A DNA stretch of 64,000 bases from NCBI RefSeq assembly GCF_030813055.1, contig NZ_JAUSTW010000009.1:62001-126000 (forward strand). Direction: 5' to 3'. A program made the translations under genes and the position numbers. The notes below the pieces were generated by a model. That model made no database searches and had not been told where the DNA came from. It saw only the letters and a list, made by a program, of their open reading frames with translations. This stretch comes from Neobacillus ginsengisoli. GTDB taxonomy: Bacteria; Bacillota; Bacilli; Bacillales_B; DSM-18226. Below are positions 1-64,000 of this stretch, piece after piece; the first letter of the stretch is position 1; every line of letters begins with the position of its first letter.

Positions 1-66
1 GTTTGAAAAATAACTCCTAGAAATAGAAAAAAGGAGGAAAAGGAGGAAAAAAAGGAAGAGTTTAAA

Positions 67-96
67 ATGACATTGAATCGTGATTATTACAACTAG
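67..96 (+). other. short ORF (9 codons) ahead of brnQ
   Basis: An ATG at 67 follows a purine-rich tract holding several GGAGG motifs (about 31-60) and encodes nine residues ending YYN. Its stop overlaps the ribosome binding site of brnQ, so it could act as a coupling peptide. It has one Leu codon and no run of branched-chain codons, so it does not look like a classical attenuation leader. It may be chance; there is no homology evidence. Confidence 0.2.
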
Positions 97-110
97 AAGG
101 AGCAATTTAG

Positions 111-1481
111 ATGCAACAAAAAATATCGTTTTCAACCTATGTAGTCATCGGAACAATGCTTTTCGGAATGTATTTTGGTGCGGGAAATTTGATTTTTCCT
201 ATCCAATTAGGACAACTTGCTGGAACAAACTTTTGGCCAGCATTAACTGGCTTTTTAGTAACAGCCATCGGGCTGCCATTTTTAGGAATATTGGCGATTG
301 GTCTTTCCGGAAGTAACGGACTTCGTGAATTAGCAAGTAGAGTCCATCCGCTATTTAGTGTGGTCTTTGCCATTGCTCTTTACTTAACAATTGGACCATT
401 TTTCGCCATTCCACGTACAGCAACAGTACCATTTGTAGTCGGTTTTGAACCGTACATAAATCCGGTGCATGCTAGCTTATGGCTAGGACTCTTTAGCTTC
501 GTATTCTTTGCCATTGTTTACTATTTCTCACTAAATCCTGCAAGAGTTATGGATTATATTGGAAAATATTTAACACCTGCATTTCTAGTCTTTCTGTTTA
601 TATTAATTGTAACTGCCATCGTCAAGCCAATGGGTCATTTCGGGGAACCTTCAGGGGACTATATTAAGCTTGCATTCATTACAGGTTTTAAAGAGGGCTA
701 TAATACAATGGATGCCCTTGCATCACTCGCATTTGGTATTGTTGTCATTAATGCCATTAAGGGACAAGGCATCACTAACACAAATGATATAGCCAAAGTA
801 ACATGGAAATCTGGCATTTTCGCGATGGCTTTAATGATGCTGATATACGGACTTATTACGTATATGGGGGCAACGAGCATACTGGTTATAGGATCATTTG
901 ATAATGGTGGTCAGATTTTTGCAGCAGTTGCTCAGCACTATTTTGGATCGTTCGGCACGATACTGCTGGCAATTATTATTGTACTTGCTTGTTTAAAAAC
1001 AAGCATTGGTCTTATTACATCATGTAGTGAATTTTTCCATAATATATTTCCTAAAATTAGTTATAAATGGTTTGTACGAATATTATGTATCGTTTCATTT
1101 ACAATCGCAAACTTCGGCTTAAACAATATCATTCAATTCGCAGTGCCAGTATTAATGTTCCTTTATCCGCTAGCAATTGTTCTTATTCTATTGACCCTAT
1201 GCTCGCCATTATTTAATAATAAACATAGCGTTTATGTAGGCTCCATGTTGCTAGCATTCTTTGTAAGTTTCTTCGACGGCTACAGCACATTAGTCGCTAA
1301 TTTACCAAATGCCACTGTCTCATTATTCGATTCCATTAAAGCGTTCTACATGGATTACCTACCACTTTACGGCATTGGTCTTGGCTGGATTTTACCCGCT
1401 TTAATTGGAGCAATCATCGGCTGTTTTTGGCCAAAGGGTGATTTGAGAAATATTAGTAGAAAACACCAACCAGAACTGTAG
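111..1481 (+). CDS. brnQ: branched-chain amino acid:cation symporter BrnQ (LIVCS family)
   Basis: The 456-residue, very hydrophobic protein has about 12 membrane segments and the LIVCS opening GTMLFGMYFGAGNLIFP near residues 13-29. The family imports Leu, Ile and Val with Na+ or H+. Full length for the family. The start at 111 is set by AGAAGGAGC (95-103) with normal spacing. A strong terminator follows directly, so it is transcribed alone or with something left of the window. It sits beside remnants of azlCD, a branched-chain amino acid exporter, so import is kept here while export has decayed. Function at the family level is secure; the exact substrate preference is inferred. Confidence 0.93.
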   Translation: MQQKISFSTYVVIGTMLFGMYFGAGNLIFPIQLGQLAGTNFWPALTGFLVTAIGLPFLGILAIGLSGSNGLRELASRVHPLFSVVFAIALYLTIGPFFAIPRTATVPFVVGFEPYINPVHASLWLGLFSFVFFAIVYYFSLNPARVMDYIGKYLTPAFLVFLFILIVTAIVKPMGHFGEPSGDYIKLAFITGFKEGYNTMDALASLAFGIVVINAIKGQGITNTNDIAKVTWKSGIFAMALMMLIYGLITYMGATSILVIGSFDNGGQIFAAVAQHYFGSFGTILLAIIIVLACLKTSIGLITSCSEFFHNIFPKISYKWFVRILCIVSFTIANFGLNNIIQFAVPVLMFLYPLAIVLILLTLCSPLFNNKHSVYVGSMLLAFFVSFFDGYSTLVANLPNATVSLFDSIKAFYMDYLPLYGIGLGWILPALIGAIIGCFWPKGDLRNISRKHQPEL

Positions 1482-1505
1482 AGTTTTCCCTACAGTTCTT
1501 TTTTC
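1472..1505 (+). terminator. rho-independent terminator of brnQ
   Basis: The stem AGAACTGTAG / CTACAGTTCT begins in the last codons of brnQ and is followed by a run of T. The 3' side also abuts the proC relic on the other strand. Confidence 0.85.
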
Positions 1506-1560
1506 GTAATTGCTTCCGCCATTGAACCGACTCCGATAAATACTAATTTTTATATTTCAC
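1500..1560 (-). pseudogene. proC: 5' stub of pyrroline-5-carboxylate reductase (proC relic)
   Basis: On the minus strand a GAGGAGGT ribosome binding site (1561-1570) precedes GTG at 1560. The first codons read MKYKN and then hit a stop; a one-base shift opens VFIGVGSMAEAIT. This matches the P5C reductase N-terminus, whose Rossmann motif is FIGxGxMAEAI. Only about 20 codons remain before the brnQ terminator; the other ~250 are absent. I infer a deletion that removed most of proC and a frameshift in the rest. The fragment is short, so the assignment rests on one motif plus a correctly placed ribosome binding site. Confidence 0.55.
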
Positions 1561-1749
1561 GTACCTCCTCTAATAGTTAAGTAGTGAATTTGGAGATTTT
1601 TCATTTTTTCAAATAAACTATATATATCTGTAGTCTAAAAGTTCCACTTAGAAATTAATTCTAATTATTTATTGTTCCTTCTTCAACTCCCCTTTTTTAA
1701 ACAAAATACATGCCATAAGGACTACTCTGAGCTATAACTCTTGCACCAC

Positions 1750-2205
1750 TTAAACAAGTTCTTCAAGTTCAATAAAATAATGATCCTTACGGTAAGACAC
1801 TGCCTCCATGGTTGCTATCAGATTTTGCTTATGATAAATGTCGATTCGATAGAATCCTGTACGATAGTTTCGTTTAATTTCTGTTGCACGGGCTACTATC
1901 TTGTCTCCGGGTTTAGCTGATTCAATAAACTGGATTGTTGTCGAGAGACCTAATGATGTTTTTCCATATGCATTACAGGCTACGGAAAAAGCATGATCTG
2001 CTAAAGCATAAATAACTGCCCCGTGAACAGTTCCATATGCATTTACCATATGGCTTTGCACTTCTAGCATTGCTTCTGCAAAACCAGCCTCAAATTTTGT
2101 TAACTGAATGCCTAACGACTGAGCATACGGATCGTTTTTTACTTGCTTATAAATTTGTTCGTAGTGTTTTTCATAAATTTGAAACTCATCAATTTTCTTC
2201 TTCAC
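1750..2205 (-). CDS. PaaI-family hotdog acyl-CoA thioesterase
   Basis: A 151-residue protein of the usual length for a single hotdog domain, with the PaaI/4HBT signature GTVHGAVIYALADHAFSVA (about residues 58-76) in which the HG turn and following acidic residue form the active site. Enzymes of this family hydrolyse acyl- or aryl-acyl-CoA; the substrate here is unknown. The start is a GTG preceded by GGGGTAGG. It lies upstream of the azlDC remnants on the same strand but separated from them by about 170 bases, and it is probably transcribed alone. A second, longer hotdog thioesterase lies at 61055. Confidence 0.82.
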   Translation of the reverse strand: MKKKIDEFQIYEKHYEQIYKQVKNDPYAQSLGIQLTKFEAGFAEAMLEVQSHMVNAYGTVHGAVIYALADHAFSVACNAYGKTSLGLSTTIQFIESAKPGDKIVARATEIKRNYRTGFYRIDIYHKQNLIATMEAVSYRKDHYFIELEELV

Positions 2206-2303
2206 TAATACCTACCCCTTTAATTTATTGGACATTTTACTCCTACCCACATTTAGATAAGGAATGGTAATAGGAGATGAAGCACTAGTCATTACCAATG
2301 TGA

Positions 2304-2636
2304 TTAAAAAACCAATTGCACCAAAATCATGTAGACAATCGTTCCCCCTGCTATAGAGAGCAGCATCTTTTTCTTCTAAAAGTGAAGCAGTGCAACTATC
2401 GCTACCGCAATAAATTCGGGGATACCGTGACTTCCAGATAGTAAACTCACATCCTTAAAACAATAAACGACCAAAAGTCCAATTACCGCCGATGGCAGCA
2501 CTTTACCGAGATACTGTACATAATTCGGTGTGGGTTTACCTGATGGGAAAACAATGAATGGAAGAAACCTTGTAAGCATTGTTCCTAAAACCACCATTGC
2601 AATCGTAATAATCTGTTGCGTTAAATTCATAGTCAT
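2304..2636 (-). pseudogene. azlD: azlD-like branched-chain amino acid transport subunit with internal TAG
   Basis: The reading frame encodes 86 residues of a four-helix AzlD protein and stops at a TAG (2376-2378) just after the motif IVALLHF. If the TAG is read through, the same frame continues as KKKMLLSIAGGTIVYMILVQ and ends at a TAA at 2304-2306, giving about 110 residues, the normal AzlD length and C-terminal sequence. The codon at the stop is usually Trp (TGG) in this position, so a single G to A change explains it. Its start overlaps the azlC stop by the typical ATGA. As the partner azlC is also broken, the exporter is not functional. Confidence 0.75.
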
Positions 2637-3028
2637 GTGGTGCTAACCTCAACTTTCTCCAATGGCTTTCTAAGTAGGGTAAGTACTCCCAAAATTACAA
2701 ACATAGCAGGGAGAATGAAATTGTTTCCACCGAAAATCATTAGGCTGGCAGTTGAAAGCCCAAGCCCTACGAGAGCACTATGGTGCTTTTTCTCTTTCAT
2801 CCACTGTTCTATGAAGATTACAACAAAGAGAGCTGTCATAACAAAATCGAGTCCTTCAGTGTTGAACTTAACAAGCGATCCAAAAATACCACCAATCGTT
2901 GCTCCTATGACCCAATAGGAATGATTGAGCAGTGTAACAAAGAGCATAAACCAGCCCTTGTCTACATTCTTCGGTACATCAACGGTACAATTAATAGAAA
3001 AAGACTCATCGCAAAGCCCATAAATCAT
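2633..3028 (-). pseudogene. azlC: azlC-like branched-chain amino acid exporter subunit, 5'-truncated
   Basis: This encodes the C-terminal 131 residues of an AzlC protein, beginning at the conserved region seen here as YGLCDESFSI; the family is usually 230-240 residues, so roughly the first 100 are missing. An in-frame stop lies three codons upstream. The homology ends at the point where the opposite-strand MocR remnant begins (about 3028-3050). It overlaps azlD by 4 bases as in intact azlCD operons. Truncation by a deletion that also removed the 5' end of the neighbour is the simplest reading. Confidence 0.72.
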
Positions 3029-3554
3029 ATCCGATTATCAGCAGCCAATGTTCCATTTACTTCCAGAACAAAGCGTTTATATTTGTGGCACCTCTAAGTC
3101 AATATGTTCTGGAATAAGAGTTGCCTATATGGTCTATGGGGATGCATTACGTGAGAAAATTTTGCAGGCAATTTTTAACATCAATGTAAAAACCTCTTCT
3201 TTAGATGCAGAGGTTATCACAGAGCTTATCTTATCTGGGAAGGCACATGAAATTGTTTCTCAAAAGAAACAGCTTGCACAGTCTGCAAATGATATTTATT
3301 CGGAATATTTTCCTTTAAGAAAGAATGTTGGAAATCCTCTTAGTTTTTATCGCTGGCTTCCAATTCAAGAACATAACGATGCGTTACAGTTAGAAACAGA
3401 TTTGAAAATGCTCGGTATTCGAGTTTTTCATTCTGATCGTTTTCTAAGCGGGCAGACCACCCCTGATAAGTATTTGCGTATTGCACTTTCTTCTACAAAC
3501 TCATTAGAGGAGTTAAAAATAGGAATAAAAATATTAAAACAGTATCTCAACTAA
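3021..3554 (+). pseudogene. C-terminal remnant of a MocR/GntR-type regulator (aminotransferase-like domain)
   Basis: The frame encodes about 170 residues matching the C-terminal third of PLP-binding MocR-type regulators: YICGTSKSICSGIRVAYM carries the PLP lysine (in TSK), followed by the small domain ending LRIALSS. A TAA at 3021-3023 closes the frame upstream, and the N-terminal GntR winged helix and most of the fold-type I domain (about 290 residues) are missing. Regulators of this class often sit divergently from the transporter they control, which fits the azlC remnant next door. It can no longer bind DNA, so I treat it as a pseudogene. Confidence 0.7.
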
Positions 3555-3597
3555 TTGATAAAAAATACAACATTATTTAGCAAAAGCCCCAAAAAAA

Positions 3598-3629
3598 ATA
3601 AAAAGCTTGAAAGATCAAGCTTTTTATCT
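3598..3629 (+). terminator. terminator after the MocR remnant
   Basis: The stem AAAAAGCTTGA / TCAAGCTTTTT with an AAGA loop is followed by TATCTT. It still looks intact although the gene in front of it is broken. Confidence 0.75.
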
Positions 3630-3899
3630 TGGGAGAGCGTCATTTTTTGAAACTCGTATTATGTCGATAGGAAGGTATTTTTTAAGAATCTATTCTATTA
3701 AGTCTTCAAATTTTTAAAAGCGAGTTGGCTAATCAATACCACTGAACATTTAATAGTAGCTATTTGCTGTACACGATCAACCTTGCTTATTAATAAAAAA
3801 TTGAATATCGGTTTGATGAACCAAGGTCTCATCGATTAATTTTGTCTAGTTAAAAGATGATTAATCATGTTTTGTTACATACTTCATTATTATTAATAT
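3630..3899. other. AT-rich stretch without an open gene
   Basis: No intact reading frame or RNA was seen. The last 100 bases probably hold the decayed helix-turn-helix part of the TetR remnant that becomes readable at 3897. Confidence 0.4.
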
Positions 3900-4280
3900 G
3901 ATTTACTAGATAAGCTCATTGCAGAACATATTAACGAAATGCGGTTAATATGCGAATCCACATCCGAAGCAGAATATAAAGATGCGAATCTGCCTTGGTT
4001 CGAATACCTTGAAAGTCATTATTTATTCTTTTCGACGATGTTAGCCAGTAAAGGAGCCCCTTCTTTTCGTAGTCAGTTTCTTGAGTTTCTCATCGAAGAG
4101 TTCAAGGATGAAGTGAATATAACAAAAGGAAAAAATAAAGGATTAAATGAAGATGTTATTCTTCAATTTATTGTGACGACTTACGTAGGGATAGTGGAAT
4201 GGTGGATCACGAATGAAATGCCTTATCCACCTCATGTCATGGCAGACCAAGTGGGGATTTTGTTAGAGAGGAATTTATAG
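3897..4280 (+). pseudogene. TetR-family regulator remnant lacking its DNA-binding domain
   Basis: The readable frame starts after a TAA (3894-3896) with YDLLDKLIAEHI, the point in TetR proteins directly after the helix-turn-helix (usual context HYKDKYDLL). It continues through an intact C-terminal domain of about 110 residues ending ILLERNL. Upstream, the sequence resembles a mutated version of the expected recognition-helix coding region but in a different frame and with stops. The ATG at 3939 gives only 113 residues. No ribosome binding site precedes it. I infer a pseudogene whose N-terminal 50-60 codons have decayed; an alternative is an HTH-less protein using the ATG at 3939. Confidence 0.6.
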
Positions 4281-4319
4281 TTAATTACTATGAAAAACCT
4301 ACATCATTTTAGCGCGGAA

Positions 4320-4337
4320 GAAGAGGATGAATCCTCT
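4320..4337. repeat. perfect palindrome AAGAGGAT-GA-ATCCTCTT
   Basis: An 8-bp perfect inverted repeat with a 2-bp centre. There is no T tract after it, so its role as terminator of the TetR remnant is uncertain. Confidence 0.4.
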
Positions 4338-4498
4338 TGAAAGATGCTTTAATTAGTAATATTGTCTCTTAATATTTAATGAATATGCTGATTGTGAAGG
4401 ATTGTACTGATATGAACCGCTAATGCAACAATTAAGATGTAGTTAAGATTTTTAATGAAAAATTAACTTGTCAGTTTACTAGTTTCCATGTAGAATTA

Positions 4499-4540
4499 AG
4501 TCGATTTTACTATTAAGTAAGTCGTATTTACTATTAAATT
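4499..4540 (+). repeat. 21-bp tandem direct repeat before the phosphodiester glycosidase gene
   Basis: Two copies of AGTCGATTTTACTATTAAGTA-like sequence lie head to tail with a period of 21 bp (two helical turns), ending 16 bases before the start codon. It could be an operator or a simple duplication. Confidence 0.4.
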
Positions 4541-4556
4541 TTAAAGGAGATGTGGC

Positions 4557-5618
4557 ATGGAACTTCAAACTACTGATACTGCCTACGTTTCGCGCCAAAA
4601 CCGAAAACCAAATCCAAAACCAAAACGCAAACGTATTTGGCGTATATTTTTAACGATCTGTTTAATCCTCGTCTTAGGTGGAGGCGGGTTTTTATATGGT
4701 ACAAACCAAGGACTGCAAATGCGGAGGATGCTATTAGGGACAGTATTTTCAACTTATCATCCGCAATATGAAAAATTTATGAGACTTTTACTTCCGCAAT
4801 CGGAAATCGATGCGTTGTATAATGCTAGAAATCACCCGCAAACGGTTCAAACAACAATTGCTCAGGCACAACAGGATAATCAAACCACAGTTAAAACCGG
4901 AACAACAGAAAACATCCAAGTGGATACGATTACTACTGCCAATTATACGGCGAAGGTTATGATCATTCCTGATCCCACTACCGTTCACATGGTTGGAACA
5001 AAGTTTGCAACCAAAGGGCAGCCCCTTTCCGATTTAATCAAAGAAAATAACGGAGTTGCAGGGATTAACGCAGGTGGATTTTTTGACCCAAGCGGCCGAG
5101 GCTCCGGTGGTGAAATGATTGGCATTGTTATAAGTAACGGCAACATCCTATCTGTTCCTTCGGGCGGTAAAAACGTGCCATCACTGGTTGGCGGATTCCT
5201 AAAGGATGGTCAATTTATTACCGGGAATTATTCAGCTAGTCAATTGTTAAAGCTTGGCGTAACAGATGCTGTAAGTTTTGGCCCGCAGCTCATTGTTAAC
5301 GGTGAAAATCGTGTATCATCTACCGTTGATGGAGCTTGGGGTTGGGCACCTCGTACAGCTATCGGACAAGAGAAAAACGGAAGTATCGTAATGATTATTA
5401 CCGATGGCCGTTTTTATTGGGATAAAACCCACCGTGGTGCCTCTATGTCGGATATGGCTCATATGTTTGAAAAATACAATGTTACAAATGCAATAGCGAT
5501 GGATGGCGGCGGCTCCACTACAATGATCAAGGATGGAGAACTGCTTTTAAAACCGGCAACAAGCACCTCTGTCGGCATGCGCTACTTGCCAAATGCTTGG
5601 GTTGTCATCCCACACTAA
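4557..5618 (+). CDS. membrane-anchored phosphodiester glycosidase (NAGPA domain) protein
   Basis: A 353-residue protein with a basic N-terminus (residues 1-25, rich in K/R/P), one membrane segment (about 27-47) and an extracellular NAGPA-type domain (about 150-353). Family hallmarks are GINAGGFFDPSG, the central GWAPRTAIG, ITDGR and the C-terminal AIAMDGGGSTTMI. NAGPA-domain proteins cleave sugar-phosphodiester linkages; in Firmicutes they are often linked to exopolysaccharide or wall polymers, and the substrate here is unknown. The start is set by AAAGGAGATG. It is followed by its own terminator and by other secreted proteins, suggesting an envelope-related segment. Confidence 0.85.
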   Translation: MELQTTDTAYVSRQNRKPNPKPKRKRIWRIFLTICLILVLGGGGFLYGTNQGLQMRRMLLGTVFSTYHPQYEKFMRLLLPQSEIDALYNARNHPQTVQTTIAQAQQDNQTTVKTGTTENIQVDTITTANYTAKVMIIPDPTTVHMVGTKFATKGQPLSDLIKENNGVAGINAGGFFDPSGRGSGGEMIGIVISNGNILSVPSGGKNVPSLVGGFLKDGQFITGNYSASQLLKLGVTDAVSFGPQLIVNGENRVSSTVDGAWGWAPRTAIGQEKNGSIVMIITDGRFYWDKTHRGASMSDMAHMFEKYNVTNAIAMDGGGSTTMIKDGELLLKPATSTSVGMRYLPNAWVVIPH

Positions 5619-5657
5619 ACAAAAATACACCTTCCAGCATGGAGGGTGTATTTTTGT
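5619..5657 (+). terminator. terminator of the glycosidase gene
   Basis: A long stem, AAAAATACACC.TCCA with TGGA.GGTGTATTTTT, sits just after the stop codon and ends in a T run. Confidence 0.85.
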
Positions 5658-5811
5658 TATTTCCCGATTATTAAAAATGTATTCTTACCTTCAAATTAAT
5701 CCCCCATCCGAAAAAAATGGGGCATCTGTCACAAAAATCCCCAAAATTTAAGAAGGAATTTGTCGATTTTAGAGGAATAAAGTAATGGAGTTAAAAAAAA
5801 GGAGGAAAAAA

Positions 5812-6195
5812 ATGAAGAAATTTTTGTCGGTATTATGTGTAAGCTTATTCGTCTTATTAATGTTTGGCACTCCAGGTAATTCAGTAAAAGCGGCCGGTAA
5901 TTCCGCAAATAGTGTTGTACCAGCAACATTAGATTGCGGTTGCAATGTTACACCACTTGTTGGCACGGAAAAGTATAAAATCATCGCTTCTATCGTCCTT
6001 AGTGAAGAGTTTGTAAAAATGCTAATGGATGCCAATAAAAATGGTTATAAATGGGATAAATCTGAGGATATCCAGGTAATTAAGAATAATAAAACAGGTG
6101 ATATATTAGTTGGTTTTCCATTTGTTAAAAAAGGAATTGTAGAAATGTTCGCATTTTTGGATGGAAAATACGTTGGTCATCACCCACTGTATTAA
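5812..6195 (+). CDS. small secreted protein of unknown function
   Basis: The start at 5812 is chosen over an in-frame ATG at 5785 because GGAGG (5801-5805) lies 6 bases before it. The 127-residue product begins with a signal peptide (MKKFLSVLCV, hydrophobic core to about residue 20) and a probable cleavage site at VKA-A near residue 26. The mature part of about 100 residues has a CGC motif, suggesting a disulfide or metal site, and a lysine-rich middle. I do not recognise the family. It is placed between two secreted enzymes and has its own ribosome binding site but no evident terminator. Confidence 0.7.
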   Translation: MKKFLSVLCVSLFVLLMFGTPGNSVKAAGNSANSVVPATLDCGCNVTPLVGTEKYKIIASIVLSEEFVKMLMDANKNGYKWDKSEDIQVIKNNKTGDILVGFPFVKKGIVEMFAFLDGKYVGHHPLY

Positions 6196-6354
6196 AAGAT
6201 TTCACGAATTTCCAGTATTAGTTTTCAAAATCCGCAAAATTTTTAAAACTGAGCAAATTCCGACATTTTTTAACTACCTAGATATACCAACCCCTTCTCC
6301 GCTTTTTTCTGTTACACTTCTTAAGTGGATAAAAATTGGGGAGGAAAGTAACCT

Positions 6355-7518
6355 ATGAATAAACGTAATCTCCTCCTTGGATTGGTTATTGCGACTACCT
6401 TTATTGGAGGATTTTTTTCAGGAGTTTTATTTACCACTAACAACGGGCAGCAAGATCGTTCTAAAACGATAAAAATAAAACAACAACCTTCTTCAGCAAT
6501 AAAGCCCAAGCAAAAAGCAATTCCGAAGTTGAACCAAGAAACATCCAAAGTTCTAATCGGTTATGTTCAGGATTATCGTGATCCAAATGTTGTTGATTAT
6601 TCCAAGTTAACACATGTTATTTTTTCCTTTGCCCATCCTAAAGTGGACGGCGGGATTTTGCTAAACGGAGACTCAGCTTTAAAAAACCTTCGAGCTGTGG
6701 TAATAAAAGCAAAGAAATACAACACAAAAGTAATGTTAGCCGTGGGTGGATGGTATAACATCCAAGGCGGGGAATCGTATAAATATTTCAAAACAGCCAT
6801 TTCCATTCCTGCATCTAGAACCAAGCTTTCCAATGAACTTGCAGGCATAGCAGATCGTGAAAAACTGGATGGAATTGACATCGATTTTGAATACCCGCGG
6901 ACTACAGTCGATGCTCAAAATTTAACTGCTTTCACCAAACAGTTAAGCGGAATGCTCCACTCTAAAGGTAAGGAGCTATCCATGGCTGTTTATTCTAAAA
7001 TAAATGCCGCAACAGGAACTGAAATGGCGGCTGTAAAGTATGAACCCTCGATGTTTCAGCTTGTCGATCATGTGAATATTATGGCCTATGACGGTCAATG
7101 GGATGGTAAATATGATGCAGCTAATCTATCTCCGTATCCATTTGCTGAGAAAATCGTAAACTATTGGTCTCACCTGTTTGAGACTCATAATCTACCAAAA
7201 GATAAGCTTGTTTTAGGTGTTCCCCTTTATGCCCAGCCAGAAAATCAAGCCATTAAGCAGGCATCATACGGGGCAATTATTAATCAAAACCCGGCTAATG
7301 CCGAAAGTGATACTGTAACCATGAATGGCACCATCTACCATTATAATGGCGAAGCCACCATGAGAAAGAAAACAAAACTTGCTCTTGATAATGGATTTGG
7401 CGGAATGATGATGTGGGAAGCAGGACAAGATGCCAAAGGATCAAATAGTATTACGGAGACGATTGCTGCAGCACTTAAAGATTCAGCAAGCCAATATGCA
7501 GTAAAAGCCGCAAAATAA
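6355..7518 (+). CDS. glycoside hydrolase family 18 protein (chitinase-like), membrane-anchored or secreted
   Basis: The 387-residue protein starts with a signal peptide or anchor (residues 5-27) and a short K/Q/P-rich linker, then a single GH18 barrel. The catalytic motif LDGIDIDFEYP carries the DxxDxDxE signature with its proton-donor Glu; the upstream VMLAVGGW is the other conserved GH18 strand, and the barrel ends with GGMMMWEAGQD. No LysM or chitin-binding module is seen. GH18 enzymes hydrolyse beta-1,4-linked GlcNAc polymers; in sporeformers several act on peptidoglycan of spore or cell wall. The ribosome binding site GGGGAGG precedes the ATG. It converges on trhO and shares a terminator with it. 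Confidence 0.88.
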   Translation: MNKRNLLLGLVIATTFIGGFFSGVLFTTNNGQQDRSKTIKIKQQPSSAIKPKQKAIPKLNQETSKVLIGYVQDYRDPNVVDYSKLTHVIFSFAHPKVDGGILLNGDSALKNLRAVVIKAKKYNTKVMLAVGGWYNIQGGESYKYFKTAISIPASRTKLSNELAGIADREKLDGIDIDFEYPRTTVDAQNLTAFTKQLSGMLHSKGKELSMAVYSKINAATGTEMAAVKYEPSMFQLVDHVNIMAYDGQWDGKYDAANLSPYPFAEKIVNYWSHLFETHNLPKDKLVLGVPLYAQPENQAIKQASYGAIINQNPANAESDTVTMNGTIYHYNGEATMRKKTKLALDNGFGGMMMWEAGQDAKGSNSITETIAAALKDSASQYAVKAAK

Positions 7519-7564
7519 AAAAAGGCTGTACACTCCCGGTTGCTTAGCGTGTACAGCCTTTTTC
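7517..7564. terminator. bidirectional terminator between GH18 and trhO
   Basis: AAAAAAGGCTGTACAC pairs with GTGTACAGCCTTTTT around a 14-base loop; A and T runs on both sides serve both converging genes. Confidence 0.88.
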
Positions 7565-8524
7565 TTATACCGTTGTTTTTTCGCCAATTGCCAGTAATCT
7601 TTCCTTTACCTCTTCATTACTTAAACCATGTTGAGCAACATAGCGGTTCCGAGGATGCACCCCGCACTCATGGGAACAACTGCGTAAATGCTTATGTTCG
7701 TTTTCCTCAGAGCAAAGAATTTTTTTATTACATTCGGGATTTGCACAGTTTACATAACGTTCACATGGCTCACCACTGAAATAATCTTTCCCTACGATTA
7801 CGTTCTCTTTACGATTAATAGGAACACTGATTCGCTCATCAAAAACATAAAGCTGTCCATCCCATAATTCACCCTGGACTTCAGGATCTTTACCGTACGT
7901 AACAATACCGCCATCTAATTGTGACACATCTTCAAATCCTTCTTGAAGTAACCAGCCCGAAAATTTTTCACATCGGATTCCGCCTGTACAATAAGTGAGA
8001 ATCTTTTTCCCTTCAAAATCCTCCTTATTTTCCCTTATCCATTGCGGCAAGTCACGGAAGTTCAAAATATCCGGCCGTACTGAACCTCTAAAATGGCCTA
8101 AATCATATTCATAATCATTACGGGCATCGATGAGAACTGTGTTTTCTTCTTGCATAGCCTCGAAAAATTCCTTCGGTTTTAAATGCTTTCCTGTTTGCAC
8201 ATTCGGATCGACATCATCTTCTAAACGCAAAGTAACTAGCTCAGTCCGAAAACGGACGCGCATTTTTTTGAAAGCATGCTCTGATGCTTCATCAATTTTA
8301 AATATCGTATTAGAAAACAGTGGATGTTCATTCATATATTTCATATAGGTATCGGTCTGTTCAACTGTTCCTGAGACAGTCCCATTAATTCCTTCTGCTG
8401 CAATAATAATTCGGCCTTTTAAGCCTAATTTAGTGCAAAATTCTAAATGTTGTTTTGTAACCTCTTCGGGATTCTCAATCTTTACATATTTATAATATAA
8501 TAATACACGATATTCTTGATCCAT
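7565..8524 (-). CDS. trhO: tRNA uridine(34) hydroxylase TrhO (rhodanese family)
   Basis: The start is placed at 8524 ([11 protein letters not shown], 319 residues) because GAAGGTG lies just upstream; an ATG 30 bases earlier lacks a site. Order: N-terminal alpha/beta domain (1-95), rhodanese domain (about 120-215) with the active-site loop [13 protein letters not shown], and a C-terminal Cys-rich tail ([20 protein letters not shown]) that may bind metal. The family (E. coli YceA/TrhO, B. subtilis YbfQ) hydroxylates U34 of some tRNAs on the way to 5-methoxyuridine. It stands alone between pepF upstream and the shared terminator. Confidence 0.9.
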
Positions 8525-8638
8525 CTTTACCACACCTTCTATATAATAAAGCATAAAGAAACCTTTATACTCAAAAGTTGAATAATAACCTTTCTATTAT
8601 ATAAAATATGCACTTGACTTTCAACTTTAATAATTATC

Positions 8639-10426
8639 CTAGATTTTCGAGAATTCTTCTACTAGCTTTCCAAATCGTTTTAATGAATTTTCAATCGAAT
8701 CAGGTGTTGTTAAATCTACACCTGTCTTTTTCAATAATTCTAAAGGATAATCCGAACTGCCGCTTTTTAGAAATTCCAAATATGAATGGAGTGTTTCCTG
8801 ATCGCCATCAAGAATCTGTGTTGCCAAATGAATTGCTGAAGCAAATCCTGTTGCATATTTATATACATAAAAAGGACGATAGAAATGCGGAATTCTTGAC
8901 CATCCATACTTCACTTCGTTATCAAATACGATCTCATCTCCATTGTATTCCCTGAATAAGGCTTCATAGGTTTGATTGAACACCTCTACATTCAACGGCA
9001 ATCCCTTATCAGCCATTTCATGTGTCTTTTTCTCAAACTCTGCAAACATCACTTGTGTAAAAAATGTTCCCTTAAATTGGTCAATAAAATGATTGATTAG
9101 GTGTTTACGAATGGCTGTATCCTTTTCATTGTTTAATAAATAGTTAATTAAAAGCACTTCATTAACTGTAGAAGCTACTTCTGCAACAAAAATGCTGTAA
9201 CGTGCTGTAATTTGCGGCTGGTGGTCAGAACTCAGTCTGCTGTGAACGCCGTGCCCGCACTCATGGACTAACGTGAATAAACTGTCCAAATCATCCCGAT
9301 GATTTAAGAGAATGTACGGATGAACACCATATATTCCGAGATTGTAGGCACCTGAACGCTTACCAGGTGTTTCGCGTACATCGATATAACTGCGGTCTTT
9401 AAATTCTTTTAGGATCTCTATATAGTCTTCCCCTAGAGGTGACAAAGCCTTGCACATAATTTCAAAGGCTTCTTCATAAGGAATCACAGGTTTTACTCCG
9501 CTAACAAGCGGAACGCTCATATCATATTGACGGAGTTCATCCAGTTTTAATTTTTCCTTTCGAATCTTCGTGTACTGATGGAGTGGTCCGATATTGTTTT
9601 TCGTCGTTTGAATTAGATTCTCATATACCTCTTTCGGTACCTTATCACCAAATAAAGCTTTTTCCAACACGGAAGGATAATGACGTATCCTAGACAGAGT
9701 AACATTATTTTTTATTGCTGCAGAAAGTGTGGAAGCAATGGAATTTTTTAATTGTACGTATGGCTTGTAATATGCCTTATAGGCTTCTCTACGCTTGTCG
9801 CGGTCTTCATCTTCGATTAATTTCGAATACATTCCCCGCGTTAGTTCCACACGTTCTCCTGATTCATCCGTAACTTCCCCAAACTTAATATCGGCATTAT
9901 TCATCATGCCAAAGGTATGAGTGGGAACGGAGAGTGCTTCACCCAATTGGGATAGGATTTCTTCTTGTTCCTTACTTAACACATGTTCTTTATAGCGGAA
10001 CGACTCCCATAAGTCCTCTTCAAAATAGGCTAACCCTTGCTCTTCGGAAATATATCCTTTTAATGTTTCTTTCTCAAGGCTCAATAAATAAGGCATAAAG
10101 AAGGAAGTCGCTGAACTTACCTTTACACTTAGTAGTTTGGCGCGGTCTAAAAAGACTTGAGCACTTGTATCCCTTGTATCCTCATCCACTTTCAACATGG
10201 CATAGGCATATACTTTGCTAAAACGAAAGGATAACTCCTCGTTTAGTTTAAGATATTGGTACAATGTATGACCATCTTGAATACCACCATCAGAAGCTTT
10301 TAACTTCCCAGCCATTTTTTCAATAACCTGATAATCTTCCTCCCATTTACTTTGTTCAAAATAAATATCTGCTAAATTCCATTTTTCATTTATTGGCACT
10401 TCAGTTCTGGAAGAGTATGTTTTCAA
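8639..10426 (-). CDS. pepF: oligoendopeptidase F (M3 metallopeptidase)
   Basis: A 595-residue cytosolic zinc peptidase with the family's normal length. The zinc motif HECGH (in TLVHECGHGVHS, about residue 383) gives two His ligands and the catalytic Glu; the downstream FVAEVASTVNE supplies the third ligand Glu. The N-terminal oligoendopeptidase domain (about 110-185) precedes the catalytic domain. PepF degrades peptides of roughly 7-17 residues. The ribosome binding site AAGGAGG is close to the ATG. It is 12 bases downstream of phhB and likely co-transcribed with it. Confidence 0.93.
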   Translation of the reverse strand: MKTYSSRTEVPINEKWNLADIYFEQSKWEEDYQVIEKMAGKLKASDGGIQDGHTLYQYLKLNEELSFRFSKVYAYAMLKVDEDTRDTSAQVFLDRAKLLSVKVSSATSFFMPYLLSLEKETLKGYISEEQGLAYFEEDLWESFRYKEHVLSKEQEEILSQLGEALSVPTHTFGMMNNADIKFGEVTDESGERVELTRGMYSKLIEDEDRDKRREAYKAYYKPYVQLKNSIASTLSAAIKNNVTLSRIRHYPSVLEKALFGDKVPKEVYENLIQTTKNNIGPLHQYTKIRKEKLKLDELRQYDMSVPLVSGVKPVIPYEEAFEIMCKALSPLGEDYIEILKEFKDRSYIDVRETPGKRSGAYNLGIYGVHPYILLNHRDDLDSLFTLVHECGHGVHSRLSSDHQPQITARYSIFVAEVASTVNEVLLINYLLNNEKDTAIRKHLINHFIDQFKGTFFTQVMFAEFEKKTHEMADKGLPLNVEVFNQTYEALFREYNGDEIVFDNEVKYGWSRIPHFYRPFYVYKYATGFASAIHLATQILDGDQETLHSYLEFLKSGSSDYPLELLKKTGVDLTTPDSIENSLKRFGKLVEEFSKI

Positions 10427-10438
10427 TTAAATGCCTCC

Positions 10439-10738
10439 TTATCCCTTTTTGATCTGTAAAAATAATTCATCATACTTGTTTGCTAAATCAAAATCTAATG
10501 CTGTTAAGCCTTTTGCATGCCAGGAGGTTATTTTTAGCGTAACTAATTTATAGTCGATTGAAATAAATGGGTGATGATTAGCTTTTTCAGACAAATTTGC
10601 AACCATTTGAACAAACTCAATGCCATTTAGATACTCTTGAAAACGATACTTTCTTTCAATCCATTTTTCTTCTGTTAACTTCCATTTTGGAACTGTTGCT
10701 AATTGTTCTTGAATCTCTTGCTCAGATAATTTTTCCAC
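10439..10738 (-). CDS. phhB: pterin-4-alpha-carbinolamine dehydratase
   Basis: The 99-residue protein matches the small PCD/DCoH fold: [15 protein letters not shown] holds the catalytic histidines and THxxxGLTxxD-like [15 protein letters not shown] follows. The enzyme recycles the 4a-hydroxy-pterin made by aromatic amino acid hydroxylases, though no phenylalanine hydroxylase is present in this window. The start is GTG with AAAGGAGATACTT in front. pepF begins 12 bases after its stop. Confidence 0.9.
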
Positions 10739-10848
10739 AAGTATCTCCTTTCAAAAACATCAAATAAATGTTTCTCTAATTCAAGTCTAATCTTATCAGG
10801 AATCAGCTCAGATTTCTGTTTTTGCATATTATAATTAACATAATAAAA

Positions 10849-10883
10849 TAAAAGGAGCTGTTATCTAAATAACACTCCCTTTG
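10849..10883 (-). terminator. terminator of the SDR gene
   Basis: On the minus strand AAAGGGAGTGTTAT pairs with ATAACAGCTCCTTTT (one bulge), followed by a T-rich stretch, 19 bases after the SDR stop. Confidence 0.75.
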
Positions 10884-10901
10884 TAAAATGTTTTCTTCTG
10901 G

Positions 10902-11669
10902 TTATTTTGGAGACATACGGATTGCACCGTCCAGTCGGATGGTTTCCCCATTAAGCATGACATTCTCGATAATGGACTGTGTTAATTGTGCATATTCGGA
11001 TGGCCTTCCTAATCTTGATGGAAAAGGTACCTGCTGCTCCAAGGCCGCTTTAGCTTTTTCTGACAAACTGCCAAATAAAGGAGTTTCTATGAGCCCTGGA
11101 GCAATGGTTACGACGCGGATCCCATTTTTAGCAAGATCACGGGCAATTGGCAGGGTCATGCCTACTACACCGCCTTTTGAAGCACTATAGGCCGCCTGCC
11201 CAATTTGACCATCAAAGGCCGCAACGGAGGCCGTATTGATGATGACACCACGTTCTCCTTCTTCATTTGCCGAAAAAGTGACCAATTTTTCGGCTGCAAG
11301 CCGAATGACATTAAAGGTGCCAATTAAATTGACTTGAATAACTTTTTTGAAATGATCATAATCATGGGCTTTGTTTTTACTTACTGTTTTTTCAGCAAGG
11401 CCTATACCAGCACAATTAATAACTGTATTGAAAGGACCCAATTGCTGTAAAGTTACGTTAATGGCATTTTGAACATCTTCATCACTTGTTACATCTGTCT
11501 TAATGAAAATTGCATTTTCACCTAATTCTTCAGCTAACCGGTTTCCTTTTGCTTCTCCGAGATCGAGAATAGCAGCCATCCCGCCATTTCTAACAATATT
11601 ACGGACAGTTGCTTCCCCAAGCCCGGAGGCTCCCCCTGTTACAATCGCAATCGAATCTTGTATTTTCAT
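10902..11669 (-). CDS. short-chain dehydrogenase, 3-hydroxyacyl-CoA dehydrogenase type II-like
   Basis: A 255-residue classical SDR. The NAD-binding motif [11 protein letters not shown] is near residues 11-21, the catalytic Ser lies in [11 protein letters not shown] and the Tyr/Lys pair in AAYSASKGG. The overall sequence resembles HSD17B10-type enzymes that oxidise 3-hydroxyacyl-CoA (for example 2-methyl-3-hydroxybutyryl-CoA in isoleucine breakdown); the substrate is inferred. The start is set at the ATG at 11669, 9 bases after GAGAGGA; two earlier in-frame ATGs (11687 and 11675) have poor spacing. It has its own terminator and is not part of a larger operon. Confidence 0.82.
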
Positions 11670-11782
11670 TTGCATTGTTCCTCTCATTTAATCTATTTAT
11701 TTTGAAACGAATGTCAGCGTTTACATTTATTAAAATAATAACAATTTTCTGATAATTCTTCAAGAAAGTTAAGAATATAAAA

Positions 11783-11818
11783 AATAAACAAAGTGGTTAA
11801 CCACCTTGTTTATTTTAG
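11783..11818. terminator. symmetrical terminator after the extradiol dioxygenase gene
   Basis: AAAATAAACAAAGTGGTT pairs with AACCACCTTGTTTATTTT; it is nearly a perfect palindrome and lies downstream of the minus-strand dioxygenase. Confidence 0.85.
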
Positions 11819-11864
11819 GTCACTTCCATATTCCTTTGCTCGAAAAAACATCTGCTACATAATT

Positions 11865-12647
11865 TTATTCCCCAAACTGCCACACACTATGACTTAGGTT
11901 CCCATACCGAAAGCTGCGATGGAGCAAGGTTGCTTCTTGCTGATCATCTGCTGCTCCCATTGCGTAAAAAAGTGGAATGAAATGCTCATTTCCATAAGGA
12001 GGCACAGCAACTTCTGAGGATGGAGCAAGTGAATGATAGTTGAATAGACTTTCAACATCCCATGTATTTAGATGATGTGCCAACCAATTATCAAACTCAA
12101 GTGCCCATTGATCAACCTGCCCATTGTCAGCCCATTTCAAAGCTCTTAGATTATGGACAGTGCCGCCGCTGCCAATAATCATCATATCATTTGCTCTTAA
12201 CACAGATAAGGCTTTCCCGATTTTATATTGCTCCATTGGTGTAAGCAGCGGATTGACTGACATTGCAATCACGGGAATATCAGCATTCGGATAAAGTAAC
12301 CGCAGGACCACCCACGCACCATGATCCAATCCACGCTTGGTTTCGATGTTGAATGAAACACCGCTTTTTGCGAACAAATCCGTTATCTCTTGGGAAACTT
12401 CATGATTTCCTTTTGCCGGATATTGGATTGTGTATAATGCCGGGTCAAATCCGCCGAAATCATAAATCGTACTATATTGATCGACCTTACTCACTCTTTG
12501 GACCGGAGCTTCCCAATGAGCTGAAAATAATACAATCGCCTTTGGACGAGGCAAATTTTGGCCTAATTGATTTAAAAACTCAGTATATTCATTTTTCTCA
12601 ATAGCTAATAAAGGAGCACCATGTGCGAAAAAGAATGATGGTATCAT
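11865..12647 (-). CDS. class III extradiol ring-cleavage dioxygenase (LigB / DOPA 4,5-dioxygenase-like)
   Basis: A 260-residue LigB-fold protein with FFAHGAP at the N-terminus (first metal His), LFSAHWE near residue 41 (second metal His) and GSGGTVHNL in the C-terminal half. Bacterial relatives (YgiD type) cleave catecholic substrates such as DOPA; the natural substrate here is unknown. It starts 24 bases after the stop of the carboxylesterase upstream with ribosome binding site GGGGGAAGGA, so the two form an operon. The pair lies opposite an XRE-cupin regulator. Pairing of a ring-cleavage enzyme with an MhqD-type hydrolase resembles the logic of quinone-resistance loci such as the one at 36.8-40 kb. 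Confidence 0.85.
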   Translation of the reverse strand: MIPSFFFAHGAPLLAIEKNEYTEFLNQLGQNLPRPKAIVLFSAHWEAPVQRVSKVDQYSTIYDFGGFDPALYTIQYPAKGNHEVSQEITDLFAKSGVSFNIETKRGLDHGAWVVLRLLYPNADIPVIAMSVNPLLTPMEQYKIGKALSVLRANDMMIIGSGGTVHNLRALKWADNGQVDQWALEFDNWLAHHLNTWDVESLFNYHSLAPSSEVAVPPYGNEHFIPLFYAMGAADDQQEATLLHRSFRYGNLSHSVWQFGE

Positions 12648-12671
12648 GTTCCTTCCCCCTTTTAATTTAAC

Positions 12672-13316
12672 TTAACTCTCCAACTGTTTTTGTAACCATG
12701 TCAAAAAGTCCTGTTGGTTTTTCAATGAAACCGCATGCCCTTCTTCGTACGTTTGGAAGGTTACATTTGCCCCTAATTCCTGGAAATAATCATCATTGGC
12801 AACTCCCCATTCATATGGGAGGACATGATCCATATTACCATGTGAAATAAATAACGATAATTTATTGACAGGTTTAATGTCATATTCTTCTTTTACGAAT
12901 GCCGGGATATACCCGCTTAGAGCAACAATGCCTTTGATTCGATTCCCCAGTTTCAGACCAAGTGTCATTGCAAGGATTGCCCCTTGGCTAAACCCTAGTA
13001 AGAACAACCGGCTTTTGTCTAATGGGTATTGTTCACAAGCATAATCAATAAAGCTGGAAAGCCGGTTTACCCCATGATCAAATACTGCCCGATGTGGTTT
13101 TCCATAGCCTTGAATCGTAAAATAGGCAAATCCCGGAGGCTGTGGTAAATGTCCACGAATACTGAAAATGTAAAACTGCTCTTCTAACCCGTCAACCAAG
13201 GACAGCATTTTTTGTTCATTGCTGCCAATTCCATGCATGACAAACAATGCCGGATAGGTTTTATCAGGATCAATTTGTACTGGTCTTCTCAGTTCATAAA
13301 CCATCGATGAATTCAT
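12672..13316 (-). CDS. phospholipase/carboxylesterase family alpha/beta hydrolase (MhqD-like)
   Basis: The 214-residue hydrolase has the nucleophile elbow GFSQGA (about residue 104), an acid in SHGNMDHVLP and the His in EEGHAVS, giving a complete Ser-Asp-His triad. It starts VMHGIGSNEQ, the oxyanion loop of the family. It is related to, but clearly different from, the hydrolase at 36779 that sits inside the mhq locus. First gene of a two-gene operon with the extradiol dioxygenase. The ribosome binding site AAGGGATGA precedes the ATG. It is transcribed divergently from the XRE-cupin gene across a 127-base region with repeated sequences. Confidence 0.82.
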   Translation of the reverse strand: MNSSMVYELRRPVQIDPDKTYPALFVMHGIGSNEQKMLSLVDGLEEQFYIFSIRGHLPQPPGFAYFTIQGYGKPHRAVFDHGVNRLSSFIDYACEQYPLDKSRLFLLGFSQGAILAMTLGLKLGNRIKGIVALSGYIPAFVKEEYDIKPVNKLSLFISHGNMDHVLPYEWGVANDDYFQELGANVTFQTYEEGHAVSLKNQQDFLTWLQKQLES

Positions 13317-13348
13317 ATATGATCATCCCTTTTTGGTTTTTAAATATG

Positions 13349-13368
13349 AATATTTGTTTTTTATAAGG
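13349..13368. promoter_or_regulatory. candidate operator repeat, copy 1
   Basis: AATATTTGTTTTTTATAAGG lies in the divergent promoter region; a close copy lies at 13416-13433. Candidate binding site for the XRE-cupin regulator. The region is AT-rich, so chance is possible. Confidence 0.35.
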
Positions 13369-13415
13369 TTACAATTTATCCTATAGATTGTCAACGAATT
13401 ATTTGCTAATATGTA

Positions 13416-13433
13416 AATATGTTTTTTATTAGG
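13416..13433. promoter_or_regulatory. candidate operator repeat, copy 2
   Basis: AATATGTTTTTTATTAGG, the second copy, ends about 10 bases before the regulator's start, which would allow autorepression. Confidence 0.35.
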
Positions 13434-13443
13434 AAACTACGAG

Positions 13444-13992
13444 GTGGTTAAACTGGATATTGGATCCAAAATTCGTTCGATTCGAAAAAGGAAAAAAGTT
13501 ACTATTGCGCAAATGTGTGAGGGAACAGGGCTATCTAAGGGGTTTATTAGTAATGTTGAAAATAATAATACTTCTCCTTCGATTAATACGCTGCAGACCA
13601 TTGCTAGCTTTTTAGAGGTTCCACTGCCTTATTTATTACTTGAAAAGAAACAGCATATGCGGTTTGTTCGAAAAAATGAAAGATCAAACAGTACGTTTAA
13701 TAACTTAAAAATCGAGCATATTTCTTCAAAAGGCGGCTTGAGGATGATGAGTGTGGAGTTCCCCCCAGGAGCATCGATTGGTGAAGCCCATGCTCACGAG
13801 GGAGAGGAGTGTCATTTGGTCTTAGAAGGCACGGTTCTTGCAGAACAAGGAGAGGATTCCATCATCCTTGAAGAAGGTGATTCTTTTAGCTGGAATGCAA
13901 GCGTCCCGCATTCCGTTAAAAATATTGGTGATGGAAAAGCAGTTGTTTTAATCTCAGTTTACTCGGATACGGAGCTAAATGACTTATTTTAA
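13444..13992 (+). CDS. XRE-family regulator with C-terminal cupin domain
   Basis: The 182-residue protein has an N-terminal helix-turn-helix (about residues 5-60; VTIAQMCEGTGLSKGFISNVE with PSINTL after it) and a cupin domain (about 105-175; HAHEGEECHLVLEG, then GDSFSWNASVPHSVKN). In this family the cupin senses a small ligand and the HTH represses or activates nearby genes. It is divergent from the carboxylesterase-dioxygenase operon, its likely target. The start is taken as GTG at 13444 with a weak AGGAAA site; the exact start is uncertain by a few codons. Confidence 0.85.
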   Translation: MVKLDIGSKIRSIRKRKKVTIAQMCEGTGLSKGFISNVENNNTSPSINTLQTIASFLEVPLPYLLLEKKQHMRFVRKNERSNSTFNNLKIEHISSKGGLRMMSVEFPPGASIGEAHAHEGEECHLVLEGTVLAEQGEDSIILEEGDSFSWNASVPHSVKNIGDGKAVVLISVYSDTELNDLF

Positions 13993-14004
13993 AGGCAATT
14001 TGGG

Positions 14005-14036
14005 AAAGAGGAACCAATTTCTGGTTCCTCTTTTAA
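14005..14036 (+). terminator. terminator of the XRE-cupin gene
   Basis: AAAGAGGAACCA / TGGTTCCTCTTTT with a 5-base loop and T run. Confidence 0.88.
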
Positions 14037-14070
14037 AAGGTCCTATAAAGACAAAAACTAACAAATGAAA

Positions 14071-14185
14071 GTCCCTTTGAAGGACATTTCTTCGGTTCCC
14101 AGAGCGGGTTTTGTCCTTGAAAACCCGGTTGAAGGACATTTTCCTAATCAAATGTGGAATTTAATCCTCGAAGAGAGAATATGTC
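14071..14185. repeat. repeat-like intergenic element with AAGGACATT motifs
   Basis: About 115 bases hold two copies of GAAGGACATTT, the variants GTCCTTGA and ATGTCCTTTA, and a hairpin CGGGTTTT-GTCCTTG-AAAACCCG at about 14105-14127. No reading frame is present. It looks like a small non-coding intergenic repeat of the type scattered in Bacillus genomes; whether other copies exist cannot be seen here apart from a partly similar GGACATT element near 61690. Confidence 0.35.
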
Positions 14186-14199
14186 CTTTAATATGCCGC

Positions 14200-14991
14200 C
14201 TAATTTTCAATTTCTAATAAAAACCCCTGTATTTCGTTAAGAAGAGCATCCGGATTCTCATACATGCTCATATGTCCGGAATCTTTTATTATTATCTGTT
14301 TAATATTCCCTTTCGTAACCGAAAATGTTTTTTCGGAAGGAATAATCTGATCCTTTTCCCCAGCAACTAATAGAACCGGCAAATCGGTTCCTTCTAAGAC
14401 ATGATTACGATTCGGACGGTCCTTCATCGCAAGCAAAGTACTCATGGCACCTTGGGGAAGAGTACCATAACCAATAGTTTTTGCTGTTGCAACATATTCT
14501 TTATCCAAATGATCCGGTGAAAATAGTTTTGGAACCAAACCGTCAATAAGAGAATGAATACCATTTTGCATAACTTTTTCGACATTGGCAGCCCTGCCCT
14601 TTTTGGCCTCATCTGAATCAGGAAAAGCAGTTGAATGAACCAATGAGAAGCCATTCAACCGGTCACTGTATTTTTCGGCAAATGCAAGTGTTATATACCC
14701 GCCCAATGAGTGGCCAAACATGGTTACGTTTTGCAGCTTCAATTCATCTAAAAATTCCTTCAAAAGGTCAGCAAGTTTTTCAATCGTAAATGTTTCCTTA
14801 AATAAGCTTGAGCCCCCATGTCCTGGAAGATCAGGTGCGATCACTCGATTATTTTCTGCCAGCCTCGGAATTACCTTTTCCCAATAGCCGGAGCTACCGC
14901 AAAATCCGTGAAGGAGGATAATGGGCTTTCCTTCTCCTTGATCCAAATAGGTTAATTTCGAATTCTCCATGCTAAGCTTTTTTGTTTCCAA
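14200..14991 (-). CDS. alpha/beta hydrolase
   Basis: A 263-residue alpha/beta hydrolase with the oxyanion loop LLHGFCGSSGYW, the nucleophile elbow GHSLGG (about residue 95), the acid in VAGEKDQIIPSE and the His in DSGHMSMYE. It resembles MenH/BioH-like or esterase-type hydrolases; the substrate is unknown and there is no men context here. The start is TTG at 14991 with GGAGTG upstream at somewhat long spacing; the ATG at 14970 is the alternative. It stands alone. Confidence 0.78.
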   Translation of the reverse strand: METKKLSMENSKLTYLDQGEGKPIILLHGFCGSSGYWEKVIPRLAENNRVIAPDLPGHGGSSLFKETFTIEKLADLLKEFLDELKLQNVTMFGHSLGGYITLAFAEKYSDRLNGFSLVHSTAFPDSDEAKKGRAANVEKVMQNGIHSLIDGLVPKLFSPDHLDKEYVATAKTIGYGTLPQGAMSTLLAMKDRPNRNHVLEGTDLPVLLVAGEKDQIIPSEKTFSVTKGNIKQIIIKDSGHMSMYENPDALLNEIQGFLLEIEN

Positions 14992-15046
14992 CGCTTATAC
15001 ACTCCATTCACTATTAGTTACTATTATTGTATACCTTCAAAATAGA

Positions 15047-15081
15047 AAAAAGCATAACATCCAAAAGACGTAATGCTTTAA
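15047..15081 (-). terminator. weak terminator after the 82-residue ORF
   Basis: AAAGCATTAC pairs with GTTATGCTTT (one mismatch) and is followed by TTTCTATT on the minus strand. Confidence 0.5.
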
Positions 15082-15094
15082 GTTCTTAATGGTT

Positions 15095-15343
15095 TCAACC
15101 TATTTGTTCTTCATTATTTTCGGTATTCAAAAATAATCTTTTAGTTGGAATGAGGGTAAGATTATCTTTTTTTAATAAATAGTTTAAATGTTCAAGCGGC
15201 ATTGAACCACGGCCCTTACTATCTCCAAGCATGAATTGGACAGTTATTCCATTATTACTCAATACAGTCATGGACTCAGCGGAATTGAAAAATTCTTTTA
15301 CTGCTTGAGAAATTTGATATTTTGTACCCACGTCAATTGACAT
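15095..15343 (-). CDS. small conserved-looking cytosolic protein of unknown function
   Basis: The ATG at 15343 follows AAGGAGCGAAAAA and gives 82 residues (MSIDVGTKYQISQAVKEFF); an in-frame codon 45 bases upstream lacks a site. No membrane segment or signal is present. The N-terminal half is helical, the C-terminal part carries a LIPTKRLF strand and an acidic tail. I do not recognise the family. Single gene with a weak terminator. Confidence 0.6.
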   Translation of the reverse strand: MSIDVGTKYQISQAVKEFFNSAESMTVLSNNGITVQFMLGDSKGRGSMPLEHLNYLLKKDNLTLIPTKRLFLNTENNEEQIG

Positions 15344-15492
15344 TTTTTCGCTCCTTAATAAAATAGTTTCTCTATTAGTATAACTCAATACATTCTATAC
15401 ATACGTAATATTTCCAAGTGAAGAGGGTGTGGAGTCTTCTACCGGCAACTTCTCTTTATATTAAACATTATTTTTATTATATAAATCTGTGT

Positions 15493-15498
15493 TATAAT
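15493..15498 (+). promoter_or_regulatory. -10 element of the NCS2 permease gene
   Basis: A perfect TATAAT, in a TGTTATAAT context, lies about 60 bases before the start; the -35 region (around 15470) is poor. Confidence 0.5.
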
Positions 15499-15559
15499 AT
15501 TTTTCGGCATAAGTATGAATAAATACTAAATGCGGGTGGGAGAGGGAGCAAACGAAAGT

Positions 15560-16858
15560 GTGATAAATATGAAAGGAGTTTTCAAGTTTAAAGAGAACAA
15601 GACAAATTTGAAAAAGGAGGTTACCGCAGGTTTAACATCATTTTTTTCCATCATCTACATTATCGCAGTGAATGGACATATTCTTCAGGATGCGGGAATA
15701 CCGCTTGAAGCGGGTATTATTGCGACCGTATTTTCTTCGCTGGTTGGCTGTTTGTTGGTAGCGTTCATCGCGAATGCACCGTTAATTATTGTTCCGGGAA
15801 TGGGGATTAATGCTTTATTCACTTATACGTTAGTAGGTTCCTTAGGATTAAATTATATGGAAGCCTTAGGGGCAGTCGTTCTTTCCGGCGTTCTATTCGC
15901 ATTAGTAGCCTTTAGTAAATTATCAGTGATTATCTCAAGATCAATTCCAACCTCTTTAAAGGAAGCGATTACGGTCGGAATAGGGTTATTTATTGCCTTT
16001 ATTGGCCTGCAAAAAAGCGGAATTGTTGTGGGAAATACCCATAACTTCGTTGGTCTTGGTAATTTATCTTCATCAATTGTCATCGCTTCGATTATCAATC
16101 TTATCATTACTCTGTTTTTATTTTTGAAAAAAGTGCCAGGGAATTTTTTAATCAGCATTATCATAGGTACCATTACATCCTATTTTTTAGGCGTGATTAA
16201 TTTTTCCCACATCGATACTAGTTTCATTACTTTTGAGAATTATAAGCATGTATTTCTTAGCTTTGATCTTAGGAAATTTACGACAATCCCTTTTTGGACA
16301 GCTACCTTCTCAATGACATTAGTTTTGGTTTTTGAGAATATCGGCCTCCTTCATTCCCAAGTTGATGGAATGCTGAAGGCTCCTGAAAAAAACAGCAAAT
16401 CCTTAAAAGCAATCTCCATTTCTGCGATAGTCTGCGGATTATTAGGTACCAGTCCGACGGTCTCTACTGTTGAAACGGCTGCAGGAATCACTGCCGGTGG
16501 AAGAACAGGTTTAACCTCTGTGGTAACAGGTTCCTTCATTTTATTGTCCCTTTTCTTCCTGCCTTTTATAAAATTAGTTCCCAATACCGCCATTGCACCG
16601 ATTCTTATAATTTTGGGCGGTTTGATGTTAACAAATATTGTCAATATCGATTTTGCGGATTTCACTGAAGCGTTTCCTGCTTTTCTAATCATGATAATGA
16701 TCCCATTAACCTACAGTATTGTGGATGGGATTGCGTTCGGATTTATTGCGTATCCGTTAGTTAAGCTTTTTACCAACAAGCATAAACAACTGTCTCTATC
16801 AATATTTATTATTTCTTTTTTGTTCTTAACTAATTTTCTATTACATTCTTTAGGTTAA
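15560..16858 (+). CDS. pbuG: NCS2 (AzgA-type) purine permease, guanine/hypoxanthine transporter PbuG-like
   Basis: A roughly 432-residue membrane protein with about 12-13 membrane spans. Family marks: EVTAGLTSFFSIIYIIAVN at the N-terminus, IVPGMGINALFTY, TSLKEAITVGIGLFIAFIGLQ and TSPTVSTVETAAGITAGGRTG. Relatives import guanine and hypoxanthine with protons. The start is uncertain: GTG at 15560 lies 11 bases after AGGGAG, ATG at 15569 is an alternative and ATG at 15530 lacks a site. Upstream sequence at 15395-15460 resembles part of a purine riboswitch but is incomplete and lies before the promoter. Confidence 0.88.
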   Translation: MINMKGVFKFKENKTNLKKEVTAGLTSFFSIIYIIAVNGHILQDAGIPLEAGIIATVFSSLVGCLLVAFIANAPLIIVPGMGINALFTYTLVGSLGLNYMEALGAVVLSGVLFALVAFSKLSVIISRSIPTSLKEAITVGIGLFIAFIGLQKSGIVVGNTHNFVGLGNLSSSIVIASIINLIITLFLFLKKVPGNFLISIIIGTITSYFLGVINFSHIDTSFITFENYKHVFLSFDLRKFTTIPFWTATFSMTLVLVFENIGLLHSQVDGMLKAPEKNSKSLKAISISAIVCGLLGTSPTVSTVETAAGITAGGRTGLTSVVTGSFILLSLFFLPFIKLVPNTAIAPILIILGGLMLTNIVNIDFADFTEAFPAFLIMIMIPLTYSIVDGIAFGFIAYPLVKLFTNKHKQLSLSIFIISFLFLTNFLLHSLG

Positions 16859-16864
16859 CAAAAT

Positions 16865-16892
16865 AAAGAGAGGGTGATCCCCTCTCTTTTGT
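16865..16892. terminator. terminator between permease and DUF1292 genes
   Basis: AAAGAGAGGG-TGAT-CCCTCTCTTT with T and A runs on the two sides; serves the permease and probably the converging gene. Confidence 0.82.
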
Positions 16893-16895
16893 ATC

Positions 16896-17168
16896 TTATT
16901 CTTCTTCCTCGTCCATGATTTCGTCAAACTTAACTGAAACTTTTTCAAATTCTTCATCGCTTTCAATTGCTGCTAGATCACCTTCTTGATCGACCTTTAA
17001 GAAGAAAATATCAATATCGTCATCACTTTCTTCCTGAATATCCTCAACAAAGGCTACAGCCACATAATTGATTCCTTCAATATTAATCGATGCAAGCACT
17101 TCAACCTCTTGCTCCTCGTCATTCTCATCGCTAATGCTAAAGATTTCTCCGACTTCAATCTTACTCAT
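16896..17168 (-). CDS. DUF1292 family protein (YrzB-like)
   Basis: The 90-residue, strongly acidic protein (pI low; ends DEEEE) matches the DUF1292 pattern in its GEIFSISDENDEEQEVEVLA opening, INYVAVAFVE core and FLKVDQEG strand. Relatives (B. subtilis YrzB) are widespread in Firmicutes and have no assigned function. The start at 17168 follows AGAGGAGA; the in-frame ATG 24 bases upstream overlaps that site. Isolated from its usual ruvX/yrrK neighbours, so it is probably a paralogue. Confidence 0.78.
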   Translation of the reverse strand: MSKIEVGEIFSISDENDEEQEVEVLASINIEGINYVAVAFVEDIQEESDDDIDIFFLKVDQEGDLAAIESDEEFEKVSVKFDEIMDEEEE

Positions 17169-17363
17169 TGGACATTCTCCTCTCATTTTCATAATTCCCT
17201 CATTCGACAGTATTTCTAAAAGTACTGGAATTAATGCTAAAAATATACATTTAAATTATGCAGGATTGTTTTTTACCTAGAAATTTTCATAAAAAATTAA
17301 CAATTCTTTAAGAAAAGAAAAGTTTATGGTTCCATATATTAGGGAAGAAGGAGGTGAGGGAAG

Positions 17364-17633
17364 ATGTCAAACGAACCACAAGAACAACCTCAAGAACAGC
17401 CTCAAGAACAACTTCAAGAAAATAGCCAAACTCTGAAAAATGAGATTAAAAATGAATTAAAAGAAGAATTTAGCAATTTTCGTAAAAAAAGAAAACATCG
17501 GGTAATCTATTCTGTATGTGTCTTCGCTCTAGGAGTGTTGATCGGCTTTGGCGGCGGAATGGCTTCTCATTTGGACCATCACTTTGGTCACGGTTATGAT
17601 CACGTTCAAAAATGGCATCATATTCGAAAATAG
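17364..17633 (+). CDS. small Gln-rich, single-span membrane protein with His-rich tail
   Basis: The 89-residue protein has three regions: a repeat of PQEQ/LQEN units (residues 4-21), a charged helix (NEIKNELKEEFSNFRKKRKHR, about 26-46, seen as separate acidic and basic halves), one membrane span (about 48-66, glycine-rich GFGGG end), and a His-rich tail (HLDHHFGHGYDHVQKWHH) that could bind metal. Positive-inside rule puts the N-terminus in the cytosol and the His tail outside. The start follows GGAGGTGAGGG. No family is recognised. A hairpin follows, then the PhoP-regulated phosphatase gene. Confidence 0.65.
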   Translation: MSNEPQEQPQEQPQEQLQENSQTLKNEIKNELKEEFSNFRKKRKHRVIYSVCVFALGVLIGFGGGMASHLDHHFGHGYDHVQKWHHIRK

Positions 17634-17645
17634 AAATTCACCTTC

Positions 17646-17676
17646 ACAGTCTGGAGAGAGCGTCTCTCCAGGCTGT
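17646..17676. repeat. long hairpin after the His-tail gene
   Basis: ACAGTCTGGAGAGA pairs with TCTCTCCAGGCTGT around GCG (one G-T pair). The downstream T run is missing, so termination is possible but not certain. Confidence 0.55.
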
Positions 17677-17744
17677 ATAGGTTCTAAAAACAAGTACTTG
17701 AATCAATTTCTTCAAAAATTTTTGTTTTCACCAGAAGTAAAATA

Positions 17745-17805
17745 TTTACACTTATTTAACTATTCAAATACAATAAATTAACTCCCCCTTAACAAGCAAA
17801 GTATA
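17745..17805 (+). promoter_or_regulatory. PhoP-box array upstream of the secreted phosphatase
   Basis: Hexamers TTTACA, TTAACT, AATACA, TTAACT, TTAACA and AGTATA follow one another with an exact 11-bp period (starts 17745, 17756, 17767, 17778, 17789, 17800). The B. subtilis PhoP box is TT(A/C/T)A(C/T)A repeated every 11 bp; TTTACA and TTAACA match fully, the TTAACT pair in five of six positions, and the other two are weaker. The array ends about 43 bases before the start codon. Phosphate-starvation control by PhoPR is the direct inference. Confidence 0.75.
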
Positions 17806-17848
17806 TTTTTATATTGTGTTTATTAAATTGCTTAGGGAGTTGAAGTAA

Positions 17849-19429
17849 ATGGATTCGAGAAAAATGAAATCTAAGAAAACCGCACTTGGTCTTGCTACTG
17901 GTGTCCTTGCATTGAGCAGTCTTTTTGCAACACCAAGTTTTGCAGCAACACCGAAAACTACTACTACCATAAATAGTGCTAGTCACCACTACAACCAAAT
18001 CAAACATGTTTTATTAATTAGTGTAGACGGCATGCATGCAAAAGACCTTGCGAACTACATAAAAAACAATCCTAATTCCAATATGGCTGCTTTAAGCAAT
18101 CATGGAATTACCTACTCAAATGCATCAACTTCAAAGCCTTCAGACTCATTCCCAGGCTTGTTGTCTATGGTAACGGGCGGCTCTCCAAACTCAACAGGTG
18201 TATTTTATGATAACAGCTATGATAGAAAGCTTTTACCTCCTAGCGCATGGAATATGGGTGATAAACCAGGTACGAATGTTCTGTACGACGAGACTATTGA
18301 TAATGATTTGAACAAAATTGATGGCGGCGGCGGTATCAATCCAGCTATGCTGCCACGTGACCCTGAGACAAAACAGCCGGTATATCCTCACAATTATGTA
18401 AGGGTAAATACTATTTTTGAAGTGATCAAAAATGCAGGAATGCACACTGCATGGGCGGATAAGCATTTGGCATATGATTTAGTGAATGGTCCGTCCGGCA
18501 AAGGTGTGGAAGATTTGTATACACCTGAAATCGCAGCCAATGGTGATGCCACGAAGAGCATCGCTACAACTGAAGTAAATGATGATTTAAAAGTAAAGGC
18601 TATTCAGAATGAAATTGACGGAAAAGATCATACAGGAACAAAATCCTCTCCGGTACCTGCAATGTTTGGTATGAACTTTCAAGAAGTCAGCGTAGCGCAA
18701 AAACTTCCTGGGAATGGTTATATAGATGGCAACGGAACATTTAGTACAGGTCTGGCAGATGCTATGAAACACACAGATGATTCTATCGGCAAAATTGTAA
18801 ATGAATTAAAGGATAAAAATCTGTATGCTTCTACCATGATCGTTCTAACTGCCAAACACGGACAAGCTCCTATGGATCCCGCTAAATTAAAAATAACAGA
18901 TGAAAGCCTGATTACTGCAGGTGTTCCATCTAATCTGATTGCCCAATTGACTACCGATGATATCGGTATGATTTGGCTGACCGACCAATCTAAAACAGCT
19001 GAAGTGGTGTCTGCGATCAATAAGAATAAGGAAAAAGCGAACATTAAGGAAGTAACTTCCTATGTTACATCCCGTTCAAAATGGCTTTTCAATAATCCTG
19101 CTACGGATTCGAGAGTGCCTGATATTATCATTCAACCAAATGATGGAGTCATCTACACAAAACCAGGTAAAAAGATTGCTGAACATGGCGGTTTTAGCAA
19201 AGATGATACAAATGTTGCTTTATTAGTATCATTTGCGGGAATGGGAAAAGGAATGAAAAAATCTGATTCTGTCCTAACAACTCAAATTGCACCGACAATT
19301 TTAAAAGCACTTGGATTAAATCCTCGTGCGCTTCAAGCGGTAAAGAAGGAACATACACAGGTATTACCTGGAATTGAAAAAGAATTAGTTGAGAAGAAAG
19401 ATAAAGATGGAGAAAAAGATAGACAATAA
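17849..19429 (+). CDS. secreted alkaline phosphatase superfamily phosphodiesterase/nucleotide pyrophosphatase
   Basis: The 526-residue protein has a signal peptide (residues 1-32, SFA-A cleavage) and a type I phosphodiesterase fold. LLISVDGMHAKDL carries the first metal Asp, SKPSDSFPGLLSMVTGG the region with the Ser/Thr nucleophile, LTAKHGQAPMD and KKIAEHGGFS later metal ligands. Substrate (nucleotides, phosphodiesters, lipids) is not known. The C-terminus is Lys/Glu/Asp-rich. An array of PhoP boxes lies upstream, so it should be made under phosphate limitation to scavenge phosphate outside the cell. AGGGAG precedes the ATG. Two hairpins follow. Confidence 0.88.
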   Translation: MDSRKMKSKKTALGLATGVLALSSLFATPSFAATPKTTTTINSASHHYNQIKHVLLISVDGMHAKDLANYIKNNPNSNMAALSNHGITYSNASTSKPSDSFPGLLSMVTGGSPNSTGVFYDNSYDRKLLPPSAWNMGDKPGTNVLYDETIDNDLNKIDGGGGINPAMLPRDPETKQPVYPHNYVRVNTIFEVIKNAGMHTAWADKHLAYDLVNGPSGKGVEDLYTPEIAANGDATKSIATTEVNDDLKVKAIQNEIDGKDHTGTKSSPVPAMFGMNFQEVSVAQKLPGNGYIDGNGTFSTGLADAMKHTDDSIGKIVNELKDKNLYASTMIVLTAKHGQAPMDPAKLKITDESLITAGVPSNLIAQLTTDDIGMIWLTDQSKTAEVVSAINKNKEKANIKEVTSYVTSRSKWLFNNPATDSRVPDIIIQPNDGVIYTKPGKKIAEHGGFSKDDTNVALLVSFAGMGKGMKKSDSVLTTQIAPTILKALGLNPRALQAVKKEHTQVLPGIEKELVEKKDKDGEKDRQ

Positions 19430-19444
19430 AGAAGGAACACAACA

Positions 19445-19470
19445 GCCGAGGACTAGTCCTCGGGGGATTT
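19445..19470 (+). terminator. terminator of the phosphatase gene
   Basis: CCGAGGACTAGTCCTCGG is a perfect palindrome followed by GGGATTTT. Confidence 0.7.
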
Positions 19471-19514
19471 TCAATCAATTTAGTTCAAACAGATTTCTTC
19501 ACTATTGCACCAAA

Positions 19515-19554
19515 ACCGACAAAGGAGTGTCATTGTGACACTCCTTTGTCGGTT
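19515..19554. repeat. 18-bp perfect hairpin
   Basis: ACCGACAAAGGAGTGTCA and TGACACTCCTTTGTCGGT flank a TTG loop. Perfect pairing over 18 bp without a clear T run; it could be a second terminator or a remnant of a repeat element. Confidence 0.6.
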
Positions 19555-19591
19555 CTTCATATTCTTTTAAAAGTTTAAATTGAAGGTCGCT

Positions 19592-19775
19592 TCAAACTAA
19601 ATTATTCATTACTTTTGATCCATCAATCTCAAAAAAAGACCCCATCCTGAAGAGCTTCTTAAAATCTTTAATGGATTTAGACTGAGCTTCTATTAACTAA
19701 AATAGCTTTGTATTTGGTGGAATAAATTCTAACCGTATTAGTAACAATATCTAAATCAACCTCTTTATCTTGAAG
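19592..19775 (-). pseudogene. possible decayed gene fragment
   Basis: On the minus strand two adjacent reading frames join at about 19680: the first reads DKEVDLDIVTNTVRIY and YKAILVN, ending in TAA, the second reads KSIKDFKKLFRMGSFFEI and ends in TGA. The codon pattern looks like real protein but there is no start, no ribosome binding site, and I do not recognise the family. A frameshifted relic is the best guess. Confidence 0.25.
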
Positions 19776-19875
19776 TCATTAAAGGACTAATAACCATATG
19801 TTAATTGCATGGTTGATGTTTGTGGTTGTAGTCATAAATGTAAAATATTATTAATTATTTCAGGTGAGGTGGCTT

Positions 19876-20610
19876 ATGCGCCGTCGTTTGATGCGTTGGC
19901 CCGTTCGGATAGTCGGTTTCATTATAGTCCTGTTCGTGCTATTGTGGTATAGTATTTATTATTATTTTACTAGCGTAAACAACATTGCTTACAAGGTACG
20001 CCAAAACGTTGCCGCGAGAGTAGCGTCTGAACACAGCCATTTTCTGAACTATGATCAAATCCCCAAAATGTATATCGATGCGGTTGTGGCTACCGAGGAT
20101 CGAAACTTTTTTTCGAATATCGGGATTGATCCTATCGGCATTGGACGTTCTGTGTACATTGATGTAAAGAACAAAAAGTATGCACAAGGTGGTTCGACCA
20201 TCACACAACAACTCGTTCACAACGCTCTGCTCAGTGGTTACCAAAAGACCTTACGTTGGAAGGTAGTCGAAATGCTTTACGCCATTGGGCTATACGACAC
20301 AATGACCAAGAAAGAAATATTTTCGCAGTATGCAAATGACATTTATTTTGGTGAAGGCGCATATGGGTTGTACGATGCATCAGAAACGTACTTCGGCAAA
20401 TCTCCAGCTGAACTCAATGATGGTGAATTGACTATGCTTGCCGGAATACCAAATGCTCCGAATGTATACGATCCTTTCTATTCCTTAACCCTTGCGAAAG
20501 AACGTCAGAAGGTAGTTCTACTCAACATGGTGGATTCAGGAAAGATTATACAGTCTCAGGCAAATATAATTTTGATGGAACCGATTCGACTAAAGCAGCA
20601 CCGTATATAA
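19876..20610 (+). CDS. monofunctional biosynthetic peptidoglycan transglycosylase (GT51)
   Basis: A 244-residue protein with an Arg-rich N-terminus, one membrane span (about 9-29) and a single GT51 domain outside. VVATEDRNFFSNIGIDPIG holds the catalytic Glu, GGSTITQQLVHNALL is the second motif and KKEIFSQYANDIYFGEGAYG the following ones; no transpeptidase domain follows. It polymerises lipid II into glycan strands. The start at 19876 follows GGTGAGGTGG; GTG at 19864 is the alternative. It is a single gene with a terminator. Confidence 0.88.
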   Translation: MRRRLMRWPVRIVGFIIVLFVLLWYSIYYYFTSVNNIAYKVRQNVAARVASEHSHFLNYDQIPKMYIDAVVATEDRNFFSNIGIDPIGIGRSVYIDVKNKKYAQGGSTITQQLVHNALLSGYQKTLRWKVVEMLYAIGLYDTMTKKEIFSQYANDIYFGEGAYGLYDASETYFGKSPAELNDGELTMLAGIPNAPNVYDPFYSLTLAKERQKVVLLNMVDSGKIIQSQANIILMEPIRLKQHRI

Positions 20611-20613
20611 AAC

Positions 20614-20652
20614 AAAGCAGGCACCTTACGTTGAGATGTCTGCTTTTAATTT
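20614..20652 (+). terminator. terminator of the transglycosylase gene
   Basis: AAAGCAGGCA pairs with TGTCTGCTTT around a loop of about 13 bases, then TAATTTTG. Confidence 0.6.
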
Positions 20653-20788
20653 TGTAAAGAGTGGTATCATTTATATTTTTTTCAAGAGTGTAACCGTAAT
20701 GCCAAAAACTGTTGAAAAAGCCTTTAAATATGAAATCAACAGAAATTCTTTTATAATTTATCTATTAGCTTAAGAAGGAGAATAAAAA

Positions 20789-21085
20789 ATGAATCAAAAT
20801 AATGCTCAAGAAAGAATAATCCAAAGTTATCAACGGGATGAAAAAATGATGATCCTTATCTTTGCACAATGGTGTATCAATCATAATCTGAACCCGGAGG
20901 GGTTATATTTAACGGCATATCCGGACCAACACAATAACCATGCGTTGAAGGAAGCAATTGAGTTAACGGTGCCCAAAGAGGAAGCAGGAGAAATTGCCGA
21001 CGATACCTTGCTTGGTGTTTTATCATTGTTTGGAAATGAGGATTTGGCATTTGTCGTTACGGAAGAAATTCGTAAATTGAAATGA
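20789..21085 (+). CDS. small cytosolic protein of unknown function
   Basis: The 98-residue protein begins after a good AGAAGGAGAA site. It is helical, has no membrane segment, and contains LIFAQWCINHNLNPEGLYL and an acidic middle (KEEAGEIADDTLLGVLS). I do not recognise the family. It is a single gene between the transglycosylase and a tRNA-like RNA; no terminator is evident. Confidence 0.62.
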   Translation: MNQNNAQERIIQSYQRDEKMMILIFAQWCINHNLNPEGLYLTAYPDQHNNHALKEAIELTVPKEEAGEIADDTLLGVLSLFGNEDLAFVVTEEIRKLK

Positions 21086-21138
21086 ATTAAACATTTTATT
21101 CGTGAATAATTATCCAGTTTATGTTCAAAATAAAAACA

Positions 21139-21222
21139 GGACTTGTAGCTCAATGGTAGAGCAACCTGCAGTTATTGATGTTAACTATAGTGTATCTTGC
21201 GGGTTCAAATCCCGCCAAGTCC
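21139..21222 (+). tRNA. tRNA-like gene with abnormal anticodon region (possible tRNA-Ile(GAT) pseudogene or tRNA-like RNA)
   Basis: Acceptor GGACTTG/CAAGTCC (7 bp, perfect), D arm GCTC-AATGGTA-GAGC and T arm GCGGG-TTCAAAT-CCCGC are all canonical. The part between D and T stems is 36 bases instead of 22-23. It holds a 5-bp stem AGTTA/TAACT with a 7-base loop TTGATGT, which would show anticodon GAT (21177-21179, Ile). Seven bases precede this stem where one is normal, and 12 follow it; extra pairs (CTG/TAG) may lengthen the arm. No CCA is encoded and a T run follows at once. All elbow features are intact, so it may be a stable RNA rather than a working adaptor. Confidence 0.6.
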
Positions 21223-21254
21223 TTTTTTGCATTCTCTATGTGTTCAAATAGTGC

Positions 21255-21519
21255 CTAAGCAATCTCCTCTTTTGTATTTATGTGTCTCTTATCGATAACA
21301 GTTAAATGATCCCAAAATACTCTTCCAATACAACGGTTGCGCCAAGCGACTTTTTCTCCATATTCCAGTTCTTCTGCAGTATGATCATAATAACCCTGAC
21401 TTTGTACCTGTTTGTTAATTTCCTTAAGTCTTTTTTTCTATGTCCAACTCAGTTTTATTTAATTCCCGATAACAAGAGCAAATAAATCCCTTTGCTTCTT
21501 TAAGTCAAAGAGGAAACAT
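21255..21519 (-). pseudogene. nos: nitric oxide synthase oxygenase (nos) relic
   Basis: On the minus strand, from an ATG at 21519 followed by an early TGA, one frame reads KEAKGFICSCYRELNKTELD; after a one-base shift in an A run the next frame reads YYDHTAEELEYGEKVAWRN and RCIGRVFWDHLTVIDKRHI, then TAG at 21255-21257. This is the N-terminus of bacterial NOS, whose heme-thiolate motif is WRNxxRCIGRxFW; two residues before the Cys are missing here. Only about 85 of some 360 residues remain. A frameshift, lost codons, a stop and the missing heme/pterin domain make it non-functional. Confidence 0.72.
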
Positions 21520-21528
21520 ATATGCTTT

Positions 21529-21558
21529 TGAATAAAATTTACCATTCTACACATACTT
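21529..21558 (+). promoter_or_regulatory. sigma-G-like forespore promoter of the first ger operon
   Basis: TGAATA (21529-21534), a 17-base spacer, and CATACTT (21552-21558) match the sigma-G consensus (TGAATA, CATACTA) with one mismatch, and lie 28 bases before the gerA-type start. Germinant receptors are classically sigma-G genes. Confidence 0.65.
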
Positions 21559-21585
21559 AGAAAAAAGTTTTTTTGAGGGTTGCCA

Positions 21586-23061
21586 ATGATGGAAAAATCA
21601 CCTAATACTGCAAAAGAGGATCAAAATTGGGTTGAACGTTTATCGAAATCAAATGACTTTGTGCATGAACACACGTCTTTAATCGAAGGGCATCCTTTTT
21701 GGCTTTCCTATTATCGGACACTGATTTCATCAGACATCCTCCATAAAGATGTTTTGCCCTATTTACAAGAGCAGCTTTTATTGGAGGAATTAAAAAGCAA
21801 AATCCCTGTACAACAGATTATTTATACAAAAGATGCGACGGAAATCATCCAGAGCATCATGAATGGATATTTGGCCATTCAACACGATCAGCACGATGTA
21901 GCTTGCCTATTAATCAATATTGCGAACAGTAAATTTCGAGATGTTGGTATGCCAACAATGGAAGCCTCTGCTGTCGGTCCACAAGTGGGCTTTATTGAAG
22001 AATTAGACACCAATATTAATCTAATTCGAAAAAGAATACCCATACCTGAGCTGATCGTAACGGAAATGAAAGTTGGTGAACTATCAAAGACAAGAGTGGC
22101 AGTTTTGTATCTTGATGGGATTGCCAATCCCGAAAATGTAAATACAGTCATTCAAAGAATAAAAGATGTGCAGTATGATCACATTCTGGATAGTTCTTAT
22201 CTATCTTCGATGATTGAGGACAATTCTAATTCTTTGTTTCCACAATCAATCTCAACTGAAAGAGCGGATCGTGTTGCGGCAGGCCTTACAGAAGGAAAAA
22301 TTATCATTGCTGTCGATGGATCACCCAATTTAGTTATTGTTCCTGTTACCATAATTGAATCTTTTATAGCCATGGAAGATTATAGTTATTCCTGGATCAT
22401 TGGTAATTTTTTTCGGATTTTACGATTGATTGCTTTGTTCATTTCAATGCTGGCAAGTCCAATGTATGTTGCTATCATGACATATCATTATGAATTGATT
22501 CCTGCCCGTTTATTGGAAACGCTGGTTGGTTCTCGGGCCTCTGTTCCCTTCCCCCCTTTTTTAGAGGCAATATTTTTAGAATTAATGATCGAAATGGTAA
22601 AAGAGGCAGGAATCCGCTTACCCTTAAAAATCGGTCAATCTCTGGGAGTTGTAGGGGGTATTGTAATTGGCCAAGCTGTCGTTGAAGCGGGGTTAACAAG
22701 TAATGTATTGCTAATTTTAGTGGGACTCGGTACATTATCTTCGTATACCTCCCCTATCTATAAATTTAGCAACACTGTCCGCTTTATTAAATTTCCTGTA
22801 ATTTTACTCTCCCAATGGTTTGGTTTGTTTGGGGTGTTTATTGGTTTCCAAATTTTTAGTGTTCATTTACTTCGGTTAACCTCACTCGGGCGTCCCTATA
22901 TTAGCAGTTTTCCATTACGGTTAACTTCAATACAAGATCTATGGGTTAGACTTCCTTTTTCTATGCAAAAAGGAAACCCAACCAATTTAAGACCGCAAAA
23001 GAAGAAAAAATCAACTGGCAAGGGAAAAAACCCAGAGCCAGTGAACGATTTTTATGAATAA
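21586..23061 (+). CDS. spore germination receptor subunit A (GerA/GerKA family)
   Basis: About 491 residues: a hydrophilic N-terminal domain (1-255) and a membrane domain with 5-6 spans (about 260-450). Family marks are GPQVGFIEELDTNINLIRKR, RVAVLYLDGIANPENV, PQSISTERADRVAAGL and VPFPPFLEAIFLELMIEM, then a basic C-terminal tail (PQKKKKSTGKGK). It forms the inner-membrane germinant receptor with subunits B and C. The start at 21586 or 21589 follows GAGGG. First gene of an ABC operon, 19 bases before subunit B, behind a sigma-G-like promoter. The germinant cannot be told from sequence. Confidence 0.93.
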   Translation: MMEKSPNTAKEDQNWVERLSKSNDFVHEHTSLIEGHPFWLSYYRTLISSDILHKDVLPYLQEQLLLEELKSKIPVQQIIYTKDATEIIQSIMNGYLAIQHDQHDVACLLINIANSKFRDVGMPTMEASAVGPQVGFIEELDTNINLIRKRIPIPELIVTEMKVGELSKTRVAVLYLDGIANPENVNTVIQRIKDVQYDHILDSSYLSSMIEDNSNSLFPQSISTERADRVAAGLTEGKIIIAVDGSPNLVIVPVTIIESFIAMEDYSYSWIIGNFFRILRLIALFISMLASPMYVAIMTYHYELIPARLLETLVGSRASVPFPPFLEAIFLELMIEMVKEAGIRLPLKIGQSLGVVGGIVIGQAVVEAGLTSNVLLILVGLGTLSSYTSPIYKFSNTVRFIKFPVILLSQWFGLFGVFIGFQIFSVHLLRLTSLGRPYISSFPLRLTSIQDLWVRLPFSMQKGNPTNLRPQKKKKSTGKGKNPEPVNDFYE

Positions 23062-23080
23062 ATCGTAAAGGGGTATTCAC

Positions 23081-24166
23081 TTGCAAGCGAATATTAGGCA
23101 TCAAGTTTCTCCCTTTTTAGTCTTTTTTATTGTCTACAATTCGCAGGTTGGTGTTGGCATTTTAGGATTCCAAAGAACCATTGCCGTGAAAGCAGGCTAT
23201 GATGCGTGGATTGGTGTTTTAGCAGCAGGATGCATCGTTCAAGTGTTCATTTGGATTATGTATAAACTGCTGGGAAAAACTGATGGAGATATTGTCGATG
23301 TTCATTCAACAATTTTTGGAAATGTTCTAGGTAAATTTTTCAGCTTGATCATCATGATCTATTACTGGTTGGCAAGCGTATCCGTCTTAGTTGGGTATAT
23401 CAAGATTATTAAGGTATGGATGTTCCCTACCCTTCCCTCATGGATTCTTTCTACCTTAATTTTGCTTTTGGTATATTACTCTGTGTCCGGAGGATTTAGA
23501 ACGGTTGTCGGTATATCTTTTACGTCTTTCATTTTTCCGCAAATCATGTTAATCATCCTTTATATTTTCCCATTAAAAACTGCTCATTTTTCAAATTTAT
23601 TACCGATTATGAATCATTCCTTCATTGAACTATTGGATTCGATCAAAAGCTCGATGTATACATTGGCGGGAACTGAGGCTTTACTGATGTACTATCCATT
23701 TATAAGGGATGCTAAATCCTCCCAAAAATTTGCTCACTTAGGAGTTCTGTTTACTTCCTTGTTATATACAATTTCAGCTATTGTTTCCTTTACTTTTTAT
23801 AGCGAAAATCAGTTAAGTGAAAACATTTGGCCGGAATTATCTTTAACAAAGATTATTCGTCTTTCTTATTTGGAACGTTTTGAGTACTTATATATCTCGA
23901 TGTATTTAATTATTGTTATTGCATTGATTGCACTTTTATTATGGTGCTCTACTAGAGGGTTAAAAAGGATTTTTAATAAAAAGCAAAAGTATTTTTTACT
24001 CGTCCTTAGCATTCTAAGTGTGATTCTATCACAATTAATAAACGATCAAATCAAGGAAATTCTAGATAAATACGTCACGCAATTAAATTTATGGATATTT
24101 TATGGTTATATTCCTATTCTCTTGCTTATTTTCACCGTGCTAAAAAGGGGTAATCAAAATGGTTAA
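23081..24166 (+). CDS. spore germination receptor subunit B (GerB family permease)
   Basis: 361 residues with about 10 membrane spans, of the APC-type endospore germination permease family, opening with HQVSPFLVFFIVYNSQVGVGILGFQ. This subunit is thought to carry the germinant-binding site. The start is TTG with AAAGGGG upstream. Its 3' end overlaps subunit C by 8 bases, showing translational coupling in the ABC operon. Confidence 0.93.
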   Translation: MQANIRHQVSPFLVFFIVYNSQVGVGILGFQRTIAVKAGYDAWIGVLAAGCIVQVFIWIMYKLLGKTDGDIVDVHSTIFGNVLGKFFSLIIMIYYWLASVSVLVGYIKIIKVWMFPTLPSWILSTLILLLVYYSVSGGFRTVVGISFTSFIFPQIMLIILYIFPLKTAHFSNLLPIMNHSFIELLDSIKSSMYTLAGTEALLMYYPFIRDAKSSQKFAHLGVLFTSLLYTISAIVSFTFYSENQLSENIWPELSLTKIIRLSYLERFEYLYISMYLIIVIALIALLLWCSTRGLKRIFNKKQKYFLLVLSILSVILSQLINDQIKEILDKYVTQLNLWIFYGYIPILLLIFTVLKRGNQNG

Positions 24167-25244
24167 ACGATCATCATTAGGATTATTGGTCGTTAGTTTA
24201 TTATTATCCGGATGTTCAATGATCCCGACCAATATTGTCAATGAATTAAATATGTTGCAGGGTGTAGGATATGATTTGGCAGGAAAGAAGATCATAAAGG
24301 GAACCTTTACCTATCCAGCTTATAAAAAGGATAAAACTTCTACAACTGTAGTCAAAACAAGCTTAGGAGAAACAAGTAAAGAAATTCGAATAAACATTAA
24401 TAGTGAATCTCGATACCCGGTAGTTAGCGGACAGCTTCGATTAGCGCTTTATGGCAAATCGCTTGCAAAAAAAGGGATTTATGATATGGTTGATACCTTA
24501 AACCGTGATCCTTCTATCGGAAGTCTAGTTCAAGTGGCGATTGTTGATGGCGATTCGAACGCTTTATTCAAGATAGGAAAATTCAAAACGGAAAATGTTT
24601 CGTTGTACGTCCAGGAAATGCTTGACCAAATCATGAAATCAGGCAATCTCCCTCGAACTGATTTACAATCATTTCTATTTCAATTAAATCAAATCGGGCA
24701 GGATCCCTATTTGCCCTTAATCAAACAGGAAAAAGATAACATCAAAATTAGTGGAATTGCCATACTTAGAGATGATCAATTAGTCACCACTCTGCCATTT
24801 GAAGATCTATTCATTTTTAAATGTTTGGTTGACAAATATAAGTATGGGTTACATCAATTCATTTTAGAAAATGGTGAAAAGCTCGTACTTGATAATCTTA
24901 ATTCAAAAGCAAACTATCAAGTAAAAACAGTAAATGGAAATCCTGAATTCACCATAAATATAAAAGTGAATTCAAGACTTCTGGAATTCACTTCTCCAAA
25001 GAAAAAAAGGGTCCCGATAGATAAAAAAAAGATTCAAAACCAAGTTGATAAGCAATTAGAAAAAAACGCTTTAAAAATCATCCATCAATTTAAAGACAAT
25101 GATGTGGACCCAATAGGTTTAGGTGCTATATATAAAGAGCATTATCGCGGTTTTAACGAAAAGCATTGGAAAACTGTCTACCCCTCTGCCAAGGTTCATG
25201 TAAATGTGCAAGTAGCAATAGAACAATCTGGTATTATCGATTAA
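24159..25244 (+). CDS. spore germination receptor lipoprotein subunit C (Ger(x)C family)
   Basis: 361 residues with a lipoprotein signal peptide ending LLLSGC (Cys about residue 20) and the Ger(x)C domains; YPVVSGQLRLALYGKSLAKKG and GLGAIYKEHYRGFNEKHW are typical. The protein is a lipid-anchored outer-leaflet subunit of the receptor. Last gene of the operon, with a terminator about 20 bases on. Confidence 0.93.
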   Translation: MVKRSSLGLLVVSLLLSGCSMIPTNIVNELNMLQGVGYDLAGKKIIKGTFTYPAYKKDKTSTTVVKTSLGETSKEIRININSESRYPVVSGQLRLALYGKSLAKKGIYDMVDTLNRDPSIGSLVQVAIVDGDSNALFKIGKFKTENVSLYVQEMLDQIMKSGNLPRTDLQSFLFQLNQIGQDPYLPLIKQEKDNIKISGIAILRDDQLVTTLPFEDLFIFKCLVDKYKYGLHQFILENGEKLVLDNLNSKANYQVKTVNGNPEFTINIKVNSRLLEFTSPKKKRVPIDKKKIQNQVDKQLEKNALKIIHQFKDNDVDPIGLGAIYKEHYRGFNEKHWKTVYPSAKVHVNVQVAIEQSGIID

Positions 25245-25264
25245 AACTCATTTAAGATTTTATT

Positions 25265-25325
25265 AAAAAAGACCATAATAATGGATACAGATTTTTAATT
25301 TACCCATGATTATGGTCTTTTTTCG
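25265..25325. terminator. shared terminator between the two ger operons
   Basis: AAAAAAGACCATAAT and ATTATGGTCTTTTTT form a stem around a longer loop with A and T runs on both sides, so it can stop transcription from either converging operon. Confidence 0.78.
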
Positions 25326-25388
25326 TTTTTATTAATGGCTATTTTCGCATAGTTTGATATAATAACAAAGTTTAAGAAAAGAGCTTAA

Positions 25389-26507
25389 TTAATAGATGAT
25401 CCCTCTTTTCACCGACTCGACCTTTACATGCATAGTAAATGGCATATCCGGATATTCTTTCTCCCAATTTAACTTCTTCCATTCCTTGTTATGGTCTGCA
25501 ATTAAAAAGCGTGCAATTCCAAACGCATCACAATTGGCACTTTTGAGTGTCGAAACCATTTCTTTGGCTTCCTTTTCGATTCTGTTTTCGAGTTTTTTAT
25601 TAAGCTCGTTTTCCTCTTTTTCACCTAATAAGGACCCTTTTGGATACTCATTTATATCGATCAACAACTTCAAGTTTAAGTTTACTTCCGGCCTTCCATT
25701 GACCATTTTAATCATTATTTTTCTTTTCGTTTTATTTACTGAAAATGATACAAAATCTGTTACACTGTGATTTTTTCCATTATTTATATTTTCTGTTAGC
25801 TTAATGTCTCTGTTCGTATCGCCTTTAGCCATTAATAGAATGACCGGTTGGTTTCCATTTAGCGTTTTACCTGTATAGCTTCTTTGATGGAAAAGGGCAA
25901 CGCCAGTAACCTTGACCGTTTCCTTATCGATTTTTTCAAGATAGGGAAGGGTAAAATCTTCTCCTTCGTCCAACATACTTGTGAGAATAGTTTGTTGATT
26001 TTCAACAGGAACAATGGTGTGGTTTTCGGCACTTTTAATGAGCTCAATCAGTGCCTCACTAATTAGATTTTCTTTTAGTTTTTTTATTTTGATAATATCC
26101 CCAGCCTGGCCTTTTACAACAGCCACTTTTGCTGCAAGCGAGCTTCTCGGATCACGAAAAAACACATCAAAGTATGGATAAAGATCCCTTTTCGCTATGT
26201 TTTCACTAAGCAAAATTACCCGTAATTTATTAGGGGCATAAACACCCGGTATTTGCTTATCCACTTCCAATCTTGTATCCCTTAACGTATGTCCCTTTTC
26301 TTCGACGATATAGTTAACTGATTCGGCTTGTCCGCCTGAGATGACTTTACTTGTTCGAATCGAAGAAGTGGTTTTTAATTGGTTGCCCTCAGCTAAATCG
26401 AACCCTATACTCAATACAAGTGCATTATCTTTTAAGAGATTTTCGTCCCAACAACCTGTTTGAATGATCAAGAGAATCATCACGAATAACCCTTTTAGTT
26501 TTTTCAC
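25389..26507 (-). CDS. spore germination receptor lipoprotein subunit C, second set
   Basis: 372 residues with signal peptide and lipobox IIQTGCWDENLL (Cys about 19), followed by the Ger(x)C fold: YAPNKLRVILLSE, FFRDPRSSLAAKVAVVKG and the C-terminal DAFGIARFLIADHNKEW. It is only distantly similar to the subunit C at 24159, so the two operons probably answer different germinants. Its start overlaps the stop of subunit B by 4 bases. Confidence 0.92.
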   Translation of the reverse strand: MKKLKGLFVMILLIIQTGCWDENLLKDNALVLSIGFDLAEGNQLKTTSSIRTSKVISGGQAESVNYIVEEKGHTLRDTRLEVDKQIPGVYAPNKLRVILLSENIAKRDLYPYFDVFFRDPRSSLAAKVAVVKGQAGDIIKIKKLKENLISEALIELIKSAENHTIVPVENQQTILTSMLDEGEDFTLPYLEKIDKETVKVTGVALFHQRSYTGKTLNGNQPVILLMAKGDTNRDIKLTENINNGKNHSVTDFVSFSVNKTKRKIMIKMVNGRPEVNLNLKLLIDINEYPKGSLLGEKEENELNKKLENRIEKEAKEMVSTLKSANCDAFGIARFLIADHNKEWKKLNWEKEYPDMPFTMHVKVESVKRGIIY

Positions 26508-27619
26508 CGCGTATTCCCTTCCTTCTTGTCATTCCTATGAAATAAGAAGGACGCAATAATGACCAAAACCGGAATTCCCGCTGAAAAAATATAGCTAAAA
26601 AAAGTAATCATTTTAAACTGCATTAAAATCGATTCTCTGGAGTAGGGTAAAAATAATACAAGAATATAAACAAGAATTGCCATTACGATCGTTGGTATGG
26701 TTCGTTTTTTTAAATGGAATAGAGTGCAGATTCCGATATTTGATAGATATAAGTAGGAAATATAACTGGTCATGATCATCACGATCCATAATGCAACAAC
26801 AATTAAATCCAACCTCTCAATGACACCGAAAATCGTCAACGATTTATATAGATATAGAATCGGTTGTGGAATTAAAATCATTTCTTTTGAACTAAAAAAC
26901 AAAATGCAGGTTAGGATTATATATAGATATGTGACTGTAATGAATAAAATTGAAAAAAAGGAGGATGTAAGCTTACTTTTCAAATTCCCCGTTACAAACG
27001 GCAAAATTATTAATATACTGTCAAACCCTAAAAAAGAAGAAATGCTGCTGTTGCTGCCTTTCAAAATATTGACAAAAGGAATTCCATTAAAAGGAAGTAA
27101 ATAGTTCCAATGAAGATAAGGAATCGCTCCCAGATTCATTAACATAAGCAAAATAATGATCCAGAAGCTAAGCTGAAAAAAGCGGACGATAATTCTTAAA
27201 TTTTCTTTTCCCAAGTAAATCCCAAGCATTAGCATGAGCAATAAAATTACCCATTTAGGTGTAGAGGTTAAAATCCAGTTGTTAATAGTCACCAAGTACA
27301 TCTGATTAATATTGATACAAATGAGAAAAAAATACAAAATATACCCTACTATAATGATTCTCCCTACCCATTTTCCGAAAACAACCATGCAAATTTCATA
27401 AATCGTTTGCTTAGGAAATTGCTTGTTCAAATAAACATAAGTCAAAACAAGCAATCCTGCCAAAAGGCCTGTTATAAAAATAGAAATCCAGGAAGCTTGA
27501 CGCGCATCTTTATAAACCATATTTGGAAATGTCAATATACCATCACCTATTGAGGTTAAAACAATGAAAAAGAACATTTGAAAAGAAGAAATAGACTCTT
27601 CCTTACTCTCCATCCTCAA
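26504..27619 (-). CDS. spore germination receptor subunit B, second set
   Basis: 371 residues, about 10 membrane spans, GerB-type permease with SSFQMFFFIVLTSIGDGILT near the N-terminus. It overlaps subunit A by 17 bases and subunit C by 4 bases, so the three are translationally coupled. Likely holds the germinant pocket. Confidence 0.92.
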   Translation of the reverse strand: MRMESKEESISSFQMFFFIVLTSIGDGILTFPNMVYKDARQASWISIFITGLLAGLLVLTYVYLNKQFPKQTIYEICMVVFGKWVGRIIIVGYILYFFLICININQMYLVTINNWILTSTPKWVILLLMLMLGIYLGKENLRIIVRFFQLSFWIIILLMLMNLGAIPYLHWNYLLPFNGIPFVNILKGSNSSISSFLGFDSILIILPFVTGNLKSKLTSSFFSILFITVTYLYIILTCILFFSSKEMILIPQPILYLYKSLTIFGVIERLDLIVVALWIVMIMTSYISYLYLSNIGICTLFHLKKRTIPTIVMAILVYILVLFLPYSRESILMQFKMITFFSYIFSAGIPVLVIIASFLFHRNDKKEGNTR

Positions 27620-29090
27620 CCCACCCCTTTTTCCCTGTGGATTGCTCTTGATCGATAGGTTGGGCTGTACTTGGTCTGGACTTCATTTTCCACATTGGAA
27701 CTCTTATTAAGCTATCTTTTAAATCTGTCATTCGTATTGGCCCCAAAGGTGCAAAGTAGGGAGCACCGAAAGATTCTAATTTTACTAAATGAATCATTAA
27801 AAACATAAACCCTGTAACGATCCCCACTACCCCAAGCAGGGAAGCAGCGATAATCATCGGAAAACTTAATAAACGAATCGATGAACTCATCTCAAAAATG
27901 GGTACAGTAAAAGAAGAGATGGCGGTTATCGCAATGACAATAATCATGGTATTAGAAACAAGATTTGCTTCCACAATGGCTGTTCCTATCACTAACCCCC
28001 CCACTATTGCCACGGTTTGAGCCATAGAACTAGGAAGTCGGATCGCTGCCTCTCTTAGTAATTCCAGTGTAATCTGCATAATCAAGGCTTCGATAACAGG
28101 CGGATAGGGAACGTATTCCAAGCTTGCTTTAATATTTGTCACTAATTCATATGGTAGAACTTCATAATGAAAAGAAACAATCGCAATATAAATGGATGGT
28201 AAACTAATACTAATAAAAAAGCTGATAAGACGGATTGCTCGTAAAAATGACCCTAAAATAAATCTGGTATTATAGTCATCGGGCGATTGATAAAAAGAAA
28301 AAAAGGTCACTGGCATAATTGAAGCCATTGCGCTCCCTTCAATTAGAACCGCAATACGACCATCCAACAAATTTGCAGTAACACGGTCCGGTCTCTCTGT
28401 TTCCAATATTTGTGGAAAAAGTGAGTAAGAACTATCTTCAATGAATTCTTCTAATTTTCCCGGAGTGAGATTGTTTTCAAGTTTTATGGTAGATATACGA
28501 TCTTTTACTTTTTTGATAACTTCAGGATTCGCAATATTCTCAACGTAAAGTATGGATACATTGGTAGTTATTTCACCTTCACCCACACGAAGCAGCTCGT
28601 TCTTTAAATATGGCGTCCTTATTCTATTCCGAAGGAGATTCACGTTTTTATTTAAACTCTCAACAAACCCGTCATGAGAACCAACGATGATTTTTTCTGA
28701 ATCAGGTTCCAAAATCGCACGCGATTCAAATAAACCGGTATCCACCAAATAGGCGATATTGGAATTCTCCTCAAATAAAGCAACATTCCCCTCCAAGATA
28801 CCGGAATAGATACTCTTAAAGTTATCTGTTGATTTGATATGAGCTATTGGTAAATCAAGTACGGTTCCACTGAGATCTAATTTGTAAATTTCATTTATTA
28901 TTCTGCTATTCACAATATCCTTGTTCGTGATTGAATCCACAAAAGCAATACCTATCTTTCGTTCCTTTATCTCAAAAATTTTCATCTTAAAATCATGCAT
29001 ATTAGAAAAAGTTTTGCATAAAGTTTGGATATTCAATTCAAAATCAGAATGAATTGATCCGACACCTTTACTTAATGTATCTTCTACCAT
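27603..29090 (-). CDS. spore germination receptor subunit A, second set
   Basis: About 495 residues; cytosolic N-terminal domain (1-255), membrane domain (about 260-440) and a short tail. Typical stretches are IVGSHDGFVESLNKNVNLLR, NVSILYVENIANPEV, LFPQILETERPDRVTANLL and YVPYPPVIEALIMQITLELL. The start is set at the second ATG of a doublet (29090) because GGAGG lies 6 bases before it; 29093 is also possible. First gene of a second ABC operon that converges on the first. No convincing sigma-G promoter was found in front. Confidence 0.92.
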   Translation of the reverse strand: MVEDTLSKGVGSIHSDFELNIQTLCKTFSNMHDFKMKIFEIKERKIGIAFVDSITNKDIVNSRIINEIYKLDLSGTVLDLPIAHIKSTDNFKSIYSGILEGNVALFEENSNIAYLVDTGLFESRAILEPDSEKIIVGSHDGFVESLNKNVNLLRNRIRTPYLKNELLRVGEGEITTNVSILYVENIANPEVIKKVKDRISTIKLENNLTPGKLEEFIEDSSYSLFPQILETERPDRVTANLLDGRIAVLIEGSAMASIMPVTFFSFYQSPDDYNTRFILGSFLRAIRLISFFISISLPSIYIAIVSFHYEVLPYELVTNIKASLEYVPYPPVIEALIMQITLELLREAAIRLPSSMAQTVAIVGGLVIGTAIVEANLVSNTMIIVIAITAISSFTVPIFEMSSSIRLLSFPMIIAASLLGVVGIVTGFMFLMIHLVKLESFGAPYFAPLGPIRMTDLKDSLIRVPMWKMKSRPSTAQPIDQEQSTGKKGWVEDGE

Positions 29091-29154
29091 CATAAGCCTC
29101 CACATACTAGGTAGTTATAGGTTTCTTCATTTATAAGCCAGTTATACGTTATAT

Positions 29155-29198
29155 AAAAAAAGAGTGTTAAATCCTGGAGATTTAACACTCTTTTTTTA
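29155..29198. terminator. strong symmetrical terminator
   Basis: AAAAAAAGAGTGTTAAATC pairs with GATTTAACACTCTTTTTTT around CTGGA. It ends the minus-strand PfpI gene and insulates the ger operon behind it. Confidence 0.88.
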
Positions 29199-29243
29199 AC
29201 GTTAATTCATCAAAATATCTGCTTTATTTTTAACATTGACTAC

Positions 29244-29768
29244 TTATTTTTGTTCTAATACTTTAATAAACTCTCTTAAATAATCTGGAAGATCTGGCGG
29301 ACGACGGCTTGATACAAGATGACCATCGACTACAACCGGCTCATCAAACCAGTTAGCACCTGCGTTTTCCATATCATCTTTAATGCCTGGAGTGCTTGTC
29401 ACTTTTTTACCCTGCAAAACCTTAGCAGAGATCAAAACCCAGCCAGCATGGCATATTTGTCCGATTGGTTTTTTGTTTTCTTCAAAATGTTGGATAAGGG
29501 AAATTACCTCAGAAAAGCGGCGAATCTTATCCGGTGCCCAGCCACCCGGCACTAAGATTGCATCGTATTCCTCACCAATTATATCACTATAAGAATAATC
29601 AGAAATGGCTGGGACTCCATATTTACCTATGTATTTTTCTTGAGCATTTTCACCCGCAAGATGAACAACTGCTCCCTCTTCTTTTAATCTTAGAATTGGA
29701 TACCATAGCTCTAGATCCTCAAAATCATGGTGCACGAGACTCACAATTTTCTTTCCACTTAATCGCAT
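29244..29768 (-). CDS. DJ-1/PfpI family protein (general stress protein 18-like)
   Basis: A 174-residue, full-length PfpI-domain protein. The nucleophile elbow is GQICHAGW (Cys near residue 104) preceded by ILVPGGWAPD; the acidic partner lies early in DFEDLELWYP. Relatives (B. subtilis YfkM) are stress proteins; activities proposed for the superfamily include glyoxalase, deglycase and protease, and none can be assigned here. The ribosome binding site AAAGGAGGAAG is strong. It starts 46 bases after the helicase gene on the same strand, with no promoter visible between, so it may be read with it. Confidence 0.87.
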   Translation of the reverse strand: MRLSGKKIVSLVHHDFEDLELWYPILRLKEEGAVVHLAGENAQEKYIGKYGVPAISDYSYSDIIGEEYDAILVPGGWAPDKIRRFSEVISLIQHFEENKKPIGQICHAGWVLISAKVLQGKKVTSTPGIKDDMENAGANWFDEPVVVDGHLVSSRRPPDLPDYLREFIKVLEQK

Positions 29769-29814
29769 TTTAATTCTTCCTCCTTTTTGTAATTAAATTC
29801 AGTGAAATACACTT

Positions 29815-32100
29815 TTATATGATCTTAAATTGTCGCCACTCCTGTGGAAGGAGCGATTGATATTGCCTTTGTAAAAATCGATCATCAACCAGTACAATCG
29901 TACCATGATCCTCTTCCGAGCGAATCAATCTCCCGCCTGCCTGTAATACCTTGTTCATGCCGGGATAGACGTAGGCATAATCATATCCGTTCTTTTCTTT
30001 TTTGTAAAAATGATCCTTGATAAGATTTCTCTCAAAGCAAATCTGTGGCAACCCTACACCAACCACGACTACCCCGTTTAATCGATCTCCGATTAAATCT
30101 ACTCCCTCAGAAAAAACACCGCCAAGAACCGCGAAGCCCACCAATGTTTCTTTTTGATCAGGCTTGAACGCCTCCAAAAACGCTTCCCTTTTTGCTTCTG
30201 TCATCCCGGCTTCTTGAATAAGAGTATTCGTCACATCATCAACTTGTTTGAATTTATCAAAAACCGCCAGTAAATATTGATAGGACGGAAAAAAGACGAA
30301 ATAGTTGCCCGGTCTTTTTTTTATCAAGAATTGTAACATTGCAATTATGTCATCTTTCGTACGATCTCTGTCATGGTAGCGGGTGGACAGTGGTTTGATG
30401 AAAACGTCAACCTGCTCTTCTTTAAAAGGTGAAGGAATGGAAAGTACATAATCTCCTTCTATTCCACCCAGTACATCTTGATAATAAGGCAATGGAGAAA
30501 GTGTGGCCGAAAAAAACACCTTTGCCCGATAGCCTTTTCCCATCTGTTTAAGCAGCTCGGAGGGATTAATACAAAATAGTTTTACGATTTGATCATTTCT
30601 ACTTTTCTCTGAATAAATAATAAACTGTTCATCAAGTAACTCCACGATCTTTAAGAATTTCTGTACCATAAAGTAAGCTTCCAAAAGGTTTACAGCTGTT
30701 CCTGTATCTCCAAGTAAAAGAACCTGTTCAGTATCATAAACAAATTGAGTGAGTTGCCCGATAAACCCATCATCCAATTGATGTAAAACCATCTCACTGT
30801 TTTCGGCATTCTCTTTTTTCAATTTAATGAACGATGAATTTATTTTACCTGCAGCCTCATAAATTGCTTTATTGACACCTTTGAAGTCCTTTTTCAATTG
30901 AAGAAATATCTCTTTGTTTAAAGTTGCCGAAAACATCTCTCTTCCACGATCCACAAGATTATGAGCCTCATCCACCAGTAAAGCCGTTGATTTCTTTTGT
31001 TCATCCAATAATCGCTTTAACGACACACGTGGATCAAAAATATAATTGTAATCGCATATTACGGCATCAGCCACGTATGCAAGATCAATCGAAAATTCAA
31101 ACGGACAGATGGTATACTTTCGTGCATAAGTTTCGATGACCTCACGGGTCATTCCATTTTCATTCTTAAAAATATCAAGAATTGCACCATTAATTCGATC
31201 ATAATACCCATTAGCATACTCACAATAATCCCGTTGGCATTTCGCTTCATCCTTGAAACAAACTTTGTCCTTGGCCGTAATCGTCACGGATTTCATACAT
31301 AGTCCGCAAGACTTCATACGTCCAAACGCCTCTTCGGCCGTCGTCCGGGTAATCGTTTTAGCCGTAAGGTAGAAAACTCGATTTAGAAAACCTTCACCCA
31401 TTGCCTTTACCGTAGGAAAAAGTGTAGATATTGTCTTGCCAATCCCTGTTGGAGCTTTAACAAAAAGATTTTTCGCATCAGAAATTGACTTATATACAAC
31501 TACGGCTAGTTTCCGCTGTCCTTCCCGATAGGAATCAAATGGGAAAGTTAACTCTTTACTGCTTTCATTACGTTTGTTTCGATGCCCAAGTTGCAGCTTG
31601 GCATATGGGGCGTACCCTTTAATAACATCATAAATATATTTTTCCAATTCGAAAATTGTATAGGTCTTTCTAAAATATCTTTTCTCTTCAGTCTCAACAT
31701 GCACATAGGTTAGCTGTACAGAAATGTTTGGCAAATCATGGTCCTTCGCATATATGTAAGCATACATTTTTGCTTGAGCCCAGTGAACAGGGTAACCGTC
31801 ACCTTCAATCCGGTCGAGCGGAAGAGAAGAAGACTTGATTTCGTCCACCGTCACCTCTCCGTCCTGAAACAAAAGCCCATCACATCTGCCATCAATAATA
31901 AATGTGAGACCTTCGAATGGGATTTCAATACTGACATAGACTTCTTTCAGATCACCGTCTTGATACGTTTTTTGTATTTTTTGGTGAGCCCTTGTTCCAT
32001 CGAGAAGCGTAGTTTGTGAACGGAAACGATTATCAATACTCCCGCTTCGGAACACATGCTCCACAAGTGTTCTTACGGAAATCTGAACATTATTAGACAT
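29815..32100 (-). CDS. fusion of a RecB/Cas4-like PD-(D/E)XK nuclease domain with an XPD/DinG-type helicase
   Basis: 761 residues. The N-terminal domain (about 20-160) has the nuclease pattern IDGRCDGLLF (Asp), VTVDEIKSS (E-x-K) and the trailing HWAQAKMYAYIYA helix. The helicase follows: Walker A APTGIGKT (about 216-223), four Cys (CGLC, VCFKDEAKC, RDYC, about 265-293) likely binding a 4Fe-4S cluster, LLVDEAHN, and C-terminal motifs GVFSEGVDLIG and QAGGRLIRSEED. Such Rad3-related proteins unwind DNA 5'-3' in repair. All expected catalytic residues are visible. Start ATG with GGGTGAT. A degenerate LexA-like sequence overlaps the leader. Confidence 0.82.
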   Translation of the reverse strand: MSNNVQISVRTLVEHVFRSGSIDNRFRSQTTLLDGTRAHQKIQKTYQDGDLKEVYVSIEIPFEGLTFIIDGRCDGLLFQDGEVTVDEIKSSSLPLDRIEGDGYPVHWAQAKMYAYIYAKDHDLPNISVQLTYVHVETEEKRYFRKTYTIFELEKYIYDVIKGYAPYAKLQLGHRNKRNESSKELTFPFDSYREGQRKLAVVVYKSISDAKNLFVKAPTGIGKTISTLFPTVKAMGEGFLNRVFYLTAKTITRTTAEEAFGRMKSCGLCMKSVTITAKDKVCFKDEAKCQRDYCEYANGYYDRINGAILDIFKNENGMTREVIETYARKYTICPFEFSIDLAYVADAVICDYNYIFDPRVSLKRLLDEQKKSTALLVDEAHNLVDRGREMFSATLNKEIFLQLKKDFKGVNKAIYEAAGKINSSFIKLKKENAENSEMVLHQLDDGFIGQLTQFVYDTEQVLLLGDTGTAVNLLEAYFMVQKFLKIVELLDEQFIIYSEKSRNDQIVKLFCINPSELLKQMGKGYRAKVFFSATLSPLPYYQDVLGGIEGDYVLSIPSPFKEEQVDVFIKPLSTRYHDRDRTKDDIIAMLQFLIKKRPGNYFVFFPSYQYLLAVFDKFKQVDDVTNTLIQEAGMTEAKREAFLEAFKPDQKETLVGFAVLGGVFSEGVDLIGDRLNGVVVVGVGLPQICFERNLIKDHFYKKEKNGYDYAYVYPGMNKVLQAGGRLIRSEEDHGTIVLVDDRFLQRQYQSLLPQEWRQFKII

Positions 32101-32385
32101 GTGATCACCCGCTAAAGGAGAATATATGTTTGTATTTTAGTATAACAAAATCCTTCATTGAAAGATAGGTGAATTAATCCCTTCTTTCACCCATTATATT
32201 TTTAATATATTTATTTACATCCTTTGTGCTTGTGTACTTGTCCACCTTTATAGAATCTCTACCAAAAAAACACCTCATTCAGACAACAAAAAAGCCACTC
32301 GCTAATTAGTGACTTAATAAACTACTCCTAATTTTCCTGTTCCTTTTAACTGAACCATAGTTCCTGTTTGTACTAAAATTAACTT
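32101..32385. other. intergenic region, includes weak minus-strand terminator
   Basis: No gene was seen. At 32288-32315 the minus strand can form a 6-bp stem (GTCACT/AGTGGC) followed by TTTTTTG, a weak terminator for the 83-residue ORF. Confidence 0.45.
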
Positions 32386-32637
32386 TTATTTTAAAATATA
32401 TTCCTCATACATTTCCCTACCATATGGCGTTAAGGAGATTTTAAGTTCACTTATATTATAAATTTGAAATCCCTCAGAAGTTTTTACTTCTTTAAATCCA
32501 TCAACCAGGATTCCTTTTAAATCGATTAGAGCTTTTCTATAATCTCTGCTTTTTTCAGTGTCTTCAAATAAATCATCTAAACTTTCACCAAAATAAAGTT
32601 TTTCCAAAATTTTCTTTTCATAATCAGTAAAAACCAT
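32386..32637 (-). CDS. small cytosolic protein of unknown function
   Basis: 83 residues after GAGGAGCAGGGGAA. It begins with a charged helical region (VFTDYEKKILEKLYFG) and ends with LTPYGREMYEEYILK; the layout of short helices followed by a strand pair resembles a small winged-helix or YjcQ-type domain, but this is only an impression. First-line assignment: unknown. It is one of four small minus-strand genes in a block of low GC. Confidence 0.6.
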   Translation of the reverse strand: MVFTDYEKKILEKLYFGESLDDLFEDTEKSRDYRKALIDLKGILVDGFKEVKTSEGFQIYNISELKISLTPYGREMYEEYILK

Positions 32638-32712
32638 TTCCCCTGCTCCTCACCAATATATAATATTCTAATAATACTGGAAAATTACAAAAAATATGGA
32701 CTATTCTGTAAT

Positions 32713-32898
32713 TTAGAAATTTGCAATGTAAAAGTGATTTCCACACGTTCCACACTTAAAATTTACATTTATATCAGTATGATCGACTTCATCAACCTCA
32801 ATTTCAATACTTAAATAATCACTGATATTACCACTGTAATTATAGCCTTCAAGTTCTACTTCTTCACCACAGTCACATTTTAATAAAAACTTACCCAC
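32713..32898 (-). CDS. small zinc-ribbon-like protein
   Basis: 61 residues from a GTG start (32898) with GGGAGGTGA upstream; the overlapping ATG frame stops after three codons. Two Cys pairs, CDC near residue 9 and CGTC near residue 49, suit a zinc ribbon, and the middle is acidic. Function unknown. Confidence 0.55.
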   Translation of the reverse strand: MGKFLLKCDCGEEVELEGYNYSGNISDYLSIEIEVDEVDHTDINVNFKCGTCGNHFYIANF

Positions 32899-33099
32899 TC
32901 ATCTCACCTCCCAACCTATCTATAATTAGACCAAGTTAGGAGGTAGTCCTTCTTCGCATTTATGTAATTATCAAACTTTACACAAATTTAACAAAACTGA
33001 TTTAATCATTAAATTATCAATAATAATCGGTAAACTGAGTATGAATCGAATTTAAAACAAAATAATAAAGCAACCCCCAATGGACTCCTTAGAATTTAC

Positions 33100-33339
33100 T
33101 TACCCATCAATATCTATGATTTTATCCAATAATTGATCCCAGTCTTTAACTGTTGCTTCATCACTTTGATTTGATATAATTGCCTCTTTGAAATCCATTG
33201 ATATTTCTAGTTTATGTACCTCTAATAGATGAATTGGATTATTAACATTTTTATCCTTTGATAAATTAATACACGAGATAATAATAATTGTTATTACTAA
33301 CCCCAGAATTACTGAAAGTTTATTTTTCTTTTTAACCAT
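33100..33339 (-). CDS. small membrane-anchored or secreted protein of unknown function
   Basis: 79 residues: a basic start (VKKKNK), a hydrophobic helix (about 8-25, ending CINLS, which could be a lipobox-like Cys), then a hydrophilic acidic part. GGGTGAT lies before the ATG. No family recognised. Confidence 0.5.
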   Translation of the reverse strand: MVKKKNKLSVILGLVITIIIISCINLSKDKNVNNPIHLLEVHKLEISMDFKEAIISNQSDEATVKDWDQLLDKIIDIDG

Positions 33340-33420
33340 AAAATATCACCCGTCAAGTCTTTTTTCAAAACAATGTAATTATAAGACTTCTTTGTGTTTA
33401 CTGCTATTAAATTTTTCTTA

Positions 33421-33453
33421 AAATAAGAAAAAGCACCCGATTTTATTTGGATG
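33421..33453 (-). terminator. terminator after the 79-residue zinc-ribbon gene
   Basis: AGCATCC and GGGTGCT pair (one G-T) around a 10-base loop, then TTTTTC on the minus strand. Confidence 0.6.
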
Positions 33454-33577
33454 CTTCAACTGTTATATATCCTCAATTACCTGTAGAACTAAAAAATGTA
33501 CCTACAAATTCTGAATAACATCCTGTCCTTATATTTTAAAGAAATTCAATTATCATTGATCAATTTATATTCTTCTC

Positions 33578-33817
33578 TTATTTAGCATCATCAATGGCAA
33601 TAAATTTTTTTTTACACTTTGGACATCTCGCTATATATTTAGTTTGTTTTGAATCAACATACAATCTGAAATGATTTTTTTCTCTGCAATGCTTACATTT
33701 CCAACATCCTTGTATAAAGCCACTTGCAGTTTCAGGACTATTACAATCCACTGAATAAACAATATGTTTGTCTGGTCCATAATGAGGTTTGTAAATAAAT
33801 GCTGTTAGTTGAACCAT
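33578..33817 (-). CDS. small protein with two CxxC pairs (zinc ribbon)
   Basis: 79 residues from the ATG at 33817, which follows AAAGGAGGAAA; the upstream in-frame ATG has no site. The pairs CWKCKHC and CPKCKKK flank a 22-residue loop, the geometry of a zinc ribbon. Function unknown; similar proteins are often annotated as hypothetical in Bacillus. Confidence 0.62.
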   Translation of the reverse strand: MVQLTAFIYKPHYGPDKHIVYSVDCNSPETASGFIQGCWKCKHCREKNHFRLYVDSKQTKYIARCPKCKKKFIAIDDAK

Positions 33818-34031
33818 TATTTTCCTCCTTTTGTAAAAACTATACATATATTCATTAAAATCTTATTATTTATTTTACATTTTTAATACCTAATTTTACC
33901 AAAAATACTCTTATTCAAGTGTTTTGATTGCTTTGGTATTGTAATGTTGAATGAAGGGAAACCCTTTTAAAGGGATGAATAGAAAAATAAACGAGTAAAG
34001 TAAGTTTTCAAGAATAAGTTTACCTAGATTA

Positions 34032-34075
34032 AAAAAAGCATAACCCTGCCGTTGCGGCAAAATTATGCTTCTAGT
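34032..34075 (-). terminator. terminator of proBA
   Basis: AAGCATAA / TTATGCTT with an inner GCCG..CGGC hairpin and a TTTTTTT run, just after the proA stop. Confidence 0.85.
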
Positions 34076-34081
34076 TACAAA

Positions 34082-35323
34082 TTAAACCCGTATTTGCCCC
34101 GTTCCTTGAACGATTGCTTTGGTAGTCGTGATCGCCTTCAGACCCATCGGTCCCCTTGCATGAAGCTTTTGGGTACTAATGCCGATTTCTGCACCATAGC
34201 CAAATTGCTCTCCATCGGTAAAACGGGTTGACGCATTATGATACAACACAGCTGCGTCTATCGCCTGGAAAAAGAGCCTTACGTTTTGATCATTTTCAGT
34301 GATAATCGCCTCAGAATGTTTTGTACCATATTGATCAATATGGTCAATTGCTTCTTTCACATCACTGACTAATTTTACTGCTAAAATCGGCGCTAAAAAC
34401 TCGTTTTGCCAATCGTCCTCTGTTGCTTGTTTTACAAAGGGGTAGGTTGAAGATAATGATTCATCACCGCGCAGTTCGACACCTTTTTCTTTTAGGGTGC
34501 TGACTAATTCGGAAATATATGGCCATTTTTCATGAATAAGTAACGTTTCGGTTGCATTACAAACAGATGGTCGGTGTAGTTTTGCATTAATTGTAATGTC
34601 GGTAGCCATTTTCTCATTTGCTGATTCATCAATAAAAACATGGCAGTTGCCAACGCCTGTTTCCAGTACAGGAACTGTTGCGTTTTGAATCACCGATTGA
34701 ATTAAACCTGCCCCGCCTCGGGGAATCAAGACATCAAGATATTGATTAAGCTTAAACATTTGCGCCGCTGTTTCACGGCTCGTATCTTCTAAAAGTTGAA
34801 CCGCATCTTCAGGAATGGCAGAACTGCCAAGCGCCCTTTGCATAACTTGAACGAGCGCTTTATTGGAATGGAGGGCTGAAGAACTGCCTCGTAGCAGAAC
34901 AGCATTCCCGGCTTTTAAACAGAGGCTGCCTGCATCAACTGTAACATTCGGCCTTGCCTCATACACCATTCCGACGACTCCAAGCGGTACACGAACCGTT
35001 TGGATGCGCAAACCATTCGGACGTTCCCAGGATTCGATTGTTTCACCAATAGGATCTTCTAAATTGATTAGTTGGCGTATCCCATCCACAATCTGGTCGA
35101 TTCTTTCTCCTGTTAATAGTAAGCGATCCAATAGGGAATCAGATAGTCCTTTTTCTTTTCCTACGTGAATATCCTTCTCATTCTCCGCTATTATCCATTC
35201 TTTTTCATTTAAAATATAATCTGCCATCCTAGCTAAGGCATCATTTTTTTCTCGGGTGGTTAACATTCCTAAAGTCTTGGATGCTTTTTGTAATTTAATC
35301 GCTTTTTCTAACAACTCAGCCAT
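34082..35323 (-). CDS. proA: gamma-glutamyl phosphate reductase
   Basis: 413 residues from the ATG at 35323 (AAGGAG 8 bases before); an in-frame ATG 30 bases up lies inside proB. NADPH-dependent ALDH-fold enzyme reducing gamma-glutamyl phosphate to glutamate semialdehyde. Visible: [29 protein letters not shown] loop, the catalytic Cys in [14 protein letters not shown], and the C-terminal [14 protein letters not shown]. It starts 5 bases after the proB stop, so the two are coupled. The third proline gene, proC, is absent here apart from a stub at 1500. Confidence 0.95.
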
Positions 35324-35328
35324 TACCT

Positions 35329-36441
35329 TCACTCCTTCGGCATCGTGACCCAATTATCCCGGTGAATCACTTCTGCTTTTTTGTTTATAGAATAACCTTT
35401 CGAATGGTCACTGGGTAATCCTTTTACTTTTTGTAAATCAATCGAGGAATAATAACATTGCCCTTTCCCAACAACCCTACCTTTTTGGTTACGAACGACG
35501 ACAACATCTAAAGCGTTAAACTCTCCTATTACATTTGTAACCCCTACCGGGAGCAAGCTTTTGCCATTTTGCACAATTGCTTTTTCCGCCCCTTCATCAA
35601 TCTCAATAATCCCGCCAACATGAGAGTGATACGCAATCCATTGTTTTCTCATTTGCATTTGTGTTTGGAACGGACCACCGATATAAGTTCCATCCCCTTT
35701 TCCCGCTAAAATATCAGAAAGTTTTTCCCTTCCATTTCCAGTTCCGACGAAAACGCTGACACCCAGCGATAAAGCTTTTTTCGCTGCCTGTAACTTCGAT
35801 TTCATCCCCCCGGTACCAACGGAAGACCCGCTATCCCCTGCAATACCCAGGAGCTCATCCGACACTTCAGGGATAAAATGATATTTTTTTGCCTCTTTTG
35901 ATACCTTCGGATTGCCATCATAAAGTCCGTTGACATCCGTTAATATGATCAGCGCATTTGCATGTAGAAACCCACTGACAAGTGCTGAGAGCATATCATT
36001 GTCTCCGAAGGTTAACTCTTCAATGGAAACCGAATCATTTTCATTGATAATCGGTATGACACCTCTCTGGAGTAACTCATTCATGGTTGAAAATAAGTTG
36101 TGAAATCGTTCCTGACTGTAAAAATCCTCTCGAGTTAATAATATTTGAGCAGGTACAATTTTAAATTCTTTAAATAGTAATATATAATTCTGCATTAAAA
36201 GCCCCTGGCCGACAGCCGCCGCTGCCTGTTTTCCAGCAACCGTTTTTGGGCGGGATGGATATCCAAGCGAGCCAAATCCCGCGGCAACAGCACCAGATGA
36301 AATAAGAATGACATCATGTCCCTGTTCTTTTAAATATGCGAGTGCCTTTACATGGTCGTACATTTTCTGTTCCGAAATGGTCCCTGATGTATTTGTTAGA
36401 GAACTGCTGCCTATTTTTACAACCACCAGCTGTTTCTTCAT
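35329..36441 (-). CDS. proB: glutamate 5-kinase with PUA domain
   Basis: 370 residues from the ATG at 36441 (AAAGGTACG upstream); longer in-frame starts lie within the T-box leader. The kinase domain (1-255) shows [32 protein letters not shown] and [11 protein letters not shown]; the PUA domain follows (about 280-365). Catalyses the first committed step of proline synthesis and is normally feedback-inhibited by proline. Controlled by the proline T-box in front. Confidence 0.95.
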
Positions 36442-36710
36442 TTTATTCGTACCTTTCTTTATAAAATAAAAAAACGACTCCTCTGTCCTTAAAAAAGGAC
36501 GGAAAAGTCGTTTCCGCGGTACCACCTTCATTGATGCCTTGCATCCACTTTGAACCCGTAACGAGGGAAAACGGCTTATGTTTGCATAAGCGGCGCATTG
36601 TGGGCAGGTTCAAGCTTTTTTCCGTGAGAAACCTTTCAGCCAATGGGTCTCACTCTCTATCACGTTCCAAAGTTTTACTAATCCCATACCATTTTCGATT
36701 TTAAGATTTA
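36442..36710 (-). ncRNA. T-box riboswitch (proline) leader of proBA
   Basis: The minus strand carries the T-box sequence AAGGTGGTACCGCGG (36514-36528), a terminator made of AAACGACT...GTCC and GGAC...AGTCGTTTTTTT (about 36469-36516), and a long Stem I region with AGAGAGTGAGACC. A CCT codon in the GAACCTG context (36606-36608) is the candidate specifier, which fits proline. Uncharged tRNA-Pro would favour the antiterminator and turn on proBA. Confidence 0.88.
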
Positions 36711-36716
36711 TTTGAT

Positions 36717-36745
36717 ATTATCCTCAGAAAATGGCAACTTGTCAA
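36717..36745 (-). promoter_or_regulatory. sigma-A promoter of the proBA leader
   Basis: TTGACA (36740-36745) and GATAAT (36717-36722) with a 17-base spacer on the minus strand. Confidence 0.8.
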
Positions 36746-36778
36746 GATAGTTTTTTGAAAATTTTAATTTATAATCTG

Positions 36779-37390
36779 TTAAATTAACCAAGTTTCCTTA
36801 TACCATTTAGCAGCAGCTTCCACTTCTTCAAAAGTTAATTGATGACCTCTATTCTCCCAATGAAGATGTACTTTAGCATTGGCATTTGCCAATAATGACT
36901 CGAGCTCACCTGATTCCAACGGTGAACAAATAGGATCATTTGTACCGGCACCAATGAACACAGAGATTCCAGTCAAATCAGGTAATTCAATTCCTCTTAA
37001 AGGAACCATCGGATGATGTAGAATTGCTCCTTTTAATGCATTTTGAAAATGGAAAAGCATGCTTGCGGCGATATTTGCACCATTGGAATACCCAACCGCA
37101 ATTATATTTTTCCGATCAAAACCATATTTCGCAGATGCTTCGTCAAGAAATTCATATAGTTCTTTCGTCCGAAACACCAAATCGTCCTCATCAAAAATGC
37201 CTTCCGCTAATCTTCGGAAAAAACGCGGCATTCCGTTTTCCAATACATTTCCTCTGACACTCAGAAATGAAGCATCTTCATCCATTTTTCCTGCTAAAGG
37301 AATAAGATCCAATTCATTTCCACCAGTCCCATGCAGCAATAAAAAAGTTGGCTTCGTTCCGTCTTTTCCTTTTTGAAAAAAATGTTTCAT
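36779..37390 (-). CDS. mhqD: MhqD-type phospholipase/carboxylesterase hydrolase
   Basis: 203 residues. LLLHGTGGNELDLIPLA is the oxyanion region, GYSNGANIA the nucleophile elbow, GAGTNDPICSP the acid and NRGHQLT the His. B. subtilis MhqD, a putative hydrolase of the quinone-detoxification regulon, has this exact architecture. Third gene of the mhqO-flavin reductase-mhqD operon, 39 bases after the flavin reductase. Confidence 0.85.
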   Translation of the reverse strand: MKHFFQKGKDGTKPTFLLLHGTGGNELDLIPLAGKMDEDASFLSVRGNVLENGMPRFFRRLAEGIFDEDDLVFRTKELYEFLDEASAKYGFDRKNIIAVGYSNGANIAASMLFHFQNALKGAILHHPMVPLRGIELPDLTGISVFIGAGTNDPICSPLESGELESLLANANAKVHLHWENRGHQLTFEEVEAAAKWYKETWLI

Positions 37391-37429
37391 CTTTTTTCTC
37401 CTCTCCGTTCAATAGCTGGAAAATTGAGT

Positions 37430-38038
37430 TTATTTTGGTCTTTCAAGCGTAAATACCTCACCAATTTTAGCATAATCATTCCCAGCTAATCGACTTACTG
37501 CACCTAATCCTACTTGATTAATCCGCCCATTTTCATAAATAGCATCATCAATATGGAATTGAATGGCTCTTCCAATAATAAAATCGCAGACTGGAGAATC
37601 ATTACCACCCAACTCTAAAGATTGTTCTAATATGCACTCCATCCGCACCTTTGCTTCTTTTATACCTGGAACTGAAATCTTGGTACTCTTTATAGGAGTG
37701 AGATGAGCAATTTCGATTTCACTTTGATTAGAAGCAAGATTTGCTGCTGTCTTATTGACTTTTTCAACATTGAGATCATCAACAATATGAACAACAAATT
37801 CCTTTGACTTAAGGATGTTACGGGCTGTATCCTTCCGTCTCCCATCCAACCTTTGTATAGCTAAGGAAATCATTGGTGGATTTGCTGTTACAATATTAAA
37901 GTAGCTAAATGGTGCCCCGTTTAATGTTCCATCCTCGGTAATAGACGTTACAAACGCTATAGGTCGGGGGATAATACTTCCAATTAAAAGCTTATAATTT
38001 TCCCTTTCAGTATTAAGGGACGGGTCAATCGTACGCAT
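37430..38038 (-). CDS. flavin reductase-like FMN-binding protein (YwrF-like)
   Basis: 202 residues of the flavin_reduct family: ENYKLLIGSIIPRPIAFVTS at the N-terminus, SYFNIVTANPPMISLAI and RKDTARNILKSKEFVVHIV. Such proteins bind FMN and reduce flavin or act on small molecules. In B. subtilis this class (YwrF) is not in the mhq operon, so its insertion between mhqO and mhqD is a local trait; a role in quinone reduction is inferred. Twenty bases from mhqO. Confidence 0.82.
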   Translation of the reverse strand: MRTIDPSLNTERENYKLLIGSIIPRPIAFVTSITEDGTLNGAPFSYFNIVTANPPMISLAIQRLDGRRKDTARNILKSKEFVVHIVDDLNVEKVNKTAANLASNQSEIEIAHLTPIKSTKISVPGIKEAKVRMECILEQSLELGGNDSPVCDFIIGRAIQFHIDDAIYENGRINQVGLGAVSRLAGNDYAKIGEVFTLERPK

Positions 38039-38058
38039 TTAGATCCTCCTTTCAGAAA

Positions 38059-39000
38059 TCAATCTAACTCTCTTAATGTAAATGGAGCCAAAACTGCTTC
38101 AATTTTTCCTCTTTGTGGTTCGTACTGTGCAGGCAACATTAATTTTTCTCCCATAGTTTCTCGTGACTCATCATGTGCAAATCCTGGCGGATCAGTGGCA
38201 ATTTCAAATAAGATTTCTCCGTGTTCTCTAAAGTAAATGGCATTAAAGTAATTTCTGTCTTGAACGGGAGTAACTCCATATCCATAGCTCTGAACGTATT
38301 TTTTCCAATCTATTTGATCCGCATCATCACTGGCACGCCAAGCAATATGATGTACAGTCCCAACGCCCATTTGCCCGCGGCCAATCGGAGTTAGTTTTAG
38401 GTCAATTACATTTCCAATATCACCTAAAGACCGAAAACGAACGAAATCTCCTTCTGTTCCGATTTTTTCAAGACCGAGGACATTCTCTAATAATTCTGCC
38501 GTTTTATCAGGATGGGCAGATAACAGTGTTGCACCAGCAAAACCTTTAATTGCTACATCTGAGGAAACACCGCCAAAATTCCACGTATTTACTTCGCCTT
38601 CTTCTCGCTCTACAATTTCCAAATGCAATCCATGAGGATCGTCAAATTCTAAGTACTGCTCACCAAATCGTTCAATTATTGTATAAGGGACCTTAAACTT
38701 TTCCAATCTTTTTTCCCAAAAGCCAAAAGAGCCTTTTGGAACAACGTAGGAAGTAACTCCCACTTGACCGTCACCTATGGTTCCTTGGTATGCACCAGGC
38801 CACGGGAAGAATGTAATAATTGTTCCAGGTTTCCCCCCTTCATTACCGAAATATAAGTGATATGTTCCCGGGTCATCAAAATTAACAGTTTGTTTGACAA
38901 GTCGCAATCCCAAAATACCCGCATAAAAATCAGCATTTTCTTGTGGGTGTCCCACAATTGCTGTGATATGGTGGATTCCCATTGTTTTTTTCATATCCAT
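38059..39000 (-). CDS. mhqO: ring-cleaving (glyoxalase-fold) dioxygenase MhqO
   Basis: 313 residues with two vicinal-oxygen-chelate modules: GIHHITAIVGHPQENADFYA at the N-terminus and MGVGTVHHIAWRASDD in the second half, with a metal Glu in REHGEILFEIATDPPGF. MhqO proteins are thiol-dependent dioxygenases of the (methyl)hydroquinone-responsive regulon. First gene of its operon; an MhqR-type operator lies 100 bases before the start. The ribosome binding site GGAGGAGAG is strong. Confidence 0.9.
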   Translation of the reverse strand: MDMKKTMGIHHITAIVGHPQENADFYAGILGLRLVKQTVNFDDPGTYHLYFGNEGGKPGTIITFFPWPGAYQGTIGDGQVGVTSYVVPKGSFGFWEKRLEKFKVPYTIIERFGEQYLEFDDPHGLHLEIVEREEGEVNTWNFGGVSSDVAIKGFAGATLLSAHPDKTAELLENVLGLEKIGTEGDFVRFRSLGDIGNVIDLKLTPIGRGQMGVGTVHHIAWRASDDADQIDWKKYVQSYGYGVTPVQDRNYFNAIYFREHGEILFEIATDPPGFAHDESRETMGEKLMLPAQYEPQRGKIEAVLAPFTLRELD

Positions 39001-39099
39001 CTCTCCTCCTTATTTTCCTCTGAAGAATAGCAGGAAGACCAAGTATCTTTACCACTATTATTTGAAACTTGGTCATAACATAATCACCCTATATTCAAG

Positions 39100-39117
39100 A
39101 ATCTCTAATTCGAGATA
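39100..39117. promoter_or_regulatory. MhqR-type operator upstream of mhqO
   Basis: AATCTCTAATTCGAGATA matches the B. subtilis MhqR inverted repeat TATCTCGAATTCGAGATA in 16 of 18 positions. It lies between the mhqO start and the doxX stop. Confidence 0.75.
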
Positions 39118-39119
39118 TA

Positions 39120-39533
39120 TTAGAATAAAAATGCATCAACTGAATAATGCCCAGGACCTGCGATAGCTACAGCAATTGCTACTACAAATAATGTTAAATT
39201 ATACTCATAACCATTTTGTGTAGACCATAGGCCATTTGGACCATGCACTTTTACAATTGCCATTACCATTGTTAATGCAATCATTATACCAGCAAGAGAA
39301 GTAAGCAATCCTGCTGCAAATAAAATACCTCCAAAAAATTCTGCTAATCCAGCCATAAGAGCCATTGCAAAACCAGGTTTAATTCCGATCGATTCCATCC
39401 AGCCGCCTGTACCTTTTATACCATAGCCGCCAAACCAACCAAATAGTTTTTGTGAACCATGACCAATAAATAATAATCCAATCACTAAACGTATTAATAA
39501 TAACCCAATATTCAACATTTTCTCTTCCTCCAA
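39120..39533 (-). CDS. mhqP: DoxX-family membrane protein (MhqP-like)
   Basis: 137 residues, four membrane spans. GLLFIGHGSQKLFGWFGGYG and FFGGILFAAGLLTSLAGIMI are the DoxX signatures. DoxX proteins are small quinone-linked membrane proteins; MhqP of B. subtilis is in the MhqR regulon. It lies 14 bases downstream of the mhqR reading frame, so the two form an operon behind the operator at 40018. Length is normal. Confidence 0.87.
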   Translation of the reverse strand: MEEEKMLNIGLLLIRLVIGLLFIGHGSQKLFGWFGGYGIKGTGGWMESIGIKPGFAMALMAGLAEFFGGILFAAGLLTSLAGIMIALTMVMAIVKVHGPNGLWSTQNGYEYNLTLFVVAIAVAIAGPGHYSVDAFLF

Positions 39534-39547
39534 AATAGGTTTTGTTT

Positions 39548-39982
39548 TTAAATGCCCGAGCTAGCTTTTTGACCAACTCTTTTAAGGACACTGATGATTT
39601 GTTGCTTCTCTTCTTGATCAATTCCATCAAATAATTTTTCAATTACTTTTCGATGCTGTGGAAAAATCTTATCCATTATTTTTTTTCCTGATTCTGTAAT
39701 TGTGATATGAATGACGCGTCGATCTTCAGGGCAAAAATTACGTTTTAGTAGACCCTTCTGTTCTAATTTATCAATCACATAAGTCATTGAGCCACTGGCT
39801 AATAAAATCCGGTTACAAATTTGTTGAACAGTTTGCATTCCTTTATGATATAAAACCTCTAACACAGAAAACTCTGTTGGACTGAGGCTGTAATTGTTTA
39901 TATCATGTTTAATTCTATCTTAAACAGATTTCGCAGCTTTCATGAAAACCACAAAAGCTTTGAAAGTAAGTTCCTTTTCCAT
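39548..39982 (-). pseudogene. mhqR: mhqR: MarR-family repressor with a stop at codon 21
   Basis: From ATG at 39982 (GGAGGTGGTGAG upstream) the frame reads 20 codons, MEKELTFKAFVVFMKAAKSV, then TAA at 39920-39922, then continues in the same frame as DRIKHDINNYSLSPTEFSVLE for the rest of a MarR protein, 144 codons in all. The winged helix (TVQQICNRILLASGSMTYVI and LEQKGLLKR) and C-terminal dimer helix are otherwise intact. Translation restarting at a GTG (39865) would give 105 residues without the first dimer helix. I infer loss of function by a single base change. Confidence 0.82.
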
Positions 39983-40017
39983 CTCACCACCTCCGATAAT
40001 TTTATCTTGAATTAAAA

Positions 40018-40035
40018 TATCTTGAATATGAGATA
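40018..40035. promoter_or_regulatory. MhqR-type operator upstream of mhqR-mhqP
   Basis: TATCTTGAATATGAGATA matches the MhqR consensus in 15 of 18 positions, 36 bases before the mhqR start. The partly similar ATCTTGAATT lies just before it at 40004. Confidence 0.68.
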
Positions 40036-40227
40036 ATAATAAAACATGTATTCAATTACGTCAACCATTTTATTTAATTTTATTTTCTCAAAAAGCGGTT
40101 TTTTTTTTCCCTCAATTTGTTTAGGCCTAGGGTTATTATTAACTCTTAGAGTGAAAAACTCTGTCCAACATGACCAAGCTTCCCAAAAAATCAAAGCAGA
40201 ATTGAATGAAAGGATAACTCAATAAGA

Positions 40228-40258
40228 TAAAAAAGCATCCAATTAGGATGCTTTTTTA
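40228..40258 (-). terminator. terminator of the SF1 helicase gene
   Basis: AAAAAGCATCC / GGATGCTTTTTT with loop AATTA (symmetrical). Confidence 0.88.
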
Positions 40259-40275
40259 TCGATCTATTTTAACTT

Positions 40276-42537
40276 TCATTTTTGCCATGTATACTGCTCA
40301 CCTGCCTGAAACTGCCCTAAAAAATAATCCGCAACCTTCTCAGAATCCAGTCTGGCGGCGACGAAAGGCGGTTTTACACCTATAGCACCTTCCAAGGGCA
40401 AACCAAGCCAGAAAAGCTGTCGGTCGATAATAATAAACGGAAACGACAAGCTTTCTTCAAACTCTTCATCCGGTAATAGCTCCGGCCATTGTTCCTCTGA
40501 AAAAATGATCAGTTTAACGCCTATGCCACGATTTTTCAGTTTTTGCCTCCATTCCTCTGGTAAAGCTGTTTGCACTGGAATTGAAATAACGATTGAGACC
40601 CGTGCAGCCTCTATATCTTGGAACACTTTTTCCAGTTTACGTGCATGCATCCATTGTAATTGAGGGTGCTGTTTTTTTATCCAGGCACCTATTTCTTTTA
40701 TCCGTACTGCTTGATGGTGCCTTTCCTGATGTTCCACAAGCTGCCTAAGTGTTTTGCCATTATAGACATGCTTGCGAATAAATGATTGATTGCTAATATG
40801 AACGAACTTTCCCTTTGTTCTCGTAATGGCAACATTAATCAATCGTTCGCTATCTTTTCCCGTTAATAGCATACCTGAGCGTTCCTGCGGTTCGCTATCA
40901 ACTGTGTCAAAGATCATCACATCCCGCTCACTGCCCTGGAAGCGATGTACTGTCGCAGCAATGATATCAGCCGATGAACGTTCTTTTTCATATACGTCCT
41001 CTAATAATAATTCCATTAAATTGGCTTGAGCACGGTAGGGTGTCACATAACCAATTGATCTGGCACCTCCCATATAGGATTCATGAATAACTTGAAAAGA
41101 TAACAGCATTTGCCATGGATTCAACCGTGAATTTGACGCCCTTTCATTCATACAATGTGCCCCAGTATAGCTTGTATCCACCAGAACTGCTGCCTGCTTT
41201 GGGAACGGTGCTTGTTCGACAATTTTATTTCTGCTCTTTTGAACACTTTCGTGATCACCAACTAGGGAATGATAGATGTAATGATTCGTGAAAGCAGAGA
41301 TATCCGGATGCATTCTTCGCTGTTCCTTTAATAAAAATAAATGGGGATGCAGTTTCCCTTCCTTTACCCACTCAACAACACCTGCTCTGTGAAAAATATC
41401 CTCTTTAAGCCACCTCGTGACTAACGGATCCCTAGACGATGCAATCGGTGGTAATTGTTTAAAATCCCCGCATATTATAATTCGTTTTCCAAGCGTAGCA
41501 GCAAATGCTGCCTGGGGGACATAAGCCATACTTGCTTCATCCACGATGACAATATCAAATTCCTTTTCATAAATAGCAGCGTCACCGGCTGCTTTTGCAA
41601 GTGTAGTTCCGACAACAAACGCATCTTTTACAAACTGGATTTCTTTTTGACGAATTTTTTCGAGAACTCTTGCAATCTGTGTCTCAAGTTCTAATAACCG
41701 GTTAGAATCCCTTTTGCTAAAAGACCGCGCCAAATCATGCTTTAGTTTTCTTCTTTCATTTATTAACATTTGTCTGTCCTCAGCAAGATGCGGGTCGTGC
41801 TTTTGCAGCAACTGACCGGTGGTAACAGCTTCAGAAACCGCTAGAGTGTCCCCGGAATTAAAACCGTATCGAAGCACATCTCCTTCTTGGAAACGGTTTT
41901 TCTTTTTAATAAAGGTTGAGATTTCACTTAAAATAACATCGACTGCTTGGTTACTGTGAGATAAAATCAACACCCGATTTTCATGAAAATATTTATTTGC
42001 AGCAACTCGTGCAAGTGTGTAGGTTTTACCGGTACCGGGCGGCCCCCAGACAAAGGTTACTGGGTTGTATTTAGACCTTAAAACGAGCTCATGGATATTA
42101 CTTTTAATTTTATCGATTGGATGCTTTGACGGCATCGAGGGATCCATCAATTTTTTCACTCGTAACCGTTTTTGTTTACTTTTCTTGATTTCATCAAACC
42201 TTTGAATAAGCTGTTCGAGCAGCTCCCAGGGATCATGATATAAATAGGCCTCACGAATTAACTCCCCGAATGATTGCTCCATTGCAAGCATCACGCCTTG
42301 ATCTTCTGAAGAAAGTACACGCCCGTTCTGCCGGCTGCCCCCCCACTCCAGTTTGATGGAGGAGCCTACAGGAATTCGAACGGGAGCAACGGTATCAAAG
42401 TAATAGGTAAAAGACCCTTCGCTTGATAACAGCCTGCCATTCGATAGAAGAAATTTATTACTACCGTATTTTTTTAAATGAATAATTTCGTTTTGAAGTG
42501 CCTGCTGCCATTCTTTTATATTTGTTATGACCTTCAT
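40276..42537 (-). CDS. superfamily 1 (UPF1-like) DNA/RNA helicase
   Basis: 753 residues from the ATG at 42537 (AAGGGAATT upstream). The N-terminal 170 residues are a small-domain region without a recognised motif. Walker A is WGPPGTGKTYTLA, Walker B IVIVDEASMA, motif III GDFKQLPPIA, and motifs V-VI are RFQGSERDVMIFDTVD and VAITRTKGK. The last 120 residues (SIVISIPVQTALPEEW, LIIFSEE, PFIIIDRQLFWLG) resemble a C-terminal nuclease-like or phospholipase-D-like sheet. UPF1-like helicases unwind 5'-3'. The cellular role is not known. Divergent from the acidic protein gene. Confidence 0.85.
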   Translation of the reverse strand: MKVITNIKEWQQALQNEIIHLKKYGSNKFLLSNGRLLSSEGSFTYYFDTVAPVRIPVGSSIKLEWGGSRQNGRVLSSEDQGVMLAMEQSFGELIREAYLYHDPWELLEQLIQRFDEIKKSKQKRLRVKKLMDPSMPSKHPIDKIKSNIHELVLRSKYNPVTFVWGPPGTGKTYTLARVAANKYFHENRVLILSHSNQAVDVILSEISTFIKKKNRFQEGDVLRYGFNSGDTLAVSEAVTTGQLLQKHDPHLAEDRQMLINERRKLKHDLARSFSKRDSNRLLELETQIARVLEKIRQKEIQFVKDAFVVGTTLAKAAGDAAIYEKEFDIVIVDEASMAYVPQAAFAATLGKRIIICGDFKQLPPIASSRDPLVTRWLKEDIFHRAGVVEWVKEGKLHPHLFLLKEQRRMHPDISAFTNHYIYHSLVGDHESVQKSRNKIVEQAPFPKQAAVLVDTSYTGAHCMNERASNSRLNPWQMLLSFQVIHESYMGGARSIGYVTPYRAQANLMELLLEDVYEKERSSADIIAATVHRFQGSERDVMIFDTVDSEPQERSGMLLTGKDSERLINVAITRTKGKFVHISNQSFIRKHVYNGKTLRQLVEHQERHHQAVRIKEIGAWIKKQHPQLQWMHARKLEKVFQDIEAARVSIVISIPVQTALPEEWRQKLKNRGIGVKLIIFSEEQWPELLPDEEFEESLSFPFIIIDRQLFWLGLPLEGAIGVKPPFVAARLDSEKVADYFLGQFQAGEQYTWQK

Positions 42538-42638
42538 TAAATAATTCCCTTCTATAAGAACGTTCTTTACATATCGGTAATACAATGGAAATATGGTTCA
42601 TTTGACGAATTTTTTAATAATATTAGGAGGAATTTCTA

Positions 42639-43346
42639 ATGAGTAAATTGGAATTTTTAGAAATAAATCGAAATTTTAAAAGCTATTATCGAACACTTCG
42701 CGATGTGAATTATTATCTCATAAATGATACTGAATTGGATAAAGAACAAATACAAGCCACTACTCAGGTATTAACGAAATTAATTTATGGATTTATTCGA
42801 ACTAACGGCACACTGTTCAGAGATATGACCAGCGAACAATATAATAAAGAATATCATATGTTTTATGATGATTTTTTTAGTATTATCGAAAATAGTGGTG
42901 TAAATAATGTAGATTTTGATAATTTCACAACGCTACTTGATGAGATTATTGGAGTCGCAAATTCAAGAACAGATACCTTGCGAAGGATCAAAAAATCCAT
43001 GCAGGAAGATGAAGCGGATGATGAGGAGGATGAAGGTCTTGAAATTAAAATAAGTAGTGAAAAGGAGGACGATGATGAAGAAAAAGATGCAGCTGATGAA
43101 GTTAGTGTGGTAACTGGTGGTGCAAACGTAGTCCATGATCCTAAGGATGTTGGTGTTACTGCTGAACGAGCGGTAAATGATAAAATTAAAGTTGGAAGCA
43201 ATAAAAGTGCAAATGTAATTGAAAAAGTTGGAATTGTTAGTAATGAAGTTAAAACTTTTGATGTAGAAGAACTGGATGAAGAAATAAATACATTCGAAAG
43301 TGAAGATGTTTTCCACTATAGACCAAAAAGGAAAAGATATAGATAA
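42639..43346 (+). CDS. acidic protein of unknown function
   Basis: 235 residues after ATTAGGAGG. The N-terminal 115 residues are a folded, mostly helical domain (NRNFKSYYRTLRDVNYYLI; TTLLDEIIGVANSRTDTLRR). Residues 125-150 are almost all D/E, and the C-terminal half is a low-complexity acidic and Ser/Val region ending in the basic RPKRKRYR. It looks like a globular domain followed by a disordered tail. No family is recognised. Transcribed opposite to the SF1 helicase with 101 bases between the starts. Confidence 0.68.
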   Translation: MSKLEFLEINRNFKSYYRTLRDVNYYLINDTELDKEQIQATTQVLTKLIYGFIRTNGTLFRDMTSEQYNKEYHMFYDDFFSIIENSGVNNVDFDNFTTLLDEIIGVANSRTDTLRRIKKSMQEDEADDEEDEGLEIKISSEKEDDDEEKDAADEVSVVTGGANVVHDPKDVGVTAERAVNDKIKVGSNKSANVIEKVGIVSNEVKTFDVEELDEEINTFESEDVFHYRPKRKRYR

Positions 43347-43353
43347 ATTATCA

Positions 43354-43412
43354 AAGAAAAGACCATTGGTCTTTTTTTTTATATAAAAAATCGCCTTTAG
43401 GGCGATTTTATC
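43354..43412 (+). terminator. double terminator after the acidic protein
   Basis: AAAAGACC-ATT-GGTCTTTTTTT is followed by a second stem AAATCGCC/GGGCGATTT with T runs. Confidence 0.82.
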
Positions 43413-43515
43413 TAAATTTTATAATTTTAAATCGACATATCTCCAATTGCAAATGAGCAATATTCAAACTGGGTAATCTAGTATTTTTTGTCGCTTTTTG
43501 AATTATTCCCATAAA

Positions 43516-43558
43516 AGAAACACCCGCTTTTTACAAAATGTAAATAGCGAGTGTTCAT
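43516..43558 (-). terminator. terminator of the pyrimidine-degradation aminotransferase gene
   Basis: ACACTCGC / GCGGGTGT form the stem, with inner ATTTACA/TGTAAA-like pairing, then TTTC. Confidence 0.68.
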
Positions 43559-43569
43559 TACGTTAAAGA

Positions 43570-44925
43570 TTAAAGTATTTTATTTAACGAGTCTGTTAGG
43601 GTTTGAACGATAAAGTCCAAATCTTCCTGCTCAATGTTCAGAGGCGGTGATAAGATTAACACATTATTAAAGCCAGCTACCGTGGTTCCATTTCTACCAA
43701 TTATTAAACCCTTCTGTTTGCAATTGGCAATCACCTGAGTAACGAGTTTATTATCCAAAGGTTCCTTCGTCTTTTTATCCTTAACCAACTCAATACCGAT
43801 CAGAAGCCCTTTCCCACGGACATCCCCCACATACGGGTGGTCCTGTAACAGATTCGTTAAATCATTTAAAGTCTGTGCACCTAAATCATGAGAGCGGTCA
43901 AATAATTTTTCCGTTTCCATAATTTCAAGATTTTTTAAGGCCAAAGCACAAGCAGCCGGGCTTCCGCCAAATGTATTCACATGACGGAAAAAATCATATT
44001 CTTCGGATCCTTTGAACGCTTCGTAAATTTCTTTTCTTACAGCTGTTGCCGAAAGTGGCAGATAGGCGCTGGTTATTCCCTTTGCCATCGTAATGATGTC
44101 CGGCTTCACCCCATAGTTCATAAAGCCAAATGGCTTACCGGTGCGGCCAAAACCGCAAATGACTTCGTCAACGATTAAAAGTGCTCCGTGTTTTTCACAG
44201 ACTTCTTTTACCGCTTGCAAATAACCCTCCGGTGGTACAAGGACTCCACCGCCTGTAATGATTGGTTCCATAATCATAGCAGCAATTGTTTCACTTAGTT
44301 CCCAGGTCATCGTGCGATCAATTTCTTTTACTGAAGATAATTCCTTCGGGTCGGCAACATTGCAATCATCCCTGTAGGAATCCGGCGGCGAAACGTGAAT
44401 GAACCCAGGTGCAAGTGGCTCATACTTGTATTTCCTTTGTGCCTGCCCAGTTGCCGCTAGGGCTCCCATCGAATTACCGTGATAGGCCCTGTAGCGAGAA
44501 ACGATTTTGTAGCGGCTATGCTCGCCTTTTTGTTGATGGTATTGGCGAACGATTTTAAAGGCTGTTTCGTTTGCCTCGGAACCGCTATTAGAGAAAAAGA
44601 TGACATATTCATCGCCAAGCATTTCATTGAGCTTTTCAGCTAATTTAATCGCGGGTACATGGCTTTGTGAAAGTGGAAAATAAGCCATTTCCTTCAACTG
44701 TTCGTATGCTGCTTCTGCAAGCTCTGTTCTCCCGTGGCCTACATTGACACAAAATAAGCCTGCCATTGCATCTAAATAACGATTCCCATCCGCATCAGTT
44801 ACCCACGAACCATCCGCTTTCGTTGCAACGATAGTGGCCTTGGGATTATAAGGCTTCATAGAATGCCAAAGATACTTTTCATCCTGTTCAAGTAACGTTT
44901 CTTGGGATTTACTTGTTTGAACCAT
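43570..44925 (-). CDS. class III omega-aminotransferase (beta-alanine/3-aminoisobutyrate:pyruvate type)
   Basis: 451 residues from ATG 44925 (AGGGGG upstream). Fold-type I PLP enzyme: FFSNSGSEANETAFKIVRQY (phosphate-binding), RAYHGNSMGALAATG, VDEVICGFGRTGKP with the PLP Asp, and the Schiff-base Lys in MAKGITSAYLPLS. Context beside mmsA and the Pre/HydA genes says it converts beta-alanine and 3-aminoisobutyrate to malonate and methylmalonate semialdehydes. It starts 71 bases after mmsA with which it is co-transcribed. Confidence 0.88.
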   Translation of the reverse strand: MVQTSKSQETLLEQDEKYLWHSMKPYNPKATIVATKADGSWVTDADGNRYLDAMAGLFCVNVGHGRTELAEAAYEQLKEMAYFPLSQSHVPAIKLAEKLNEMLGDEYVIFFSNSGSEANETAFKIVRQYHQQKGEHSRYKIVSRYRAYHGNSMGALAATGQAQRKYKYEPLAPGFIHVSPPDSYRDDCNVADPKELSSVKEIDRTMTWELSETIAAMIMEPIITGGGVLVPPEGYLQAVKEVCEKHGALLIVDEVICGFGRTGKPFGFMNYGVKPDIITMAKGITSAYLPLSATAVRKEIYEAFKGSEEYDFFRHVNTFGGSPAACALALKNLEIMETEKLFDRSHDLGAQTLNDLTNLLQDHPYVGDVRGKGLLIGIELVKDKKTKEPLDNKLVTQVIANCKQKGLIIGRNGTTVAGFNNVLILSPPLNIEQEDLDFIVQTLTDSLNKIL

Positions 44926-44996
44926 TCCTATTTCCCCCTGTTCCTTTTTCTTTATATGAATAGACCCCCAGTTAATTTGCATTCTGCAATTTCTCT

Positions 44997-46457
44997 TTAG
45001 AATCTTGAAGTGATCATTTTTTTACGAGTGTAGAAGTTTAATCCGTCTTTGCCATTTACATGGAGATCACCGTAGAAAGAATCCTTCCAGCCGGAGAATG
45101 GGAAGAAGGCCATTGTTGCCGGTACCCCTACATTTATTCCCAACATACCTGCATCTGCTTCTTCACGGAATTGACGGACAGCTTTAGCGCTGTTTGTATA
45201 GATGGTTGCCCCGTTTCCGAATCGTGATTTCCGAATATATTCCAAGCCTTCATCTAAATCTTTTGCACGCAGCAAGCTTAATACAGGTGCAAAGATTTCT
45301 TCTTTCGCAATCGTCATGTCGGTAGTAACATGATCAAAAATGGTTGGTCCTAAGAAATTCCCATCAGGAAGTTCATCCATTTCTCTACGTCCATCCCTAA
45401 TCAGGTCCGCACCTTCTTCCAGTCCCTTTTCAATATAGCCAAGAGCTTTATCGCGATGTTCTTTGCGGATTACCGGTGTTAATAACACTTCATCATCCAT
45501 TCCATTTCCAATGGTTAATTCATCCGCACTCTTCTTAAGGGCGGCGATAAATGGAGCATTATCACCAACAACGACAACAGCACTGCATGCCATACAACGC
45601 TGCCCAGCACTTCCAAACGTTGAACTCATAATATTTTGGACTGCTTTTTCCAAATCGGCATCAGGCATGACAATATGATGATTTTTCGCACCGGAAAGGG
45701 CTTGAACTCTCTTGCCTTCGGCTGCGGCACGCTCGTACACATACTTTGCAACCGGCTGGGAGCCAACAAAAGAGATTGCTGCAATGTCCTTGTGTTCGAG
45801 CAAGCCATTGACAACATCGTGTGCACCGTGAACCACATTTAATATCCCGGCCGGAGCTCCTGCTTCACGGAATAACTCTGCTAGTCTATTCGCTAAAATA
45901 GGTGTACGCTCAGAAGGTTTTAAAATGAAAGTGTTTCCGCAAGCAATGGCCATTGGGAACATCCAAAGCGGAACCATCATTGGAAAATTAAATGGTGTAA
46001 TCCCGCCGACAACCCCCAAAGGAAAACGGAACATTTCGGAATCAATCTCTTCGGCAATTCCGGATAGGGTTTCACCCATCATTAATGTCGGAGCCCCCGC
46101 AGCAAATTCAACACACTCTATTCCCCTTTGAACTTCTCCATAGGCTTCTTTGTAAGCCTTTCCATTTTCTAAAACTATTAGTCTGGCAAGTTCCTCATGG
46201 TTTTCTGTCAACAAATGGTGAAACTTAAACAGGACTCTTGCGCGTTTAGGCACAGGAACATTTTTCCAAGTTTTAAATGCTTCTTTTGCAGCTGCAACGG
46301 CTAGATCGACATCTTCTTTAGTTGAGACCGGCACTTTTGTCAAAAGTTCATTGGTTGCCGGATTTGGGACGTCCAATGTTTGATCACTATTTGAATTAAC
46401 CCACTCACCGTTAATAAAATTTTTTAAAATGGCAGTATCATTTTTTGTTACACTCAT
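44997..46457 (-). CDS. mmsA: CoA-acylating (methyl)malonate-semialdehyde dehydrogenase
   Basis: 486 residues, ALDH fold. [17 protein letters not shown] at the N-terminus, [15 protein letters not shown], the NAD loop [15 protein letters not shown] and catalytic Cys in [11 protein letters not shown], all typical of MmsA/IolA enzymes. It turns malonate or methylmalonate semialdehyde into acetyl-CoA or propionyl-CoA. Without iol genes nearby, its place next to an omega-aminotransferase and the PreTA-HydA genes points to pyrimidine breakdown. The upstream region holds an ATGTAAAAT motif (46562-46570) also seen upstream of preT. Confidence 0.93.
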
Positions 46458-46561
46458 GTTTTAGCCTCCTTATTTTTTTAAAAATTAATTTGGAATAAAT
46501 AGCTTATAAAAACTTTATAATGTAATTATCTCGTAATTTGAAAATTCTTTCATTAGACAGA

Positions 46562-46570
46562 ATGTAAAAT
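46562..46570. promoter_or_regulatory. ATGTAAAAT motif upstream of mmsA
   Basis: Same 9-mer as one of the motifs in the array upstream of preT (53427-53435). Possible common operator. Confidence 0.25.
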
Positions 46571-46643
46571 GAGTTCCTTCGTTTCTTCGACATAGTGAAC
46601 ACTTCTTCAACTTTTTGTCTATTTCCTTTGCTAAAAGCATAAA

Positions 46644-48254
46644 TCAGCGTGTTTTAAATTCCTTCTTTTGGGAAAATGGAGTTGCATAATCATTTACAAG
46701 CAGCATAAATTCAATGGCAACCCGTTTTTCATGCTCCATAAAATCATTTCCAAGAAGGCTTTCCAGTTTTTGAATACGATGATAGAGTGTCTGCCTAACG
46801 ATGAAGAGCTTACTGGATGTTTCCTGCTTTGAACCATTGCACTCTAAATAGGTTTTTAACGTTTCAAGTAGCTTGCCATTATATTTTTCGTCATATTGGA
46901 CAACAGGCTGCAGGTACTCCATGGCAAGCTCTTGTAAATCCATATGCTTGCTCATTTTGGAAATCAGACGATACAAATGTAAATCTTCATAAAAATAATA
47001 GATTTCTTTCTTTGTCATTTTGTGTTGAATTCGAACGGTTTCCTTAGCAGAATAATAGCTTTTATGTACATCACTAAGCGTATCAATAAACCTTCCCGCA
47101 GCAATAAACATTTTTGCCGAGCTTTGATTTTTGATAAAATCAGAGTCTTTAATTGATTCAATCGCTTTTTTAATTCGTTCTTTCAAATTTGTTTTCGTTC
47201 GATTGTTCAGTAGAATAAAAATTATTTCGTTTCTTTTTTCCACCGCAAAAACAGAAAAACCGTTTTGTTCAAAAACAGAACGAAATAATAATTTTAGGTA
47301 TGTAACATCAGATTTTCCTTTTATAGCAAAAAACTTTGTGATTAAAACTACTGCATCATTCGTCCTGGCTTTGATACCGTTCTCAAGCAAATAATCGTTA
47401 ATGCTCTCGAGCGGATGTTCACCCTCAAGCCACCCTTGCAACCACTCAAACTCTTCTACTCTCTTCTTTTCCTCGACATATAAGTCTCTTAATAAGTGCT
47501 GAGCCAAAGCGGTTGACGTACGATCCAAAATTAATAAATCAAATTCACCGATGGGAATTTCCTTCGAAAAAATGACTAAATCTGCGTATTCCTGACCGAA
47601 AAGGTAAATTGGGGCAAACGCAAAATGATCACTGTTTTGCTTGTTTGCCCTCTCTAGTAGCTGAATAATCCCGTTTTGTTCAATTGGTTTAATTTCAGGA
47701 ACAAACTCATATTCCCTGTCTTTTATTCGGAAAATGATTTGGATATCTAACGTTGCAAAGATAAATTGAAGAATATCTTCATACGATTCAATTGTCAAAA
47801 GCCGTTTATTGAGGTTTTGTGAATAGTTTTCTAAATCGGAAATCATTTGATATTGCTGATTGATAATACAGGAATGAATATCTTGGGTGATTTCCACAAA
47901 CAGAACCTCCTGCTGAAACACAATTACAGGGAATTGATACTGATTGGCAATTTCGATAACTTCAGCCGGAATCTCCGACAAATAAGTCCCCATCTCAATA
48001 CAAAGCCCTGAAGCATTAAATTCAATTAACTGTTTAACCATGGAGACAAATAGTTCGATATTTTCCTTCCACGCTACCCCTGTGGATAAAATAAGTTCAT
48101 CTCCATTCAGGAGATTTCGAATACTTGTTACTTCCACAACATGGACCCATTTTACGATCCGGTGGATGCCTTCCTCCCCAGCAATCAAAATAGCATTTTC
48201 AAAGTGCTTCCGCCCCAAAATATCTGCAACCGTAAGTTGTAAATGTTCCTTCAT
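46644..48254 (-). CDS. PucR-family transcriptional regulator
   Basis: 536 residues. N-terminal PucR domain (about 1-125, starting LQLTVADILGRKHFENA), a GGDEF-like middle region (about 290-410) and a C-terminal helix-turn-helix (about 475-530; LLETLKTYLECNGSKQETSS then LFIVRQTLYHRIQKLESLLG). PucR regulators control purine or pyrimidine and related nitrogen catabolism. It sits between the two halves of the pyrimidine-degradation cluster, so it is the likely regulator. Start ATG with AAGGAG. On the same strand as all cluster genes. Confidence 0.87.
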   Translation of the reverse strand: MKEHLQLTVADILGRKHFENAILIAGEEGIHRIVKWVHVVEVTSIRNLLNGDELILSTGVAWKENIELFVSMVKQLIEFNASGLCIEMGTYLSEIPAEVIEIANQYQFPVIVFQQEVLFVEITQDIHSCIINQQYQMISDLENYSQNLNKRLLTIESYEDILQFIFATLDIQIIFRIKDREYEFVPEIKPIEQNGIIQLLERANKQNSDHFAFAPIYLFGQEYADLVIFSKEIPIGEFDLLILDRTSTALAQHLLRDLYVEEKKRVEEFEWLQGWLEGEHPLESINDYLLENGIKARTNDAVVLITKFFAIKGKSDVTYLKLLFRSVFEQNGFSVFAVEKRNEIIFILLNNRTKTNLKERIKKAIESIKDSDFIKNQSSAKMFIAAGRFIDTLSDVHKSYYSAKETVRIQHKMTKKEIYYFYEDLHLYRLISKMSKHMDLQELAMEYLQPVVQYDEKYNGKLLETLKTYLECNGSKQETSSKLFIVRQTLYHRIQKLESLLGNDFMEHEKRVAIEFMLLVNDYATPFSQKKEFKTR

Positions 48255-48294
48255 CCTTTAAATCTCCTTGAAGTTATTTATTTGGGAATGAACA

Positions 48295-48327
48295 AAAAAG
48301 GATTGGCAACGATTAACCAACCCCTTT
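48295..48327 (-). terminator. terminator before pucR
   Basis: GGGTTGG and CCAATCC pair (one G-T) around a 9-base loop, then TTTTTTG. The loop holds TTGGTTAA, the core of the B. subtilis PucR box. Confidence 0.6.
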
Positions 48328-48346
48328 CCTTAAGACCAATAGTAAA

Positions 48347-48580
48347 TTAATGAATGATTGGGAAGTATTCTTTGATTGCATTTAGCATCGATACAAACTC
48401 CTCTTTATCAATAAAATCATCTACCCCCCAATTTTCCAGAATCCATACCACTAATTCTGCCGGTGTATTGAAAACCTCACCGCTTGAGTCAGACTTGCGA
48501 ATCATGTAACGGCCATTATCCTCATCAATGGTCACAACGCATGGGTATGCATTGTCCTTGGATTTTAAGAAGAATTCCAT
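48347..48580 (-). CDS. small cytosolic protein in the pyrimidine cluster, unknown function
   Basis: 77 residues (MEFFLKSKDNAYPCVVTIDE) with AVWxx-like helix LVVWILENWGVDDFI in the middle. No signal or membrane segment. It follows the 72-residue gene after 35 bases, so the pair forms a small operon between hydA and pucR. I do not recognise a family. The position in the cluster suggests a link to pyrimidine use, without direct proof. Confidence 0.6.
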   Translation of the reverse strand: MEFFLKSKDNAYPCVVTIDEDNGRYMIRKSDSSGEVFNTPAELVVWILENWGVDDFIDKEEFVSMLNAIKEYFPIIH

Positions 48581-48615
48581 CTACTTCCCCCATTTTCAAA
48601 ATCTTTTTTTCTCCA

Positions 48616-48834
48616 TTACTTCGTCCCTTGATTCTGTTGAATAAGGAGACTTGAAAAATATTTCCTTGCATTCGGATTTTTTATAAGAATTGTTTCAGTA
48701 ATATTTCCATTCGGAGATAAAAAACCGACGCTATCCCCATTTAATTGTTCCTTAACTCCGTTAATGCGATATCCCTTTTGAATGAAAAAATCGATTTTGT
48801 CTCTTTCATCTAAAAATTGTTGATACTCTGACAT
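48616..48834 (-). CDS. small cytosolic protein in the pyrimidine cluster, unknown function
   Basis: 72 residues from ATG 48834, which follows AGGGGGGATAAG; an upstream in-frame ATG overlaps that site. Helical N-terminus (YQQFLDERDKIDFFIQKGY), then a beta strand pair (GDSVGFLSPNGNITETIL). No known family. Two-gene unit with the 77-residue ORF, separated from hydA by a terminator. Confidence 0.6.
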   Translation of the reverse strand: MSEYQQFLDERDKIDFFIQKGYRINGVKEQLNGDSVGFLSPNGNITETILIKNPNARKYFSSLLIQQNQGTK

Positions 48835-48937
48835 CTTATCCCCCCTATTCAAAATGGTGAAAAACGCATTCTTTAATCATTTATTAAATTCGATAAAGAC
48901 CGTGTTGTTTCCTCTGAATTTTCAAATAACTTATTAA

Positions 48938-48975
48938 TAAAAAGGGCAATTGCTCAATGAAACGAGCAATTGCGG
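48938..48975 (-). terminator. terminator of preT-preA-hydA
   Basis: GCAATTGCTC / GAGCAATTGC with an 8-base loop, followed by CCTTTTTATT on the minus strand. Confidence 0.82.
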
Positions 48976-49017
48976 AATGCTTTCATTTAACAAGAGGATG
49001 AAGCAAGTTGTTTTACG

Positions 49018-50436
49018 TTAGATTGATAATGTTTCATTTTGAGTTACCGGCGTATTTACACTGTATTTTGCCCTTTTCAAATATTGGCCTGAACCCGGTT
49101 TGCCGACGAACTGCTTTTCACGGACAACAAATTCCCCGCGGGATAAAACAGAAACAGGCTCACCGGTGACCTTCATTCCTTCAAACGCATTGTAATCAAC
49201 TGCCATATGGTGAGTTTCTGCAGAAATTACCCGTTCTGCATTTGGATCAAAGATTACAATATCAGCATCCGATCCAACGGCAATCGTCCCTTTTTGCGGG
49301 AATAAACCAAACAATTTCGAAGCGCGTGTAGAAGTAATATCGACAAACTGATTTAAACTAATCCGCCCCTTCTTTACACCTTCAGAGAACAGAATCGATA
49401 GTCGGTCTTCAATAATCGGCCCGCCATTTGGAATTTTCGTAAAATCATCGCGTCCTAAATCCTTTTGTCCTTTAAAATCGAAAGAACATTGATCGGATCC
49501 AATAGTTTGGAGCTGGCCGCTTTTCAACGCATTCCAAAGGACATCTTGATTCCATTTTTCTCTCAACGGAGGGGACCAAACATACTTGGCACCTTCAAAA
49601 TTCGGTTTTTCCAAATAGCTTTGATCAAGGACCAAATATTGCGGACATGTTTCTCCCCAAACATCAAAGCCTTTACTGCGAGCTTGGGCAATTTTTTCTA
49701 CCGCATCTGCACAGGATACGTGAACCACGTATAATTGAGAATTTGCAAGACCCGTCAGACTGGCAGCACGACCTGTGGCTTCACCCTCTAATTCAGGCGG
49801 TCTTGTCAAAGCATGGTAAATCGGCTCTGTTTTGCCTTCTTCAATGGCTTTTTTCGTTAAATAATCGATTACATCACCATTCTCCGCATGCACCATAACA
49901 AGTGCTCCATGTTCTTTTGCCGATACAAGCGTTTTGAATAATGTTTCATCATCCGCTTGGAAGACATTTTTGTAGGCCATAAATACTTTAAAGGAAGTAA
50001 TTCCTTCTTCATTAATAACCTCTGGAAGTTCATTTAGTACATCCTCGTTGATTTCCGAAATCATTAAGTGGAAACCATAGTCAATCACCGATTTTTCCTT
50101 TGATTTGTCATGCCAGATTTGGATGGCATTTTTTAATGGCTCCCCTTTATTGGTTAAACAAAAGTCAATGACCGTTGTTGTTCCGCCAAAAGCCGCTCCT
50201 ATGGTTCCTGATTCAAAATCATCCTTAGTTACCGTTCCGCCAAATGGCATATCTAAGTGAGTGTGGGGATCAATTCCTCCGGGTAGAACAAGACAGCCTT
50301 TTGCATCGATTACCTCAGCACCAATTGCTGATAAGTTCGTTCCTATTTGAGTAACTTTTCCATCTTCAATTAATAGTTCGGCCTGAAAAGTATCTGCAGC
50401 CGTTACAATCGTACCGTTCTTAATTAGCTTCTTCAT
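49018..50436 (-). CDS. hydA: dihydropyrimidinase (D-hydantoinase)
   Basis: 472 residues, cyclic amidohydrolase fold. Metal ligands: H58 and H60 in GGIDPHTHLDMP, the carboxylated Lys in SFKVFMAYKN, His in MVHAENGDVI and VVHVSCADA, and Asp in GSDQCSFDFKGQ. It opens dihydrouracil and dihydrothymine to N-carbamoyl-beta-amino acids. Third gene of the preT-preA-hydA operon, 19 bases after preA. Ends the operon at a terminator. Confidence 0.93.
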   Translation of the reverse strand: MKKLIKNGTIVTAADTFQAELLIEDGKVTQIGTNLSAIGAEVIDAKGCLVLPGGIDPHTHLDMPFGGTVTKDDFESGTIGAAFGGTTTVIDFCLTNKGEPLKNAIQIWHDKSKEKSVIDYGFHLMISEINEDVLNELPEVINEEGITSFKVFMAYKNVFQADDETLFKTLVSAKEHGALVMVHAENGDVIDYLTKKAIEEGKTEPIYHALTRPPELEGEATGRAASLTGLANSQLYVVHVSCADAVEKIAQARSKGFDVWGETCPQYLVLDQSYLEKPNFEGAKYVWSPPLREKWNQDVLWNALKSGQLQTIGSDQCSFDFKGQKDLGRDDFTKIPNGGPIIEDRLSILFSEGVKKGRISLNQFVDITSTRASKLFGLFPQKGTIAVGSDADIVIFDPNAERVISAETHHMAVDYNAFEGMKVTGEPVSVLSRGEFVVREKQFVGKPGSGQYLKRAKYSVNTPVTQNETLSI

Positions 50437-50455
50437 CGTTTATACCCTCCTCAAA

Positions 50456-51742
50456 CTATCCTTTTATATCGACTTTACATTCTGCTTTCAATTTCAGTGC
50501 AGCTTGGCGTTGATTCCAGGTCATCGGCGGCAGCTCGCTCGGCACTTCAATCATATCGATAGCCCCGTCAACCGGACAAACGATCGAACACAAGTTACAG
50601 CCGACGCAATCTTCTTCACGAACCTTCAAATAGCTCTTTCCGTTTGCATCTGTGAGCATGTCAATACATTGATGGGAGGTATCTTCACAGGCAATGTGGC
50701 ACTTATTACAATTAATACAAACATCAGTATTGATTTTGGCAACAATATTGTAGTTAAGGTCCAAATTACCCCAATCAGAGTATCTGGAGACAGACTTCCC
50801 AATAATATCTGAAACAGAAGCAATACCCTTACTATCTAAATAATGGCTAAGTCCTTCAATCATGTCTTCGACAATGCGGAAACCGTGATGCATCGCAGCC
50901 GTACAGACCTGAACACCGGTTGCACCCATTAGTAAAAACTCCACCGCATCCTGCCAATTGGAAATGCCGCCAATTCCTGAGATTGGAACGTTAATTCTTG
51001 AGTTCCTTGCACATTCAGCCACCATATTTAAGGCAATCGGTTTAACTGCAGGACCGCAATACCCGCCATGTGCCCCTTTTCCCGCAACATGTGGAATTGT
51101 ATTCCAGGTATCAAGGTCAACTCCTGCCAAACTATTGATTGTATTGATCATACTAACGGCATCTGCACCGCCATTGACGGCTGCTTCAGCAGTAGCTGTA
51201 ATATCGGTAATATTTGGTGTTAATTTGACAATGACAGGTGTTTTAGCAACTTCTTTCACCCAGAACGTTTGCCGTTCTACAAGCGCGGGTACCTGACCGG
51301 AGGCTGCTCCCATTCCCCGCTCAGCCATTCCATGCGGACAGCCGAAATTTAATTCAAGTCCGTCAACGCCGACATCTTCGACCCGTTTAACAATTTCATG
51401 CCATTTTTCTTGCTTCGGTTCAACCATCAACGAGGCGATAATCGCATGGTTTGGAAAACGCTTTTTCGTTTCATAGATTTCTTTTAAATTAACATCTAAT
51501 GGCCGGTCGGTGATGAGTTCAATATTATTGAAACCGGCTACTCTTTGTCCGTTAAAGCTTACCGCAGCAAACCTTGAGGAAACATTCAAAATTGGATCCC
51601 CCAACGTTTTCCAAACCGCTCCGCCCCAGCCTGCTTCAAACGCTCTTTGCACCTGATAGCCTGAATTGGTAGGAGGTGCTGAGGCAAGCCAAAACGGATT
51701 AGGAGATTTAATACCTGCAAGATTAATACTTAAATCAGCCAT
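50456..51742 (-). CDS. preA: NAD-dependent dihydropyrimidine dehydrogenase, FMN/4Fe-4S subunit PreA
   Basis: 428 residues. TIM-barrel dihydroorotate-dehydrogenase-like domain (1-330) with NFGCPHGMAERGMGAASGQ (substrate loop carrying the catalytic Cys) and VKLTPNITDI; then two 4Fe-4S motifs, CINCNKCHIAC and CVGCNLCSIVC (about 345-400). With PreT it reduces uracil and thymine at the expense of NADH. Second in the operon, 58 bases after preT. Confidence 0.93.
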   Translation of the reverse strand: MADLSINLAGIKSPNPFWLASAPPTNSGYQVQRAFEAGWGGAVWKTLGDPILNVSSRFAAVSFNGQRVAGFNNIELITDRPLDVNLKEIYETKKRFPNHAIIASLMVEPKQEKWHEIVKRVEDVGVDGLELNFGCPHGMAERGMGAASGQVPALVERQTFWVKEVAKTPVIVKLTPNITDITATAEAAVNGGADAVSMINTINSLAGVDLDTWNTIPHVAGKGAHGGYCGPAVKPIALNMVAECARNSRINVPISGIGGISNWQDAVEFLLMGATGVQVCTAAMHHGFRIVEDMIEGLSHYLDSKGIASVSDIIGKSVSRYSDWGNLDLNYNIVAKINTDVCINCNKCHIACEDTSHQCIDMLTDANGKSYLKVREEDCVGCNLCSIVCPVDGAIDMIEVPSELPPMTWNQRQAALKLKAECKVDIKG

Positions 51743-51800
51743 CTCTTTTTCTCCCCTTTGTTATCAAATAAGAAGATTAATAGGTTGCCGGCGAATAGCA

Positions 51801-53168
51801 TCAAACTGTCCCCACCGCACTGTATTGCATATGAATGGCATAAGCAGCTTTTTTTCCATGTTTTGCTGCCGTTACCACCATGGCATCCCCTTTTCCTTTG
51901 CCGAAAACAACGTCTCCACATGCAAAGATTTTAGGGTTTGACGTTTGGAATGTTTCTTGATTCACCTGAACGACACCGTATTCATGTTTGAGGCCTAATG
52001 ACTCGATTAAATTTAAATGTTTTGTTTGTCCGATTGCTTTTACAACAGCATCTACGGGAATAACGTACTCGGATCCTTCAATTGGTACCGGGCTCCTGCG
52101 TCCATCTTTTTCAGGTTCACCGAGTTTCATCTTGATGCACTCAATACCGGTAACCTTACCTGATGAATCGCCGATAATTCTTTTTGGTGCTGTTAAAAAG
52201 CGGAATTCGACGCCATCCTGCTTAGCAAATTCATATTCAAAGTCATAGGCTGTCATTTCCTCTTCCGTTCTTCGATACAAGATTTTTACATTCTCAGCTC
52301 CTAAGCGAACCGAACAGGTAGCTCCGTCAATTGCCGTATTTCCGGCACCAATCACAACAACTTGCTTTCCAACAAAGTCCTCTGATAGCTGACCGCTTTT
52401 TGTTGCTTTTACAAATTCGATCGCATCATGGACACCATCTAAGTCTTCACCTTCAACACCGAGGTTCGGAACATGGGCCATCCCGGCAGCTAAGACGATA
52501 TGATCAAAATTTTCCAGTAAGAATTCAGGTGAAACATCTTTTCCGACCGACGTGCTTGTCTTAATCTTTACATCCAATTTTTCAACTTGTTCTACTTCCC
52601 AAAAGGAAATAGCCTGCGGCAATCGGAAGGAAACGATACCGAAAGTGTTTAATCCGCCGCACTTTTCCGCTGCTTCGAAAATTGTAACCTCATAACCTAA
52701 TCTTGCAAGCTCCCTTGCAGCAGATAATCCTGCAGGACCGCCGCCAATGACGGCAACTGTCCGCCCATTGGAGTTACCGGGCTGAAACAAAGTTTGCTCA
52801 TTTTTTATCGCCCAATCCGTCGCATACCGTTGCAGGTTACCAATCATAATCGGCTTTGTTGAATGATTTAACACACATGCGCCCTCACAAAGCTCTTCTG
52901 TTGGACATACCCTGGAACAGCTTGCACCAACTGGATTTGAAGACATAATCGTTTTGGCCGAACCAAGCAAATTTCCTGAGGCAATTTTTTTAATGAATGT
53001 CGGGATATCAATTCCTGTTGGACAGGCTTTGATACAAGGGGCGTCATAACAATAAAGGCATCGATTAGATTCTTCAACTGCTTCCCGATTGGTTAAACCC
53101 TGTTCCACCTCTTGAAAGTTCTTTTCAAGATTGGATAAGGAAATACGCTGCATTTTTTCATTTGCCAA
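51801..53168 (-). CDS. preT: NAD(P)H-dependent dihydropyrimidine dehydrogenase subunit PreT
   Basis: 455 residues from TTG 53168 with AAGGAGGG upstream. Fe-S domain (1-110) with CLYCYDAPCIKACP and CSRVCPTEELCEGAC, FAD-binding site AVIGGGPAGLSAARELA (about 130), NAD-binding VVIGAGNTAIDGA (about 266). It passes electrons from NAD(P)H to PreA. First gene of the operon. Upstream 660 bases are non-coding and hold repeated TGTAAAAT motifs and a cre-like sequence. Confidence 0.92.
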   Translation of the reverse strand: MANEKMQRISLSNLEKNFQEVEQGLTNREAVEESNRCLYCYDAPCIKACPTGIDIPTFIKKIASGNLLGSAKTIMSSNPVGASCSRVCPTEELCEGACVLNHSTKPIMIGNLQRYATDWAIKNEQTLFQPGNSNGRTVAVIGGGPAGLSAARELARLGYEVTIFEAAEKCGGLNTFGIVSFRLPQAISFWEVEQVEKLDVKIKTSTSVGKDVSPEFLLENFDHIVLAAGMAHVPNLGVEGEDLDGVHDAIEFVKATKSGQLSEDFVGKQVVVIGAGNTAIDGATCSVRLGAENVKILYRRTEEEMTAYDFEYEFAKQDGVEFRFLTAPKRIIGDSSGKVTGIECIKMKLGEPEKDGRRSPVPIEGSEYVIPVDAVVKAIGQTKHLNLIESLGLKHEYGVVQVNQETFQTSNPKIFACGDVVFGKGKGDAMVVTAAKHGKKAAYAIHMQYSAVGTV

Positions 53169-53244
53169 AAAGAAACCCTCCTTAATTGAATGATATAGAG
53201 GTTACAAACTCTGAAATTTTTTACCTAAAAAAGGTATTATCAGA

Positions 53245-53261
53245 AATGAAAGCGCTTTACT
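53245..53261 (-). promoter_or_regulatory. cre-like sequence upstream of preT
   Basis: On the minus strand AGTAAAGCGCTTTCATT fits the CcpA consensus WTGNAARCGNWWWCAWW except for two bases at the left end. It lies about 80 bases before the start. Carbon catabolite control is possible. Confidence 0.4.
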
Positions 53262-53327
53262 AAAAAGTGATGACGAAAAAACTCTCTTCTTGAGTAGGTA
53301 CCAATCCTCCTTTAGAGCGGTTATGTA

Positions 53328-53435
53328 TTTTACAGAAAATTCTGCATCTATTCTAAATTTTACAGGCTATACAAGGGCATTACATTATACAACCTGTAAA
53401 ATGCTGCAAGCATTTGATTATCCAGTATGTAAAAT
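53328..53435. promoter_or_regulatory. inverted array of TGTAAAAT motifs upstream of preT
   Basis: Two ATTTTACAG copies (53327-53335 and 53357-53365) on the plus strand and two TGTAAAAT copies in the opposite sense (53395-53402, 53428-53435) are arranged around a centre near 53381, with 30-33 bases within each pair. Candidate binding array for the pathway regulator. Confidence 0.4.
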
Positions 53436-53831
53436 TGATTTGTTTCCCTAACAAAGAAATAAAGTAGTAATCGTGGACTAAAAATTTTTTTTTACTAGTC
53501 GGAAGGTAAAAAGCCGGTACAACAAGAGCGGTGAGGAAAAGCTTTCTTGTACAATTATCTGAATCCTTTTTCAATTTATCACAATTATACAATTAAATTT
53601 GTAAAATTATATCGAATTGTTAATTTTTCTTACATACTTTTTAAAATCTTAATCAATATCTTTAATTATCAATGCTTCTGCATGAAGAATGCTGATATAT
53701 CAACATGTAAGAAATGAATCAGGATCAAAAATTTCTCGACGCATTTCGACAAATACTAAAAATAAAACAGCATACCTTGATCAGGTACACTGTTTGAAAA
53801 GAATTTCTGTAATAAAATAAGATTTAGAATA
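53436..53831. other. AT-rich non-coding stretch
   Basis: No convincing gene or RNA was seen. One further TGTAAAAT copy lies near 53600. The nearest genes are preT on one side and the HemD-like gene on the other. Confidence 0.45.
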
Positions 53832-54638
53832 CTATCTATTATAATACTTGGACAATTCAATAATCATAGCTCCCATTCTTTCATTTTCAGGAGCCAGTAC
53901 TCTTTCAACTCCGGCTTCAATTAGAGCTTCTGCCGTCACTTTGCCGACAGCTACTGCTAAAACTTTTTCCTTAAAAACTTGGACAATATCGGATATATTG
54001 CCTTGTTCCCCGGCAAAATCAAAAAGGGAACGAACTTGCGTAGCGGTAGTAAAACAGACAGCATCACATTCGTTCGAAAGAAGTTCTTCAGTTAATTTAC
54101 AAACCGTTTCAGTATCAGGAGCAATATGTTGATATGGGAGAATCTTTTGTACAGTTGCGCCTTGGTCCTCAAGGTATTTAGTCAATAATGGAGCTGACTC
54201 GCCATGAAGCTGAATCATTATTTTTTTTCCGCTAAAGTCAACATTTTCAAGGGAACGCATTAACCCTTTTGTAGTACCATCCTCATCTACTGCAACAGGA
54301 TTTATCGCTAATTTCCTAAGTGCCGCAAGGGATTTATAACCTCTTGATGCTACTTTAGCTTGACGAATCACTTCTAAAAACCGGTCTTCAATTCCCAATT
54401 TCGCAGCCACATTTACCAGTGTTTCAATCCCAACCCCGGTAGTAAAAATGACCCAATCTGCGCCCTCTTTAACAAATTTCACTAACTCAGGTTCAACTTC
54501 CTTATCGGCTAAAAATACCGTTCCTTGAAGGGAACGAACAAGCGGTACACCGCCTTGTTTTTCTATTATCGTGCTTATTTCTTCAATTTTTCGTGAACCG
54601 CCAATCACAATTCGTTTCCCTGCCAACCCTTTTTCCAT
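53832..54638 (-). CDS. uroporphyrinogen-III synthase (HemD) family protein
   Basis: 268 residues from ATG 54638 (AGAGAGG upstream); the longer frame lacks a site. Two alternating HemD lobes: ADWVIFTTGVGIETLVN early and ECDAVCFTTATQVRSLFDFA late, ending AVAVGKVTAEALIEAGVERV. The enzyme closes and rearranges hydroxymethylbilane to uroporphyrinogen III. No heme, cobalamin or nitrite genes adjoin it, so it is probably a paralogue of the one in the hem operon; the function could be specialised. Confidence 0.82.
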   Translation of the reverse strand: MEKGLAGKRIVIGGSRKIEEISTIIEKQGGVPLVRSLQGTVFLADKEVEPELVKFVKEGADWVIFTTGVGIETLVNVAAKLGIEDRFLEVIRQAKVASRGYKSLAALRKLAINPVAVDEDGTTKGLMRSLENVDFSGKKIMIQLHGESAPLLTKYLEDQGATVQKILPYQHIAPDTETVCKLTEELLSNECDAVCFTTATQVRSLFDFAGEQGNISDIVQVFKEKVLAVAVGKVTAEALIEAGVERVLAPENERMGAMIIELSKYYNR

Positions 54639-54886
54639 AGCAATACCTCTCTGACAATTATGTTTTTTTACTATCCTATTATCTAATCTTTGGAGATAAA
54701 AGATCATTAACAATTTCAAGCGACAAAATAAATATCGCAAAATTACATCTAGGTGAATATACATAAAATAGGAGTTAAATATGCAGCCTCCAGTTTAATC
54801 TTCATGGAATGAATTCACTTTCCTTGGACATACTGATTATGTCATCTTTTGTTAGGTTATGTAATTTATGACAAGGAGGAACAAAT

Positions 54887-55186
54887 ATGACATATGAGAA
54901 TCAATTTAGTAACTTTATAAATGAACTTTCAATTCAAACAAAAATGGAAAATGTCTGGAGTAATACGTGCGGAACATGGCAGAATTGTAATGAGACAAAC
55001 ATTCAATCATTTTTAGCACAATGCCTGGATTATAATATCGATCCACAATTTTGCATGAGCTGGGTTGAAAAGCATCAGGACCAAATTCCAAACTGGCCTG
55101 CCGTATCTGATTCATCTCTTGGATGGGTTAATCAACATACCTCAACAGGTTCGGCGATTTCAATTACAGAAGAAGAGCTGAGTTAA
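54887..55186 (+). CDS. small protein of unknown function
   Basis: 99 residues with ACAAGGAGGAAC upstream. Hydrophilic, Trp-rich (six or so Trp) with three Cys (CGTWQNC, then C in FLAQCLDYNID, FCMSW) and an acidic end ITEEELS. No membrane segment or signal peptide. Not recognised. The compact, Cys/Trp-rich nature and separate terminator mark it as a real gene. Confidence 0.62.
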   Translation: MTYENQFSNFINELSIQTKMENVWSNTCGTWQNCNETNIQSFLAQCLDYNIDPQFCMSWVEKHQDQIPNWPAVSDSSLGWVNQHTSTGSAISITEEELS

Positions 55187-55187
55187 T

Positions 55188-55215
55188 CTCGGAGAGCCAA
55201 TAGCTCTCCTTTTAA
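55188..55215 (+). terminator. terminator of the 99-residue gene
   Basis: GGAGAGC-CAATA-GCTCTCC with TTTT. Confidence 0.82.
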
Positions 55216-55233
55216 AATTTACAATAAGTACTT

Positions 55234-55998
55234 TTAGTGAATTAATCTAAAAAGCTGTTCTAACCCATCAAGGAGTCTTGGTGATGGCCGGCAATATAAT
55301 TCCTCTTCAAGGATGAGAATCCGGCTTTCAGTTGGCAGGTTTAGCCTTTGATAGCCTGGTCGCTTGGTAATGATGCTTTTTTGAACTTTTTCCTTCCTTA
55401 CTCCAACCCATGCAAGGCAAATAAAATCAGGCTTCCGATTCAACACATCTTCCCAATCTGTTTGAATACTCGCCAGTTCAATATCAGCAAAAACATTGAC
55501 TCCTCCGGCTGCTTCAGATATTTCCGTCAGCCAGTTTATTTTGCCAGGCGTGAAAATCGGCTTAGGCCACCATTCCCAGTAAAGCCTGGGCTTCCTGCCA
55601 CTATTTTCACTTTGTTGCTTTACTGCATTGAGCCGCAAACGAAATTCCTTTGACGCTTGCAATCCACGTTCCGCAACACCAAGAATTTCAGCTGTTTTGA
55701 TCAAATCCTGCTCAATATCGGGAAGTGATTGCGGATTTAAGACGATATGCGGAATGCCTCGTTCTACTAAGGCTGCGACATTTTTTTCCATCCCCGGAAC
55801 GCTTAATGAGGCCAGAACCATATCCGGTTTTAATTGCTCTACTAAATCCATATTGATCGATAAATCCGGACCTAACCTTGGCAGCCCGGAAATCGACGCC
55901 GGCCAATCCGAAAAATCATCAACCCCTACCAAAAGCCGGGTTAATCCTAAATATCCAATAATTTCGGTATTGCTAGGGCATAAAGAAATGACTCTCAC
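55234..55998 (-). CDS. cobalamin-binding / periplasmic-binding-like protein (BtuF fold), no signal peptide
   Basis: 254 residues of the helical-backbone metal/cobalamin binding fold: RVISLCPSNTEIIGYLGL at the very N-terminus, VGVDDFSDWP, SINMDLVEQLKPDMVLAS and the C-terminal EELYCRPSPRLLDGLEQLF. Extracellular BtuF/FepB proteins carry a signal peptide or lipobox; this one starts directly in the fold, so it is likely cytosolic. Such short cytosolic members exist in Bacillus; the ligand is not known. It begins 26 bases after the 197-residue gene on the same strand. Confidence 0.8.
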   Translation of the reverse strand: MRVISLCPSNTEIIGYLGLTRLLVGVDDFSDWPASISGLPRLGPDLSINMDLVEQLKPDMVLASLSVPGMEKNVAALVERGIPHIVLNPQSLPDIEQDLIKTAEILGVAERGLQASKEFRLRLNAVKQQSENSGRKPRLYWEWWPKPIFTPGKINWLTEISEAAGGVNVFADIELASIQTDWEDVLNRKPDFICLAWVGVRKEKVQKSIITKRPGYQRLNLPTESRILILEEELYCRPSPRLLDGLEQLFRLIH

Positions 55999-56024
55999 GA
56001 TCTCACCTATTTCAATTTGGATTT

Positions 56025-56618
56025 TTATACTTCCATCGCCTCAACAAGCTTAAACAAAAAACGATAAATTAGCTGAAATGCCTCATTTAATGACATTCCT
56101 TCGTTGAACCCGTCAACAAAATTCAGGTCAAAGTTCAAATTCCATAAACCATCCTCAGAGCTAAACATTAACTCGAAATTTCCGCTGTCTCCGGCTAAAA
56201 CAGATTTAAGCTGTTCCTTTACCGCTTCACCATATTTCTTCTGCAGTCTCAAGCCTAACATCACATCATATGTCCCGAAAACATCATCAACTTCTAATGA
56301 TACAGCCTCCACACCAATCAACTCAAACCAATTAGATTCTACGTAAATAAATTCATTCTGATGTTTTTTCAAATATGTAATAGGTTGATTTAAAAACGTA
56401 GCTGTTTCATTTGCAAGCAAATTTTCGGATTCCTTATCACAGCGCTCGATATATGCATCTGCAAAACGAAAGACGGGATCTTTTTCGGTTACAGCTTCTA
56501 TATTATTTGGGAATAACCCATGTTTTACTGCGAACTCTCTTTCTTCTTTAAAAATTTCAACCTTCTCCCCTTGTTGACAAGCTTCTGAAATAAATTGTTG
56601 CAATTGTTTATGTAACAT
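56025..56618 (-). CDS. conserved-looking cytosolic protein of unknown function
   Basis: 197 residues with AGGAGGAATTC-like site upstream of the ATG. Acidic, mixed alpha/beta (FELIGVEAVSLEVDDVFGTY; NFELMFSSEDGLWNLNFDLN), without membrane segments. I do not recognise the family. It is in an apparent two-gene operon with the BtuF-fold protein. Confidence 0.65.
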   Translation of the reverse strand: MLHKQLQQFISEACQQGEKVEIFKEEREFAVKHGLFPNNIEAVTEKDPVFRFADAYIERCDKESENLLANETATFLNQPITYLKKHQNEFIYVESNWFELIGVEAVSLEVDDVFGTYDVMLGLRLQKKYGEAVKEQLKSVLAGDSGNFELMFSSEDGLWNLNFDLNFVDGFNEGMSLNEAFQLIYRFLFKLVEAMEV

Positions 56619-56694
56619 AGCAGAATTCCTCCTTTATATCAGTTCATTTTCACTGTTTTTAATAAGAATATCAAGTTTTCTTAACAAAATAAAA

Positions 56695-56728
56695 CAGGAA
56701 CCATCCAAATAGCGGATGGTTCCTTGCA
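56695..56728 (-). terminator. terminator of the DHA2 efflux gene
   Basis: AAGGAACCATCC / GGATGGTTCCT around GCTATTT, then GTTTTATTTT. Confidence 0.85.
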
Positions 56729-56732
56729 CCTT

Positions 56733-58259
56733 CTAATTTTCTGCTAACTTTGGTGTAACCTTATTACCTGCTTGTTTTTCCATTGGATCTTCAGCTTGTT
56801 TAGCACGTTTAATGAAGAAAGCAAGGATTAAAGCAACACAAGAAATTCCAACCGCCACTATGAATGAATCATTAATCCCTTCTAACATTGCCTTCATGGC
56901 AACTTGCTGCTTCATTTGAGCAATTACCGCAGGTGTTGGTTGACCTGTTAAATGCTTCATGGCAGATGCTGCTAAATCAGTCGCATGTGTTTTCGTGCGG
57001 TTCGACATAATCGTTACCAACAACGCTGAGCCAATTGCACCTGAAACCTGCTGTAGCGTATTATTCATTGCTGTTCCATGCGGATAATAGCGGGCTGGCA
57101 ATTGATTTAATCCATTTGTCATAATAGGCATCATCACCATTGACATCCCAAACATCCGTGCAGAATATAAAATAATTAATTGTGTGTATGAGGTATCAAG
57201 TGTTAATTTACTGAAAAAATAAGTTGTAATCGTTGTAATTGTCAATCCAATAATCGCTAGTACACGGCCGCCAAACTTATCAAATAATTTACCCGTAATC
57301 GGGGACATGATTCCCATCAATAGAGAACCCGGCAACATCAATAATCCTGAATGGAGCGTTGAAATCCCGCGAATCGTTTGAACATAAATCGGTAATAACA
57401 GCATACCTGAAAATAAAGCCATAGATATAACAATTGAAATAGCTGATGATAAAGCAAACATCGGGTATTTATAGACCTTAAAATTAAGCATTGGCTTTTC
57501 AAGTTTAGATTGTCGAAGTATGAATAAAACCAATGAAATAGCCCCAACAACTATCGTAATGTATACTTGAGGGCTATCCCAGCCCTTGCTGCCTGCAGAA
57601 CTAAATCCATATAACATACCGCCAAAGGCTACGCTTGATAATAAGAGTGAAAATAAATCAAGACGAAGATCAACTTTATCCTTCTTATCTTTAAGCAAGA
57701 AGACCCCAATTAATAAAACAATAATAGCGATCGGTGTCACTAAATGGAATAACATTCTCCAATCGTAATGTTCAAGAAGCCAGCCGGATAATGTCGGTCC
57801 AATTGCAGGTGCAAAAATAAACACCAATCCGAAAAGTCCCATCACGCCTCCGCGTTTTTCAACAGGGAAGCCTGTTAACATTACATTCATTAAGAGCGGC
57901 ATCATGATTGCTGAACCTGATGCTTGGATCATCCTAGCCACTAATAATATAGAAAAGTGTGGTGCAAAACCTGCGAGAATCGTACCGACGGTAAATATAC
58001 TAATCGCAGTTAAAAATAAACGTCGGACAGAATATTTTTGAATCAAAAATGCTGTGGATGGAATCATGACTCCATTTACCAGCATATAACCAGTTGCCAG
58101 CCATTGAACAGTCGATGCTGAAATATTCAAGTCCTTCATAATCGTTGGCAGGGCAACATTCAAAAGTGTTTCATTTAACATGGAAATAAAAGCCCCAATA
58201 AGCAGGATAGCGATAATCCCGTACGGCGGGCGATTAGTCTTTGAAATGGAATGGTCCAT
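56733..58259 (-). CDS. DHA2-family (EmrB/QacA) multidrug efflux MFS transporter
   Basis: 508 residues from ATG 58259 (TAGGAGGAG upstream). Fourteen predicted membrane spans. Motifs: SMLNETLLNVALPTI (span 1), WLATGYMLVNGVMIP, motif A as IQKYSVRRLFL, motif C-like FAPAIGPTLSGWLLE. These antiporters expel lipophilic drugs with protons. The divergent TetR gene at 58449 and an intervening palindrome make a normal drug-sensing pair. Substrate unknown. Confidence 0.9.
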   Translation of the reverse strand: MDHSISKTNRPPYGIIAILLIGAFISMLNETLLNVALPTIMKDLNISASTVQWLATGYMLVNGVMIPSTAFLIQKYSVRRLFLTAISIFTVGTILAGFAPHFSILLVARMIQASGSAIMMPLLMNVMLTGFPVEKRGGVMGLFGLVFIFAPAIGPTLSGWLLEHYDWRMLFHLVTPIAIIVLLIGVFLLKDKKDKVDLRLDLFSLLLSSVAFGGMLYGFSSAGSKGWDSPQVYITIVVGAISLVLFILRQSKLEKPMLNFKVYKYPMFALSSAISIVISMALFSGMLLLPIYVQTIRGISTLHSGLLMLPGSLLMGIMSPITGKLFDKFGGRVLAIIGLTITTITTYFFSKLTLDTSYTQLIILYSARMFGMSMVMMPIMTNGLNQLPARYYPHGTAMNNTLQQVSGAIGSALLVTIMSNRTKTHATDLAASAMKHLTGQPTPAVIAQMKQQVAMKAMLEGINDSFIVAVGISCVALILAFFIKRAKQAEDPMEKQAGNKVTPKLAEN

Positions 58260-58353
58260 TGTATCTCCTCCTATAAACTCATAGTTCATTTTTTTATACT
58301 GATATTTCATACAGACAATATCATATACCGGCAGTTCACTTTTTGCAATCATA

Positions 58354-58369
58354 AAATAACCTGTTATTT
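58354..58369. promoter_or_regulatory. palindromic candidate operator AAATAAC-CT-GTTATTT
   Basis: A perfect 7+2+7 palindrome in the 189-base region between the divergent MFS and TetR genes, about 80-95 bases from either start. Confidence 0.5.
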
Positions 58370-58448
58370 ACTGGATTTGTATTAATAAAATAAATAGGGT
58401 ACTATATTTTTATACACGCAGTCTAATTTAAAAGTAAAGGTGAATGTG

Positions 58449-59351
58449 ATGAACGACCGGAAACAGCATGTTATAGGTATGGCCCATCAATTATTTATCG
58501 AAAAAGGTTTTCAAGCTACGTCCATCCAGGATATTTTGGAATATAGTGGAATTTCGAAAGGAACTTTTTATAATTATTTTTCTTCAAAAAACGAATTATT
58601 AAAAGCCATATTTAAAACAATTTTCAAGAAAATGGATAAGGAGCGGGATGAATTACTAATTGGAAAGGATAAATCAGATATCGAGATTTTTATCAAACAA
58701 ATGGAATTGCAAATGAAGTCGAACAAAAAAAATAACTTATTTACCCTTTTCGAAGAAGTATTGTTTTCGAATGATGAGGATCTGAAAGAATTCATTAAAC
58801 GCGGTCATTTGATGATGCTTCACTGGTTATATAACCGGTTTATCGACATTTTCGGGGAAAGTAAAAAACCCTATTTACTGGATTGTGCCATTATGTTTAT
58901 GGGAATTTTACATCAGAACCTTCATTTCAAATTAATGGCGAATGGTTCAGGTGCAAAAATTCACAAGGTAGTCCGTTATAGTGTTGATCGGATTGTAAAA
59001 ATCGTAGACGAGGTAGCGGAAAGCGGGGATCAATTGATAGAACAGGAGTTTTTAGAAACATGGCTGCCGGATTGCGAAAAAAACAACAAAGGGTTTCAAA
59101 AGAAATTATTTCACACCGTTCTATCGTTGAAAAAGACGCTAACCAATGACGAGGAACAAATAAAATATATTGAGCTGCTTGACTTTATTTCTGAAGAGCT
59201 GCAGAACTCAAGAACACCAAGGAAATTTCTAATTAACAGCGCTCTTTTTTCTTTAAAAGCCAATCAAGCAGACCTTTGGAAAAAAGAACTTCAATTATTG
59301 GAAGAGATAATTTCTTCCTATTTTAATCAATTAGAGGAAACAAGCGCCTAA
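58449..59351 (+). CDS. TetR/AcrR-family transcriptional regulator
   Basis: 300 residues from ATG 58449 (AAAGG 8 bases before; GTG 58440 is the alternative). N-terminal HTH (residues 5-50): FIEKGFQATSIQDILEYSGI, SKGTFYNYFSSKNELL. The C-terminal ligand domain is longer than average (about 230 residues), with a helical Lys/Glu-rich end. It is divergent from the DHA2 pump and probably represses it, releasing in the presence of a drug or other lipophilic ligand. Confidence 0.88.
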   Translation: MNDRKQHVIGMAHQLFIEKGFQATSIQDILEYSGISKGTFYNYFSSKNELLKAIFKTIFKKMDKERDELLIGKDKSDIEIFIKQMELQMKSNKKNNLFTLFEEVLFSNDEDLKEFIKRGHLMMLHWLYNRFIDIFGESKKPYLLDCAIMFMGILHQNLHFKLMANGSGAKIHKVVRYSVDRIVKIVDEVAESGDQLIEQEFLETWLPDCEKNNKGFQKKLFHTVLSLKKTLTNDEEQIKYIELLDFISEELQNSRTPRKFLINSALFSLKANQADLWKKELQLLEEIISSYFNQLEETSA

Positions 59352-59378
59352 TCCATTTATTACGGATTAGGATTTTAT
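59348..59378 (+). terminator. terminator of the TetR gene
   Basis: CCTAATCC-ATTTATTAC-GGATTAGG followed by ATTTTAT. Confidence 0.8.
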
Positions 59379-59437
59379 ATGCCCATCGAAAAAAGTGAGG
59401 AAATGAATCCGCACTTCAATTGGCTCAATGACAACTA

Positions 59438-59572
59438 TTAAATGCCCGTATCCATTGCCTGATGATCATTAACATTAACAGCTTTAAGGTCGAGGCTCTT
59501 AGTCAATCGATCTTTTTGTCCTGCCTTCAATGCCGCAGCATGTTTTTGAGTGATTGTCCCGGGATTGATCAT
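59438..59572 (-). other. short ORF (44 codons), possible gene relic
   Basis: From ATG at 59572 the frame reads INPGTITQKHAAALKAGQKD and stops at TAA 59438. An overlapping frame with GGAGG upstream (ATG near 59625) reads MIEESESTIMLIEIT before the same region, so a one-base shift could join them into a protein of about 60 residues. Not recognised. Could be a decayed gene. Confidence 0.22.
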
Positions 59573-59663
59573 TGGTTATTTCAATTAGCATGATAGTGGA
59601 TTCGCTTTCTTCTATCATCCTCCAATTAAGACTGTTAACGAATTTTCACAGTTCCTCCAACAT

Positions 59664-59699
59664 ATTAAATCACCGGGGAAAATCCCCCAAGTGATTTAA
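59664..59699 (-). terminator. weak terminator of the lrgAB/cidAB operon
   Basis: AAATCAC pairs with GTGATTT and inner GGGG with CCCC, one bulge; the following T run is short. Confidence 0.45.
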
Positions 59700-60376
59700 C
59701 GAATTAATACACTAATCAATGACATGAACAATGCAGATGTTATCATGGCGATGCTTCCCATTGCTCCCTCTAGTTCCCCCCACTCAAATGCCCGATTTGC
59801 TCCGATAGCTTGGGCAGAGGTTCCTAATGCGAGACCTTTTGCAATCCCGCTTTTGATCCGAATGAATTTAAAAAGAAATGGTCCGGTGAGAAGAGAAAAA
59901 ATAGCGGATATGAAAACAAACATGACTGTTAGAGATGGTATTCCTCCCATAGACTGTGAAATGCTCAAGGCAATAGGTGCGGTAACGGATTTAGGTATAA
60001 GAGTATACATCATTTCTTGATTCAAATGCAGCACCTTATTTAACAGCACCACTGCTGCGACTCCCGCTAACGTACCTGGAATTACTGCCCAAACAATGAG
60101 TAAGAAATATTTTTTAATTACTTTTATCTGTTTGTATAGGGGAACAGCTAATGAAACAGTTGCTGTTCCCAAAAGCAGCGAGAAAATTCCCGTTCCTGAG
60201 GAATATCGGGCAAAGTCTAAATGAAAGAGAAGAAGTAGACAGATAATGAAAACTGTAACAGAATACAAAGGATTTAGCCATGCCTTATTAAATCTCTGAA
60301 ACACCCTTAATCCAATTACATAACTCAAAAAAGTAATTACTGTACATAAAAGCACATTAGTTATTAATGTCTCCAT
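59696..60376 (-). CDS. LrgB/CidB family membrane protein
   Basis: 226 residues from ATG 60376 (AAGGAGGAAACA upstream); an earlier in-frame start lies inside the partner gene. Seven to eight membrane spans, with IPKSVTAPIALSISQSMGGI and GLALGTSAQAIGANRAFEWG typical of LrgB/CidB. The family works with CidA/LrgA in lysis control and, in Bacillus (PftAB-like), pyruvate transport. It overlaps the partner by 20 bases. Confidence 0.87.
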   Translation of the reverse strand: METLITNVLLCTVITFLSYVIGLRVFQRFNKAWLNPLYSVTVFIICLLLLFHLDFARYSSGTGIFSLLLGTATVSLAVPLYKQIKVIKKYFLLIVWAVIPGTLAGVAAVVLLNKVLHLNQEMMYTLIPKSVTAPIALSISQSMGGIPSLTVMFVFISAIFSLLTGPFLFKFIRIKSGIAKGLALGTSAQAIGANRAFEWGELEGAMGSIAMITSALFMSLISVLIR

Positions 60377-60737
60377 TTTGTTTCCTCCTTGTTCTTTTCG
60401 TTTCGAAATACTCTGCACTATAAGCTGTCACAAAAAGTACAAACAAACTGCTCGTTACCAAAATAATCGCTAGTTTTAATCCTTCAATCCGAAAAATTCC
60501 TGCATAATGCCAAACACCTACTGCAAAAGGGATAAAGAGAAGCGTAATATGTTTGATATGCAACTGAGCTACCTTTTCCACCCACTTTAATTTACATACC
60601 CCCGACACTAAGGCAATAAAAAGTAAAGCCATACCGACGATGCTCCCGGGGATAGGTAGTTTTAACCATGTCACGATTTGATTCCCAATAAGATAAACAA
60701 AGAGGATTGTGAGGAATTGAGCAATAATCCGAACCAA
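60357..60737 (-). CDS. CidA/LrgA family holin-like membrane protein
   Basis: 126 residues from TTG 60737 (GGAGGTGG upstream). Four membrane spans; LGxxIVxWLKLPIPGSIVGMALLF pattern (seen as NQIVTWLKLPIPGSIVGMAL) and HITLLFIPFAVGV. Small holin-like partner of the LrgB homologue. The pair may control autolysis or move pyruvate; a LytTR or LysR regulator is not present in the window. Confidence 0.85.
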   Translation of the reverse strand: MVRIIAQFLTILFVYLIGNQIVTWLKLPIPGSIVGMALLFIALVSGVCKLKWVEKVAQLHIKHITLLFIPFAVGVWHYAGIFRIEGLKLAIILVTSSLFVLFVTAYSAEYFETKRTRRKQNGDINN

Positions 60738-61008
60738 TCGGCTCCACCTCCGTTTTTTAAATTACCCTCGTTTACTCTCTAATACAAGAAAACAAATATA
60801 CATCGACATTCTTTAAAGTAAGTATGGCATAACAGTAAATGATTTTCTCTAAACTTGTAAGGATATCTAACTTGAATGTTCAAAGAATAATAAATCATCG
60901 TCAGATCATCATACTTGTTTAGACATCCCAGGGAGCACTGACAAGAAGTTAGTAATATAGTTTACACTTGTACACTTAGGAATCGAATTCGAATTATTGT
61001 TAGAAATA
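60738..61008. other. intergenic region without a recognised gene
   Basis: Promoter region for the cidA/lrgA gene on the minus strand; no RNA or reading frame was seen. Confidence 0.45.
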
Positions 61009-61042
61009 AAAAAATTCTCCTCCGCAGGATTGGCGGAGGAGA
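61009..61042 (-). terminator. terminator of the hotdog thioesterase
   Basis: CTCCTCCGC / GCGGAGGAG around CAATCCT, followed by AATTTTTTT on the minus strand. Confidence 0.85.
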
Positions 61043-61054
61043 TAGTAACCACAC

Positions 61055-61540
61055 TTATTCGTTTTTTAAAAAAGTACTGGGCATAACCACCGCAACAACC
61101 TCACCGCGGGCACAAAGCACATCATTGGCAAATACCTCAGTCTCCACTTTAAACTTTTTTGGATGAATTTCTGTCACGGTTCCGATTGCCTTTAATGCCA
61201 CACCGTGTGGGGTTGGTTTAACAAATTCCACTTTTAAGGAAGCGGTTACAAAACGAGGCGACTCGGCTCCGTCACCTACTTCATGGCCATTTTTTCGATG
61301 AAGCGCCAGAGAAGCGGACCCTGTACCGTGACAATCAATCAATGAAGCAATGATGCCACCGTAAACAAATCCCGGGAGTGCCATATGTTTTTGTTCAGGT
61401 GAAAAAATCGTTAGTGTCTGCTCACCGTGCCATCCGGTACGAAAATGATGTCCTTCTTCATTTAAACGGCCGCAGCCATAGCACCAGGCAAAATCGTCCG
61501 GATACTCATCTTGAATTGCTTTATGTACTATTTCTTCCAT
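61055..61540 (-). CDS. hotdog-fold thioesterase (PaaI/4HBT family)
   Basis: 161 residues. FAWCYGCGRLNEEGHHFR at the N-terminus (Cys pair), then the hotdog core FVYGGIIASLIDCHGTGSAS, where the acidic Asp and the GG turn mark the active site, and KVEFVKPTP. Close to 4HBT-type thioesterases acting on CoA thioesters; substrate unknown. A good ribosome binding site (GGAGGAGAGAC) precedes the ATG. Single gene. Confidence 0.83.
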   Translation of the reverse strand: MEEIVHKAIQDEYPDDFAWCYGCGRLNEEGHHFRTGWHGEQTLTIFSPEQKHMALPGFVYGGIIASLIDCHGTGSASLALHRKNGHEVGDGAESPRFVTASLKVEFVKPTPHGVALKAIGTVTEIHPKKFKVETEVFANDVLCARGEVVAVVMPSTFLKNE

Positions 61541-61641
61541 TGTCTCTCCTCCTTTTCTGAATAGTATAACATATTGGCTTAAAAGTTCTAATAATAAATG
61601 ATTATACTTAATTATAAGTAAAAATTAGGAGGAGATTTTAC

Positions 61642-61674
61642 TTGGATAAAACGGTTGAAAAACGTCTCACCTGA
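61642..61674 (+). pseudogene. 5' stub of a gene cut off after ten codons
   Basis: A good AGGAGGAG site precedes TTG, which opens the frame MDKTVEKRLT and then TGA, at the edge of a palindromic element (61676-61692). No downstream continuation was found. I infer a start region whose gene was cut by the insertion of, or deletion next to, the repeat. Confidence 0.3.
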
Positions 61675-61675
61675 T

Positions 61676-61735
61676 ACGGTGACAGGCACCGTATATGGAC
61701 ATTCCACCAAAATGTCCGCCTGTAGTGGACATTTA
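61676..61735. repeat. small palindromic intergenic element
   Basis: ACGGTG-ACAGG-CACCGT is followed by GGACATTCCACCAAAATGTCC and a later TGGACATTTAG. The two nested inverted repeats resemble small Bacillus intergenic repeats. The GTGACAGGCACC sequence is a common feature of such elements. Confidence 0.45.
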
Positions 61736-61744
61736 GTTTAAAAC

Positions 61745-61786
61745 CTAAAAAAGACCTTCCGTAATTTCAGGAAGGTCTTTTTTGTA
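61745..61786 (-). terminator. terminator of the phosphoesterase gene
   Basis: AAAAGACCTTCC / GGAAGGTCTTTT around TGAAATTAC with T runs on both sides. Confidence 0.88.
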
Positions 61787-61808
61787 TTCTTATTTATATT
61801 CTAAATCT

Positions 61809-63368
61809 TTACTCATCGTTTCCTTTTACAGGTTGTCCTGTTTTCTCGTCGAGGAATAGTTTTTTATTCCGAGGACCCTTGTTAAAGTCAAACATGTTTT
61901 CGATGCTACCTGCTTTGGCATCAAGTGAAGTACCGCCGATACGGCCTAAGTTCCAGTTATCTTCAACAAATTTAAGGATAGATGATTGATCCGTTAATGT
62001 GTGATCAACGAAATTACTTTTCGCATATGGTGAAACAACTAATAGTGGTAATCTTGGCCCATATCCAGCTTTACCTGATTCAACCGATTGTCCGTTGTTT
62101 GGTCCAAATACATGATCATACCAGCCATCAGAATCATCATAAGCAATTACAACGGCAGTATCCTTCCACTCAGGTGTCTTTTGTAAGTGATTTATTGTAT
62201 TAACGATAAATTGCTGTTCATCTAATGGATCTGAATAACCAGCGTGACCATCTTGGTACATAGGTGCTTTCAAGTAGCTGACACTTGGCATATTTCCTCC
62301 GTCAACAGCTGTCCAAAAATCCTTCATATCATATTGATGATTTGCTTGATCTGTTTTCCCAATCATGTCAGCAGAACTTGGAGCTACATGATCTTTGTTT
62401 GCAGTTGATTTATAATATTCGAATGGCTGGTGATGCGGGCTATAATCAGTTACTGATGAGCCGCCAATATTGGTGTGCTTCGCTGTTGGATCAGCAAAGC
62501 CGCCTTGGAACCAGCCCCATGTAAGTCCTTTTCCATTTAGCAAATCACCGACATTTTTATTTGTGTCATTCATTGCAACCGTCGCACCAGTTGAAGCTTT
62601 ATCAAAATAAGGATTTGGGTCGCCTGTTACAGTACCATTTTCAAACTCATTTAAAACGTTGCCAGATTCAACCTTGCCATTTTTATCATATAATGTTGCC
62701 CCATGAGTTTCACCAGAAATCAGGTTTAACGCACCTGGTGTTGATGGCCCATAAGTAGTTCCAAAAGAGTTATCACTCATGGCAAAGTTTTGAGCATAAT
62801 TCCATAAAGCTGTTACGGTGTTTCCATCATAATAATCCATAACGATTCCAGGATTAGCACCTTTTCCAGTAGTCTCGACTGCCTTGTCCATTTTTCCACC
62901 ATCAGTAGCTGCGATTTCATCATGATAAGCGTGGTCCATATCAGCTGTCATAGCTTGTGAACGATCTAAACGTACAGGGTTGGCTGCGTTTGGATTATTT
63001 GTTATTAAATTGCTATTAGAAATACCTGGCTGTGTTCCATTATAATCTTTTGGAGTTAAGAGATTATTAACTTCAGGCGTATTTCCCTTTGGCATAAACT
63101 GAGGTTCCCCTTTAATGTTCAGCGCATATGGATATGTACCAAAGTAATGATCGAATGAAACATTTTCCCCGAAAATCACAACGACATGTTTAATCGGTGT
63201 TTTAGTTTCCACCTTTGCATTCTTAACCTGTACATTTGCTTGTGCTTTTACCTGTGCATTTGCCTGTGCATTAACTTGTCCGTTAACCACCGGAGCAGCA
63301 GATAACAAAGTACCCAAAGCAGCAACACTTAGAACATTAAAAATTTTACTAAGCTTCTTTGCATTCAT
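61809..63368 (-). CDS. secreted phosphoesterase (phospholipase C / acid phosphatase family)
   Basis: 519 residues: signal peptide (1-25 or so), then an imperfect repeat of QVNAQANAQVKAQANVQVK (about residues 31-49), and a phosphoesterase domain (about 60-500). HVVVIFGENVSFDHYFGTYP holds the metal-binding and nucleophile-containing region; VIAYDDSDGWYDHVF holds another metal site and RLPLLVVSPYAKSNFVDHT the next. Substrates (phospholipids or phosphomonoesters) cannot be told. A PhoP-box array lies upstream at 63416-63453, so it should be induced by phosphate starvation together with the enzyme at 17849. The ribosome binding site TAGGAGG is good. Confidence 0.88.
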   Translation of the reverse strand: MNAKKLSKIFNVLSVAALGTLLSAAPVVNGQVNAQANAQVKAQANVQVKNAKVETKTPIKHVVVIFGENVSFDHYFGTYPYALNIKGEPQFMPKGNTPEVNNLLTPKDYNGTQPGISNSNLITNNPNAANPVRLDRSQAMTADMDHAYHDEIAATDGGKMDKAVETTGKGANPGIVMDYYDGNTVTALWNYAQNFAMSDNSFGTTYGPSTPGALNLISGETHGATLYDKNGKVESGNVLNEFENGTVTGDPNPYFDKASTGATVAMNDTNKNVGDLLNGKGLTWGWFQGGFADPTAKHTNIGGSSVTDYSPHHQPFEYYKSTANKDHVAPSSADMIGKTDQANHQYDMKDFWTAVDGGNMPSVSYLKAPMYQDGHAGYSDPLDEQQFIVNTINHLQKTPEWKDTAVVIAYDDSDGWYDHVFGPNNGQSVESGKAGYGPRLPLLVVSPYAKSNFVDHTLTDQSSILKFVEDNWNLGRIGGTSLDAKAGSIENMFDFNKGPRNKKLFLDEKTGQPVKGNDE

Positions 63369-63415
63369 AAATACGCCTCCTATTAATCTATTACATTTGT
63401 ACTTTACCGAACTAA

Positions 63416-63453
63416 TGTAAAGCCAGTATTAATCCAGTGTTAAGTATTGTTAA
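63416..63453 (-). promoter_or_regulatory. PhoP-box array upstream of the phosphoesterase
   Basis: Read on the minus strand: TTAACA (63448-63453), TTAACA (63438-63443), TTAATA (63427-63432) and TTTACA (63416-63421), with starts 10, 11 and 11 bp apart. All four match or nearly match the PhoP consensus. The array ends about 48 bases before the start codon. Confidence 0.72.
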
Positions 63454-63523
63454 GATTAGAGATTAATAATTTTTTTTTAAAAGCATAAAAATTATTACCT
63501 GACATTAACTTTAGGAGGTAAAC

Positions 63524-64000
63524 ATGTCAAAACCACTTCATTCTTCTGTAAAACCGTCCCTTATAGTCCGAAGCCTGCAGCCTGAAAATCAAGAAACACC
63601 CATTCAATTTATAAATGGTGACACCATCGACCCTAATTTGTTTTATCGAAGAAACCACTTTTCTTATCCACTTCTTACTTCTTCTAATTATTGGCTTCCT
63701 ATTAATGGATCGGTTGAAATACCAAGATTGTTTTCTATGCAAGAGATCCTCAACATACCTTCAAAAATGATCAAACTTGTTCTGGAATGCTCAGGTGATA
63801 AACGCGGTCTATTTGAGCCTAAAGTGTTTGGTGAACAATGGCAAAAAGGCGCGATTAGTCAGGGGTACTGGAAAGGAGTCCCGCTGAGGGCGCTCCTCGA
63901 ATTAACCGGTATAAAAAAGGGTGCCAAAGAAGTTGTGGTGGAAGGGTTTGATTATGGGAAAAGAACGGACTCTGATCAGGTCTATTCTTTTTCAAGAAGC
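63524..64000 (+). CDS. molybdopterin-dependent sulfite oxidase-like enzyme (partial, runs off window)
   Basis: ATG at 63524 follows TTAGGAGGTAAAC; the frame stays open for 159 codons to the window edge. Visible: SLIVRSLQPENQETPI, IKLVLECSGDKRGLFEPKVF with the conserved Mo-ligand Cys (LECSG), GAISQGYWKGVPLRALLE. This is the N-terminal half of the oxidoreductase molybdopterin-binding domain of SuoX/YedY-like proteins. No signal peptide, so it is probably cytosolic, oxidising sulfite or reducing a small oxide; the substrate is unknown. Confidence 0.85.
   Translation, partial: MSKPLHSSVKPSLIVRSLQPENQETPIQFINGDTIDPNLFYRRNHFSYPLLTSSNYWLPINGSVEIPRLFSMQEILNIPSKMIKLVLECSGDKRGLFEPKVFGEQWQKGAISQGYWKGVPLRALLELTGIKKGAKEVVVEGFDYGKRTDSDQVYSFSRS

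What the first reader, a model, noticed from the sequence alone, without database searches (positions are those of the whole stretch)
39548..40035. mhqR has a nonsense codon at position 21 while both MhqR-type operators are kept
The MarR-type repressor frame is otherwise intact over 144 codons and has a good ribosome binding site, but codon 21 is TAA (39920-39922). The operators before mhqR (40018-40035) and before mhqO (39100-39117) still match the B. subtilis MhqR consensus. The expected effect is constitutive expression of mhqO, flavin reductase, mhqD and mhqP, giving built-in quinone or electrophile resistance. It resembles laboratory-selected mhqR loss mutants.
Basis: partly seen in the sequence, partly recalled or inferred. 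Interest (0 to 1): 0.7.

Follow-up and report, generated by a model that had tools for sequence, protein, structure and literature searches.

The report
Broken accessory quinone repressor, probably backed up
A Bacillus relative carries an early stop codon in the repressor gene of its quinone-detoxification operon; the break looks real and recent, but related genomes nearly always keep a second, separate repressor of the same type, so permanent switching-on of the operon is possible rather than expected.

Summary
In the mhqR frame (39982-39548, minus strand) codon 21 is TAA (39922-39920), the other 143 codons are open, and both MhqR-type operators (40018-40035, 39100-39117) are present. The mhqR operator recurs unchanged in 20 of 80 relatives, the mhqO operator in 3 of 44. 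The stop lies mid helix 1 and the GTG restart mid helix 2, so a working repressor is unlikely. Conservation of the remnant says the stop is recent.

Constitutive expression does not follow. The gene belongs to an accessory MhqR class (A), mostly operon-linked. In the family searched, 187 of 193 genomes hold exactly one copy of a second MhqR (class B), including all 81 genomes with class A. Genomes with B but no A carry the same operator, often before mhqO-type genes, so B could still repress this operon. Whether the window's own genome has B could not be tested.

Class A breaks elsewhere: 3 of 95 copies, two near codon 20, against 0 of 187 for B. This is an ordinary natural loss-of-function allele within a possibly recurrent pattern.

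The parts
39548..39982 (-). class A mhqR frame (MarR type), 144 codons, interrupted at codon 21
   Evidence: Pfam PF01047 on the C-terminal piece
39920..39922 (-). TAA nonsense codon (codon 21), mid helix 1
   Evidence: helix 1 = residues 7-29 in the model of intact relative P0002
39548..39865 (-). GTG-start remnant ORF (105 aa), also present as a protein record; starts inside helix 2
   Evidence: (P0001)
40018..40035 (-). MhqR-type operator before mhqR, directly after the -10 box
40036..40064 (-). putative mhqR promoter: TTGACG (40059-40064), 17 nt, TATTAT (40036-40041); read by eye
   Evidence: a similar layout is visible in L001
39120..39533 (-). DoxX-family gene (mhqP-like), directly after mhqR
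   Evidence: PF07681
39100..39117 (-). MhqR-type operator before mhqO
39117..39144 (-). putative mhqO promoter: TTCAGT (39139-39144), 16 nt, TAATAT (39117-39122), at the 3' end of doxX; read by eye
38059..39000 (-). mhqO-like ring-cleaving dioxygenase/glyoxalase, intact
37430..38038 (-). flavin reductase-like gene, intact
   Evidence: PF01613
36779..37390 (-). mhqD-like carboxylesterase, intact
   Evidence: NF047577, 197 bits, below its cut-off of 325

Best explanation
A recent natural nonsense mutation has inactivated an accessory, operon-borne MhqR (class A) of a Bacillaceae bacterium near Neobacillus. Translation ends after 20 residues, in the middle of the helix that helps build the dimer and one wall of the quinone pocket, so no working repressor is made. 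A separate core MhqR (class B) is very probably still in the genome and recognises the same 9-9 bp operators. The doxX and mhqO-flavin reductase-mhqD units are then under class B control alone: still quinone-inducible, with at most partly raised basal expression. Shown: the stop, the operators and operon, recency, the class A/B distribution in relatives, the same operator pattern in genomes with B but no A. Inferred: class B in this genome, its binding to these two operators, expression levels.
For: Codon 21 and frame. Helix 1 = residues 7-29, helix 2 = 35-47 in the model of intact relative P0002 (mean pLDDT 81.9, 11 rows); best sequence and fold match is S. aureus MhqR 9qdr, where helices 1, 5 and 6 make the dimer and helices 2-4 with the wing the DNA-binding motif (PMC12893000, section 5 read). 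Recency: dN 0.18 against saturated dS 1.83 to L001; 5 residue changes unique to the window against 10 unique to L001; 49 of 50 invariant columns kept besides codon 21 (single relatives left out in turn break 0 to 3), and 0.05 neutral substitutions per site would leave at most 1 broken in only 1.4% of simulations. Class B in 187 of 193 family genomes, one copy each, and in all 81 with class A. 20 of 20 chosen genomes with B but no A hold the operator pattern, 43 sites against 2 for the reversed pattern; of the 20 loci fetched (one per genome), 11 have the site beside an MhqO-type gene (7: four at 71-79%, three at 35-36% identity), DoxX (1) or the class B gene itself (3). Recognition-helix segment 17 of 19 identical between window and nine class B rows. 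Class A copies break elsewhere while class B stays intact: 3 of 95 against 0 of 187, Fisher p = 0.037.
Against: The window's own genome is not held, so class B is inferred from relatives, and the window's genus is not among the named ones (oligoendopeptidase F 85% to the nearest named, FJAT-29790). No binding or expression data. In ten of eleven class B loci fetched from genomes that mostly also have class A, the gene's own site is weaker (4-5 mismatches) and in the eleventh (L174) there is none (8 mismatches), so affinities may differ. In S. aureus loss of MhqR derepresses strongly. 9 of the 20 operator loci lie beside none of the searched genes. The 3/95 against 0/187 contrast is small and includes one late truncation; early breaks alone give p = 0.11, and 16 further class A copies outside the family are not flagged as broken. 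Operon linkage of class A is usual, not universal: 10 of 80 loci have none of the four neighbour genes in the fetched stretch, among them L005 of FJAT-29790.
Confidence: 0.58

Rival explanations
1. Full derepression: the local MhqR was the only effective repressor of these operators, so doxX and mhqO-flavin reductase-mhqD are constitutively on and the strain has built-in quinone or electrophile tolerance.
For: Operators and operon intact; mhqR loss derepresses mhqRED 206- to 891-fold in S. aureus (PMC6798810, passages); mhqR::tn was selected in B. subtilis L-forms (PMC4510147, passages); all four broken class A genes (window, L202, L211, L213) keep an upstream operator with at most 3 mismatches.
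Against: 81 of 81 family genomes with class A also have class B, and genomes with B alone use the same operator pattern, in part before the same genes.
Confidence: 0.27
2. The stop is a sequencing or assembly error and the gene is intact.
For: The remnant shows no decay; the stop is seen in one assembly only; reads are not available.
Against: The frame aligns with relatives without an indel, so it is a substitution and not a homopolymer slip; the contig is long (256,679 bases); independent early breaks of the same gene class exist in two other assemblies, though these were not checked against reads either. From recall, consensus substitution errors are rare relative to natural pseudogenes.
Confidence: 0.1
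3. The truncated product still works, through restart at GTG 39865 or stop readthrough.
For: The 105-codon remnant is strongly conserved and keeps the recognition helix and wing; a protein record of it exists (P0001).
Against: The GTG is in mid helix 2, and helix 1 of the dimer interface would be gone; only a weak GAG-like ribosome site precedes it; in none of the 80 relatives does the match begin there; conservation is explained equally by recency.
Confidence: 0.05

Closest known systems
MhqR (YkvE) of Bacillus subtilis and its mhqNOP/mhqED/azoR regulon
   Same: MarR-type quinone repressor, 9-9 bp operator, MhqO/MhqD/MhqP-type target genes (recalled, and mentioned in passages of PMC6798810)
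   Different: The loss mutant seen in print is laboratory made (transposon, PMC4510147); here a natural allele of one of two MhqR classes. The B. subtilis protein itself was not compared here, so its class is not established.
MhqR of Staphylococcus aureus (mhqRED, PDB 9QDR/9SMZ)
   Same: Nearest solved structure by sequence and by fold to intact relatives; operator at the transcription start; pocket residues F, F, E, H at matching positions
   Different: Controls only the mhqRED operon (PMC6798810); class B is about as close to it (115 bits) as the window's class (121 bits); the window gene is interrupted
Broken class A mhqR genes in Bacillus sp. OV166 (L202) and genome G564 (L213)
   Same: Early break (TGA at codon 23; frame break at about codon 19), operator kept, DoxX downstream, class B intact in the same genome
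   Different: Independent mutations; OV166 also keeps another intact class A copy (L215), and its broken copy has only distant MhqO-type genes downstream (38-41% identity)

Membership tests
MarR-type MhqR repressor (as encoded before the break) | MarR winged helix-turn-helix domain | tested here: met
   PF01047, 47 bits against cut-off 24.6, on the C-terminal piece
MarR-type MhqR repressor (as encoded before the break) | Closest to characterised MhqR among solved structures | tested here: met
   Intact relatives: 9qdr best by sequence (E 3.9e-34) and by fold (E 5.4e-11)
MarR-type MhqR repressor (as encoded before the break) | Quinone-pocket residues (SaMhqR F11, F39, E43, H111) | tested here: met
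   By the alignment, with the chain numbering shifted by three (my inference), these fall on window F10, F38, E42, H110, all present in the frame; F10 lies before the stop, the other three after it
MarR-type MhqR repressor (as encoded before the break) | 9-9 bp operator at its own promoter and before mhqO | tested here: met
Functional MhqR repressor | Uninterrupted protein with dimer helix 1 | tested here: not met
   TAA at codon 21, mid helix 1
Functional MhqR repressor | Quinone-responsive operator binding | not testable with these tools
   needs a binding assay
Constitutive mhqR-null state (as in laboratory mutants) | No other MhqR acting on the operators | tested here: inconclusive
   Own genome not held; 187 of 193 family genomes carry class B
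MhqD equivalog (NF047577) for 36779-37390 | Score above the curated cut-off | tested here: not met
   197.2 bits against 325; called mhqD-like only

The most novel reading that the evidence does not exclude
Loss of the operon-borne quinone repressor (class A MhqR) is a recurrent natural step in Bacillaceae: independent breaks, three of the four counted here at about codons 19-23, with operators kept, hand control of acquired mhq operons over to the near-universal class B MhqR. That would be a repeatable evolutionary takeover of a regulon, possibly passing through a selected derepressed phase.
Probability: 0.22. Interest if true: 0.55.

Novelty: new member of a known kind. Interest (0 to 1): 0.36.

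Why it matters
It shows that a broken local repressor beside intact operators does not by itself mean constitutive resistance: a paralogue elsewhere may own the same operators. The set of natural class A breaks (window, OV166, G564, PS3-12) beside an unbroken class B makes redundancy against selected derepression directly testable in harmless soil bacilli.

Tried and rejected
Tried: whole genome of the window (not held). Plasmid search: 17 records match, one (Priestia aryabhattai, 85% of the query covered, 74% identity) carries the operon genes, so such operons can sit on plasmids; that the window is chromosomal is inferred from its housekeeping genes. Class B mhqR inside the window: none; the only match is the broken gene itself. 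Relaxed selection on the remnant: not seen. The view that mhqR is never broken in nature was held after and dropped when searches found broken class A copies.

Rejected: GTG start as the normal start. The stops flagged in three listed rows (L124, L125, L127), and in six of the eight flagged rows, are natural C-terminal ends. One search lists only part of its matches (353 of 397 genomes had one), so it is not used for a count of intact genes. The flavin-reductase dN/dS line was mis-framed and is not used. In the tree four Brevibacillus/Fictibacillus rows that I had labelled A fall on the side of B; class B itself is one clade (100/99), and the window lies with the remaining A rows on the other side of a 100/99 split, without a closer supported place.

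Literature searches listed no paper whose title or abstract start tells of natural mhqR nonsense alleles or of two MhqR classes; apart from the listings, passages of four papers and one section were read, so this is no proof of absence.

Rows dropped: the 95 class A copies are those at E <= 1e-58 with model A4; operon linkage was looked at only in the fetched ones. L175 (G419:C95, frame broken near the C-terminus) falls below this limit and is not counted. Badly decayed copies of either class would be missed. One search lists 19 class A copies in 18 of 397 genomes of the order, 3 of them shared with the family set. The 20 genomes were picked by hand from those with one match; all 20 are with one class B copy and none is among the 81.

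Full report
Observation. The mhqR frame runs from ATG 39982-39980 to the stop at 39550-39548 on the minus strand: 144 codons, of which codon 21 (39922-39920) is TAA and codon 40 (39865) is GTG. A strong ribosome site precedes the ATG. Downstream lie a DoxX gene, an mhqO-like dioxygenase, a flavin reductase and an mhqD-like esterase, all open. By eye, the mhqR promoter is TTGACG-17-TATTAT with the operator directly after the -10 box, in keeping with the S. aureus operator at -6 to +12 (PMC6798810, passages read).

Operators in relatives. In 80 relatives fetched with the C-terminal remnant, 57 have a site with at most 3 mismatches upstream of mhqR, against 0 of 1600 base-shuffled controls. The window's mhqR operator is identical in 20 of the 80; its mhqO operator is identical in 3 of the 44 loci with a close mhqO downstream (L028, L060, L074), and 15 of those 44 have a site with at most 3 mismatches. 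So the window's operators are kept.

What the stop does. A model of the intact relative P0002 (mean pLDDT 81.9) has helix 1 at residues 7-29 and helix 2 at 35-47; the best PDB match by fold and sequence is S. aureus MhqR 9qdr. There, helices 1, 5 and 6 form the dimer interface and helices 2-4 with the wing bind DNA (PMC12893000, section 5 read), and the quinone pocket uses F11 of the partner's helix 1 with F39, E43 and H111 (passages). The stop is in mid helix 1 and a GTG restart would begin in mid helix 2. A working repressor from this gene is very unlikely.

Age. Against L001 the frame has dN 0.18 with dS saturated at 1.83; with L002 or L003 as outgroup, 5 residue changes are unique to the window and 10 to L001. 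Of 50 columns invariant in 12 relatives, codon 21 left out, the window keeps 49; each relative left out in turn breaks 0 to 3; 0.05 neutral substitutions per site would leave 0-1 broken in only 1.4% of simulations. The stop is recent on the scale of these divergences, or an error; reads are needed to tell.

Two classes of MhqR. The window's oligoendopeptidase F is 91% identical to one unnamed protein and 80-85% to the others of the 119 listed hits besides itself, mostly Neobacillus-type Bacillaceae where named; Bacillus sp. FJAT-29790 (85%) is the nearest strain with a name. In the family of G417 (193 genomes), many genomes gave two or three MhqR matches. Fetching some showed a class like the window's (A) and a second class (B); the 11 class B loci fetched have none of the operon genes within the 4-4.5 kb taken. 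B is one clade with support 100/99, and the window lies on the other side. With class-specific models, B is present as exactly one copy in 187 of 193 genomes, none with an internal stop (150 rows listed, the other 37). Class A is in 81 of 193 genomes, 95 copies. The six genomes without B have no A. FJAT-29790 (G003) has two A and one B. Of the 80 loci, 70 have at least one of DoxX, MhqO, flavin reductase or MhqD in the fetched stretch.

Same operators. Twenty genomes with B but no A all contain the operator pattern with at most 2 mismatches: 43 sites against 2 for the reversed pattern. Of the twenty loci fetched, eleven have the site beside an MhqO-type gene (seven: four at 71-79% and three at 35-36% identity to the window's), DoxX (one) or the class B gene (three); nine have none of the searched genes near. 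Over 19 residues around the recognition helix the window and the nine class B rows agree at 17. Against this, class B loci of genomes that mostly also have class A show weaker own sites (4-5 mismatches in ten, none in L174). Class B probably binds the same consensus, and the broken class A gene need not leave the operon unrepressed. Binding at these two operators was not tested.

Natural precedents. Among the 95 class A copies three are broken: L202 in Bacillus sp. OV166 (TGA at codon 23; operator and DoxX kept; only distant MhqO-type genes follow), L213 in G564 (frame break at about codon 19; operator, DoxX and mhqO kept, flavin reductase as far as fetched) and L211 in Neobacillus sp. PS3-12 (TAA at codon 133 of 140; operator, DoxX and mhqO kept). 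All three genomes have an intact class B. These breaks were not checked against reads. 3 of 95 against 0 of 187 gives Fisher p = 0.037; counting early breaks only, p = 0.11. Sixteen further class A copies in the order are not flagged. This suggests, but does not prove, that class A is under weaker selection than class B.

Mechanism. Most likely the operon passed from control by its local class A repressor, with or without class B, to class B alone. Expected phenotype: inducible expression, perhaps with a raised basal level. Full constitutive expression stays possible (0.27). A further point from recall, not tested: untranslated mhqR mRNA may lower doxX expression by polarity, whereas mhqO has its own putative promoter.

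Verdict. Real observation, ordinary in kind, with one useful correction (the probable second repressor) and one mildly novel pattern (repeated early breaks in the operon-borne class).

Noticed in passing
   Followed up: yes
L213, about 1850-2290 (G564): Class A mhqR with a frame break at about codon 19; operator, DoxX and mhqO kept, flavin reductase as far as fetched.
   Followed up: yes
L211 (G482) and L175 (G419:C95): Class A copies broken near the C-terminus (stop at codon 133 of 140; frame break).
   Followed up: partly
window 2212-4280: A decayed-looking cluster: AzlC with only its C-terminal part and a TetR C-terminal domain without its DNA-binding part, an AzlD-like frame that ends early and a MocR-like C-terminal fragment (both names recalled).
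   Followed up: partly
L001:722-1010: The reverse situation: mhqR intact but the mhqO match in fragments. mhqO or mhqD fragments also show in L011, L041, L059 and L070, so accessory mhq operons seem prone to decay.
   Followed up: no
hit H1 (NZ_CP072474.1): A Priestia aryabhattai plasmid carries ring-cleaving dioxygenase, flavin reductase, hydrolase and DoxX genes at 74% DNA identity: such operons can move.
   Followed up: no
L062 (record titled Arthrobacter beigongshangensis), P0151 (Rhodococcus qingshengii): Bacillaceae-like mhq genes under actinobacterial names; possibly mislabelled or contaminated assemblies.
   Followed up: no
window 56733-59351: Divergent pair of a multidrug-type MFS transporter and a TetR-type regulator (by reading the ORFs).
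   Followed up: no
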